Of a DNA stretch of 64,000 nucleotides, positions 1-64,000 are shown one piece after another (positions within the stretch are counted from its first letter, which is position 1; every line of letters begins with the position of its first letter). Made by a program: the position numbers and the translations under genes. The DNA is from Siphonodentalium dalli. Its lineage: Eukaryota > Mollusca > Scaphopoda > Gadilida > Siphonodentaliidae. The notes beneath the pieces are model-generated. The model saw nothing but the letters and a program-made list of their open reading frames with translations, did no database searches and was not told the origin of the DNA. The stretch spans positions 137,598,351 to 137,662,350 of the forward strand of contig CP136062.1 of assembly GCA_032622095.1 (NCBI GenBank), read 5' to 3'.

Positions 1-111
1 ATGTGTGATCAGTTTAACCCTTTCCGTACAAAATGGAATTTCCAATCAGTTATAATAGTATACATTGCAATAGTCTAACATTTCGTATATGAACTATACA
101 GTAATGCCCTA

Positions 112-289
112 CTCTCAGGTGCCAAATAATAGTGTCAGCACGATTATTAATTTTGGAGAAAATTCCCAACGATCACTATTATTTGGAATTGAGACATAGA
201 GTGAATGGTGCCATCACTATTATTAATATCAGCCTAAATCCCCACACATCACTATTATTAGGCCATCACGATTATTAGGCACCTGAGAG
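112..289. mobile_element. 178-bp MITE with TA target duplication
   Basis: Terminal inverted repeats CTCTCAGGTGCC face each other at 112 and 289 and continue imperfectly inward (AATAAT.GTG). TA lies on both sides (110-111, 290-291). The same host repeat occurs without the insert near 37,038-37,055 (minus strand), where the flanks are joined through a single TA, so this is a verified insertion. TA targeting and short TIRs fit a Tc1/mariner-type non-autonomous element; no coding capacity. Confidence 0.85.
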
Positions 290-291
290 TA

Positions 292-426
292 AGTAATCGA
301 CTCGTTAACCACAGCAGAATTATGGGTAATTTTTCAGGATTTAGTCGGAAATATGGCTTGTTGCCATTCATCGGAAAGCTCTGTGAGCAACAAGCCATAT
401 TTCCGACTAACTAAATCCTTTAACCA
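292..426. repeat. Truncated copy of foldback repeat
   Basis: Matches the hairpin repeat at 36,885-37,055. One arm carries the ATATGGCTTGTTGCCATTC region and the opposite arm is shortened after CAACAAGCCATATTTCCGAC. It is the host sequence into which the 178-bp MITE inserted. Confidence 0.75.
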
Positions 427-1202
427 CTTAAACCTGATATATCCTTTTCTCATCAGCACTACCATCTCTTTACTATATTCTCATGAGCGCTTATGAACAC
501 GGGGAGAGGATCATCAATAAGTTGCATAACTTGTACTCCAATCCCCTGTTGCCATATCACATGTATAAATGTATCCTTATTTTGTAAATTAACGGTTTTA
601 ACCTATATATTCATGGCACAATAAATATGTAACTACTATCTACTTTTTTCCTTGACCCAAATGTTTGTAAACCAGGCTATGATATTGTTTTGGCCTAACA
701 AATTTTAACACCACCCCATACCATATACACAAATGTAGACCAATTGATCTTCGTCTTTATCAGCCATAGATACCAGTGATCAGTGATGGACATACAGTTA
801 CAAAGCCAAAGCCATAGCCATATATATATATATATATACATGTAGGCTCTGAACATGGGGTAGTCAGTGCCAAGATTAAAAAACATTGACCTAAAAATGT
901 AGAAATAAAAGCTCGGACAAAATTAGGCAGGTTGCAAAAAAAATTCTAAGTCAGAAAAGGTAGTCCCTGGGATCACAATAATTCATTTGTAGAAATGTTC
1001 AGCTAAAAAGACTGTTTGTCGAACTTATCTAAGCTTATTAAAAGTGAAGTGAAAATATGTAATACTTGCAGGGTGACCCAGCATTGCCCAGTTTAAAGTG
1101 ATGTGTAACCCTCTGCTGTGAACATTTGGTGGGAATGGAGAATATTCTTGCTCAAAGTGTTATTCTCATAAATTTTATACCCAAATGGGCTTCATAAAAT
1201 AT
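427..1202. other. No gene seen; short (TA)n
   Basis: I see no coding exon. A (TA)n tract lies at about 820-838, and a fragment near 985-1,040 resembles the ATGTTCAG...GAACTTAT hairpin repeat found at 54.6 and 56.0 kb. Confidence 0.5.
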
Positions 1203-1441
1203 CCAAGGCTTGAAATAGTGAGCCTGTCATTTGCAGAATGAGGTCCCCAGAGGGTGAATTTAGTGATGCTACCCCGCTTAGCGGGCAAGCATCACCAAAT
1301 TCACCCTCTGGGGTAAGCAGAATGAGGTTCCCAGAGGGTGAATTTGGTGATGCTAGCCTGCTATGTGGGGTAGCATCACTAAATTCACCCTCTGGGGACC
1401 CCATTCTGCAAATGACAGACACACTATTTCAAGGCTTCATA
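1203..1441. repeat. Nested four-unit palindrome
   Basis: The outer arms (about 1,203-1,275 and 1,367-1,441) are reverse complements of each other. Inside, the unit CAGAGGGTGAATTT.GTGATG occurs four times in alternating orientation, so each half is itself a hairpin. ORFs on both strands here are products of the repeat and are not genes. Confidence 0.85.
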
Positions 1442-3064
1442 AAACGTCATTCCCATACATGGATTATAAGCAGTGGCTGCATGCATGCAAACCCTTCCAT
1501 ATCAAAACTGGCAAATTAAGAGCACATTCTATTGCTCACAAACATCTCACACTAGCTCAAGGCTCACACCGCATGATGTATTATAACCCAAGAATTTTTT
1601 ATAAGCATTATTATAGCAGACTGTAAGGTTATTAAACCAACATTTCTAGTAACGAACCTGCAGCTTTCGTTGCCCAACGACAATTTTTTAAGGAAATTCT
1701 GTCTCATTCCAACTGATATGTTAAAAACAGGTTTTAAAATTAGCATTATATTATAAGTATCAATTCTATATTTTGTGATTATTCCATTCTGTTTTAATTG
1801 ATGTGCAGGATTCACCCCCTCTGTTTTATGTTATTTAAAATTCAGGGGGTAGGTAGGTGGTAGCACCCTCCCATCTTTGCCAGGATACTACCCGTATACC
1901 CAAATGAAGTAGCATTCTGGAAGCGTGAGAGTCAACTGGTTTGAGTGGAAGAAAGTCATTTCATATTAACTATTCCATAGTGAGACAGGCATGCACATGT
2001 AGAGTGCAATTGCCTTGTGGACCATATCCATTGGCTCACGTACTTGATGCCATACCTGTGGAACAAGAGATCAGAGCAAATAGATATGTATTCATGCTGT
2101 CATATGTCAAATACAGCTTTCAAGAGGCAGCAGTGAAAACCTAATGAAAGCAATTTAAAGAATACATAAAACTTATTGGTTTTCCAAACAATGGCAAATA
2201 TAGGTTACTTTCTAAGGTAAATGGCCGTTCAATGTCTGGTAAGCAAACAATACTGGTTCTTATATAAATACTCTGATTTATTGATCTAAACTGTTCTTGA
2301 CGAACCCTCCAAGAGGAAATGGAGCTGGCAACAAATATCGATATCCCAGTTTCCTTGTACCATTTGTCTCCCAAAAGAGTTACATGAAATCAGGAACTCA
2401 TACGTATACATAAGGAGATGCTGGTGGTAATCTTATAGAACTGTTTAATTTTGGTTATGGTGTTGTGAGGCACCCATGATCAGGTAAGGCTTATTTTTTT
2501 TAACTATATAATACAAGTTTCACTGGGGTTTTTTTTTCTCTAAATTAATTATTGCTCTTGAAATTGATTTTAAATTGATTTAAGCTTGGAACAAAGCTTC
2601 AGATTGTTGCTTTTGTCGCATATAACATGCAAGTAAATTTAAAAAAAACACAACCTTGAAATAAAATCTCTGATAAATTATAGTCAATACAACAGTTATA
2701 AAACAGAATGCATCTTTTATCAGAAACCAATTACCATCATTCACTAAACAACTCTTTCTTTATTACCAGATCCAAAATTTAAAGGCCTACTTAATTTTTG
2801 AATCCCCAGATCACATTATATAAAATATATGCCATATCTGTTGTAATAAACTGTGAACATGTTGTTTTTGTAGAGGTACCGACATGTTTTCTGTGCTTAT
2901 GTTTCATCTAAATTGTACTGCAAAGTCAATTATTTTCAATGGAAAGGGCATAACTCTGTATCTTAGTTTGAAATCTGTTGCATTCTGGGAGCGAGATGGG
3001 GGGAAATGTTTCTGTGATTAGGGCACCTTCTGAGACACAGACGTTCCAAATGGTGATGAATTAT
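1442..3064. other. No recognisable feature
   Basis: AT-rich sequence with several short ORFs, the longest about 77 codons. None resembles a known family and no convincing splice context was seen. Confidence 0.45.
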
Positions 3065-3422
3065 ATAGAGAGTAATCAATTGGTTCCAAGAATTACGTTA
3101 AATAATTCACAAGAGGCGAGAGACGTCTGTAAGCAATGAGTGCACCTCGAGTGAATTATATAACGTACTTCTCGGAACTAATTGCTTACTCTATTTATTA
3201 CACTTCTGCATCAATTTGGTTCGCCAAATATTATTAAAATACACAGAATTAATATGCATGAAAGTCCCAATGTGGAGAATGATTAACCACCCATATTTCA
3301 ATCAAGATCAGTAAGCGACGTAACGTCAATGACGTAGCAAGAAATGAAATAATTCACAAGTGACATTACCAATTTTTAATTAACGGCGTTTTCAATGGAA
3401 ATCGCTCATAGGAGTGTAATAA
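3065..3422. mobile_element. Hairpin plus TTATTACAC module, unit 1
   Basis: A hairpin (3,065-3,194; arms beginning TAGAGAGTAATCAATT and ending ATTGCTTACTCTA) is joined to a module bounded by TTATTACAC (3,195) and GTGTAATAA (to 3,422). The same composite recurs in tandem immediately downstream and, in the opposite orientation, at 52,851-53,089. No protein coding. Confidence 0.75.
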
Positions 3423-3779
3423 ATAGAGAGTAATCAATTGGTTCCAAGAATTACGTTAAATAATTCACAAGAGGCGAGAGACGTCTGTAAGAAATGAGTG
3501 CACCTCGAGTGACTTATATAACGTACTTCTCGGAACTAATTGCTTACTCTATTTATTACACTTCTGCATCAATTTGGGACGCCAAATATTATTAAAATAC
3601 ACAGAATTAATATGCATGAAAGTCCCAATGTGGAGAATGATTAACCACCCATATTTCAATCAAGATCAGTAAGCGACGTAACGTCAATGATGTAGCAAGA
3701 AATGAAATAATTCACAAGTGACATTACCATTTTTAATTAACGGCGTTTTCAATGGAAATCGCTCATAGGAGTGTAATAA
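3423..3779. mobile_element. Hairpin plus TTATTACAC module, unit 2
   Basis: Second copy of the preceding unit at a period of 358 bp. The copies differ at only a handful of positions, so the tandem duplication is recent. Hairpin 3,423-3,552; TTATTACAC module 3,553-3,779. Confidence 0.8.
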
Positions 3780-4442
3780 AGTATATTAATCATATTTTAT
3801 GTCATAGATTGTAATTAAAACTGTATATCAAGGCAATATAAAAACTAATCGGTGTCTCAAAAATTAAATGGGCCTTTAAGATGGGGTATATTACTTGTCT
3901 ACAAAGGCATATAATAAAGTGGTTTATTTTTATCATAAATAACTGGAAATCTCTTAGCTAAAATGCAATTTGAATTGATTGAGGGTGTGAACAAGATAGA
4001 GTTCTCTATCTTGGTGCTCTCCTGATGTATTCGCATGGAATTCTGTTCTAAAAATAGCCCTTAAAATTGTCCCATGAATGTCATAAGAAATTCTAAATAA
4101 AATTGATATTAATTGAAGCTTTTCTGGACAGGTGTCCTCGAAATCATATCTATTATTTTATACCCTGGAATCTAAAACTAAAAGATACAGATCATCTTTA
4201 ATTCTTCTAGAATAGTCTGCAATGATATAACAGCCAGCCCACCCTAATTAAGGACCTAATTTGATCTTTGAATGGGTGTAAGCTTGTTATGGCAACGCTT
4301 AAGCCTTTACCCAACAAACCGGCCAAAACTGGCCAAATAAAGCTTCAACAGCCTAAAATATCTTCGGTCTGTCTCAATAACACCATACACATATGGATAT
4401 CATTGGAACCGGTTCATTGACCACATTGTGATAGTTATAGTT
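3780..4442. other. No recognisable feature
   Basis: AT-rich, no supported gene. CTTTACCCAACAAA near 4,300 reappears inverted at about 4,680-4,690, next to the double hairpin that follows. Confidence 0.45.
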
Positions 4443-4677
4443 ATGCCCTGTGCCAATGCATTCTCTTATATATGCGAGTCGACCATAGGTCGCCTCGCAT
4501 ATATAAGAGAATGCATTGGCCTAAAAAAAATCTTTTTTTAACACTTTTTACCATTTTTTCTTACAATCTTTAACAATTTTATAATTTTTAATGTGTTAAG
4601 CCAATGCATTCTCTTATATATGCGAGGCGACCTATGGTCGACTCGCATATATAAGAGAATGCATTGGCACAGGGCCC
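4443..4677. repeat. Inverted pair of palindromes
   Basis: Two arms (about 4,443-4,532 and 4,602-4,677) are reverse complements of each other, and each arm is itself a palindrome around CGACC.TAGGTCG. The shared segment includes CCAATGCATTCTCTTATATA. About 70 bp of T-rich sequence separates them. Confidence 0.85.
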
Positions 4678-5549
4678 TTTTGTTGGGTAAAGGGTTAAGC
4701 TAATGCAATTGAATAAAATTTGAACTAACTTTAGCATATTGGTGGTCAAATTGTGGCACTGCAGCTTTAAAAAATTGTCCTTGATGAAAACTTGATTATT
4801 ATTTCCACTTTTCGCTAGACAACGGCTGATATCTATAAACATGTAGGTTTGATGGGTAATTCGGTTTGATGCAGTAAATTAAATAAAAATGATGAGACTA
4901 CATGTTCCTGCCATGTGCATCTAGCAATACAATAATGAATATGCATATAGAACAGGTCTGGGTCAACCACTGATTTAAATTAATTAGACCGATTGGTCTT
5001 ATTAAGACCAATTGGTCTTTTCCCCGCTGAATTCATCTGTGATAAGGGGAGTCACTCTAAATTGTTCTAATATGATTATGTCAGCACGTACGGACAACCC
5101 GCAACAACATGTCGAAAAATGGCTGTCCTCTCGGAAAATTCCTTCAGCCAGTATCAGCTGCCAGTGTGTCCAATAAATGTCCAACCAGAAATTTTTCTGT
5201 TCCGATGCCTGTAACTTTTGACACTATCAACCGATCAAGTTGGGTGATATGCCAAACTTAACCATAGCCCTTCTTGAACAAAACAAGTGTTATAGTGTGA
5301 ATAACATAATATAAACATTTTAGCCACAGTTTGATAAAGGTGATGGGAATTTGGGTCCAATGATAGATGGCCACCTTGTCTAAGTTGTCTTATATATATA
5401 TGTCTTTGGGGTGGTCGGGTTTATTATGCCAGGCAGCTTGAGTGCATGATGCTCTATATTTCCATGGATAATTTTAGAAGGCGGACCACACAAAATGCTG
5501 CTGTGCAGATTTAAAATTGATATTACCATCCAGGATTGCATCATATACA
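4678..5549. other. No recognisable feature
   Basis: No coding exon or structured repeat that I can support. A 60-codon ORF on the minus strand at 5,002-5,184 resembles nothing known to me. Confidence 0.4.
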
Positions 5550-5617
5550 TTACTCTCATGAATATGAAATGGCCTCACTATTATTAGGCCATCAAGATTA
5601 TTAGACACCTGGGAGTA
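5550..5617. repeat. Truncated relative of the 178-bp MITE
   Basis: Contains CACTATTATTAGGCCATCA and an end CACCTGGGAGTA opposite TACTCTCATG, as in the MITE at 112-289, but is internally shortened. Confidence 0.6.
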
Positions 5618-5757
5618 GAAGGTCATGGCTGTTTGCCCAATGCTATGACTTAGCCTTGTAATTATTATATTTAGCCTACAGATGATATCAATGTGTCAAG
5701 AAGACAAGAGATATCTAGTCCAGACCACAAAATTAGGAAAAATGTCCCAAAGAAAAT

Positions 5758-5848
5758 TTAATATTGTGGCATGTTCAATTCCAAATGTTGCCACGGCATT
5801 GCTAAGCAATGCCGTGGCAACATTTGGAATGAACATGCCACAATATAT
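5758..5848. repeat. Near-perfect 88-bp palindrome
   Basis: Arms of about 42 bp run from AATATTGTGGCATGTTC to the centre GCTAAGC and back. This gives almost the same peptide on both strands and explains the two overlapping 60-codon ORFs. Confidence 0.85.
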
Positions 5849-7109
5849 TGTTGTGGATTTTTCGAGGACTGGATAATCCACCTACAACAATTTTTTCACA
5901 AATAGGTGCTAGGGTGTGAGCTTGTGTGAAATGTTTTTGTCTCTATATTTTGGCCTACGGAAACTAACCATGGCTATACTGTATCAATTTGAAGGTGGTG
6001 TTCATAATGTGTCTCATGTACACCTTGATTTAACAAACCCTCATATGAAACTGCATGTCATAAAAATACCCCAACTAGGGGAACCATCTGATCGTATTTC
6101 GTTTGGAATTATCCCGCGCTAAATATTGGTAGAGTGACGTTAAATCCTGTGAGAGGTTGGCGATGCTGGGGGAACTCGGCATTATGGAAATTACGTCTGA
6201 CCAATCTCAACATACATGAGCGTTGCTATGCATGTATTTCAACTAACTTCACATTCATCATTTAATTTTGAATATAAACGTTATGAGGTGGCTGATACCG
6301 GAAGAGGAAAATTATATTGGTTTATAATTGTTACTTTGTCAATTCATTTTCCCTGCTGGATCAAGACTATTTTCCCATGTCTTTGAACCGCCCGAAAGTT
6401 GAAACCGAAAAATATGATTGAAGGAGTAATGGATATTAGCGATGTCACAACTTTATGTGCATCACTTACAAACCATAACACAACCCTATTGCAACATGTT
6501 ACAATTATTTTTCTACAATATATACATAAATAAATTTATTCTGATTGTTTTTGAAGGAAGTGGAAAAATTATTTACTGAGATTGAAAAATAACATGATTT
6601 TAATCTGACGCATTAACATCGCAACAGAAATGATTAACAGTCCGGCAACTTATAAAAGGCTCGAGACGAAGACGAATTCCGTTAATATGGTGAAGGGCTG
6701 TTAATCATATCTGGAGGGCCGTTAATAATAATACACCACAATGCACAACAGTGTCATGTTGTACGTTACATGTACTATTATTACATGAGGGATGCAGTAA
6801 TTAAAGGTATACACAATCCGATTTGATGATCCCCACATCATGCAGTTACAACAACAAAGGAATTTCACCAAAAGCCAATTTCGTTATCAAAAGTAGTTTA
6901 TTATCAATAGAATAAATACTCATAACAATACCAATCACGAGAAAAGAAAAGTCCTATAAAAATGTTTTTTCTTGGCAGTTTGGTGAATGGAGGAGTGTGG
7001 TTTACAACTTCCATTATATGGTGAATCCTAGTTCAAATTGCAATGAAACTTTTCATTGTCTCAGATTCTGAAATTATTTATGTAATTTACGATCTCCACT
7101 GATAGTACA
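5849..7109. other. No gene; fragment shared with 8.4 kb
   Basis: Around 6,690-6,740 the text GGGCTGTTAATCA followed by GGCCGTTAATAA matches 8,398-8,430, pointing to a shared dispersed repeat. Nothing else recognisable. Confidence 0.45.
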
Positions 7110-7360
7110 GCGAGTCGTGACCTTGTGCGACCTCTCATAACGACATCTGTGCATGTCTGTACTATATCTGGAAGAAGTCAGCTGATTCTTGCCAGGCCGC
7201 CAAATATTCCCGGTGGTGAAAAATAACAGATCAAAAAAATTGATATCTAATAACTCTGAGCTTTGATGGGTTGGTTCCTTGACTCGATTGAAATATGTCT
7301 TACCTCCGAAGCCAAAGAAATAGTAATTTATAGTAATCGGATTATGCATCTTTAAGAGCT
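7110..7360 (-). repeat. Dispersed repeat R, copy 1
   Basis: Shares about 180 bp with two segments at 12.6-13.1 kb. The minus strand reads open with a peptide containing YYFFGFGG and THQSSELLDI. Because the other copies are broken in this frame, I treat it as a repeat and not as a gene. Confidence 0.65.
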
Positions 7361-7537
7361 GTTTGGAAGTAAACTTTTTGCAGGAGCAACAAAACAGAAT
7401 TTAAATGTTTAACTTCTTTTAAATTCAGCTCGAGCTAACATTGGACAAATCAAATCGATTAATGTATCAATGTTTATTTTCGCCAGCAAAGATATTTTGA
7501 ATAGGACTACCTTGAAAATCGGAGACTCTTTTATCAG

Positions 7538-7673
7538 TCATGTGACATGTAGGGCCGATAATGAGTTGATAGCTCATAACAGCCTAGTTATACAGTATGA
7601 TGATACAATATTATGTAACATAATATTGTATTGTCATAGTGTATGAATAATAACAGCCCTACATGTCATGTGA
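7538..7673. mobile_element. Small MITE
   Basis: Terminal inverted repeats TCATGTGACATGTAGGGC on the left and its near-exact complement on the right, about 135 bp apart, with an internal ATAATATTGTAT palindrome. No target duplication could be assigned. Confidence 0.6.
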
Positions 7674-8104
7674 ATGTTGATGTAACAATACATGTTCAGC
7701 ATTACCATCTCATAATGCCCGGTAAAACTGTGCAGAGAATGCCCCATAAAGTGGTAATAAGCGATATTCAATATAAATAAATGTACAAATCTTCAAACAA
7801 AAAACTATTCAATGTTCAAGAAATTTAGAGTTAAATCAGTGAGTACTGTGGCAGGAAGACCGATCGGTATTGTGTAAGACAACCGGTTATAATTAACTTA
7901 AGTTTTAACAAGATGTCAGTAAGAACGATCCATGGTTTAATAATTTGAATTGCCCTGACTTGCACGGAACACTGATTGTGGGCAGTGTGTGGGTATGACA
8001 AATTACAATGTACACGTATACGTGTGGCTGAACATGGTTACTATTAGTATTTCATGATGTAAGTTGTAACTGAAACTTGAAATGAATAGTGTGACGATTT
8101 TCAG

Positions 8105-9313
8105 TTGGTCCCCATTTGCGGAGGTCCTTTTGCAGAGGTCCCTGAATGTCCCTTAAGGGTCAGATGCATGTTTTTGCAGGGCTCGATTTAACTGGTTTCG
8201 CATCGCAAAGTTTCGATAATTTTGAGGTAAAGTTGACTGGAAGCAGAATGAGGGTGTCAATGAGTCTTTGTTTTCGTCAACGTCCATCGCCCGCTTCCAG
8301 TTAAGTCACCGATCACGTGAGGATCGAGTGGCAATAATAGTAATGACATGATTTTTGTTGGGCGTCATGGTTTATAAACAGCCGCTAATAAACCCTTGGG
8401 CTGTTAATCAGTACTGGATGGCCGTTAATAAACCATAACGCCCTCCAATATCATGTTATTGGTATATGAACAATATCTCCCGGAGAATGCTGTGCGGATG
8501 TCCAGATCGCACAAATTAAATTGCGGAGGTCCCTCAACTGGTATTCATAATTCGCGGAAATTCCCTCTAAATTAACAAAACAAACAACTTTAAAGAACAC
8601 CTCTGCAAATGCTTATTGCCGTTTTCAATCTCCACTGTAAATAGACCGGCTTCCACGAACACTTGTTATTAATGAATATTATTAATTATGGGGACAATTG
8701 TTAATTAACCTGTTCTGTGTAAACCCGATTCGAATAGCTATGCAATACTTTTGCCTGGAGAAAATGCCAGTGTCTGAGTCTCCTATACCAAATAGCTCTG
8801 TGTCAATATAAATAACTTCTCATGCGACCCATGCATTATGACATACATAGCTTAATTTACCAATGACAGATATCGCCAGTATAATTATTATCCGATGCTT
8901 CAAACTGGCGCTATTTTTAGTTATGTGAAAATATGCGACTGTGTAGAGATTCCAACACTCGCCCGAATAGCTACATCGCTTTGTTGATACAAAGTTGTGA
9001 TTGGTTGCAACTGTTGTAATGCTTGTTTGTGGCAACAGGGATCCCCCCCAAATATTCCAGACTCAGTACAGCGTTATAGCTGTCGAGTCTGTGTTTAACC
9101 AGAACTGTTAATTAACATGTTGATTTGTGCCTATAACCTCCACGAATATAATCAATAGAACAACCCACTATTAATTTTATCGATTATCATGTCATTATTC
9201 ATTTAAAATATGTTTCATGCAATTAACCTATAAAAATCTTTCCCCATTTAAATATCTCTTTTTCTCCAATTTTAGGGGACCTCCGTAAATTGGGAACTTC
9301 TGCAAATGGGGAC
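8105..9313. mobile_element. Candidate 1.2-kb TIR element
   Basis: GGTCCCCATTTGC with GGAGGTCC at the left end recurs inverted at the right end (GGACCTCCG...GCAAATGGGGACC). A nested inverted repeat lies at 8,342-8,460. No transposase is visible; probably non-autonomous. Target duplication not clear. Confidence 0.5.
8342..8460. repeat. Nested inverted repeat
   Basis: Arms of about 41 bp with roughly 80 percent identity, each including GGGCGT.ATGGTTTAT. Lies inside the 1.2-kb element. Confidence 0.6.
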
Positions 9314-9583
9314 CATGCACCTTAGGCTAATCTAAATTTTAATGAAATTCGTCAGACCCGAAATGAAATTCAAAATGCAATTGTTAAAAGTTTCTCTAAG
9401 TCTGACTGAGCAGTAATATATAGTCTCATAAACGCCAATCTGGTTACTGGGATGTACTAGTACATGTATCACTGCAGATCTATACAGATTGAGTCTGAGT
9501 CTGAATCCGAGTCCTAGCTGACAATATAGACTCAGAGCGAAAGTCAAACTGATTGAGCCACTTGAACTTGAAGACAGTTCACA

Positions 9584-10625
9584 GGTCAGGCACATCCTGA
9601 ATTCCACTATTACAGTGGTATCAACTATTATAGCTAGTGGTATATGACCATAACATATTCATGTTTCCTTTTAGTCCAAAATTGACTATGCATTGAATTT
9701 ATAGTCCAACTTTTCCCACCGCTGGCAACGGAGGGTTTTGTTCAAGTCCGGAAAGGAAGAATATGACACAAGATGTACAGGAGTCTGACCCTCACCAAAA
9801 ACGGCTAACATAAAACTAAGTTAGATCTAACCTGAAATTCTTATAAGACGGTCACCGACGATCTAACGTCGAAATTTAACTGTCAAAAGTGAGATGGGCG
9901 GAGCTATAAAACTAACATATTTCACGTGTGCTCAGCTTAGAAGACTGCAAAGTATACTCAGGACCAAACCGCGATTTTTTTCCCCAGACAAGTGAGACAA
10001 CACATGTACTAATGCATCGACACCTTGACATAGGCCTACCAATTACCTTCCTTTTCCAAAAAAGAGACGTTTAACGAGCCTTTTTCGCGATCAGACGAAT
10101 GACCCTCGAAGTATTATACGGCCATTTTTCAGGTCTGTTCGATCGGGTTCAGGGCATATTGGCCCCTCAATACTGTGCGGTATGCCCGGAACTTGATCAA
10201 ACAGACCCAATAAATGGCCAACAAGCGACATGTTTTGCGGTAAAAGGCTCGATCGTTCAATTTCTTTTTTTGGAAAACGAAGGTAAATGGTATGTCAAGG
10301 TGACACATTATTATATGTATTGTCGTGGATTGGTCATGTCATAATGTGTCGTATTCTTCCTTTCCGGACTTGAAGTTGAAGCAACCTCTCCCACTACATT
10401 TACAGGCATCGGTAGACAAAATACATGCGACAACAGCCGAGCTCTAGGCTCCTGCACCGAAACATTACAGATATGTATGATACTAAATTAGTGCGACACT
10501 GATTTTGAATAATTTGTGTGAAATATGATTTTGGATTATCCCTCTTTTATCAAATTCACAAAACGTTAGATGGTCATATACCACTATTATTGACTATAAT
10601 AGTGGAATTCAGGATGTGCCTGACT
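9584..10625. mobile_element. 1.04-kb element with nested inverted ends
   Basis: The outer ends share GTCAGGCACATCCTGAATTC and TAGTGGTATATGACCA in inverted orientation. A second inverted pair (CAAGTCCGGAAAGGAAGAAT) lies at about 9,738 and 10,371, and a third imperfect palindrome at 10,121-10,230. The 81-codon ORF at 10,099 is composed largely of this innermost palindrome. Confidence 0.65.
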
Positions 10626-11711
10626 GTTTCAAATCCTCTTTATTCTGAATTTCTGGCTCCAGAAACCCCATTTATTGATTTAACTTTAAGTTAACCGAAC
10701 ATTTCGGCTTTTGGCATTGTTTTCATGACAAGTGTCACTTTTCTCACTTTTTCTTCCCTTTTTTCTTTCTAATTGGCATCTTATTTCATGTTTTAAATCG
10801 AACGGTTTTGCTCCTTTTTCAGCCAACTTGACAAGTGCGACGCGGTGCGGAAACGTCAACAGCTGGGTAACTATGTAGAAGGTCATGGTCAAATGATCCA
10901 CTCGCGCGCCAAAAAGTACGGAGGACCAATTTGACATAATTGGAAGATGGAGTCATGAAAATTCGTGCATCCTAAATACCGAGATAAGATTAACTATAAT
11001 TAAAAAAATTACTCTTGTTTCGATTAAGACTATTCAGCAGTCTCTAGCAGAGATGTCTATATTACCAATATTCCGATAAGATTGACAACTCTGGTACGGT
11101 ATCTTGATAATTTGTTGTGCATGCAATTCTAAAAGGGGAATCTTCAGGTGCGTTCACACTCTCCCAACGTGATAACCATATTTAGTATGAAGACTAATTA
11201 TATAACGCGCGTCCGGTTCTACTATACGCAGCAAGTACCTGGATATGCAGCAAGTCCCCGGTAAACGCAGCAAGTCCCTGGTATATGCATCAAGTCCCTC
11301 TCGCCGATGGTGGATTACGGCGGATTAGCCATGCGTGTTTACACAACGATATGTTTTATCAGTGGAGATGCTGATTACAATAGGGCTGTAATCAAAGGGC
11401 TTTAATTTGATCGTAATACTGATAGATTATTGAAGGGAATTGGACTGAACTGTGGGACTGAATCATTGAATGATAAAATTAAGAGTTGGATTTTTTTTTT
11501 TTTTTATTGGTAAATGCAAACAAGTAACATGAGAATAGTAGAATAGCAACAAAAGAAAAATAGAGTTTTATAAATATACATATATATATAGCAGTGAGCT
11601 GAAAGAAAAGTTTATTAGAATAAATTGTATATATATGTGGCCAGTAAGGAAGGGGAAAAACCAAGGTATTGAGGCATTCGTTTGGGAAGATTTTATTGAA
11701 TAAAAAAATAT
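10626..11711. other. No gene; short tandem repeat
   Basis: About four units of a 22-bp repeat containing GCAGCAAGTCCCTGGTA lie at 11,225-11,299, and a poly(T) run at about 11,490. No coding exon recognised. Confidence 0.5.
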
Positions 11712-12613
11712 TTGGATACATGTATTAAAATTGTTTTCTTTATCTCTATGTTGTTTTATTTCACTGTCCGGTCCTGGAAACTTTTCTATGGGGGAGTGTG
11801 GTAGTCTTTGCCGTTCGTTTTCTCTTTCGTTGTCCTGGTTTTTTTTCCTGCACTGACTGCTGTAAGTACCATCCTCTGGCCGTCTGTTGTTCTCAGCAGT
11901 CTTTTTATCCTTTCGTCGCTTCAAACAAAACTTGCCGCCATTTCTAACAACTTCTGTCATGTTTTCACGAATGAAGAAAGAGGTCTGACTCGAAGATTTC
12001 GACTCCCAGGCACCACAGTCATCCCACCACAAACTTTTCAATCCACGCCGTGGATTGAAAAGTAATATTCCTATCCACATTGTCAGAATTATCTACCTTA
12101 AAAGCAACATTCTCCTTCTTTCCAATTGGAATATTGGATAAAAGTTCTTCCGTGGAAGATAGGAAATCTATGATTTGAGCCACGCTCAAGAACTTACCAG
12201 TATGTAACAACATACCACTGTCTACTGAAGGAACATTGTCTTCGGATATTATGTCATTGTCACTACACGTACTGGTCAGTGACTGGGGGCTGACTAGAAA
12301 GTTCCCCTTTCGGAGATGAAGTAACGGGACCTGGTGCAAATTCCGGAACATTTGAACCGTAATTGGTCTTAATTGGGGAAATAATCGACAAATGAGGGAT
12401 TGAAGAAGACACATCATGAGTAATAGACGAAACATACACATCAACAACAATTTGTTCAACATTATCATCATCATTTGAATCAACAACAATTTCAACATCA
12501 TCAACATTTGCATCAACATCAACATTTGCATCAACATCAACATGAACATGCTTCCGTGGTTTGAAATATTTAGCAATATTGCACAACAATGGCAAACAGT
12601 TAAAGGTACTCAA
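11712..12613 (-). pseudogene. Frame-broken invertebrate multicopy gene
   Basis: Three overlapping minus-strand frames together read like one protein. First comes an acidic repeat region (DVDANVDVDANVD, coded by a CATCAACATTTG repeat at about 12,480-12,545). Next is a segment with LHTGKFLSVAQIIDFL and IPIGKKENVAF. The last segment contains WWDDCGAWESKSSS and FFIREN. I recall the pairing of IPIGKKEN with a DDCGAW block from uncharacterised multicopy invertebrate proteins, but I know of no assigned function. Frame changes occur near 12,280 and 12,050. The second coincides with a 31-bp perfect palindrome (12,033-12,063) inserted between the two conserved blocks. Likely a dead copy, possibly element-derived. 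Confidence 0.45.
12033..12063. repeat. 31-bp perfect palindrome
   Basis: ACTTTTCAATCCACG, a single central C, then the exact complement. It sits at the junction between two reading frames of the broken gene. Confidence 0.85.
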
Positions 12614-12620
12614 CCCGTAA

Positions 12621-12790
12621 AGAGGGTCCCCATCTCAACAGATTCCAACAACAACAATCCGATCAGAGGGTCCTATATTACTATTTCTTTGGCTTTGGGG
12701 GTAAAAAATATTTGATTCGAGTCGAGGAACCCATCAAACAAAGCTCAGAGTTATTAGATATTGATTTTTGAAAATTCTTATGTTCTCGAG
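12621..12790 (+). repeat. Dispersed repeat R, copy 2
   Basis: Forward copy sharing GATTCGAGTCGAGGAA with copy 3 (minus strand, 12,901-13,090). The two make an inverted pair with about 110 bp between them. Confidence 0.7.
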
Positions 12791-12900
12791 ATGAGTACTT
12801 ATAACTGCCGTCAATTTGGTAGCATGCTCGAGATTTTACGCCAAAATTCTATTCAAACAGACAAGGATGGATAACTCTATAATCAAGTGGTAATAATTGA

Positions 12901-13090
12901 CTACGTACTGGGCCAGTAAGAATTCCCGATAATGAAAAATAATAGATTTCTAAAATCGATATCTAACAAATCTGAGCTTTGATGGGTGACTTCCTCGACT
13001 CGAATCAAATTTTTTTGACCCCCGAAGCCATTGAAATAGTAATTGAGAGGAGTTTTATCGGGTTGAGTACCTTTAAACGCAATCATATCA
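12901..13090 (-). repeat. Dispersed repeat R, copy 3
   Basis: Inverted partner of copy 2 and relative of the 7.1-kb copy; the minus strand keeps THQSSDLLDID. Confidence 0.7.
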
Positions 13091-15317
13091 TCATGATATT
13101 TTAAGGTAAAAAAATTTATGCCAAAATTTATCTCATCATTGTGTATTGATTAACTCATTAGCCTAGGTTCAGATTCAGATATAGACACAAAGAAGCAGTT
13201 ACCAACATCCTCGTAAATCTATGTATAACTGTCCGTCGTTGATTATCTAATAAACTTTATTGAACTTGAAATCTTGACCAATAAAATACTACCATTATAG
13301 AAACGGAGCCGACTTCCACAACCTTTTTGTTAATAATAATGAGTTTTAAATTATACAGCGCCGCCATATATAATAGCCATGAGTGCTTAATCCACCAATG
13401 TGCTGTAATTAATGCGCTCGATATAGATAATTAATATTGATATATTGATCGCTGAATGACGCTGATAGGTGTGTGGATGTTGCATTTAAACAAAATAATC
13501 CCAACCCATTGCAACGCATTTGCTGCTATATAGCGCCAATAGCGAGGCACCGGTAACTGTTTGGAAACCTACAACAAGCTGGCGAAAGTCTCGATCGGAT
13601 TTTGGCTGCAGTGTTAAATCTGAGAGTCGCGTCTATAGATTATTAATCTTCGTTTATTTTCCAGACAAATCAAGACACCGGTAATGCACTTTCCTTTGTT
13701 ACCAGTGTGTATCTCACCAGCTATATATAGTCTAAATAAATTCGGCGATCACATGCATTGCTGAATTTGCTGTACTCGCAATCAAAGAAGATCTTTAAAT
13801 TGAAGGACAAGAATTTCACAAAAATAATGTTAGCAGGTTTCAAACTCACCACATAATTATGTCAATTTCAAATCCAAGTAAATCCCTGCATGGGTTGGAC
13901 TATTGCATGGCTGTGAGTTGTACCACTTCGTATGTCAACTGTCAAAGAGCTTTAAACACCGGCCTCAGTGCGTGTACCATAAACAGTATAACCATAGATA
14001 TATGGTATAACTCTATTTTATCGATACATTAATGGCATTGGACATTTCCAACCTGCATGTACACATGCATAACTTAATTTGAAGGTACTACGATTGCATC
14101 AACTGAACCGATATCAAATCATGCCATTGCACAGACAGTATATATATTACTATTAGGTCGGATAAGCTGATTATCTGCCCGGGGTCGTGTTTGTGGTAAG
14201 CATATTGGCTATCTGTTGTCTGGAGTTGTATTTCTTTTCTAAGATCGTAAATGACAGCAAAAACACGCATAAGATAAATTGATACACGTTAATATATAAC
14301 ACTTTGAACTAAGTTTGCTGGAATACCGCGGCTAGTCGACGCATTTTTGTTGTTGTAAATAAAGTTTATTTGCGCATATATTTGTCATAAATAAATAACA
14401 GAGCACCGGGTCCGGTCAATAGGAAAATCGATATAAGACCAGACCCAGAAACCAATTATAGTCAAATTTCAACACACACATGTACGTGATCGGGTGCAAA
14501 CGAGAAATAAGAAAAACAAAAAGAAACAACATCAAAATTTATTGCTCAGCAGAAAATGCATGGGGCGGCTTCTGGTGTGGATCAGGCAATAACATACTAT
14601 AAGGGTGTACTCGAGGGACAGCATGACTGTGGTGTGGAGCCGACGAGAATGTCATGCATGTAAACATGGAATGTGGTGTGTTAAATATATATTTCTGGGT
14701 TGCATAATTATATATAATACATATTGACGAGCATGGCATATATACATGTATAGCAAGGCTATCTACTGAACGCAATGTATTATCTCAGAGTCGTTGATAT
14801 ACGATATGTATATATAGCTATTGTTTTAAAGGCACGGATGGCCTTCGTTATAGGTTATAATTTAGAAATAACAGTTACCAAATTATGAAAAATTTAATCA
14901 AGAACATACAACTATTATACTATAAATTGCATGGTATATATAATGAAAGTATGAATGCGATATGTATCTATGGCCTGTATTTTCCAACAATAGTTGAGTT
15001 TGACAATGTGTGGGAAAATTGTGCGTAGTCTGCGCCACTATCCAATGAAATGGAGGGAATCCCTTTAATACAGAAACTAATTTTAATAGAGAGATCTAGA
15101 GACGTACATCCGTTAGGATTTTCGTCGGCCTTTCGAATAGACTGGCCGCCGTCTCGGTGAACATCTAATTGCCGCTAACATAATATATGACGGCAATAGA
15201 TACGTACTGTGGATAACAGTTACTGTTGCATGGAAGGCATGACATAGCAAGCAAGCTCAAACACTGGGCATAGACACGTTTATACGATAAATCTTGCGGC
15301 GAGATGTACGGAGCTAA
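13091..15317. other. No gene seen
   Basis: Sequence near 13,246-13,275 (AATAAACTTTATTGAACTTG) looks like the 3' end of an old retroposon. A 21-bp phrase at 14,830 containing AAAGGCACGGATGGCCTTC recurs at 43,320. No coding exon recognised. Confidence 0.45.
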
Positions 15318-15665
15318 TTACGCGCGCCGCGTGTATACTAATGTACAAATTCTTGTTTCGACAGGGCGCTGCCATAGCGCTGGGGTTCTATTTATAGAAT
15401 GTTAATTATTGGGACACATTAAAAAAGTTGTAGTGCGACCCCAAGGCCGAGTGGTAGTGCGATCCCGAGGCCGAGGCCGAGCCCGGTATAAGGTGTAGTT
15501 CAGAATTTCAAGTTCATTTATTGGCGTTTACATTATATATGTCAATAATGTTGATTTTTGGTTTGTGATAAGCTATGCCAATTACAAATAACAGAAATGA
15601 AAAAGATTCTATAATTACAATCATGGGTATATAATATATTATCTTGAGCGCGTTACCATTTCTGA
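15318..15665 (-). repeat. Repeat K copy 1 with small membrane-peptide ORF
   Basis: Inverted copy of 59,121-59,450. On the minus strand it encodes a roughly 45-residue shared stretch beginning NALKIIYYIP and ending YHKPKINIIDI, with a hydrophobic run of about 25 residues followed by HKPK. The ORF ends beside an AATAAA, followed by two CTCGGCC..G.GTCGCACTAC units. Over about 125 bp of ORF I count two differences between copies, both synonymous (Ala GCG/GCA, Ile ATA/ATC), while the flanks differ more. A one-pass membrane peptide is an inference; no family recognised. Confidence 0.55.
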
Positions 15666-15964
15666 CTATGGTTTTCTTGTATTGTGTGTTATACATTCGC
15701 AAATATTCATTCATTCTTTTGTACAACAACAAGACATTGCCGGTGAATCATCGTGTCGCGTTTTTGGGCGATCGGTCGTGCGTATCATGCAGTTGATTAC
15801 ATAATGGTCGTCTCATATATAGGCCTGCACGCCGTGGCCGTACGCGTGTGATTAAACTGCAGGGTCGTTTTCATTGACTGTATATAATACGTTCTGTGTA
15901 AATTAATATACCATAAATCAAAACGCTGAAAGTGAAAAAATAATGTGCAATATCCAACCAAAAG

Positions 15965-16280
15965 GGTTAGCGATTATCGCAATACGATAGGGGAACACTG
16001 TGTGAGTAACGTAACTATCGCAAGTATAACGTACTCTGAAAACTACTTATCGCCAAATTCATGCTTCAAACATTTTAAACATGTCATCTTCAGCTTCTTT
16101 TATTTTATTTTTATGAAAATGAATAATAAATGGGGTGATAAATATGTATATAACGACAAATAGTATCAAATTGGCCATTTTCCCGTGAAACTCAGGACAG
16201 GCAAGCCAGGTACAAAAATTGGTGAAATATGAGTACGAACGTAAAAGTGTTCCCCTATCGTATTTCGATAATTGCCAACC
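15965..16280. mobile_element. 310-bp MITE
   Basis: Inverted ends of about 29 bp with two mismatches (ATTATCG.AATACGATAGG) at 15,970 and 16,275. The 115-codon minus ORF across it is incidental. Confidence 0.7.
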
Positions 16281-17235
16281 AACGAAAAGAGCGTCTATCT
16301 TCGCAATTGACAAATGTTCATGAAATGTGGCCCTGCAGCTACATCGACTCGACAATTCCTGTATAACTTTTAATCCCAATAAAAATTTAACACCCGAGGT
16401 CAGCAAAGGATGATCATATAAAAAAAATCACACAATGACAAGACACTAATACATGTAGGCTAATAATGGCCAGCCATGCATGATTACATGCGTAATACAC
16501 ACGCAGCCTCGGACAATTCGAGTGTGAATTGATTGCGTATATATGCCGTGGATACACGCGTGAGTATAATACTCAAGCTTCGTACATATAGTTCGTGTTT
16601 TCTAATTCAGTGCATCTTATATACAATGAATTATATGTGTTTCATTCTATTGTAAAGTGCTTAGATATCATTTGAAACATCCAAATATTGTCATATACAA
16701 TTTTTTTTTTACCAGGGAATGGGGCGTTTTAATACATATATTCCAGCATTCAAAGAGTTAATACTGCCGTTAGTTTAATATAGATCGTTTGGTTCTGTCG
16801 ATATTATATAACTATCGTTTTGGAATAAAAACGCGATCTCGAAACATGGACAAAACTTGTCTGGAAAAATCACAATTAATTTCATGCAAATCTGAATTAC
16901 TACACATTGCATGAGATTGCAAATCTGAATTACTACACATCGAGATAGGACTAACTTAATATAGTGATCTAGAGTCTATCGTAGTTATATTGAAGCATCT
17001 AAGTTGGAGTCATGTCAACAAACAGCAATTTATCGTTTCTTGATTGCATGCCAAATCGGCGAGTCATACCTGGAAAATAAATTGACAAAATAAGAGAAGC
17101 AACTCTATATATGCTAGAATATGGAAACTACCGAGATTTACCGACTGAAAATTGAAAATTTGGATCAGGATGGGGAACTCTACATTATAGTTTTAAAGGA
17201 AACACGCTGAAACACGTGTGTGTATTGAGTTTGTT
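16281..17235. other. Upstream of archease; no other feature
   Basis: Contains a direct duplication of about 35 bp (GCAAATCTGAATTACTACAC at about 16,887 and 16,919). No second gene. No clear promoter element could be assigned for the archease gene. Confidence 0.45.
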
Positions 17236-17709
17236 ATGGCTGGTTCCAAAGACAAGTGTGACACAAAGACCAAACTTCCAGAGTGTAAATATGAATATCT
17301 GGATCACACGGCGGACGTCCAGCTTCATTCGTGGGGAGACACTATTAGTGAAGCTTTCGAACAAGTTGCTACAGCAATGTTTGGTTACATGACTACGGAC
17401 TATGAAATATGCGAACGAAAGGAGAAACAAACAGTGGAAGTGGAATCGGATGATATGATGAACTTGCTTTTTCATTTTCTAGACGAATGGCTGTTCTTGT
17501 TTTCCGCCGAACCGTTTTTCTTTCCACGCGAAATACGAGTTACGGAATTCGACGCTGAGAATTTCAAGATTAAATCCGAAGGATTCGGCGAGGAATTTGA
17601 CATCAGCAAACATCCACAAGGAAGTGAAGTGAAGGCTATCACATACTCAAATATGCAGATTTTGGAGATTGACAGTGTACATCATATATATGTTGTGATA
17701 GATATCTGA
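17236..17709 (+). CDS. ZBTB8OS: Archease (tRNA-ligase activating factor)
   Basis: A 157-residue protein matching animal archease along its full length. Visible landmarks are YEYLDHTADVQLHSWGD near residue 22, AMFGYMT, a LLFHFLDEWLF core, PREI, GEEFDISKHPQGSEVKAITY and the C-terminal VVIDI. In animals archease lets the RTCB ligase complex act in multiple cycles of tRNA exon joining and XBP1 mRNA splicing. I start at ATG 17,236 because an upstream in-frame GTG at 17,218 is not a likely start. The frame is intact with no intron, whereas the human gene has several. It is therefore either a functional retrocopy or a lineage that lost introns; I see no clear poly(A) tail or target duplication. The opposite-strand ORF at 17,185-17,475 is a shadow. 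Confidence 0.93.
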   Translation: MAGSKDKCDTKTKLPECKYEYLDHTADVQLHSWGDTISEAFEQVATAMFGYMTTDYEICERKEKQTVEVESDDMMNLLFHFLDEWLFLFSAEPFFFPREIRVTEFDAENFKIKSEGFGEEFDISKHPQGSEVKAITYSNMQILEIDSVHHIYVVIDI

Positions 17710-20376
17710 GGGAATAACGATCGAATTCATGCTAGATATTAAATCTTAATCGACATGGTAATCATAAAGAGCGTTTTTTTACAGTTACTCCAGTTGAAAA
17801 CAAATGGAAAATTGCTATGACTAATTGGGCTATTTTTTTTTCAGAGTTTGCCTGCAGGCCAAAAGCTCATACAAAGCTCGAGGAGTCCAGAATGAGATAG
17901 GACCGTGTCGATATTTGGTGTATTTATCGACCTTCTTCCAAAATTACGCGAATACATATTTTTGAGGTTCAAACGAGCCATGCCCGTTTAATTAGAACCA
18001 AAAAGCACATCTATTTGGAAGACACTTGGAAATTATTGTGCCTAGCTGTGACTGAAATTTCTATCACAAAAGGCATTACTTGGTAGTGTAAAAATACGTC
18101 AACTTTGATTTTCAATTTCTGTATTAATAATTCTCCAATTACGAGATTTCGCATATCGAAACCATTTGTATTACTAGTACACGAATATCGTACTAATGTC
18201 GAATCAAAACGGATTGGTAAATAATGGAAAAGGTAGGCTATATATGAGCTTTGAAAAATGTTGTGCATAATTATCGGTGTACATACTGTAATACAATCAG
18301 CTACGTTTGATGGCAAATCACTGTAACAGTAATATTTACATACCAATGGTCTCAGCATGTGGAAAATCGTTATTGGAACTGATTGGAAAGTTAATTTATA
18401 GTGAAAATAAGTACACAGTTGTCTGTTTCCTGGCACAATGGGTGTGGCATGTGTATTGAGAGAACGTTAGTTATGATTTGTTTTAATTTTCGCTTATTTT
18501 GGTCATTTTTGCATAAGAAAATCATTTTTCCGACATAAAAATAAAATCAAAGGGGGATAACTCTGACTACCCACATTAAAATGATTTGTTCTGTATCAAA
18601 TTCGTAAAGCCTAGTATGTGCTCAACCCATGCAGGCATATATACATTGTGTATGCGGTGTGGGTTCACATTTTAGTTATTTCAAGTTTTCAATGAATTGA
18701 TTCACCATTATTTCAGCGGCCATCCCTGCAGAAACTGTGGAGTGTCACTCACAAAACCAGAGCCATTATTATATGTTACCTTGACTCTATTCTCAATGTA
18801 AATCACTTAAATCATTTTTGGCAAATCTGCGGAGTCAGAAAGAACATTTTATGTTACAATTAAATAGACCATTGAGGGCATTCTGCTATGGATATTCTTA
18901 TCTACATATATATTTGCATAGCCACATCAATTGGTGGGATTATGTTGTCTTTGAACTAAAATTGAGCAGTGGGGGCACTGTATAGGAACTGTTACATCGG
19001 AAGTCGTTCTATCGCCGGTATTGGGATGGTTCTTGACTGATTTGTTACAGTTCCTTATGATTAAAAATTGTCATTTTCGGGACAAAATCACGCATAATTA
19101 TATATATCTTAAATACATTAAACTTTCTTGAACGAACAGAGGCTGCATAAGTGCCGTTTTACCGAAACATGAACTTTAGATCACAATTAACTCGGATATA
19201 GCGAGTTAACGTGTAGTTATCAACATGTAATCACTGAAAATCAAGCCTTGTAAACGTAATTTCTTTGTTTTCGATGGCATACCGAATGTGAAACGCATGA
19301 GTATACTGCATGAGTATAAATTGTACCTGGGTTATTCTTCTGTAAAATAGCTGAGGAAATATCCCGATGTGTGTCGATAATTTGGAGCATTAGCCTCCTA
19401 ATCACAACTTATGAGTTACGGTTCCATTTCAAGATAATCACGTACGTCTGTGACGGTTCTTTACATGATATTTATTCGAACGATTTCTGCACTTTGGGAT
19501 CATTCAGTTGTGTGTAACAAACGTTTTAAACCCGATAATGGTTGCAGCGGATGTTGCCTACATAATCCATCAAGTGTATTAAGGAATAAGAGTATAGCTA
19601 TCTATTATAACAGAAGATTAAGTGGCACTACCTTCACTTCGAGTGGCAGATACAACATATTGAAAGTCATGTTTGGTATATATATATGATCATATATAAT
19701 CGTGCACGCCCGCATAATTGACCCAATGAAATTAGACATCTACTGTCATGATATTCTGTTAATTTAAATGGACATGGCTCATTCGAGCTTCCAAATGTTG
19801 TCTAAGTAATTACTAAGGATGTATAAAATTGGTTGCAAATACAAGAAATGTTGATAAGTATATATACCGGCCTCATATGCTCTGAGAAATACATACTGTG
19901 GTCAGAGCCCTTTTCCAACTGTTTACAATTTTTCGTACAGAAGTGAAACAAAGGCTCTTTATTTCTACCATATACCATATCAAGAAAAGACTAACACGGA
20001 ACGCTCTTTTCTGTTCCATGCATGTCGTGCAAATGGTTTTTTGTTTGGAACCCAAACATCGGGTTCAAAGTAATAATTTTTCATGACTACAATGTGTCTT
20101 TCTGTGACATTATTATACTGCTCATAGAAAGGTATTTCAAGCGTTTATCGAGCTATTTCTATATCGGGAAAACTTTAAAAGCGACTATTATTACGCGTAT
20201 TTTGGAGCGCAAACCACCAAGATTACAATTACTTTATTAAAATGTAACTGATTACTTTTCGATTACATCTGATTACAATTTTTAGTTTCCAACCATTTTG
20301 ATCCCATATAGGAACAAATAATTAAATAAATCAAATTAAAATATCAAATGTTATTTAATTACAAAAACAACTATAT
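17710..20376. other. Downstream of archease; no gene recognised
   Basis: A 141-codon minus ORF (18,011-18,436) resembles nothing known. At 18,731 GAAACTGTGGAGTGTCAC equals the end of the MITEs at 30.2 and 35.3 kb, so a diverged relative lies at about 18,540-18,750. Confidence 0.45.
18540..18750. repeat. Solo end of GGTGACACTCC MITE family
   Basis: Carries the 3' terminus GAAACTGTGGAGTGTCAC and a nearby GGATAACTCT phrase like that of the intact copies. The 5' end is not recognisable. Confidence 0.5.
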
Positions 20377-21004
20377 AATACCACGCCCGATAACCCTATA
20401 GGCTGGTGGCTGTGGGTAGGCATATTGCTGTAGTGATATTGTGTGGCGGTTTTCACACGTGTGCTCAGAATTTGAGGAAAATCATAAATTCTGTAATCCA
20501 CCCGGCGAGAACGCTTATGGCATTAGATAGGACCATGACTGGTGTACTCATACACCATTTGTGATAGCCGTGTGCCTTTAGATATATTTTTTATTACTTA
20601 AATTTGTCGAATTTTACAACCGTTTTTTGTCGTTTATCAAAGAAACTACCTAATATAAATGGTAGAAATCTCGATATGTAGGCTTCATGTACACATGTCA
20701 CTAGATGCACATTCCATTGATACAATGAAACCAAAATCCACAATAAAAGACATATTTTTCGTGGAAAAATATCGATTTTCCTGAGTGTCATATCACAAAT
20801 TTATGACAGGCATATTGCCTCCGCAGATAGGCTCATGGCAAAGCACAAACTTGTTATGATAGGCAAGTGGCATTGTTGATAGGCACGTGGTAAATATTGA
20901 CTAAGATCCAATTTAGCACGTTAAAGCCAACAATATGCAACTTCTGGCATATATTATTTTATAAATACACTCTGGAATGATTATTCATTCATATAAAATA
21001 GACA

Positions 21005-21150
21005 GAACCACACATATGTGTGCATGACGTGAAAATTAACGCACGAGTTTGTTACGCGGAATGTTACAACGTTACAACGATGGGCCGCGAGTTGTAACTT
21101 GCAGCATAATTTAATTTTCTCACCACGCACACATAATGTGTGGTTGTGTT
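21005..21150. repeat. Nested imperfect hairpin
   Basis: AACCACACAT.ATGTGTGC with GAAAATTAA appears at both ends in inverted orientation. Lies inside the 3.4-kb element. Confidence 0.55.
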
Positions 21151-21607
21151 TTATTACACACCCACTAGAACTATTCAACATCGAGATTTAGCGTTTATTG
21201 ATTCGTTTCTGTCGTAATTTATAGCCATTTTTATCAAACTGATAGGCGACTTCATTAATAAAGTTTGTAGTTCTTGTTGAAAAGATAAAGTTGACGTAAT
21301 TTGTGACTCGTGACGTCGACGTTTTCCGTATTGTATACGTGTTGAATAGTTGGTAAAGATATTGTATGGGCTACACTTCTCAATATAAGAAAATTAACAC
21401 AATAGGTGTGTAATAAATATATAATTTGACTTGCGTGTTTGGCAACCGACAATAACACTATATTTATTGGAACTAATATATTTTTCGTTCTCGTTTCGGT
21501 TGCAAGCATGGCACTCAAATATAAATGTTTTAACTGACATTATTTAACTTCTTTCTGAAATAAATAATTGAGCGGAGCCTGAGTCAGATATAAATACAAT
21601 TGGACCA

Positions 21608-22032
21608 ATATAAATGGTTGGCATTTTTTGTCAATACCGTGGGGCAGGTTGGGTACGGAGTAGGTACAAAGTGTCGGCTCTTTCACTAATGGCCTTCTAA
21701 CGTCAACTGTTTCTGAGATATGCATTACAGTTTAAACGGAAGTTGCAAAACCCGCTCAAATTTGTGCTATTATTTCATAATAAACTGAATAAATTAAATA
21801 CTAATTATTTCTAAGTTTTAATACATTTTATCAGATTTAATGACTAATTTCTGCATTTAGAAGCAGAATCTTAGATTTAAATGTCAGAAAATCTGAAATC
21901 ATCCCGCGATGACAACTCGATGTTTTTTTTCTGAGGTGATCATTTCTCCAATATGATATCGTACTCGGTGAATTTTAGACGCACCCAAAAACCTGCCCCA
22001 CGGTATTGACAAAAACATTTACCACTATAAAT
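21608..22032. mobile_element. Nested 425-bp TIR segment
   Basis: TTTGTCAATACCGTGGGGCA at about 21,637 recurs exactly inverted at about 22,000, with weaker similarity outside it. Probably a MITE nested in the 3.4-kb element. Confidence 0.6.
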
Positions 22033-22077
22033 GCACACGAAATCTCACGGCGATTCCTCCTATATATAGCCCCATGA

Positions 22078-22449
22078 GACAACACCACCCCTGCTGTTCC
22101 TGTCGCCAGCTTCGACGTGGAACTGGATAGCTTAACACCTCGGACACCGGAATACCATCACTTCCCGGTGTCTCCCAGCTCCACCAACACCAGCAACAAC
22201 ACCAGCTCAGCTACTGTTGAAGATGTCATCGCTGAAATCGCTTTGGCACGGAAAGAAATGGAAGAATATAAAGAAGAACGAGAAGCAGGTTTCGAAGTTG
22301 TACGTCAACAATTACAACAACAACAACAAACAGAACTCCAACAACAACAACAACAACAAACAGAACTCCAACACAGGAAAAAAAAAAGCCAAGAAAAAGA
22401 AATAATTATGTCTAGATCATTTTCATTCACCTTCACCATCTCATGTTAA
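22078..22449 (+). CDS. Gln-rich coiled-coil ORF inside the element
   Basis: Open from 22,078 after a TGA and without a clear ATG; an in-frame GTG lies at 22,117. It reads a Ser/Thr/Pro stretch (LTPRTPEYHHFPVSPSS), a charged helix-like part (VEDVIAEIALARKEMEEYKE), polyglutamine from a CAA repeat, then a Lys-rich end. In the adjacent frame the end would be KKKAKKKK plus stop, so a slip in the CAA tract may have displaced the true end. It may be an accessory ORF of the transposon or an exon remnant. Function unknown. Confidence 0.3.
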   Translation, partial: DNTTPAVPVASFDVELDSLTPRTPEYHHFPVSPSSTNTSNNTSSATVEDVIAEIALARKEMEEYKEEREAGFEVVRQQLQQQQQTELQQQQQQQTELQHRKKKSQEKEIIMSRSFSFTFTISC

Positions 22450-23778
22450 TGTTATACCATTACATGTTCGTAGTAAATTTCAAAAGTGGGTTGTAGGAAA
22501 GGGGTGCCGCCCCTTTCAAATCATCCCGGGTCAAATCCCAAACCCCCCATAAAAAAAAGAAGAAAAAAAAGCCCACTCAATTAAATTAACGCCCCACACA
22601 CATTTGTATTATTGCTCGGTGCTCCTGTTTATGTTTTTGCGGCATAACTGGGTCATGGTCCAGGTCCACTATATGTATGCTCTAGCTATACAGCGTTCTA
22701 GCGTACCCTAATTTTCGCACCTGATATTTCTCTGAGCCCAATGTCTTTACCTATATTGATACCACATACAATTATGTATAACTATTAGCTACATTTAGCA
22801 TTGGCGGGACATTGAATTATTGTTAATAGCATCGTATAATGTTATTTATTTGTGTGCGGTTTATATTCCATAAACCGGCGTAGACATGAATCGTTCTGGT
22901 CGAAGAGAAAAAAATATATATATGAACGCCATTCTTTCGCAGAACGCCAAAAATAAAACCGGCTATAAATGGTAGCTATATTATCTGTATGTAGTGGACC
23001 ATGAATATTCAGCCTGAAAACTGCACAAAGCTGGCATGGCTCATTTTTTTACATTAAAATATGCTGAATAGTTTGGGGCTATACTTTCCCCATTTTCAAT
23101 TAAAACCCCATTTTGCAAGTTTGTCACAGTTAAAACGTTTTACATTACAACTGCCAGTATTTAGTTCTTGGAAATAAGTAGTGTATGTTTCCTGACTCAT
23201 GGACGATGTGAATTTACAACACTGTGAATAACATAGCATCACACAAGCGTTTTTCTCAGACTAAAACCACTATTGATCATTGTGCTACATGCGTGTCTGT
23301 GTTTGCCATATGTCTATCCTCTCGGTGTTTGGCTATTCAATATGCCTACCACAAAATATTGACGGGACAGTATGTCAAATAGCTTTTTTAAACTGAAAAA
23401 TGCATTATTTGAGTTCGCAGTCATGTTTGTCTTGTCACTGAGATACTATACCACATGTATCCACGAAAATAACTTACAAATCGACATGCTGAGCAAATTT
23501 GGGAGTTTGTTTACTTTGAAAGTTTGAAAAAGTCGACAAAATCCGAGATATTTTGTCTTCAAACAACGTATTCTACAATGCCAAATTGTTACCAAGAGGT
23601 TCAACTTATAAATCAGACATTACTGCATCTGACGTGATAAAAAAATCTGACCTTTTACAGCGTATTTGATCAATTATAATCTAAAACATACCTTGGTTGA
23701 GAAACCCGCCACGCAATATCACTACAGCAATATGCCTACCCACAGCCACCAGCCTATAGGGTTATCGGGCGTGAATAC

Positions 23779-25140
23779 GTAAACAAGGAACGACTTAACA
23801 AATAAAACAAGCAAGCAATAAGCACATAATCTTTTTACATTAATTTGTGATGTTTTGTCATGGAGTTGTGCACCAACATATTGGGAATAGACCATGTTTT
23901 ATGTGTATTTATTTAATTTTATTAAATATAGTTTTCCTTTCGCTCGAACCATCCAAAATTTCATCGAGTGAAATGTTAATACGCTCGTATTATATGCTTA
24001 GCTGCCTATTTGTATGTGAAGCATTTCCATAAATACCCCAAATTGCACAAGTTAGCCCAAAATAGAGTTAAAACGAACTTAATTACAAACTATATACCGG
24101 TACACGGACTGGCTAAATCGACTCGGACTCACTTTATCGTTCATACTGCCTCAATTAGGTGAAATGACAACTGTGGACAAAATTAAATTAAAACATGTGT
24201 TCACAAGACACCATAAACACCCCCCCCCGATCCAAATTCAGTTGACCGCCGTCAATTTTGGATTGGGTGGGGTTTGTGGTGACTCTTTAAGGCGTCTTGG
24301 GGGGGGGGGGGCAACTTACAGCACCCTTTGTTTGACCGTAAAGACATATTATGTTCTTGTTCGGGTGCGTGAAACTGATAAGTTAGTATTCAGGTGCTAT
24401 GCCAACTGGAGGAATGTAGCATTCTACTGACATCACCGAAAATCTGAATCAAATCAACCGTATACCGCTCCATAGAATACATTGTCTGAACTACGCTAAA
24501 TTGTAAATATTTACAACTCAAATCGGGACGCTTCTATCGGCGATAAACTAACGAAAATGATTTCGCCATCGGCAGTCACTGCATTTAATTAATATATAAG
24601 AATGACGGTGTGTGTCGTCAATTTAGAGATTATAGTTGTAAAAATAACTACTTTGGACAAGATTATATTCGCCATTGCTATATGTGATCACGCTACCGGA
24701 GTGTTTCCCATCACTTTAATATATAAAGGAACCGAGAAATGGCATGGGTCACCTATATGAACCCCTCTGTATGGGCGGCGGCCATTTTCGAATAAGGAAT
24801 GGAAGTCACGTGGTTCGTATAAGTTTAATCTTCATCGTAAAAAAAGTTACCCCTGCTAATCCCCTTTGATGTCATCTAGATGGTCCCACGCGAATTCCTA
24901 TATGGCACAAACAGACAGACATTCGCAAATATAGATAGATATATATATGACTTGTAATCCTCTCAGTTAACTGGTAATTAGTTTCAGATTATCCGCCGTG
25001 TTTTAGACTGTTGGCTTTATTTTGTGGCATTGCATGGTGTGGTTTAAAGGTGTCAAATGTGGCCCCGTTTGAGTCAGGGTTGCACGAAGGGGAGAGGGGC
25101 ACCACAATTGATAACGTTCAATATTTTTAATTGATACATT
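23779..25140. other. No gene seen
   Basis: Contains homopolymer runs (C at about 24,222; G at about 24,299-24,311). No coding exon or repeat boundary I can support. Confidence 0.45.
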
Positions 25141-25149
25141 TTTAATTTA

Positions 25150-27395
25150 ATTTTTAATTGATGCACATTCTTCTCTATGATATACACAATGCACAATCTA
25201 ATCGTGTTTGGATGAGAGATGTGGAGGAGCGGGATTTGTTTAGTCGCCGATTACTACCAAATTTATACATACCAATCTTCATGAGATCGGAAGTCTAATG
25301 GTGTGCCTTAAAGCTGTCAAGAGTGCGTGGCGTCATTCCAGTTGGGGGTGCACTGAATGGGAGAGGGGCACACAAATTGATAACAATTATTTTCAGCGCC
25401 GATTTCCACAAAGTTGACACACATTCTTCTCCATGATCTGAGGAATTTAAATATGCCAAAAAGTGGCGCCGTTCGATCCAGGGTTGCACGGAAGGCGAGA
25501 GGGGCACCAAAATTTATATAAATATTTTTAGAGCCAATATCCACAAAATTTATGCATATTTTTCCCATGATACGATGAATTTAATCGTATGATTTAAATC
25601 GTATGATTTAAAGACGCAAAATTATCGCCGCTTGGGTGAGAGATGGGGGGGGGGGGCTCTAAATTTGTTAAAGAATTTGTTTAGTCGCAGATTGCCACCA
25701 AACTTACACGCAATCTTTTCTAAACTATACCATGAGTCTAATAGTGTTGTTTAAAGATGTTAACAGTGGCACTGTTCGAATCAGGGTGCACGGAGGGGCC
25801 AGGGAGAGGGACGCCAAAATTTATAACAAAAATAATATGTTTAGCGACGATTTTCACCAAATTGGCGCACATTCTTCTCCATGATATAAGAATCTAATCG
25901 TGTGATTTAAAGATGCTAAATTGGTGCCATTTGGATGATAAGAATGTGTTTAGTCGCGGTTGCAATGCACCAAACGTTTACATAATAATCTCCATGATAT
26001 CAGGAGTCTAATTTTGTGGCTTAAAGCTGTAAAAAGTGGCGCTATTCGAGTCAGGGGTGTACGGAAGGTGCACCAAAATTGATAAACATAATGTTAGCGC
26101 CGATTTCAACAAAATTGATACACATTCTTATCCGTGATATGCGGAATCTAAGGGTGTGGTTTAGAGATGTCAAAAATGGCACCGCTCGAGTCATGGATGC
26201 ACGGATGGGCATCAAAATTGATAATAAAAAATTTCCACAAATATTATACATAATCATCTCCATGATATCGTGTCATTCGAGAGAGGCACCAACATTGATT
26301 TAAAAAACCTATTCAAGCGTCGATTTCCACCAAATTAATACATATTCTTCTCCATGATACGAGGAATCTAATCGTTGATTTAAAGACGCAAAATTGGTCC
26401 CGCTTGGGTGAGAGATGAGGGCACTAAATTTGATACGAATTTGTTTAGTCGCCGATTTCCACCAATGTTTTATATAGTCATCTTCATAATCAGTCTTAAT
26501 TGTGTGGTTTAATGATGTCAAAAGTGGTGCCACTTGAGTCATGGATATGTAATGGAGGGTCACCAAATATACTTACAACAATATGTTTATAGTGCCGAAC
26601 GAGGAATCAAATCGTGAGGGTCAAAGATGTCACATTTGCGAATGCCTGTCTCTGTTCTATATAACTTCACGGGCGACCATCAAGATGACGAGGAAGATAA
26701 TGGTGCGGGTAAACATTTTCTAAAGTGACGCTGTTGGTGTTGAGGACATAGAAGGGGGTTGGGCAGCAAGAATTATTTTTGTCCCCGATTTCCACCAAAA
26801 TTATACATAATCATCTCCATGATATCGCGTCGTTCGAGTCAGGGGTACGCGGAAGGGGAGAGAGGCACCAAAATTGATTTAAAAGACGTCGATTTCCACC
26901 AAAATTGATACATATTCTTCTCCATGATATATCGTTTGATTTAAAGACGCAAAATTGGTGCCGTTTGTTTGAGAGATGGGGGCACTAAATTTGATAAGAA
27001 TTTGTTTAGTTGCCGATTGCCACCAAACTTATACACAATCATCTCCATGCTATCAGGAATCTAATGGTGTGGTTTAATTATGTCAAAATTGGCATCGTTC
27101 GTGTCATGAATGAGGAGGGGAGGGGCACCAACGCCGATAGAAATATGTTTAGCACTAATTTCCAACAAATTCATACGTCATCCACCAATTATACGAGGAA
27201 TCAAATCATGTGGATTAAATTCGCCACATTTGGTGCCATTTGGTTCAGGGATGGAGAGAGCAGAGACACTAACGTTGATAAGAATATTTTTGTCGCCAAT
27301 ATCCACCAGTTATATTTTGTCATCTCCATAATTCGTTCTAAGGAGTTTTTGGCGTTCATATTTCACAACCTCGAAACAATTTAATGGTGACTTAA
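25150..27395. repeat. Degenerate tandem repeat of about 130 bp
   Basis: About 17 diverged units. Each repeats a set of phrases in the same order: GATTTCCACCAAA, then TTCTCCATGATAT, then GTGTGGTTTAAAGATGTC, then a GTTCGAGTCAGGG-like block and a GGGGCACCAAA block. Spacing varies from about 90 to 160 bp. Short ORFs within it come from the repeat. A lone unit lies at 28,535-28,650. Confidence 0.8.
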
Positions 27396-29606
27396 GTCAC
27401 TTGAACAATTATATCGTCTCAACTGTCATATTTGTTTGGGGACAGGAATCAGGGCGTTCATATAGTGAGCTAGCAAAAAAAAAAACAGATAAACAGAAGA
27501 AATCATTAAAAGTATATTTATCATTCTATTTAAGAGATACATATATTCTTGCAAAATGAGGGACCTTGAACCACAAGAGTATGGCACGTTAGAATGGTTC
27601 ATGTATTATAACACAATTGAGTCTGTCCCATTCAAAATATTTTCCACAAAAAAGATAATTTGTCAAGAGATGTGCAAATGTATAGAAGGCCTGTTCAAAA
27701 AATATTGGTCACATGTGGTGTGCAGTAAAATATAGTTTTTTCTGAGATAAAATGAAACACAGTCAGTAGCACACGACTTTTCAGGATCACCCAACACTGG
27801 AATCTAACAAGGGTACATCCTCTCATTACAGGGGGTTTCTTTGATTTTATTAGAACATACTCACAGCTTAACATAAACAACGCAAAATCTCGCTCTGTGT
27901 CGGGCTCTTGTAGCTGATATATAGCAAACTTTATATTAAACTGAGAATAATTAGCCAGAATAGCACCACGAACAGAGCGGTACCTGGGCATTTCTTTAAA
28001 ACATCTGTAGCTTCATGGAGATATGATAACAATGTGACCTCAAAATCTTAGTCTAACCCACTAGATTGATTTATACATCTCTGTATGTAAAACTCGTCGT
28101 GTGTCATTTTTGTGAACTAATGTATTCATGATGTTCATGTTAGGATCCCATTAGAAAATATTAAAAACAAACAAACGTCAATTGAACCACGTCGACTGTA
28201 CGATTTCAAAAATGATAAACTTTGTAAATAAATACTTCTTTATTGGTGGGACGAATTAATCGCGATGAACAAAATGACAATCACTCCGACAAAGGCGGGC
28301 CATGCACTACTTATAATCCATGTATAAGTTTTATGATGCCACTTGGATATACAAATTATGAGAATGCGTGCAACACTTTGAACAAGAGTATCCTCTATTC
28401 CCATCAAATATCTGCAGCAGAGGGTTTCACATCACTTTAACCTATAAGTGTGTGTCCCAAATAATCTTTTAAATATCACACCTTTGCTGATAGTCTCGTA
28501 CTAAAGCCAGCTATATGATATTGGGATAGTGATATTTCTACCATTGTTTTATATAGTCATCTGCATAATGAGTCTTGGTTTAATGATGTCAAAAGCGGCG
28601 CCACTTGAGTCATGGATAGGCAATGGAGGGTCACCAAAAACTTATTCCAATATCTTAGCTAGCTGGTGGTAGTACGAGCAGACTTGGACTACTTTCCTGA
28701 GTAAAATTTGGAACTCCCAACATTTTAAGGGGCGAACAATTTGATCATATAAACGGTTGGCACAAACCCTTTGTCGAATCTGAAATGTCCCATGTATGAC
28801 TCCCGAATACCAGTTAACAGGACATGTGAATTCGGCGCATACTTTTAGCCCACCGAATCCCGTGCACCAGAAAAGGGAGGTACACCCTCTCCACGTTTTG
28901 TCGTATTCCTAGTGATCAAAATAGGTCGTTAAATACATAGTTGATATGAATCGGAAGGACCTGTTGAATATCGAAGTGAAAGAAATTACCATAATAAAAC
29001 GCACTCCTGATGATCTCGATCGCCAATTTTTTCATGGGTGTTTTTTGGCTATATGAGATCACCGCGTTTGGTTAAATTTTCGCAATGACAATCGGCAAAA
29101 GAACTTCAGGTTGTGGTCAAGATGAACTCTTCATTTGCTTTGAAATGTGGGTCATTCCGATGAAGAGTGTTGCCTTTTTGTATACCGATAGTTGGTGGTT
29201 AGGAGTAGCCACATTGGACATTCATTGTCTGGATGCAGCAATATATAATATTCAAACACTTAATACTCAATACCATATTTTATGTTGGTTAGAGACTAAG
29301 TATAACAACAGTTTCTTCAAAAAATATTCTTCAAAAAATATATTTTATTGTTGTCAAATTAGTAGCACAAATCTATAACCGCAATAAAATTAAGCTGATT
29401 TTTTATTCCATACTTTGTTTTTTTAAGACGAAGTAATTTAGTGAGAATGTAAACATAATTGACCGCACATTACATTTTTAAAAAGGTTTTGAAAACTAAA
29501 ATGATTTTATTTAAGAATTAATGTAGTGATTTTGTATGTTATTGGGAGGGTACGGTGTTGTGGTTGTTGGGGCACATTGTCAGCCCAATATAAGTTTTTC
29601 AAGCAC
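27396..29606. other. No recognised gene; lone satellite unit
   Basis: A 98-codon minus ORF (27,695-27,991) has a plausible composition but no family I recognise. A single unit of the 25-27-kb repeat lies at 28,535-28,650. Nothing else supported. Confidence 0.4.
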
Positions 29607-29850
29607 TTAGTAACGATTACGTAATCGATGTATATAACTGGCTTCAGATGAAATGTGGCTGAACTTTTAAAAGCGCGCACAAGCTAGTATTCTGCTGACC
29701 GCTTTTAGTGAATATATATAGGTCAACAAGATGTGACGTCGTGATCGTGTTACGGTGTGTGTTAATGGGCTATGAAACGGGTGGAGAAATTGGCAGTTGA
29801 CCAATCACCGAACAGGATTTAGTGTTACACAGACGGGTTATGTATATAAA
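29607..29850 (+). repeat. Dispersed repeat X, copy 1
   Basis: Matches 35,965-36,205 in the same orientation, including ACTGGCTTCAGATG, GCTGAACTTTTAAAAGC and GGCAGTTGACCAATCACC, with several small indels. Confidence 0.7.
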
Positions 29851-30181
29851 TATTATATTATGTAATCGCAATGTTATAGTTGGAAACGTTGCAATCTGCA
29901 TGGTATTTAGACTTTATCTTTCATAATTATCGAGCCCAGTGTGCAGCATACATAATTATGTTCATGTTGCACCTATCATTCATGGGCAGCAGGATTACGA
30001 CCAGCTAGGTCATGCTGCTCCTGTGCAATAATATACTTTTGTTTAATATTTTGTTAATGTATTATATATTATTGTGCAAATACACATATCTATCTATTTC
30101 TTTTTACACAATCTGCCAAAAATTGAGACTAGCCCACGCAGCACATTAAGTCAGACCAATGTAAAAAATTCCAAACTCTTA

Positions 30182-30814
30182 GGTGACACTCCACAGTAGG
30201 GGTGAATTTCTTGTAAAAAAGAGTCACCCATATTGGGCCCCATGTATATATACCATGGGCCAAGGGAAGTTTGGTTATGGAATGCTAAATTTTTTCAAGG
30301 TGTCCTAAAGTTTTTATAAATATAGCCAGAGGGGGCGTGGTTTGGTGTGTAGTGGTCAACTTGGGATTGCGGGAAACAGTGGCTGTAAATTTGAAATCGT
30401 GTTTTTTCACTTGAAAATTTGTCATCTGCTTTCAAAACTCCAAATATTTCAATTCTAACGGCGAAAGTCCTCAATTTTTTCATATTGCATAGCTAAGCCA
30501 GTATTTTTGTGATACTGTTAGGTTAGTAAAGCCAAAAAAATCTGATTTTCATGTTATATGGTCAGAAAATGGGCCATTTTGGAGTGATTTTTGCATGAAA
30601 AATGCAGTTTTTGCTGTGCAGATCAAGGGGCATAACTCTATTTTTCGATACCGACACTAAAAAAAATTAAGGACACAGGAAAGTCCACAATGCATGCATT
30701 GCATACATATATAACTTAATGGGTTTATAACAATAAATGGCTGTTGAAGTTGCCATCTGAATTACACCATGCATGTTTTTCAAGGGATCGGGTGAGAAAC
30801 TGTGGAGTGTCACC
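30182..30814. mobile_element. MITE G, copy A
   Basis: A 633-bp element with ends GGTGACACTCCACAGT and GAAACTGTGGAGTGTCACC. Flanks are CTTA on the left and TTAA on the right, compatible with an eroded TTAA target. Differs from copy B by a 14-bp loss next to the left end and by very few substitutions. No coding function; the 62-codon minus ORF is identical in both copies simply because the copies are young. Confidence 0.85.
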
Positions 30815-30818
30815 TTAA

Positions 30819-32304
30819 AGCTCAAGGAAAACCACTCATAAATCAATTTGTCCCCACATCCGGTTGTAACTATAGCAATCTGATTGTCTACAACGCCACG
30901 TATACATCACCATGTCACCCGTCACCCTTGACAGCGGGGTATAAGAGGACGTGCGGCTAACATCGGGGATATATGAGCATGTGAAACATGGGGGGGGGGG
31001 GTATATGAATCACCCTGGAAGTTGAAGTTGAACTGGCCGTTTCTGCCAATCATGACGTTGCTCTCGCATGCCGAATTTGATGTCACCTTAATGCCGGATA
31101 CATAGGTCAGCTACTGTTATCTCTGGCAACATTGTAGCGTACATGGGGATTTAATATATTAACCTGTATGTCTCTTTTTGAACCCCTCGGCTCCACCTTG
31201 CGGTTCAAAATCGACATCCAGATATTAAATCTCCAATTGTACCGCCGATGTTGCCGAAGATAACTAATAATATCACTACTGTCTTAGTGTCTATCCAGTA
31301 TCCTCACTAAAGAATTTAGTGGAAGTTTCCTTGCTTATATTCCCCTTTCATATCTATATGGAGTCAACATTTGTGTGAAATAGGTATATTTCCAATTATG
31401 AATTGCCATCGTGCAGCCCCTGGGGGAGGGGCGCATTAATATGACAAATTATCTGACACTGGCCACTGCATGAACATTCATCAGTGAATATCAACCCGAG
31501 AATGTACCCACTAGTGTTAGAACACGGTGATGTTGATGCACTGATATGCCATGTTGACATCAGTATTTATTACACACCTCATGATTCTTATTAATACCAG
31601 TATGCAAATACATATAGAGCTCCTCTAAATAAAAAGAGTGATACGAAACCTATTATCTGATTAATTTTTTATGCATCACAACATTATTGTCCCATGACAC
31701 GGTACTCCAATTGAATAATGACAAAAAACCAGGGGTGTGGATATCCCACCCTGCCCACCCCCACCCCGACTTTGGTAAAAAATCTTCAACAGTTTGAAAT
31801 TTGATGCCTGCCATTGGTCTGGTTCAAGGGGGGGGGGTGGGTTTATTATGAAATTTGTTTAACTTTTATACCAGCAACCCCCCCCCCCCCCACCGGAACA
31901 GAGACTCTAGCTACATCCCTGCATTATACCAATCTGAACAATGATGCAATGTTAAAATGCTTTATTGAATGAATTAAAATAATGTGTTATGAGCTCTAAA
32001 TTCAGAAATAGTTTTCTGTGGTCAACAAAAAATGGTGTGTAATAAATAATGAACAGCACATTTATGTACATGTGCAGCATTGCCTGAGAGTTTTGTTCTG
32101 TGTGCTACTATTTGAACCTAGGGACTTGTAGTGTCACACTGAACAAAAAACTCTTGTGATAATGATGTATACATATACATTCCTGTGTCTTTCTACATAT
32201 TTACCTAATAGCACTGATGAACTGCAATATGCAGTCAGCGCATCGGCTTCATCCTGATCTGATACTAGTGCCCGTGTGTTCTGTTTTATATTTGCAGCTT
32301 CAGC
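30819..32304. other. No gene; G/C homopolymers
   Basis: Long G or C runs at about 30,989-31,000, 31,829-31,838 and 31,878-31,891. Possible 5' leader of the endonuclease gene at the right end. No TIR for the neighbouring Mutator-like element could be found. Confidence 0.4.
32281..32297 (+). promoter_or_regulatory. Possible 3' splice site before endonuclease ATG
   Basis: CTGTTTTATATTTGCAG ends 7 bp before the ATG at 32,305, like an intron end within the 5' leader. The upstream exon was not identified. Confidence 0.4.
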
Positions 32305-32709
32305 ATGGCTCCAGTCCGACGACACAATATATTCCAGATCAAATTGTGCCAAGATGATGTACATCGGTTTCAGAGGTACTTGTGGCTGCACAGTATCGAT
32401 GTTGCAGATTGTGTTTTTTGGGATGGAAAACCAAATAAAGATGGCTATGGTTTCTTTAACCTCACCTTTATGGACAGTGGTACGTGGGTGAAGAAGAAGG
32501 TCTTGGTGCACCGGCTGGCTTATTACTTGCACCACAACCAGCCGCCGTTGAGTGATTCGAAGCATGTTTCCCACCTCTGCCATAAGAAGATGTGCATCAA
32601 CGTTTGTCATTTGAGTTTGGAACCGGGGCGAGTTAATGGAAAGAGACAGGACTGCAAGCGGGATGGGGTGTGTCGACATCACAGAGGTTACCCTGACTGC
32701 CTCTTGTGA
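32305..32709 (+). CDS. His-Cys box endonuclease, I-PpoI-like
   Basis: An intact 134-residue ORF with a complete His-Cys box (His-Me finger) nuclease core. By position against I-PpoI I place catalytic His90 (in VSHLCH) and the Mg-binding Asn111 (in GRVNGKRQ). A first zinc site is formed by Cys36, Cys92, Cys97 and His102. A second is formed by Cys117, Cys123, His125 and Cys132. All are present at the family's spacing, with only the last gaps altered. Such enzymes cut DNA, classically as homing endonucleases in rDNA introns; its role in an animal mobile locus is unknown. It ends 137 bp from, and converges on, the Mutator-like transposase. AATAAA lies at about 32,827. The 206-codon ORF on the other strand is a shadow. 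Confidence 0.8.
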   Translation: MAPVRRHNIFQIKLCQDDVHRFQRYLWLHSIDVADCVFWDGKPNKDGYGFFNLTFMDSGTWVKKKVLVHRLAYYLHHNQPPLSDSKHVSHLCHKKMCINVCHLSLEPGRVNGKRQDCKRDGVCRHHRGYPDCLL

Positions 32710-32845
32710 GATGTATGGTGGGTACATTTTTATGTTTTGTACAGAGAATAACACATTATATGCTCCTATATAATATTTATCTATTTTTATACAAAGGAAC
32801 TATTTAGGTGCATGATATACATGTTGAATAAAAAAATAAAACATC

Positions 32846-34756
32846 CTACGGCCTGATCCTTGTATTCATTCCATATGAATGTTCATCTTTTTGAACTATT
32901 GAACTGTTTGAGTAGAATGAGCCTTCTGCAGTTGCTCTGTTGTATTTCATTTTACGGCTCAAATAGCGCTTCTGCTTCGACTCAAATGTAGATTTGTATT
33001 CTCTGTGGTATAATCCCCTCCGATCTTTCTTTTTCATCTGCACGTTCATTATATCATTTTTTCCACACTTCAGTCCAATATCTTTAGCTAAAAGAAGGGT
33101 TGATTTTCCTGTGCCAAAGGTAGCCGAATGAAGAGCAGACTGACATAGAGCGGTGAAATTTCTTGTCCATGTAGTATTTTTTGGTGCATAGGTGAATATT
33201 CGCTGATGAAGGATTTCATTCTTGTTGGTGGTGAAGAGTTGGGAAAGTTTGCTGATGGTGTCGGGAACTGCAAATTTATTTATGATGCATTGGATCTTTA
33301 ATTTATCCTTTTTCACTAAATTTAGATGTTTGCCGTGAGGTAGATGCCTGGCACTGTATGATTTTAAGTGTGCAATGCAAACCAATGATGATTGACGACA
33401 GTTCTGGTGGTTATTGGAAAAACAGGGTAAAACATTTTTTGTGGCTGCAATGAATCTTTTGATGAATGAATCTTCCGTATGGATTGTTCTTCTGGTACGA
33501 ACTAGTTCTGTCTGGATCCGCCTTCGGAAGCTTCCAGACAGCTTGGCCATGTATATAGGTTTGTCAATTCCATTCATCGCTGTACATAGTTTGATTTTTT
33601 AAATATTTTTGTGCAATGTTCGCATTTTATGCACATAGCAGTGGTAATGCTTTATTTTGTTTCCAGATTTTTTTGAATATTCTCTTATTGCTTTTCCCAT
33701 TTGAGTACTGCAATCAGTGGTAACTGATCTCACTCCAATGATTTCTTTTCTTTCTATTTTCTGTAAATGATTTTTTATTGATGCTGATTCACTGGAAGAA
33801 ATTGATTTCAATGTTGGATAGTTTCTGCGGCATCCTTTACTTTCGCCCATATCATGTGTGCAATTTCTTTTATTGCATAGTTTTGTACATACATCAAGTG
33901 ATAAGGGAATTTTTTTTGAAGTTACATGTTCAGTTGCTACTGACACAGCTTGCGTCCCTGCCTCATACCCTGTTTGAGGGCGGTTGTTGTATGCTGTGTC
34001 AATAGCAACATCTGCCTTGGCTTCAGTTCCAGAAAGCCGCATTACATCTCCAACAAATCTCTGATTCTCTTCCAAGACACCTTCATTCTGTTTGATGACA
34101 CCATCAGCTATATTGTTCAATCTGGTATGGAGTAATGATTGGGCTGGTGATTGAATGTTTAAACATGATAAAATCATGCGAATATCTGATGGTCCGATCT
34201 TTGTCTTCATCATCGCTAAACAAAGACGGTCATTTAGGCTACCTTTGGCGGGCCCGCGTCTTTTAGCTTCTGACACTGAAGAAAGGGCATGTGGCAATCC
34301 TTGGTAACTACAAAACCTACATTTGAGCGAAGCAGAAACACACAAACCTTGTCTCTTTGATAGAACAATCCTGGGCTCAGGCCTATCGCACAAATTTCCA
34401 TGGTCTGAAAAAAACCCTCCATATAGTTCATCCAGTAACGGGATATTAACTATGACGTTTTCGCTTTCTTTGAACTGCGTATCAAGTGAAGTATCATCAT
34501 CATGTGCCTTCGGTCTCAATTTTGTTGGCACAAGATATTCCGGCATCAATCGGTTTGCTTCACTGAATAATACCGGATCTGGTCTCTTTAAAATTTCAAC
34601 TGCTGGCCTCTTGACAATTTCTGATTCCTCCACATCAAGTGTATTCATTCCTCGAACATTATTTCCCTTGTTGAAAAATCCCGTGTTCTTTTCTCCCTTT
34701 TTTGGTCTTCCTCTTTTAAGTTTAATCCTAGGTGCCATTTTTAACATATTTAACAT
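32846..34756 (-). pseudogene. Mutator-like transposase with one in-frame stop
   Basis: One reading frame of about 636 codons, broken only by TAA at 33,599-33,601. Residues 1-385 contain an AT-hook-like KRGRPKK (about residue 14; the Met at 34,738 may be the true start). They also hold a CRFC zinc pair (146/149), an AIDTAYNN block with a candidate first catalytic Asp (253), a Cys-rich CTKLCNKRNCTH stretch, and VTTDC with the second Asp (348). After the stop, about 250 residues continue with HQRIFTYAPKNTTWTRNF and HSATFGTGKSTLLLA. These resemble the metazoan Mutator-like transposase family, where the third acidic residue is expected. Readthrough or a polymorphic stop cannot be excluded. No TIRs or target duplication were identified. 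Confidence 0.72.
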
Positions 34757-35313
34757 TCATATAACAAAGGGGAATAACTCATATGGGGGAAACTCCCTTT
34801 CTTTCCATGGTTACCAACGATGTCATTTAACTGTTACACACACAGTATGCTGTTATTGTCATTGGGGAATTTCCCTGCTCCCATAGTTACCTATTTTGCC
34901 CATGAGGTCACACCCTTAGCTACTCAGATAGCTGTTTCCATGTTCAGGTGCCCCTTGTTTACCAAAAAAGCCACACCATGAAGCATAACAGTTAAATAAA
35001 TGAGACAACTATGGTGCTGGATGGTTATTATGGTGCTGGGTGGTTCGCGAAGGCAATCAGTATTATAAGAAGTGGCATATGTGGTGTATTAGAGTTATAG
35101 CACATAAAAATATCCAAAATGACGTTATGAACGTCACACATAACAGCACTGTCTCTCTGCATAGGATAACAGACAAACATGCACCTAAACCTAGACAGCC
35201 ATTGCTCAACATTGTTATAAGAAGCATGGCATGTCATATATCATTTTAATCGACATAGCCCATAGAATGTAGCCAAAGGGGAATTGTTGTGATTTGATAG
35301 GACTTGGATTTCC
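34757..35313. other. Upstream side of the transposase
   Basis: Contains a short repeat (TATGGTGCTGG twice at about 35,010-35,040). No TIR recognised. Confidence 0.35.
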
Positions 35314-35317
35314 TTAA

Positions 35318-35964
35318 GGTGACACTCCACAGTTTCGAATGATCAGTAGGGGTGAATTTCTTGTAAAAAAGAGTCACCCATATTGGGCCCCATGTATATA
35401 TACCATGGGCCAAGGGAAGTTTGGTTATGGAATGCTAAATTTTTTCAAGGTGTCCTAAAGTTTTTATAAATATAGCCAGAGGGGGCGTGGTTTGGTGTGT
35501 AGTGGTCAACTTGGGATTGCGGGAAACAGTGGCTGTAAATTTGAAATCGTGTTTTTTCACTTGAAAATTTGTCATCTGCTTTCAAAACTCCAAATATTTC
35601 AATTCTAACGGCGAAAGTCCTCAATTTTTTCATATTGCATAGCTAAGCCAGTATTTTTGTGATACTGTTAGGTTAGTAAAGCCAAAAAAATCTGATTTTC
35701 ATGTTATATGGTCAGAAAATGGGCCATTTTGGAGTGATTTTTGCATGAAAAATGCAGTTTTTGGTGTGCAGATCAAGGGGCATAACTCTATTTTTCGATA
35801 CCGACACTAAAAAAAATTAAGGACACAGGAAAGTCCACAATGCATGCATTGCATACATATATAACTTAATGGGTTTATAACAATAAATGGCTGTTGAAGT
35901 TGCCACCTGAATTACACCATGCATGTTTTTCAAGGGATCGGGTGAGAAACTGTGGAGTGTCACC
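35318..35964. mobile_element. MITE G, copy B
   Basis: Full-length 647-bp copy with 19-bp inverted ends GGTGACACTCCACAGTTTC. TTAA lies on the left (35,314-35,317) and TTAG on the right (35,965-35,968). Same orientation as copy A, 5.1 kb away. Inserted at the edge of repeat X copy 2. Confidence 0.88.
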
Positions 35965-36205
35965 TTAGCTATGATAACGTGATCGATATAAATTACTGGC
36001 TTCAGATGCAATTCGGCTGAACTTTTAAAAGCACGCCCAATTATTCTGCTGACCGCGTTTAATCATTAGTTCAGATTAGGTCAACAGTTTTATAAAGTAA
36101 CCTCCTGTTCGTGTTGCACTCTGTGCACTATTGGGCGACCCAGTTGGCAGTTGACCAATCACCAAACAGGATTTAGTGTAACACAGAAGGGCTATGTAAA
36201 TATAC
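35965..36205 (+). repeat. Dispersed repeat X, copy 2
   Basis: Partner of 29,607-29,850; begins exactly at the MITE junction. Confidence 0.7.
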
Positions 36206-36315
36206 GGTCTTATTTGTTTTGATAAAACCGAATATAGTCCTATTTGGCATATTGTCATTGTAGTCACTCAGATAAAATTTGTGACCTAATTATACTGGAC
36301 ACACTGGCAACTTTA

Positions 36316-36438
36316 TTAAAAGTTCCTATCGTCGTAGAATGGAGCGGCAATCCATGACGTCGCTATCCATTTCTCTCCTGCGGTGATGTCACATCCGCCA
36401 TGTAGGGTGTAGTCATCTTGTTTTCCCATAAAGCTAGT
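36316..36438 (-). CDS. P4HTM-like alternative terminal exon B
   Basis: A 40-codon coding segment plus TAA, preceded on the minus strand by TTTTTTAATTTTAG. It starts in phase 0, the phase left by the donor of exon 50,448-50,558. It contains [19 protein letters not shown], giving the distal iron-binding His and, ten residues later, the 2-oxoglutarate-binding Lys, so it is as complete as exon A at 46,804. AATAAA overlaps the stop codon. Either an alternative last exon of the gene upstream or the remnant of a second copy; I found no duplicates of the other exons between the two. Confidence 0.75.
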
Positions 36439-36884
36439 CTAAAATTAAAAAACAAATCGTATTTGATAGCAATATATGACTTGGATATTGGCATCACGGC
36501 TGTTGGAAATTCTTATGAAAATCCGCCAACAAAAACACATACTAATATTTACGAATTATGTTGGGAATTCAAAGCGCGATTGTACGGTGTCGCAAAACCA
36601 GCAAATCGTTTCGGATCTTCAGTGTTAAGTTCAAGAGAGATAACAAATTGGTTAAGAGGAAGACACATTTTCACCATTGGTATATATTTATGCTCAAATG
36701 GGGCTTGGCGCGACTATAGTGTTAGCGTTGATGATGTCATAACTCTCTACTCTGGCTTCGCCCGTAAAGATTATACCCGACCAGTTCAAAACCTTTGATC
36801 TTCTATCTGGGAAGTTTATAACATTGAAGAAAACAATACAGTTAATGTATTTCTGAGTCAATACCGGTTCCTCAATTAAGTTTT

Positions 36885-37055
36885 CCACAGAATTATGGGT
36901 AACCTTTCCGGATTTAGTCGGAAATATGGCTTGTTGCCATTCATCGGAAAGCTCTCCCCGAGAGCTTTCCGATGAATGGCAACAAGCCATATTTCCGAAT
37001 AAATCCGGAAAAGTTACCCATAATTCTGCTGTGGTTAAGAAGTCGATTACTTAGA
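36885..37055. repeat. Long near-perfect hairpin
   Basis: Arms of about 71-74 bp (36,885-36,955 and 36,961-37,034) surround a CCCCG loop. Related to the truncated copy at 292-426. The right flank (37,038-37,055) is the empty-site version of the 178-bp MITE insertion. Confidence 0.9.
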
Positions 37056-37220
37056 GCATTACAGTAGATGAAGGTCTCTGCTCGAGATTGCACCATTTAG
37101 GTGACTGTTCAGTCGAATTTGATTTGCATCGCTTACAATCATGTAATTTCTCACGACAAATAAATTATGTGTTTATTGCGATATTGACTCACACAAGTCA
37201 CAAATATCATGCAATCTCGA

Positions 37221-39450
37221 GATGAAATTGATTGCCCCTTACTTGATGAGATTACCCCTTACTGTAATGAGATTACCCCTTATTGTGATGAGATTACCCC
37301 TTATTGTGATGAGATTACCCCTTACTGTGATGAGATTACCCTTACTGTGATGAGATTACCCTTATTGTGATGAGATTACCCCTTACTGTGACAAGATTAC
37401 CCCTTACTGTGATGAGATTACCCCTTACTGTGATGAGATTACCCCTTACTGTGATGAGATTACCCCTTACTGTGATGAGATTACCCTTACTGTGATGAGA
37501 TTACCCTTACTGTGATGAGATTACCCCTTACTGTGATGAGATTACCCCTTACTGTGATGCGATTACCCCTTACTGTAATGAGATTACCCTTACTGTGATG
37601 AGATTACCCTTACTGTGATGCGATTACCCCTTACTGTGATGAGATTACCCCTTACTGTAATGAGATTACCCTTACTGTGATGAGATTACTCCTTACTGTG
37701 ATGAGAATACCCTTACTGTGATGAGATTACCCTTACTGTGATGAGATTACCCCTTACTGTGATGAGATTACCCCTGACTGTGATGCGATTACTCATTACT
37801 GTGATGAGATTACTCCTTACTGTGATGAGATTACCCATTACTGTGATGAGATTACCCTTACTGTGATGAGATTACCCTTACTGTGATGAGATTACTCCTT
37901 ACTGTGATATTACCCTTACTTTGATGAGATTACCCCTTACTGTGATGAGATTACCCCTTACTGTGATGAGATTACCCTTACTGTGATGAGATTACCCCTT
38001 ACTGTGATGAGATTACCCCTTACTGTGATGCGATTACCCCTTACTGTGATGAGATTACCCTTACTGTGATGAGATTACCCTTACTGTGATGCGATTACCA
38101 CTTACTGTGATGAGATTACCCCTTACTGTAATGAGATTACCCTTACTGTGATGAGATTACTCCTTACTGTGATGAGAATACCCTTACTGTGATGAGATTA
38201 CCCTTACTGTGATGAGATTACCCCTTACTGTGATGAGATTACCCCTGACTGTGATGCGATTACTCATTACTGTGATGAGATTACTCCTTACTGTGATGAG
38301 ATTACCCATTACTGTGATGAGATTACCCTTACTGTGATGAGATTACCCTTACTGTGATGAGATTACTCCTTACTGTGATATTACCCTTACTTTGATGAGA
38401 TTACCCCTTACTGTGATGAGATTACCCCTTACTGTGATGAGATTACCCTTACTGTGATGTGATTATCCCTTACTGTGATGAGAGATTACCCTTACTGTGA
38501 TGAGATTACCCTTACTGTGATGAGATTACCCTTACTGTGGTGAGATTACCCTTACTGTGATGAGATTACCCTTACTGTGATGATATTACCCCTTACTGTG
38601 ATGAGATTACTCCTTACTGTGATGCGATTACCCCTTACTGTGATGAGATTACTCCTTACTGTGATGAGATTACCCCTTACTGTGATGAGATTACCCCTTA
38701 CTGTGATGTGATGAGATTACTCCTTATTGTGATGAGATTACCCTTACTGTGATGAGATTACCCTTACTGTGATGAGATTACCCTTACTGTGATGAGATTA
38801 CCCTTAATGTGATGATATTACCCTTACTGTGATGAGATTACCCCTTACTGTAATGAGATTACCCTTACTGTGATAAGATTACCCTTACTGTGATGAGATT
38901 ACCCCTTACTGTGATGAGATTACCCTTACTATGATGAGATTACCCCTTACTGTGATGAGATTACCCCTTACTGTGATGAGATTACCCCTTACTATGATGA
39001 GATTACCCCTTACTATGATGAGATTACCCCTTACTGTGATGAGATTGCCCCTACAATGATGAGATTACCCCTTACTGTGATGAGATTACCCTTACTGTGA
39101 TGAGATTGCCCCTTACTATGATGAGATTACCCTTACTGTGATGAGATTACCCTTACTGTGATGAGATTACTCCTTACTGTGATGAGATTACCCTTACTGT
39201 GATGAGATTACCCTTACTGTGATGAGATTACCCCTTACTGTGATGAGATTACCCCTTACTGTGATGAGATTACTCATTACTGTGATGAGATTACCCTTAC
39301 TGTGATGAGATTACCCCTTACTGTGATGAGATTACCCCTTACTGTGATGAGATTACTCCTTACTGTGATGAGATTACCCTTACTTTGATGAGATTACTCC
39401 TTACTGTGATGAGATTACCCTTACGGTTATGAGATTGCCACTTACTGTGA
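37221..39450 (+). repeat. 2.2-kb minisatellite, 20-21-bp unit
   Basis: More than a hundred units of GATGAGATTACCCCTTACTGT and a one-base-shorter form, with scattered variants (GCGATT, ACTCC). A block beginning GAGAATACCC at 37,703 is repeated at about 38,174, showing a higher-order duplication of about 471 bp. It lies between the two alternative terminal exons of the P4HTM-like gene. No spacers, so it is not a CRISPR array. Confidence 0.95.
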
Positions 39451-39747
39451 AATATTAAAGAGAAAGTATCAACAAAGAAATATATTCCTTTCGTTGTTTG
39501 ATGAATGTTCGGTTGATCCTGAATCGACCATATTTCCGTTATTAAAGCGAAGCTATGTATCTTTGTCGTTGGATATTGATAAAAAAAATTCCAACTGCTG
39601 TGATTGAAACAAGCTTGCATACCCCACCCCCCCCCCCGATAATGATTATGACACACGTGTTTGTGAAACAAATTTGAACTTTCCTAACATCTGAATATAT
39701 ACACAAACAAAACATGTAGTTTTTAAAGTATAGATGACATATCATTA

Positions 39748-40032
39748 TGAGGCGCCGTTCTTCTATTTATTACCCATTTTGTGAAATCAAGATATCGCAA
39801 AATGAATATATGATATAACAAAATCGAATATATGATATCACAAATTGGAATTAGTGATATCTTAAAATCATTTGGTGATATCATAAAATATTTAATAATA
39901 TTATATATTCGATTTTATTATATAATATATTCATTTTGTGATATCATAAAATGGAATTATTGAAATCACAAAATAGTAAGTATTTCGTGATATCACTAGT
40001 TCGAATATGTAATAAATAGAAGAACGTCGCTC
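39748..40032. mobile_element. MITE with about 10-bp target duplication
   Basis: Ends GAG.CG.CGTTCTTCTATTT at 39,749 and inverted at 40,032; CATATCATTA flanks both sides (39,738-39,747 and 40,033-40,042). A duplication of 9-11 bp and a terminal GAG fit the Mutator superfamily. The interior is an AT-rich palindromic array of GATATCA...AAAAT units. Confidence 0.72.
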
Positions 40033-40106
40033 CATATCATTAATGAATGCAGAAATAAAACAAATTCCTCATATTAAGGAATACACTTTAAGGAATGTTC
40101 ATCTTG

Positions 40107-41000
40107 AATGGTGTGATATATGGGCAATTTAACAGATAAATTGTATTTAGTTGCATGGGATGTATTGATTATGTTACCTTTTCTAGAATATCATAGTTGC
40201 CTCCGATTTAGTGATAAAACATACATATTTCGCTTTTATCACAATAATGCATGGTTGTATACTATGAACGCAATGTATCAAAACACAAAGGAGTACCATA
40301 CATAGAGATCTTCATTTTCAATAAGTTCTAAACTGGACCAAAATTGCCTACATACTCTGTGACAGAAACTGTTTATACCTGGAAATAATATCTGGTTATA
40401 TTCACCAAGGCCACATATACCCAGCACGAAAATTTGTCTTACATAAATTGTACGTTGTAGCGTCTCTTTGATCTAGTGGGATGGGGTTCTATACTATTGA
40501 ATAGAGATGCGAGTATAATAATCATTGCGACTTACGCACATGGTTTATTATCACGGAGAGTGTTGACATTCCGGTAATGGAACTTTAATATTTATACTGC
40601 AATGGTATACACTTAAATTTCTGCGTGAATTAAATAATTAATCATCATGTCGAATGAAACTACCACAAATGCACTGTGTGGTGGAACATTTCTTCGTGTG
40701 CTGCATGGTCGAAATTATTATATTTTACCCAACTGATGTAGTCTAAGCAGAAAATCCGAACTTTTAAAGACGTAAATCATTGGATTTGAATCGCGTTGCC
40801 GTGGCAGGTTAATCCTTCATTGGGTATGTTTTAATGATCTGTGTACCTTTAATGATATTATCAATATACTTTTATATAACTAAAACGTATTTTAACTCCT
40901 ATAGGTGGTTATACAATATGATGCTTTCGACGTGGCATGGCTTGGGGTTGCGGCCATTTTGACAGCCATTTCAGCCGCGATTGTATTATAGCGAGACAAA
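40107..41000 (+). repeat. Repeat P, copy 1
   Basis: Same-orientation match to about 59,998-61,000, including GATAAAACA, CAAAATTGCCTACATACTCT, TGGTATA and ATTTTGACAGCCATTTCA, with indels. No conserved ORF. Confidence 0.7.
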
Positions 41001-41199
41001 ACATACATACTTGTGTGGTTCGACGTTTGTTTTCCACGAAGTCACCCGTTCGTTCGACTTATCGTCAAGCGTTCCCGCGAATATGTCAAGATGTGCTTTG
41101 GCGCCAAGCATTTTTCTTCTTCAGCAACTCAACCCCAATATCAACCGGACAATACTATATTCCGTCTGACCATTAGAGGGACGAAACACCCATTAACGC

Positions 41200-41275
41200 G
41201 GAGGTGTTGTCTTCGTAGGTTTTTCAAGAGTAAAATATCTATTCTGGAAACGCGCTAACCAAATTAACCTAAGGG
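41200..41275 (-). repeat. Short dispersed repeat Q (inverted copy)
   Basis: The complement reads like 51,130-51,220 and 43,127-43,230 (GATAACTCT...CCTACGAAGACAACAC). Three copies in the window. Confidence 0.55.
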
Positions 41276-43126
41276 TGGATACACACATGCATGTAATGTC
41301 TGTATGTAAAATCCATGTATTTTACATGGTCACAACAATCATTGATAGCATTAATCGCCTGCGCGCGATCGTTCGATTTCAACAGGTGAGACCAGTGAGT
41401 AGTTATAAGCCAAAATCAAACTAACTGTTATCAAGAGATTTCAGGCCAGTCATAAACATGTGTTTTTTCATGGGTGCCGAAATGAATAAATCCTGTCTGA
41501 TATCTGTTGCCTGTTTTTCACGAGTTTTAGTTCATTTCGAAAAGTGGATTTGAGTCCGTCGATTTTATACTTGTTTTGTTTCTCGTCATTTCTTGGAAAC
41601 AGGGTCATCCAAACTAAAAATAAAATGTGCAGACTTTTGAAGCTCTTTTATGACGATTGTGATACATGAGTGTTTAATGTCCCACACACTGACTCCCAAT
41701 TTGATCTCGTCCAGCAAAACCCGAACGGCTCTTTGGCTCCACATTTTGGAAGTGCTATATATAGTAATACACATGGCAATCAACTAAATCATACATGGTG
41801 AATTCCATGTTAAGTGATTTAGCCTAATCGGACAACGCCGAGTCGTAAGGATAAGGATATTTGTTTCTCGACTATGCATGGCCTGAGCTCAAATTTTAAC
41901 AGTCCGATATGGTGCTCTCATGCCTTGAATAACAGGCATTGGAAAATTAAGACAGACAATACCAGTTTGTTGAGATTGCTCGGATAATTTGAGTGCGAGC
42001 TCATGTGATAACATTCAATTGGGATTTCCATGCATATATCCCATTACAGCGCCAAAACAATTAATGCAGGTACAGCGTTGAAAGAAAAAAGAGTCGCCCC
42101 CCCCCCATTTTTAACCCAGAATTTACAGAACAGTATATGTTTCTCAGGCCAAAGGATGAACAAGTTCCTAACTGTCACAAGTTTAGCCTGTACAGGCTTG
42201 AATTATCACATTTTGGACTATAATCCATGATTGGGGGAGGGGGCTGTTTCTCGAAAGTTTCGAATAACTAAGGGATTTAGTTGAATGTATCGGCCGGGAT
42301 TATCTGGGCAAGAATGTACAACATAATGGTTTACTTAAATATTCAATAGACGTAAATTGTGCGTATATAACACAAGAGAGGAAAGGTGACGTAGTTGTGA
42401 ACTCGTAGCTAGACAACCCTTTTCCCGAATGAAGACACATATGTACAGCAACACCACCTTCTGTACCTTCAAATTTAAAGCTGTAATAATATGTTCATAA
42501 TTATATGAATAGCATAAATAGCTGCATATGAGATTAATCACTCGTAGCAAACAGGCACGACATATATGACTGTCAACTACAATATTTACAAATCAGGAGT
42601 GCCTTCGTGGCTTCAGGGGGTAGGACTCATGTGCAGCATGCACCCACCCCCAGGTCGAGGAAATATGTAGTGGTCAGTCCGGTAGCTTCCGGGATAATAT
42701 AGCCCCCTTGTTGGGGATCATAGCCCCTGCATTGGGAAATACTGGGACCATCGCTGGTATACAATCAAGAGAAGACTGACAATGATTTAAACAGAACGTC
42801 CAACATTTGGGTTATCGCGCGAACAATTATTTTAAGCGGCCTGAGGACTTCGTCCAGTCAACGGCTCTCTGCACGCTCAGAGTTTGACTCACTGTGGTCA
42901 AACATAGCCGCAATGATTGGGTTGTCAGCAGACACATATTACATGGGCTGTATGATCCATGTAAAACGCAAAATACACGATATTTACAGAGATTACATGC
43001 ATGTGTGTATCCACCCTAACCGTCTGCACCCAACTGTAAATATGTTTAGCCTTGCGTTGTATATCTATATATCTCATCTTGATATTTGTATTGTTTATGT
43101 ATAATGCAAAAATAATTAAATAGAAC

Positions 43127-43230
43127 GAGCACGGAAAGCCATAGACGGTTATCTAATATGTTAGCACTTTTCCAGGATAGATAACTCTTGAAAAACCTGA
43201 GAAGAAAAGACTGTTCGCGTCATTAGAAGA
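43127..43230 (+). repeat. Short dispersed repeat Q
   Basis: Contains GGTTATCT.AT.GGTTAGC-like text and GGATAGATAACTCTTGAAA, shared with 51,130-51,220 and 41,200-41,275. Confidence 0.55.
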
Positions 43231-43879
43231 ACTCCATGATTATAATATTGCGTGGACCACCAGACATCAGACGCAGCCACTAACTCAAATCAAATAACAA
43301 AACCACAGGGCTTGTCGTTAAAGGCACGGATGGCCTTCACGATAGTATTGCTGTTAAAATAGTCCCATTCGTTAAGATTTAAAACCGCCATAAACAAAAA
43401 GGATATTAAAATATAGACAGACATTTTTCTTATACCAATCGTAAATATCGCGTAAATAGTATGATATTGTCAAGTTCGAACGCTGTGTTATGTAAACAAG
43501 AGCAAATTATGTTACAGCACAGTAACTAAATAGTGTGCGATAAGCAAAACACTTAACACAGGGGAGACCCACTGAACTTTAGTTAAAACATACACCATGT
43601 TTTTTACAACATTCCAGTATAGCGCTCGCTAATCCTCGCCACTCAAAATTTCGGTGTTTAATATGGGTCACCGTGAATCACTCTACCAATAAAGATCGAC
43701 ACGGAATTAAATATTCACGTGCTGTATATAAACACGCTCGGCTAACAAAGAGTGTATTTTGTGGATAATATCGCATTCATACGACCTAATACTATTCTAT
43801 TCTATTCAGAAAGCCTACCCCATTTGAAAGGATGTTTTCACCAAAGTAACAGGTATGGGAGGCTAAATTCACAATTAAT

Positions 43880-44110
43880 AGCCAATTACGCTTAAGCGTA
43901 ATGACATTACGCTTAAGCATAATGGAATTACGCTTAAGCATAATGCCACTATGCTTAATCATAATGCCATTATGATTAAGCATAATGCCATTACGTTACG
44001 TTTAAACGTAATGCTATTACACTTAATTGTAATTCCATTATGCTTAAGTGTAATGAAATTTGTATTACCCTTACGCGTAATGGAATTACATTAAAGCGTA
44101 ATTCAAATTC
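43880..44110. repeat. Minisatellite of short palindromes
   Basis: About a dozen diverged units of ATTACGCTTAAGCGTAATG, each a near-perfect palindrome of roughly 16-18 bp. A few more units lie at 44,228-44,300. Confidence 0.8.
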
Positions 44111-44734
44111 CATATGTCAAAACTCCCCTGGAGCTGAAATGGATGTAGCCAATTACTGATGCTAGTAACTTTTGATATTTACCTTAGATGATAACATTAT
44201 ATGTAAGGTAGTAAAGCTATGACAACCTATTACGCTTAAGAGCAATGGCATTACACTTACGCATAATGGAGTTGTGAGTGAGGCAATTTCGCTTAAGCTA
44301 CATTTCCCATAATTAGATATTAAATGTGAATTTGGTATCCCATACACATGTGCCTAATGGAATGTACGACCGCCTATATAGATTTGTCGAGAGGGTCCTA
44401 TGTTTATTTAGTATACAACGATAATAGATATACACAGTGGATCAACGGACACAAACGAAAACCGGAAGTTGCCGAGTCCGAGGCGAGAAATTTGTGTTGT
44501 TTGCAGACACTTTCTGACGCCGTCTTTGGTACTAATAAACACATTTAGACACCACTTCTAAACAGTTTACGGTAAGTGAATATTTCGTCACTAATATTCG
44601 ACCCCCGACGATCAGTTAGAATCAGCTGTCAGTGCACTACCACGGAAAAAATATCCAATTTAAAAATCGCCGCACGACGATTTCTTCCACAAAATATCCC
44701 AGAATATGTAAATTTTCACAATCATCTCAGCAAC

Positions 44735-45075
44735 TTTTCGCCACAACCATTATACAGATCGAAGCGCCTTAAAACATCTTCTCCAGAACCGCAAGACCGA
44801 ACGTGGTCATATTTGGTGGAGATAGTACCAAGGTGACTGGGATTCATTTTTTGTTCAAATAGGTCACTAGGCCAAATATGGGCGGAGCCAGGGACATAAC
44901 TCTTTCCCGCCATGCATAGTAGTTCTTATAACAACTTCTCAATATTTATCAGGTCGATATGGCTTACATTTGGTATGGAGGTGCCTTGTGTGGCTGGGAT
45001 TCAAATTTGTCTGAATGGGGTCACCGGGACATAACTCTTTCCTGTGATAGTAATTCTTAAAACAACTTCTTCTCA
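44735..45075 (+). repeat. Two-unit tandem repeat
   Basis: Phrases TGACTGGGATTCA or TGGCTGGGATTCAAA, then GGGACATAACTCTTTCC, then TTCTTA.AACAACTTCT occur twice about 160-190 bp apart. Confidence 0.65.
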
Positions 45076-46803
45076 AGACCAATAATTACCAAAGATTTAG
45101 GATTTCAGAATTTTGAACATCAAACATAATGATTTTTAAAAAAAAATCAGAACTTGAAAAACAAAAAACATTGTTTTTTTAATTATGTTTTTAAATTTTT
45201 TGTTTCTTTCATTTATCTCCTTTCTCTGGCTATGTCTCTTTTTAGAACTACTTGTTTTAAGTTATTGTAACAAGTACTGACTGGTGTAGTCTTCAGAGTC
45301 TCCGTCTTCTCAGTCTTTACAGTCAGGTCAGAGTCTCAACAGTCATTGACTGTCTTCAAGTGTCTTGTTACTTGAAAGCTATTTCTTTTGATCGGGAGCA
45401 TATGTCTTATCAGGCGATAATCACAGTTAATGTGCAGACTAGTCGTCTGGGAAAAAAAATTGAGGCCGGTAAGAAAATCTCAACCAGACCGGGTACCGGA
45501 AACCACAGTACATGCATGGTTAAGCGTAAAAAGTATACATAGCTGTCCATTCTCGTTTGCTTTTGTGATACACCCGCAGCGTCTCAAAAAACAACAACGT
45601 TTTAGCCATGCATAGGCGATCGTGCACGCACAGAGGCACCCGATTCCTTCGACAACAGAGGTCAGATCGAATGGTATATTTATAGATGTGATTGTGCGGC
45701 GAGAATTTTGTGTATCAGTTTCTCCAGACAAGGTTGGTGTCAGCAAACAAAAGACTGCGACCAGAAACTGTTTTTTGGATTAATGCAGTTGGTTTACGAT
45801 GTACTAGTACTGTACATCACTGGTTATCTATCACATCTGGCGAACATGCACTTCACCAACCTTTAGGAAATGGTACCACCAAGTCCCTATGCATGTAACA
45901 AGTACCTACATATAAGGATTTCATTCACACAATGGAGCGTGTTACACGCGCCTGCATGTGCTCTAATCGACAATCGCGATGCGTTAACTACCTAATATGG
46001 GTGCTGGATTTCCCCTGTTTTTTATTTACAGTTCAGTATGTTATTCTCCTCTATTCGACAGGTAAAACTATATATTAAATTAACAATATGTTGAAAATAA
46101 GATCTTTATTCAATTATAATCAAAATAACACCAGTAGAGACCAATGTACAAAATATCCATTTACCTCAGAGTAATAACAGATCACATGTACATGTAGCTG
46201 AATACCAAAAGTGACAAATTTACAAGCATAATGATGAGCCCCACCCCTCCCCAAAATGGGGAAAAAAATTCAAATGTGAAGCGAAATTCTTGCAGAAGTA
46301 TATGTGGCCGACATATGTCGAACATTCCATTTCATGCCGAAATTATCTAATACAACACAATCACAATAAATGTTATTATGGATGTGTTCTGAATCTCCCA
46401 TATATACATAGCCATGCGCACCGCTCCAGCCGAATTATTTTGTGTTTCTATCCTATCTGACCAACGTACAATGAATTGTTGAAATCTCCCGAACTTTCTA
46501 TAGTTAGAAGGACCATCAAAATATATTATACCTAACTTTTTTAAATTGTCCACGGATATGAAACGGCAAATCGACAAAGTTGGACAGCACTTAGAAGTCT
46601 TATAGGAGTCCTTATAGTCCGGCAGTCATATGCATGCATGATCGATGCGCTGGTATCTTTGTGCGTTCTATTTTCGCAAATGTACTGTGTATGAACTTTC
46701 GCTATTAAATGGTCACGTTGTGCTATATGTGCCCAGTGAACTTAATGGTCATCTTATAAGTCGTGACACATATTTCAGTGTCATCAGCTGGAGATGATCG
46801 GTT

Positions 46804-46938
46804 TTACCACGAGGTTGGAATATCTTTGTGTTCAACGTTGGGAGCAGATATCCAGCTGTTGGCAATCCATTTCGTTCCTTTTATGATGTCACAACCGCCG
46901 TGAAACGAGGCAAAATCCACATCGTCAAGAAAAAAGGT
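46804..46938 (-). CDS. P4HTM: P4HTM-like terminal exon A
   Basis: 44 codons plus TAA; acceptor CACTCTTTTGTAG, phase 0. Encodes DDVDFASFHGGCDIIKGTKW and a C-terminus ending HKDIPTSW. Differs from exon B mainly before the His and in the last dozen residues. Confidence 0.88.
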   Translation of the reverse strand, partial: TFFLDDVDFASFHGGCDIIKGTKWIANSWISAPNVEHKDIPTSW

Positions 46939-47152
46939 CTACAAAAGAGTGCAAAAGGCAAATGAACGAGAGCAGCACGAAACTAAGAGAAAAATAAATC
47001 CATGAGAAAAATAGAACAGCAAAATGGGAGATCCAGAACGAGAAAGAGAGAAAGAGAGATTAAGAGAGCGAGAAACAGGAATGATCCAGATGGATTCTGT
47101 GGAGAGGTATAGAGAGAGAGAGCGAGATCGATCGATCGAGAGAGAGAGATAT

Positions 47153-47191
<39 letters not shown>

Positions 47192-50100
47192 GAGAGAGAG
47201 AGAGAGAGAGAGAGAGATAGAAAGAGAGAGAGAGAGAGAAAGTTGAACTACATCTAAACACCAATGTACGAACTTGTTTATTTGGTTTCGTGTTGTCTTG
47301 TTTTTTTAAATGTATTTTTTATAGGTATTGTTCAGCTGTATTGTTTTTTTTTTTAATTTGTTTTTTTTATCAAATTCACAATTTGAGATGGCATTATATA
47401 ATATATTGTACAGCGAAGTAAAACCTAAATGATGTCAAATGACCCGAATGTATACATGTGGAGTCTAATTGCATGGTCCCTATACATGTATCCTCCGATA
47501 ATATAAGCAGCATCTGAACACGTTTAAACTTTTTAAAGTTTTGACAGGGAACCCTTTAAAGTCAAAAACATAACACTTTTAAAGTTTTGACAGGGAACCT
47601 TTTAAAGTCGAAAACATAACACGGGATTATATTTCTTAGTTGTTATATTTTCCTTATTAATTTATTACACGCTTGTTCCTAGAAGTACAGTGTTATTGCT
47701 ATTCCAGATTTACAACTCCGTATGGAACGTACGTTCCATACGCATCTCGTTGACGTAAAATGACGTACATGACGTTCGCCTCAACCATGAAGCGTGTAAT
47801 AAACACAGAACGACACAATGTGTAAATGGGTTTGTCGATACGGCACTCGTGCTGTCGCGGAAGGATAGAACTCGAGGCGCAAGCGCCTCTCGTTCTATCC
47901 TTCCGCGAGAGCACTCGTGCCGTATTGACAAACCCATTTACACATCGTGTCGTTCTGTGTATGTACTTCACTATAGGGCAACCCAAAATTGCATGCTTTC
48001 TCTTACTTGTGTGAGCCGATATCGCAATAAACATAAAATATATTACCCAGGAAAAATGCCACAATTGTATGCGACGCGAAGCAAAATTAATCGCTCACAA
48101 ATTCATTTAAATCGTTAAATTTCGAGTTGGGACCTTGACCTAAAGTGAAGTACATTATTAAGGAACGTGTAACAACTAAGAATTATATACCCCGCATTAT
48201 GTTTTCGACTTTATAAGGTTCCCTGTCAAAACTTCAAATAGTTCCCAGGTATTGTATACTGGTGGAATATGATCTCTACGGGCGTTAGCCAGAGTAGAGC
48301 TTCATGGCAATATCTAGTTTATTGACATGCAGTCGCAATTAAAACAGACTTACATGTATACACATACGCAAGGAGACAACCACAAATAAGATACAATATT
48401 GATGGAAATGTAATTAATTACACACTTGGAAGTGATTTATAAGGATTTATAATGTTCGCCTCTCCGTAAATTAAAAGTCAAAATGTTACACCTGTGAATT
48501 ACGTCCCTGGTGCATGCGTACACGTGCTATAATTATGTCGGAACTATTTTGTTCACACAAACATGTTCGAAGCCCTCGATTTTAATTACCATCTTGGACT
48601 GTCAAAACGCATGACAACACAAATATCGACAACGCATTCCAGTCAATTGAGTTGTGAATTATTTTGTGCGAAATTGATTCAATGGAATTAACAGCACATA
48701 TATAATGTTTTTCCTTAATGTATATATGAAATGAATTTCCACGTGGGAACTCGTGACTGTTTGTTTGCACGAACTAAAACATGGTCACTTCAAAACTTAT
48801 TTTCTGCTTTTTGAACAATTTTCCTATATATCATTTATCAACCAACATGATTTACATTTATCGCCGGAATATTCATATAATAATATAGTCCAAGTGTCAG
48901 CTCTTTCGATCTGAATGGTCACAATAAATATCCCGTAATTACGTAATTTTTATAAAGAAATCCATCAATAACAATTAACACAAAATAAATACACAAATAT
49001 AGGAAGGTTGAGATGCTTCTAACTTCGCTGGTGAGGCATAACAGACTTTATTAGACGCTTTTTCTAATAATTACAGTGTTACTGCTGTTCCATATTTACA
49101 AATCCACACGCTCCATACGCACCCCGTTTGACGTCCGTCACGTGACGTAAACGTTCGCCTCAACCATTCAATCGGAATTTTAAAAATTAAAAGCATCATC
49201 ACACTTGACAAAACAAGCCTGGTATGTGCCTGAATAAACCTTGTAAGTCTGCTTTTTCAATTCACGGATTCTATAAATGGTAGCGTGTAATAAACACGGA
49301 ACAACGCGTGTGTAAATAGGATTGTCGACACGGCACTTGTGCCATCGCGGAAGGATACAATTCGAGGTTGCGCACCTCGTTCTATCCTTCAGCTCGTGCT
49401 GTATCAATAAACCCATTAACACACTCGTCACGGGGGGGGGGGGGGGAGAACTGCGACGTGAGGATCGGTGGCATTCCGATAAAGAGACGGTGGAAATCCG
49501 ATAAACCAGACGGTTCGCTTTCGGCGACAAACGAGATTTTCTTCGTGTTTGGGCATTCAAACGGAATTGCCGTGACAAATGAGGTTTCATATCATCATAT
49601 CGTTATTTTAGTTACTAATATCCATCAAAATCTAGACGCTACATTGAGTAAAACCAATAGAATCGCCATTTAAAAGTCACGCGACGGTTCGTTTTCCGAT
49701 AAAAAACGAACCGTCGCGTGTCTTTTATCGGAAAACGAACCGTCGCGTGACTTTTAAATGGCTATTCTCTTGGTTTTTGTCACTTTATCGTCTAGATTTT
49801 GATGGATATTAGTAACTTAAGTTAAATAACGATATGATGATATGAAACCTGATTTGTCACGGCAATTCCATTTGAATGCCCAAACACGAAGAAAATCTCG
49901 TTTGTCGCCGAAAGCGAACCGTCTTGTTTATCGGATTTCCACCGTCTCTTTATCGGAATTCCACCGTCTCTTTATCGGAATGCCACCGATCCTCACGTCG
50001 CAGTTCTCCCCCGTGCTCGTGTCGTTCTGTGTATATAATTATCTGTGCTCGAGGCATGAAAATATTATCCAGTATACTGTATAGTCAGATAGCAATGCTA

Positions 50101-53100
50101 TATTTCCATTGAAGTCCGTACAGCATAATGCAGCGATTTCGTTAATTGTGACATGAAACGTGCCATATTAATGTGCGCATTAACATTTAATAATGTCGCT
50201 ACTCGTGCTTAAGTTCAATCTCGGTGTTATGCCGAATTTATCAAACATACCATAGTTGTTCTAAGATGGACCATGATCTCCCGCCGCACCGAGATGAATA
50301 GTATATAGTCTGATATTTCTTGACGAAGTTAGAAGATATCAATCTAAACCTCCCTGCATGGTGACAAGAAATGAAATGACTAACACAAATAACTGAATAT
50401 TAAACTGTGCTTTAGAATCAGGATGGATAAGAGAGTAGGCTACATACCCTTTCATCCATGTGGTGGTTATACCAGAAAATGGCAGTTCCTTTCTTTGGCT
50501 TCACAACTAATGATGCATTATAACAGTTATAACTCAGATTGTTGTAGTCAAAACCATTCTGAAAAGAAGAAACATATGGCAATTATCATGGTTATATTGC
50601 TTCGAAAAATTGAACGCCAAACATGCCGTCAATTCTGTTATCTAAAGATTCTTCTCACCAGATCTCTTCCTTTTGCAATCTCTGATCCAACACTATCCTA
50701 CCCCATGCACCCCTGGTTAAGTGGTCCTGTTATTGTTCTATGCTGATAGTGGCCGGGTCCTGTTGAATCAGTTGTGCATGATGTTGGTGGGGTAAAATCA
50801 CGGTGTTAAAAAAAAATACCGTATTTCCAGTGCGAGGTCTGTGACAAGTCTACATTTAAGACTCTTTCAATATCGCGGACAGTGTTGTCATCGTATAGGT
50901 TTGCAGCGTTTTCTGTCCTGAAAACGCGCTAACCTATACGAAATAGCTGTCTAGCTGCGCCTTTCCGTGCGCATTCTGTTTAATTGTAACTATGTTTATT
51001 CATTGCAGTCCTATCTCATCGTTAATATATATAATGTATGTACGCAAAACATAGAGTAATATACAAATCTTCCATATAACTGTGTATTAATGAACGTATA
51101 CCAATGAGAACTATTAAATAAAATGCGCGAGGAAAGGCACGGCCGGTTATCTCATAGGTTTAGCGCGTATCCATGATAGATAACTCTGCAATTATTAAAA
51201 CCCACGAAGACAACACTTTCCCAGTCTCGTCACTGGCTCAGTCTACTCCGTTCACTACTCCGTGACGTAATGCTCCCGACATGCTGCGAACGTTACGCTT
51301 TGGCGTAGTGATCGAAGGCATAGAGCCAGCGTCTATATAGTCTATATAACACTTGCTTTGCCAGAACCAATGGTAAAGTCAGTATGCAGATCATTGCAAA
51401 AAGTTCTAGAATGTTTCCTCCACGCGTTTTGTTTTTCTCAGAATCTTTTGATTTATCAAAGTCCACAAAAATTACAATTTGAGAAAATAACGGTACTTTT
51501 TCTTAATAATATAGTGCTCACACGCACAAGAACATACCGTGTTCTCTTATTTAAATGTGGAAAAATAACGATTAACACCCAAATGAAAGACACTTATAGC
51601 AATGGATACTTTTGTAACATCAGCACGCACATCGTAATATCAGTACATTATTATGCATTTTCGTCAGTTTTCGGCGACTCATAGCCGATGTGTACGTGGT
51701 AAGTTAGGTCGCAGATTCCATCACCGTAGTACTCGGCTAGACGAGGCTTGGTCCTAACTCCGATATGGGCGGAGATCGGGACTCTTTTTTCAAGTTTGAT
51801 AGGGATATCTCAATGTGCCATTACGATGGTATAGCATGGCCATTTGGGCTACTGGTAAACTGAACTCACCGATTTGTGTTCTGGCTTGTCGGCATAGGGG
51901 AAGGCTGTTTCTCCGCCTTCATCCACATCATTCAGATAATAAAGGATGGTAGCGTACCTATGAGAAAACATAATATATCTATATAAATAAAAGCACGCAG
52001 ATTCGAAAATCCGTTGGAGTTTTTAGACCATCTCTTGAAGCAGTCCCGATGGAAAATCTCCATATACCAAATTTAATTTGAGATCCGATAAACCACGGCT
52101 GATATATAGGATGCACGACTGGACAGGACACCATCATTTTCAGATAAACAAAGAAGGATAACCTTACAACGTAAACACAAATAACGTCATTATGCCATCT
52201 TTTGAAGCATTCCCGTTGGCGAACCTTCATAACAAATTTCATTCAGATCCGATAACCCGTGGTTGAGATATATATATCCCGGACTGACGGACGGACAGAC
52301 AGACGAAGTCAAACCAGTATAATCCTCATTTTGCTTCTAAAAAGTTGGTTCCGGTAAAAACGGATACACATCTATTGTGAAACATTTCGGAGAAGTTGGC
52401 ACTCGAGCTTAAGCATTTATTTTTTTGTGGGAATCCTACATTTAAATTACATACTCAATTTGGCACAATTAAACACATCCATTCGCACGTTAATAGACCG
52501 GAAACAAATATAGTAAATGCACGTGATAAACCTGTATTTGCTATTTGATCGGGGGGGGGGAGTGTGTCAAACAATTGTTTCCGAGCACTATGAGGGGGTG
52601 TATGTGTGGGTGTTCAAGAGGACCCACGCAAGAGCAATTTTTTCCGCGGCTAAAAAAAATTCCTCCTAAAATAATTCCTCCATATCATTCCAACTATTTT
52701 GGCCGTAAAACTAAGATAATGTGTAGAATGACTAATACCCTGTATACGTCAGTCTATATATGTCACTCCAAACATAAAATACCGCGCATGGGCACGTTGC
52801 ATAAGAAATCAGTGTCAAGCTGAGCTAATCACACACTGTCATGCCAACCTTTATTACACTCCTATGAGCGATTTGTGTTTTAATCATATTTGGCGAAACA
52901 AATTGATAAAGCTAGTGTAATAAATAGAGTAATCAATTAATTCCGAGAATTACGTTCAATAATTCACTCAAGGCGAGAGAAGTTTAGGTAAGAAACTCGG
53001 GCGCTAACGCGCACTCGTTTCTTATCGACGGCTCTCGCCTCTCGTGAATTATATAACGTAATTATCGGAACCAATTGATTACTCTCTATGTAATAGATAG

Positions 53101-56100
53101 TCGATAGGAAACAGTCAGTAATTAGCGTTGAATATGTTAATATTCTTCCGAAAATTTGATTTCGTGTTTCTTGGTGGGTGGGTTCCAAAAATGACCAAAG
53201 GTAAAACAAAAGTACCATACGTGTCTGAAATTATTTTCAGACACCCCCCCCCCCCCCCCCATATTGCAAGAAACAATGAATAGAGAGATTTCGCTTGTAG
53301 CCTGTAGTTTGTAAGAATCTGTAAATTACACAATATCATAGCGGCAATGAATACGAGAGAACGCAAAAAAAATTTCAATTAGGGAACAGCTCGTTACACC
53401 AATTTCGAACTACACTTTGGTAGTATAATAATAAGTCATCGTGGTTGCAGAGAGGGTAACTATGTTGATGTTTACAGAATTAACGTATGGCAACCGGTTG
53501 AGTTATCGATTATATGAAAACTATATCTGACCTACCCCCCCCCCCCCCCACCCCCTCAATCAAAATGAACTATGTATATGGTGGTTGGACTTTTTCAGAA
53601 ACTGTCAGTTTAATCCCTACAAGCGATTAGCTGAACCTCTCTATAATTTCCCACGCACCTGCACAATCGACAACAGTTTATGTTAGTTCTGTCACATGTC
53701 GCCTGATGACAGCAAGGTTTGTCTATGGAGTAAGCCGTTGAGTCAAGATGGGCATGGTAGTGACCGCCGACGCCATACGTCACAACCTGGGAAGAATCAA
53801 TATATATATATCAGGGTTGTGGAAGCACGGACTCAATATGAGTGTTCATTAATTGCTTCATATATATGTTCACCGTGAGCGTGAAAGAATTTTCATGTTC
53901 AATCGAGATGCTAGACCATGTATCGATCGGAATGGCATATTGAAATGCCCCTCAAGACTTACCTGGAGCTGTTCGCTACCATCGATAATCCACTTTGGAA
54001 GTTGCGTCAGTCTTGATAATCTAGAAAAAAATGCTGATGTTTTACAAATCATATAACCCTATCCTGCGGTTACATAAAGAAAAAACCCAGACTATTGAAC
54101 AGATTGTTATGTTCGATAATCTTTAAGTTCATAAACTAAAGCAGGGCATCCCATTACTATCAAAATGTATCACGGCATGTGCAGTGTCAGCTAGCCAACC
54201 AAATATCGGGGCAGGAATCAGCTGAATTGAATTTACCCAATCATAATATAGTCGCTTGGAATTGCTAATACGGAACGTGGACTGTGATATCATACTGCAA
54301 GGAAAGTGGTGTTTGAATGATATTGGACTGTTTCAGACTATTGAACATGTAGCTGTTCATGAATAGTCTGGGTTTCGTCAGACTGTCAGTGGTTATTGCC
54401 CTGGGTTTCGTCAGACTGTCAGTGGTTATTACCCTGGGTATCGTCAGACTGTCAGTTGTTATTGCCCACAAAGTGTCCGCCTGTTCGATTAACCCTTTCT
54501 ATCCTAAATGGATTCTCCCAGTCAGTTAAAAAGTGTACCGCATGGGAATGGTCTATTATTGATTTGCAGAGAAGTACATGTAATATATAATCAGACGACA
54601 GATACATAAAAGTACAAGAGTCAAATTAATTGAGGGAAATGTTCAGATAATAAGTTCAACAAAATGGTCGTTTGTTGAACTTATTCTCTGAACATTTCCT
54701 TCGGGATAACTACTCATCAATGACGCTTTAGTATACACAGGATTAGTGAACGTTTTCCCATTAAGATATACAATGTACAGCTATAGCCTGTGTACCAATC
54801 TCTGCCACAAAGCATCTTGTGTTTATTCAGTACACAATTTTTATGAGATACTTATGGTGGTGTGGTAGTGGTGTTCAACATCTATTGTCAGTGAACAACT
54901 TCGAGAACTAATTTGTTCAGAAGTGATGCTACATCTTTATACTATAGTGAGAGCATTTAACTAATGCAGGAAAAAAATTGACTATTTTCTGGGAAAAGAA
55001 TCCTCCTGGAGTTTAAGAGAAAACAACTTCCCTTGCAATCTATCGTAACTGATAATCCAGTGACTACTATATTACACTATTAGCATATGTTGTCTCATAA
55101 GTTTTCATAAGGATTCAAAGTACTACAATTTGTATCAAATAATCTCGAAATACCAATACTCTCTTTGAGCACAAACATTACATATTGTCCAAGAAAAATG
55201 CAGTTTTCTATAAATTCGAACAAATAACATCAGGTCTTTTCAATTTTAATATGAGAGGAACAAATATATCGCTAACTATCTCGTGATATATCTCTATCTC
55301 TCTCGCTATATCTCTCTATCACTCTTTCACCTAATGGATATTTCTAATCACATTCCCTCGCTCTCTTAATGACTCCATCGGTTGGTTGCCACCTATATCT
55401 TCTCTTTCCTTCTGACTATATATAATGTCTCTCTGTCACCTTCCATCTTCTTTCTAGATCTCACTCTATCCCTCCACCTCTCTCCAGTCCATCCCATCTC
55501 CCTCTATATCTCTATCTGTCTCTCTGACTCTTCGTTACTCACAGCTTGTCTCTTTTCTCTCTACATGACTCTCGCTCCACCGTTCCCTACATATGCATAT
55601 ATTCTCTCTCCTCATAGCACCGTCCTTCTATCACTTTATATATCCCCCCTTTCCATCTAACTCTAAAACTGCCAACGGCATGGTATGACCTAGAGTTAGT
55701 TACCGAATCGACGATAACTTACAATATAAGCAAATCAAATCAAGATAAACTATATAACCTCCACATGTCTCCGTCTAGCTCACATCTCTCACTCTGTCTA
55801 TCTTAGCCCTTATTCGCAAGAAACACATTGACCAATCAGGACACAATGTTCACGGGCATTTTAGTGAGGACTCACAGCGTTAACACTTCCTTTACTAAAT
55901 GGATTCTCCTATTCAGTTATAAAAGTATACATTAATTTGGAGTGACCTGGTATTCATCTGGAACGATGTTCATGAAGTATAAGCAGAGGACATATAGACA
56001 ATATACAAGAGCAAAAGCATTCTTAAAATGTTCAGATAATAAGTTCAACAAATGTGAACTTATTATTTCATTAGGGAACTATACTCATCAACTATTTATA

Positions 56101-57939
56101 GTAAAGAAAAGGGTTAACTTACTTGACCCTGAGATGTCTGAGAACTGCCGTTGAGTATGTGATCCACGTTTGGCTGCTGATTCTGTCAACCAATTTCGGG
56201 TCCTTCGTCTTTAGATCATTCTCCACCGTGATGTCTCCGGCTCTAAACAGAGTGCTGGACTGCAGGCCTTGTGCTTTAGCAATGTCTAATATATGGTTGA
56301 TCTCATCGTCAGTAAGGAAGTTGGGAATTTCTGACCAAAAGAAACAACGGGTTGCACAAAACGTAGATAAATGGGGTGCACTATAAAGAGAGATCATTTT
56401 AGAATGGAATAGATGAAGCTATGAACGTCACTGGAAAAGTCCGGAGTTTCTATACTGAATATTTAGACACGTATGTTTTTTTTCTTGTGCAGCGTGATAC
56501 GGATGGGTAAAACTGCAAGGCAGAGTTAAGTACCAAGCAACGCTGGTCTTACAACTGCCACCATGTACACAGGCTATCAGAAAATATATCATTTTATTTA
56601 AGACTTGTATCGGTTATAATTCATTCTGCATTATTCTGAGAAACTGCATGGACTGTCCATATTCATTGGAAATTGGCTAGATCAAATCAGAATGAATGGT
56701 AACCGACAAAACTCTTAAACCAGCGAGGGGACTGAAATCTGACTAGCAGTTTGGGATGGGGTAACAGTTATTTCTAATTGTAATTTATTGAAATTCATTA
56801 CATGTTCTCAAGTAATTGACAGTAATTTGTAATCGAGGCATTTCTCAATCACAAGTAATTTAAAGTAATAAATAACCAGCCTCGCCATAGCCTTGTGGAA
56901 ATTATGTAGCGGTAAGCAATATAAGAATGAATGAACATGTTTGGATTGGAGAAAGTAACTATTTTGATGCTTCGCGTGCAACGTTATCCAAGATAAACCT
57001 CGAAATTGTCAGTATACAAGTTGAAACCACATCGATTCCAAACACGCCCACCTGAGACATCCGATCCTCTAGTCTGGTATATATAGCTTCAATTGTAAAA
57101 AATATGTTAGGCTAACACAGTCTGTGTCGATAACGAAGATAGCCGCTGTGTGTACGGGGATAACCATATACAGGTTATAGCACTAACAATACAATGGAAG
57201 AAGAACTCTAACTGTGGTCGTTATTTCGTTAAAAGTCACTTTTACGAAGTAATGGTCATGTCTACATACGAATACGACAAAACAGATCAATATTGGAAAT
57301 AAATCAGCAGCATGGGCGGATACGCCGCGGGAGAGGCGGCCGGGTGTCTTTGAAAAATTTCACTTTTACGGAATAATATGCAAGTATATTGATGGACAAA
57401 AAAAAACCACATATCTGGATTTAATATTGAAAAGAAACTTTTCTAACAGGTCTGGCCCATGTGCAATTTTGGCAACTGATTGTACCCAGCATCAATTGTT
57501 GCCAAAAGATTGAGAAATAACCAATTGGATTTCAAAAGAAATGGTATTTGGTGGAAATAGAAAATTTCATACCAAAACTCGATTTGCACATTATGTGCAA
57601 ATCTGACTATATATGGTCTGACTATATATACATTTTTCCACATTTGCACATGAGTCAGAATTAACTTCAGTTAGAGTTATGTTATCGTAATTAGCTGTAT
57701 ATAGTCTGTCCGTACCGACATAGCGGCTGCCATTGTTATCGATACAAATATGTGCTAGGGTAACTAACACATTTAAGCTGCAAGCCTATAATAATATGTA
57801 GATGGATCGGTGACGTCATATATTGATGTTGTAATCTCATTATTTGTATATACTCACCAAATATTGGTGGGTCTATAGATCTGGTTATCCGCATGTGAGT
57901 CTTTCCCGGTTCTATGAAGACTGGAACTGACTCGTTTAC
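46804..57939 (-). CDS. P4HTM: P4HTM-like prolyl 4-hydroxylase, 7 exons (5' end missing)
   Basis: Seven exons rebuilt by hand join to 269 codons plus a stop with matching phase at every GT-AG junction. Minus-strand order: 57,939-57,858; 56,330-56,123; 54,020-53,963; 53,786-53,659; 51,957-51,870; 50,558-50,448; 46,938-46,804. The product resembles human P4HTM, a membrane-anchored 2-oxoglutarate/Fe(II) dioxygenase of the ER. It keeps EIPNFLTDDE, GGHYHAHLDS (the HxD iron ligands), GGETAFP, GTAIFWYNH, and a last exon with HGGCDIIKGTKW (distal His and the 2-oxoglutarate Lys). The two EF-hands of vertebrate P4HTM are absent; the corresponding segment lies within one short exon. The N-terminal membrane segment and start codon were not located. 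A possible poly(A) signal (minus strand) lies at 46,105-46,110. Confidence 0.87.
47036..47245 (+). repeat. (GA)n-rich simple repeat
   Basis: About 210 bp of GAGAGA with interruptions inside the last P4HTM-like intron; ORFs on both strands are low-complexity. Confidence 0.95.
47521..48235. mobile_element. Element with outer inverted repeats, enclosing composite hairpin
   Basis: AAGTTTTGACAGGGAACCTT and following text at about 47,575-47,655 recur inverted at about 48,155-48,235; the left arm is partly duplicated in tandem. Inside lies the TTATTACAC module and hairpin described next. Confidence 0.7.
47662..47960. mobile_element. TTATTACAC module plus hairpin, family A copy 1
   Basis: Module 47,662-47,802 (TTATTACACGCTTG to GCGTGTAATAA) is followed directly by a hairpin, 47,803-47,960, with arms of about 77 bp (CACAGAACGACACA to TGTCGTTCTGTG). 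Same architecture as the 3.1- and 52.9-kb units, though the sequences differ. Confidence 0.8.
49048..50032. mobile_element. TTATTACAC module plus hairpin, family A copy 2
   Basis: Module 49,048-49,293, then a hairpin whose right arm is split by a 587-bp insertion (49,429-50,015). Compared with copy 1 the module also carries about 110 extra bases (about 49,171-49,280). Confidence 0.75.
49429..50015. mobile_element. 587-bp foldback element, target duplication CTCGT
   Basis: Almost the whole length is two arms of about 280 bp in inverted orientation. The ends read CACGGGGG and CCCCCGTG, the left G run being expanded. CTCGT lies on both sides (49,424-49,428 and 50,016-50,020), and the interrupted hairpin is uninterrupted in its relative at 47,936-47,960. 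Open frames inside are mirror products of the arms. Like the 20.4-kb element it has CAC ends and a 5-bp duplication. Confidence 0.85.
50448..50558 (-). CDS. P4HTM: P4HTM-like exon 6
   Basis: 111 nt; acceptor TTCTTTTCAG, donor GTATGT; phase 0 at both ends. Encodes VVKPKKGTAIFWYNHHMDER. Its phase-0 donor can join either terminal exon A or B. Confidence 0.9.
50895..50941. repeat. Short hairpin
   Basis: CGTATAGGTTTGCAGCGTTTTC is followed after six bases by a near-complement. Lies in a P4HTM-like intron. Confidence 0.75.
51130..51220 (+). repeat. Short dispersed repeat Q
   Basis: Contains GGTTATCTCATAGGTTTAGC and GATAGATAACTCTG, shared with 43,127 and, inverted, 41,200. Confidence 0.55.
51870..51957 (-). 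CDS. P4HTM: P4HTM-like exon 5
   Basis: 88 nt; acceptor TTTTCTCATAG, donor GTGAGT. Encodes YATILYYLNDVDEGGETAFP, a hallmark of the prolyl 4-hydroxylase fold. Confidence 0.9.
52851..53089. mobile_element. TTATTACAC module plus hairpin, family B
   Basis: Module 52,851-52,923 (TTATTACACTCCTATGAGCG to GTGTAATAA) followed by a hairpin to 53,089. It is the inverted counterpart of the 3.1-3.8-kb units, with a shorter module. Confidence 0.78.
53659..53786 (-). CDS. P4HTM: P4HTM-like exon 4 (HxD motif)
   Basis: 128 nt; acceptor ATTCTTCCCAG, donor GTGCGT. Encodes VVTYGVGGHYHAHLDS; the His and Asp of HLD are the first two Fe(II) ligands. Several Cys residues follow, more than in the human protein. Confidence 0.88.
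53963..54020 (-). CDS. P4HTM: P4HTM-like exon 3
   Basis: 58 nt; acceptor TTTTTTTCTAG, donor GTAAGT. Encodes LSRLTQLPKWIIDGSEQLQ, aligning with the human segment just before the GGHYHAH motif. Confidence 0.85.
54368..54466 (+). repeat. Three 33-bp tandem units
   Basis: CTGGGTTTCGTCAGACTGTC plus AGTGGTTATTGCC, three times with few changes. Confidence 0.9.
54487..54720 (+). repeat. Repeat S copy 1 with terminal hairpin
   Basis: Shares TAAATGGATTCTCC and ATGTTCAGATAATAAGTTCA with 55,873-56,095. Ends in a hairpin at 54,637-54,703. Confidence 0.75.
55270..55660 (+). repeat. CT-rich low-complexity tract
   Basis: Imperfect (CT)n and (TCTA)n; the 92-codon ORF here is low-complexity. Confidence 0.9.
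55873..56095 (+). repeat. Repeat S copy 2
   Basis: Partner of 54,487-54,720; its right end is about 30 bp from exon 2 of the P4HTM-like gene. Confidence 0.7.
56123..56330 (-). CDS. P4HTM: P4HTM-like exon 2
   Basis: 208 nt; acceptor TTTCTTTTGGTCAG, donor GTAAGT. Encodes EIPNFLTDDEINHILDIAK and QTWITY. In vertebrates this region is split by an EF-hand insertion of about 100 residues that is not here. Confidence 0.88.
57858..57939 (-). CDS. P4HTM: P4HTM-like exon 1 of those found
   Basis: 82 nt; acceptor CTTCCTTCAG, donor GTGAGT. Reads MRITRSIDPPIF, aligning with the stretch before the conserved EIPxFL of P4HTM. Starts in phase 0 and ends one base into a Glu codon. Confidence 0.78.
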
Positions 57940-59104
57940 CTGAAGGAAGAAATGACATTGGACACTGTAGACTTATTTACCAAAACCTATTACTGGTCTG
58001 GATATGCTCAAATGTGCGGAATTACCATGTAGTTCAAGCCACATGTCTGGAAACGGATGTAAGCGAACCGCAACATCCCGAAAATTACCCCCCTGCGAGC
58101 CATAACCGTAAGAACCAAAACAAGATTCAAATGGAAACAAGCTTGCAGACTCTTCAAAGCCGAACTCCACGTATACGGTATAAAGCATAATATACCGAAC
58201 CATGCATGTACCTTGTGTTTACTTATTTGTGTTATGCACGTTAAATGTTTGTTTCGTTGTCTCTGCCCTTGCATGTTTGCTTTTGTTTTGCTTTTTATCT
58301 TGCAGAACTCCATCTGACCAAATGCGACCTTTACTGGAATCTGCTGAGATAACGGGGCTGCCCATGGTATAAACACCATGTCATGTTGAGTCGTTGACCC
58401 TGCGGTTCGAGATGCGGGTGTCGAATTGAAGTCCAGAGAGATGGACCACCAACCCCACCATATGTGCAATTGTTGTTTTGTCTAGCCCAACGTGTTGTCA
58501 CCCACCCCGAAAAAATTAGTAAATAAATCAGAATAATATTAAACAAAACTTTATCAGCCTGGTTCATCAAGGTGGGTGACATATGAAGCCAGTCTAGCCT
58601 GACTATGTCACCTCATCGAATATACAATGTAATGCAATTGTAAAAGTTTGTAATGTAATAATGATATTTGTGTATACTGAAATAAAATACCCTGTCATAT
58701 CATATTATATTTAGCATATTCCAACATATTAATACAACACAAAACAGTGGAATGGTAGTAGCAAGTTCGGAACAGAGATCATTAAAATAGGATATTCAAG
58801 TATAATGTGATAACTGTTGTTTGCCCACAACTGCCTGCGATTGTGGTGAAATGAGTACACTGTTAATCCGTGTTTAATCAAGACGAAAGTGGGCAGTTGA
58901 TTAAATTCGGTAAATTATTATTTTGCTATTGTGTGCGATAAATAGGTTATATCACGGTGATAATAGTTTACTCAAAGACTTGTGGTAGTGGACATTTATC
59001 GAAAAGGATCTCACCATGATATAACCAACACACAAACTTGATTGATTGATTGGGTGCGGACGCCACTAACATTTCCGAGTCGTGTACCAGTGGATTTTGC
59101 GGCT
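57940..59104. other. 5' side of the P4HTM-like gene; no exon confirmed
   Basis: Minus-strand open frames of 76-153 codons at 57,973-58,582 overlap one another and match no part of the P4HTM family that I recognise. The missing N-terminal exons are expected here or further right. Confidence 0.4.
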
Positions 59105-59120
59105 TCAGTTGTAAACAAGA

Positions 59121-59450
59121 AAATGGTAACGCACTCAAGATCATATATTATATACCCATGATTGTAATTATAGAATCTTTTTCATTTCTGTTATTTGTAA
59201 TTGGCATAGCTTATCACAAACCAAAAATCAACATTATTGACATAATGTAAACGCCAATAAACGAAATTGAAATTCTCAACTACACCTTTTAACCGGCTCG
59301 GCCTCGGAGTCGCACTACAGCTCGGCCTCGAGGTCGCACTACAACTTTTAATGTGTCGCAATAATTAACATTCTATAAATATAATATGGCAGTGCCCAGG
59401 CGAAACAAGAATTTGTACATTAGTATACACGCGGCGCACGTAATAGTGTG
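59121..59450 (+). repeat. Repeat K copy 2 with small membrane-peptide ORF
   Basis: Plus-strand counterpart of 15,318-15,665. The shared peptide runs from NALKIIYYIP to NIIDI, then Met and TAA, with AATAAA seven bases after the stop. Homology begins just after an AG in both copies. Next to it lie two copies of a CTCGGCCTCG..GTCGCACTAC unit and a CTATAAAT box near 59,384. Confidence 0.55.
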
Positions 59451-61304
59451 GTCGTTGGAGAGTTGAACCCAGAATAAATTGGATACAAGCTTATTTTTGT
59501 GTTATTCGACGCGGAAAAACACCAGGAACAACATATCCAAAATCCGCAAAATTCCGCTCATGGGAAAATTCAGGATCCAAGATGGCGTCCATAATGTCTG
59601 TTGTTATCGCAAAATACTGAATTTCTGCGATAGGTGCTCCAATTAATGCTAAATTCGTAATAAATTGAAATATATACAAACAATGCTTTGTCGTAAACCA
59701 TATCTGTGGAATGTATTTCCCAAAATGGCCGCCAAAATGGACAAAATCGAATGAAATTTACATGTTGTGCAAAATTGAAGATATAGTCCAATACGAGTGA
59801 ACAAACTCTCGAATTATGCGAGGAAGAATGATTGCAGAGTATAAGAAACTTTTGATTAGAGATGTACGAATTATCTCTAATGTATCTCACGAGAGAGCAA
59901 GCGAAACCATGGTCTTATGAAACGGTTAAATCTTGACTTTTGTACGCCCAGCAACGGAAACATAACGCAGTTTTGTCTGTACTGCTTATCTTGAATCGTG
60001 TGATATATGTGTAATTAAACAGCTAAATGGGATTTAGTAGAGATGTATTGACTATGAGACCTTTTTCTAGAAGCAGAAAAATGTGTACTCCGAGCAGTCT
60101 CACGAATGTGACCGATCATCATTTATTCTGATATATACAGCATGAAACCTTTTACAAATTAACTGATATAAAACGGTATGAAAGATATTCATATAGTACT
60201 GGGTAAAATGCGTATATTCTATTGTCCGTGTCTCAAAATAGTAGTCATAGTTGCCTCAGATCAAGTGATAAAACACGAATATTTCACTTTTATCACAAGA
60301 ATGCATGGTGGTATACCATGAACTAAATTTATTAAAACACGAAGGAGAACCATAGACTATCGTCAATAAATTCTAAACTTGACCAAAATTGCCTACATAC
60401 TCTGTGACAAAGACTGTGTTTATACCTGGAAATTATATTTGGTTGAATTCACCAAGGCCACATCTACGCGAAACTTACTACGTTTTCTTCAACCGCATCA
60501 CCACCTTTACTCCTTCTCCCTAATGTTACACATAGCTGCTGCACATAGAACCACAATTAATACTATTGCGTGAATGTTCAACGTTGAAATAACATATTAA
60601 ACGGTGATCACTCGATATTTAGCAAGATTATGTGGGTGGTAATGGTAAGATATTTTCAAACAAATATATACTGAAAACTAATAGTGTGCATTGCGTAGCT
60701 GCATATTCCAGTTGTAAAGTTGTGATTAGAACAAAATTGTCTACTAAGAACACGGTTTGTTAGCAGCATGAAAATTAGTCTTACATACAATGTGTGTTGT
60801 ACCGTCTCTTTGATCTGGTGAGACGCGGTGTTAATCTATTGAAGATATGAGTGTTTCTTTACAGTATAATAAGCATTGCTACAGATATGTATTGTTTAAT
60901 ATCACCGGGAGTGTTGACAATTCCGGAAATATAACTAACATTTAGACCGCTACAGTGTGCACTTAAATTTCGGCGTTACATTTTGACAGCCATTTCATGG
61001 CCACGATTGTATGATTTTCTGTGCATGTCACTCTATTCACTCCCGTACTATAATTTAACACAAACTGGTATAACGGCGTAATTCCGATGCCACAATATAT
61101 CGAAAAATGACTTGTTTCGAGAACTGATGTAGTATAGACAACCATGTTGGGCGCCATCTTGGATAACATTCAAGGTTTCCCCACAGCGGATTTTTGCGGA
61201 TTTTGGATATGTTGTTCCTGAGGCTTTTCATATGACACCAAAATCAGCTTGTATCCAATTTATTCCGGGTTGATCCCCAAATTCGGCTTCAACGACCACA
61301 CTAT
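59444..61304. mobile_element. 1.9-kb element with inverted ends
   Basis: TAGTGTGGTCGTTG and AATAAATTGGATACAAGCT at the left (59,445-59,600) recur inverted at the right (61,150-61,304). GGATTTTGGATATGTTGTTC is shared too. TA lies at both boundaries. Contains repeat P copy 2. No transposase seen. Confidence 0.6.
59998..61000 (+). repeat. Repeat P, copy 2
   Basis: Matches 40,107-41,000 and carries about 150 bp extra near 60,080-60,235. Confidence 0.7.
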
Positions 61305-61305
61305 A

Positions 61306-62724
61306 ATGACAATACATGTACCTAAATGTACGTAATAATGACCTATACTGAGCTATTGGTATTGATGTCATGGAAAGACCCCAGCATATGGATGACACCG
61401 ACGCGCGAAGCGCGGAGTTGTTATGAGCTCGCTTGGGTCTTACCTTACCCACAGTTGGAGTGAGACAACGCATCAGAGAAGGTTTGCTATGCGTGTATGT
61501 CGGAATAGAGATTACAACATGCCATGCAATAAATCCGCCAAACTTTGCATAAAATTATGAAACACACGAATTGGATCATATCAAGTCTTATTTAAATGGC
61601 TATTCACTTATTACATGATAAAGTATGATGCATACTCGTCAAAATTGGAGAAGAATGCGAATGAAATGCATATAGGCTTGAAAGATAAGTTACTTTTTGT
61701 TACATAATAAAAATGATCTATATAACCCCTTTTCCACAATTACCCCAGGCACCGTTTCTGATGCGCAACACCCAACTCTGCCCAACATCCCCCGTTTAGT
61801 TAAATAAAACGCTCAACTCTTTGCACATAGAGACATAGATAGAGAATATTCATCGAAAGGGGTGTCACTCCCCCTTAAACTACTCCACCAAACCCCGAGA
61901 AACTGCATGGATACAAATGTTCTTACTAATAAAAGTAATATCTCTGGCTCTCAAATTTTATGACCTGTCCTACATAACGCCCCATATTGTAATCTAAGTA
62001 GTGGTTTTGGTATTAAACTATACGTCAAAACGATCTCAAATCAAAATTCTTGTGCATAAAATATTCAACTTAAGTTATTGAAAATTCCAAATGTTGAAAA
62101 GTTTGACCAAAATTGGGGCGAGTGGTATCGCCTATCGCCGAATCCCTTTTATGCACACATTTTACCACGTTTGTTCCATATATCACGTTGTTTCAGGGTT
62201 GAAAATCCTTTCTGCCGAATATGTTGGTGGTTCGGGTTGTCTCACCCCATAACATTGACAAACATGTTCGACAGTTGGGAATTTCATGGCTGCCACGACA
62301 TTAATTGGCCAAATGTAGGCTTTTTCTTCCTCACCCAGTATGTATATAGTGTGAAATATCTTGCTTTTATGTGAACATTTGAATAGTTCCCTCCAGTCAC
62401 GTCCCGTCTCACTGTTGAGAATCGTATCCGGAATTGATACCACAGCCCCTTTTCCATCCATGAATGTTTTGGTGGGTGTAGATATTCATCATTCTTACAG
62501 ATTCTTTTAATACGTCATTATCCAAGGAACGGCTATACATTTCCTTACATTTCTTTCACGTAAAGAAAGTGTGATAATATGCTTCGTTTCGTTTGTTCGA
62601 GTTGGAACATATAATTTGCTGTAGTATTATTGTTTTACATGCATAATTATGCATCTTGAATAAGAAAATAGTTTCTAAAACGTGTCTCCAAATATCTGAA
62701 TAATCAGTCCACGGTGCCCATGCA
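61306..62724. other. No recognised gene; left of the Gypsy remnant
   Basis: Two opposed ORFs of about 95 codons at 62,078-62,461 match nothing I know. Gag sequence of the retroelement would be expected here but is not recognisable. Confidence 0.4.
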
Positions 62725-64000
62725 ATGATAATATTACAGTCATGGTGGCAACGTTGGGACACTGTATTATACGTTAATTCAATAAGCAACAATCAGCCAA
62801 TATACTGTGAGATCCTTATGAATCGTCAGTTCGTGAATTTTCAAGTTAACTGCGGTGCGTCAGTAAATGTACAGACAAAAAGACATGAGATGGACGCGGA
62901 AATATCACCAACCAACCAATAAACAAAGCGCGAAAATCAAAGTACTGAATCCTGCCAATGATCGAAAGTAAAAAGTTCATTTCGAGATAGTGGAACAAGA
63001 CCTCACTCCGTTATTAAGCCGGCCAGCAGCTGAGAAGAAGCAGTTGCATGATAACTGTGAACTATCAGAATCTGAAATAGCCATCGGACTCGGAAAAATT
63101 TGCACGTGTAAGCACGGAATCTGAATAGGTGAAATCGTTCCCAAGTGTTTTCGATGACACTGCATGAGGTCGTGAACCTTCCAGATGGTGCATTTAACAC
63201 TTAATGGAAATGTTACTCCGACAATTAAAACTCCACGCACGATGACAGAAGCGATGAAATATGTGTAAAGAAAAAACTTGACAGTCTGCAGAAAGCTTGT
63301 ATAATTACGAAAGTGTATCAACCAACAGACTGGATGAACCAAATGGAAGTACCCACTAAACGGAGTGGCGAGCTCAGCATATGCATCGACACAAGCACTT
63401 AAGAGGGAACATTACCGCCTGTCAGAACTTGGAGATATACTTCAAACGTTGTCATCATCTACTATTTTCTCAATTTTAGATCATCGCCATGGATATCTCC
63501 ACTGCAGTCTTGATGAAGAGTGGAGTCTTCTCACAACGTTTGCTACACCTTTCGGTACAAGATATCGTTGGTTACGTTTACCATAAAATTTTGGCCTCAA
63601 CGTCTCGAGTGAAAATTTTCAAAAGCGACTACACCAATCTTTGGAGGGTCTTGATGGTGTGAGTTATAATGCAGATACTGTGATCTGTAATGGCTCCAGC
63701 AAATTACAACACAACAACCGACTGCGCAAATTACTCTGCCGGGCTGAACGACATGGAATAAAATTCAATTATCAAAATGTAAATTTGATGTTCCTGAACT
63801 AAAATTTGTTGGTCACATCGTAGGCTCTGAATGCCTTAAAATAAATCCCGAAAAAGTGGAATTTGTCACCAACCTGGTATCACTAAAGAATAGAGAAAAG
63901 GTACAAATGCTAATGGGAACTCTCCCAACGTTAACCGAGATGATGTTACGGTTACCGATTTCTCAGCTTGTTAAAAAGAGATGTTGAATGGACATGGGGA
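62725..64000 (+). pseudogene. Decayed Gypsy retrotransposon (protease and RT)
   Basis: A protease-like stretch reads FVNFQVNCGAS; the catalytic Asp expected before CGAS is Asn (62,848-62,850). After several hundred bases with stops, reverse-transcriptase landmarks follow in more than one frame: PTDWMNQM and SGEL.ICID near 63,330-63,400, then LTTFATPFG..YRWLRLP to about 63,585. The catalytic ADD reads ADT at about 63,671-63,679. KCKFDVPELKFVGHIV appears in another frame at about 63,775. Order and orientation fit Ty3/Gypsy pol. Multiple stops, frame changes and lost catalytic residues show it is dead. It runs off the window edge; no LTR seen. Confidence 0.85.

Follow-up and report, generated by a model that had tools for sequence, protein, structure and literature searches.

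What are a gene for a His-Cys box homing-type nuclease and a transposase gene doing tail to tail in the genome of the scaphopod Siphonodentalium dalli, and is the arrangement a new kind of mobile element? The window analysed here, a stretch of 64,000 nucleotides from contig CP136062.1, contains such a pair, and a first-pass annotation had inferred that the two genes form a single two-gene animal transposon that would be new. We are confident that a single DNA transposon of the KolobokP lineage, composite-like in build, carries both genes; it consists of long terminal direct repeat, interior and long terminal direct repeat (LTDR-INT-LTDR) and is present here as a decayed copy. An element of this kind has already been published, under the name KolobokP (PMC9587614).

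Anatomy of the element and its two genes

Without its duplications the element runs from 30182 to 35964, well beyond the interval first assigned to the gene pair (32305-34756). With them it occupies 30179-35967 and consists of a TTA (30179-30181), a 633-bp repeat, a 4503-bp interior, a 647-bp repeat and a second TTA (35965-35967), so that TTA stands on both outer flanks. The left LTDR (30182-30814, plus strand) carries its own terminal inverted repeats (TIRs), GGTGACACTCCACAG and CTGTGGAGTGTCACC, and is shorter than the right one, with a small deletion close to its start. The right LTDR (35318-35964, plus strand) has the TIRs GGTGACACTCCACAGTTTC ... GAAACTGTGGAGTGTCACC. In a self-comparison the two are 99.7% identical across 624 bp; both begin with GGTGACACTCCACAG and finish with CTGTGGAGTGTCACC, each thus having short inverted repeats of its own. 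Between them the interior (30815-35317) has the tips TTAAAGCTC... and ...TTTCCTTAA. The surroundings are repetitive as well: 29606-29848, upstream of the element, is 72% similar to 35964-36202, directly downstream of it; 37236-39429 is dense in tandem repeats whose unit measures about 20-21 bp; and 26017-28638 holds interspersed short repeats of several families.

The nuclease gene (32305-32709, plus strand) has an open frame of 134 aa and matches PF05551 with an E value of 1e-12 and 48.8 bits (cut-off 27). Across 15 aligned nucleases His90 and Asn111 are invariant, as are C36, C92, C97, H102, C117 and C123, while H126 and C132 are nearly so. The catalytic pair and both zinc sites that had been read from this one copy are therefore conserved in its relatives, and the features of a His-Cys box (the His, the Asn and two zinc sites) are present by sequence in this lineage. 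The assignment of residues to the two zincs follows I-PpoI. Two residues of the window copy differ, F51 (Y) and W61 (R), when it is set beside the copies at loci L001, L002, L004 and L005. A profile built from the 15 nucleases finds the I-PpoI chains in the PDB with an E value of 4.9e-10. The window nuclease as a single sequence had no match in a PDB search, and a fold search placed I-PpoI on top, yet with E values of only 0.03-0.16; on these sequence comparisons the family profile is stronger evidence for kinship with I-PpoI than either. The nuclease gene thus stands as a real one, and the conserved I-PpoI residues suggest that its product cleaves DNA. It resembles I-PpoI and other His-Cys box homing endonucleases in its catalytic His and Asn and in its Cys/His zinc-site positions. 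Unlike I-PpoI, it is borne by a DNA transposon and not by an rDNA group I intron.

On the opposite strand lies a Kolobok-type transposase frame (32846-34756, minus strand) of 636 codons with one in-frame stop, at codon 386 (33599-33601). Its part from 33599 to 34756 (minus strand) matches PF20700 with an E value of 1.6e-30. After the stop at codon 386 the frame stays open to 32846, so the window copy is broken. Counted to the end of the interrupted frame, 136 bp separate the convergent stops, within one base of the 137 bp first given. At nine other loci of the window family (L001, L002, L004-L010) the frame is intact at 636 codons in two (L002 and L005) and interrupted by stops, shifts or gaps in the other seven, including L007, where a break also lies at or near codon 386. 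A C/DxxH motif, read by eye, is present in all eight aligned transposases; the motif is common to hAT, P, MuDR and Dada too (PMC9587614). The type of the transposase (DDD/E) and its role are those suggested by its family membership.

Dispersed copies and the pairing of the two genes

With 31900-35100 as query, seven further full-length matches of 95-100% identity were found on contigs C2, C4 and C8. The order LTDR-INT-LTDR is seen in L001, in L002/L003 (an array of two units), in L006 and in L007, with 3-bp duplications of TGA, TAT, TAA and TAT, respectively. L004/L005, on C8, is also a two-unit array; it has lost an LTDR and some interior sequence at its joint, and its outer left end is incomplete. 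L008-L010 are more diverged, broken copies. When the right LTDR served as query, at least 48 matching stretches were found (40 of 957 candidates scored), and all eight single LTDR insertions that were examined have a 3-bp duplication; two of these eight duplicate one another, and two end in an altered TIR base. Among the nuclease matches listed, 50 of 149 fall in 14 same-strand groups with a spacing below 7 kb, one of which, a cluster of short frames at 298.49 Mb of C3, may not be KolobokP. It comprises five short PF05551 matches in 31 kb (C3:298479082-298509604), of which three are spaced at about 2.7 kb, and its open frames measure 70-76 aa. All counts for the genome are minimum figures, and a partner that seems to be missing may be an unscored one, since scoring covered part of the candidates (150 of 390 for the nuclease, 114 of 668 for PF20700).

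The pairing of the two genes is not peculiar to the window family. From 149 PF05551 matches, 26 loci (L011-L036) were chosen to span the range of ORF lengths, not at random, and in 24 of them a related transposase is convergent with the nuclease, counting L022, where it is present as a fragment only; the paired nucleases reach down to 28% identity with that of the window. Direct-repeat pairs surround the genes in 19 of the 26. No LTDR pair was found in L018 (an INT-INT array), L022, L024, L029, L030 and L033, and L027 has only a 119-bp repeat. LTDR-type ends with their own TIRs occur in other families too, with repeats of 451-470 bp (L011, L016, L019, L020, L021, L023, L031 and L034) or longer ones (657 bp in L015, 649 bp in L026). 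The duplication measures 3 bp in L015, in the 161-aa family (two insertions, read by eye) and in the family of the window, and 4 bp in L011, L023 and L031; no clean one was seen in L016, L021 or L034. Taken from the transposase side, at least 115 PF20700 matches were divided, after the list was seen, between E values of 2.8e-48 and 1.7e-47, into 64 stronger and 51 weaker ones. A scored nuclease lies within 4 kb of 37 of the 51 weaker matches, convergent in all 37, and of none of the 64 stronger; for the remaining 14 weaker matches there was no scored nuclease within that distance.

These observations bear on whether the nuclease has any part in the element. Chance adjacency of the two genes was rejected on the dispersed near-identical copies and on the pairing in divergent families, and on the shared copies and the 24 convergent pairs the earlier inference of one mobile element holds. 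A nuclease gene without a part in the element, whether as passenger or as nested insertion, is very improbable: such a gene would fit the two loci of 26 (L030 and L033) that have no recognisable transposase beside the nuclease in the stretch fetched, but convergent pairing in the other 24, with nucleases as divergent as they are, speaks against it, as does the invariance of the catalytic His and Asn in the 15 aligned proteins. At L033 (C5:111745400-111751200) the nuclease frame (ORF 1176-1577) is open with the conserved residues present, neither a recognisable transposase nor long direct repeats were found in the 5.8 kb covered, and it is possibly an orphan or a copy kept by the host.

Kinship with KolobokP

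KolobokP was described by Kojima and Bao (2022) in seven animal phyla, with bivalves the richest (PMC9587614), and the name was found in that paper only in the literature searched. Because the anatomy of the window element matches theirs point by point, the suggestion of a new two-gene transposon could not be upheld. The published elements have the order LTDR-INT-LTDR, with GG...CC ends and TIRs of the form 5'-RR...YY-3' on each LTDR, as here; their LTDRs fall into length classes of about 450 and 660 bp, into which the 633 and 647 bp of the window fit; their transposase and I-PpoI-like nuclease lie convergent on opposite strands, as in the window; their solo LTDRs and multimers, (LTDR-INT)n-LTDR, are also found in this genome; their INT-INT joints with 3-4 bp lost resemble those found here; and their duplications of 3-5 bp (3-4 or 4-5) compare with 3 or 4 bp (PMC9587614). 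Against the published description, as far as it was available to us, no structural difference was found, the window copy having its stop in the transposase (PMC9587614).

The same genome provides a canonical Kolobok for comparison. The L037 family resembles the window element in its PF20700 transposase and its GG ends. It is unlike it in having TTAA duplications (two copies read) and the TIR GGCCTATGGGAA...; in a self-comparison it shows only an inverted repeat of 42 bp and no direct one, and no scored nuclease lies within 4 kb. The duplication in the window is TTA, of 3 bp, and not the 4-bp TTAA of a canonical Kolobok, a departure that published KolobokP shares (PMC9587614); the element is filed under KolobokP as published. 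The reading as a genuine Mutator-like (MULE) element bounded by outer TIRs, as the first-pass annotation had it, deserves next to no credence. PF20700 does carry the Pfam name 'Mutator', but that name need not mean a MULE, because the same profile matches the L037 family with its TTAA duplications. Instead of outer TIRs and 8-11-bp duplications, the element has direct repeats some 650 bp long, both bearing short TIRs of their own, together with 3-bp duplications, which fits KolobokP. A MULE was rejected on the length of the duplications, 3 or 4 bp where 8-11 bp had been expected, and the ends GG...CC also speak against one.

A further possible link to canonical Kolobok lies in the ends. The L037 family (L037-L042, with TTAA duplications) has GCCTATGGGAA at its tip, and GCCTATGG(G)AA occurs about 20-25 bp inside the right ends of the LTDRs of 450-bp families (L011, L016, L019, L020 and L034). 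At first this suggested a shared transposase site or a trace of an 'inside-out' origin. Since a second canonical family (L061/L062) ends differently from the L037 family and the ends of a third (L059/L060) lie beyond the sequence reached, we leave it as a lead.

Mechanism and a candidate target for the nuclease

How might such an element spread? The transposase, given the role of its family, would act on the short TIRs at the ends of each LTDR and could mobilise the composite in full or one LTDR by itself. It would leave duplications of 3 bp where LTDRs measure about 650 bp, and of 4 bp in some of the families with about 450 bp. The nuclease, if its conserved I-PpoI residues are a guide, would cut both strands inside the element, and the break would be repaired from another LTDR copy; the outcome would be tandem arrays that share LTDRs, solo LTDRs and matching repeats. 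Kojima and Bao likewise propose transposition together with nuclease-induced unequal crossover, and place the KolobokP cut inside the LTDR, or at TIR termini abutted on a circle (PMC9587614).

The borders between interior and LTDR offer another candidate. The nuclease may cut there, next to the GG, with a 4-nt 3' overhang in the manner of I-PpoI, and not inside the LTDR; cutting at the border would remove LTDRs or start recombination at that point. That the natural target is this border, together with the TIR-spacer-TIR joint formed in LTDR dimers or circles, is a tentative idea and on balance an unlikely one. The I-PpoI site is CTCTCTTAAGGTAGC (PMC6294500), and its portion CTCTCTTAA followed by GGTAGC resembles the interior/repeat borders. 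The border of the 192-aa family, TTTTCCTTTAA followed by GGTAGCAATAC, contains TTAA followed by GGTAGC exactly, and that of the window is TTTCCTTAA followed by GGTGACAC. CTWWA or CTWWAA precedes GG at 13 of 17 inner borders and at 4 of 31 outer flanks, a motif picked after the data were seen, and the mean match to CTCTCTTAA is 4.7 of 9 at inner borders against 3.4 of 9 at outer flanks, although the families so compared share descent and an insertion does not provide two independent flanks. For the inner set a single locus was used for each family end, which gave 17 borders from nine families (L032 giving one border only); the outer set leaves aside L004/L005, L008-L010, L014, L016, L019-L021, L025, L026, L028 and L034-L036, as well as a duplicate solo and the right ends of two solos. 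Two Kolobok families of the same genome that are not of the P type have ends starting GGCCTA and GGGGAT, not GGTNRC, which favours the border; against it, the TIR tip of the 138-aa family is GGAATC, not GGT. In the main text of the KolobokP paper, neither the border motif nor its likeness to the I-PpoI site appears (PMC9587614).

The INT-INT joints can be read both ways. A pattern search, which detects only joints with both tips intact, found one 4-nt spacer kept in 14 of 14 joints of the 139-aa family, 13 with TAAA (that of the left border) and one with TTAA (that of the right). All 14 lie in one array region of 77 kb (C3:153396950-153474343), about 4 kb apart where adjacent, and, because a single base distinguishes TAAA from TTAA, they may represent one or two events. 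The single joint found in the 161-aa family lost exactly 4 bp, though its duplications are of 3 bp, but a joint of the 134-aa family lost 3 bp, not 4; one 4-nt spacer is thus kept in two of the three families with INT-INT joints, one of them a family with 3-bp duplications. The search returned no joints in the window family or the 192-aa family, and the joint of the C8 array of the window family (L004/L005) lost more than 4 bp. Among the families whose LTDRs measure about 450 bp, including the 139-aa family (L031), the duplications are also of 4 bp where read, so their 4-nt joints cannot separate the models. Kojima and Bao ascribe such joints to excision by the transposase (PMC9587614).

Taken further, the cut at the border could reflect an ancestral rDNA specificity for TTAA followed by GGTAGC that the nuclease has kept, one half-site having been built into the ends of the element; this, too, we consider improbable. 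From a Kolobok target of TTAA type and a TIR tip of GGTNRC, an I-PpoI-like site would arise anew at the two INT/LTDR borders and wherever a TIR-TTAA-TIR joint forms, and cuts at such borders and joints, with 4-nt 3' overhangs, would drive the loss of LTDRs, the joining of interiors and the growth of arrays. A search for 28S rDNA as a target of the nuclease, with a 30-base 28S pattern and exact matching only, gave no match in the genome, which speaks neither for nor against such a target. If the nuclease does cut at the borders, its target would be directly testable with short synthetic DNA, and the union of a TTAA-targeting transposon lineage with an enzyme that leaves a TTAA overhang would be explained. 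The pairing of a transposase with a homing-type nuclease, of which KolobokP is the published case, would give an animal transposon two possible ways to spread.
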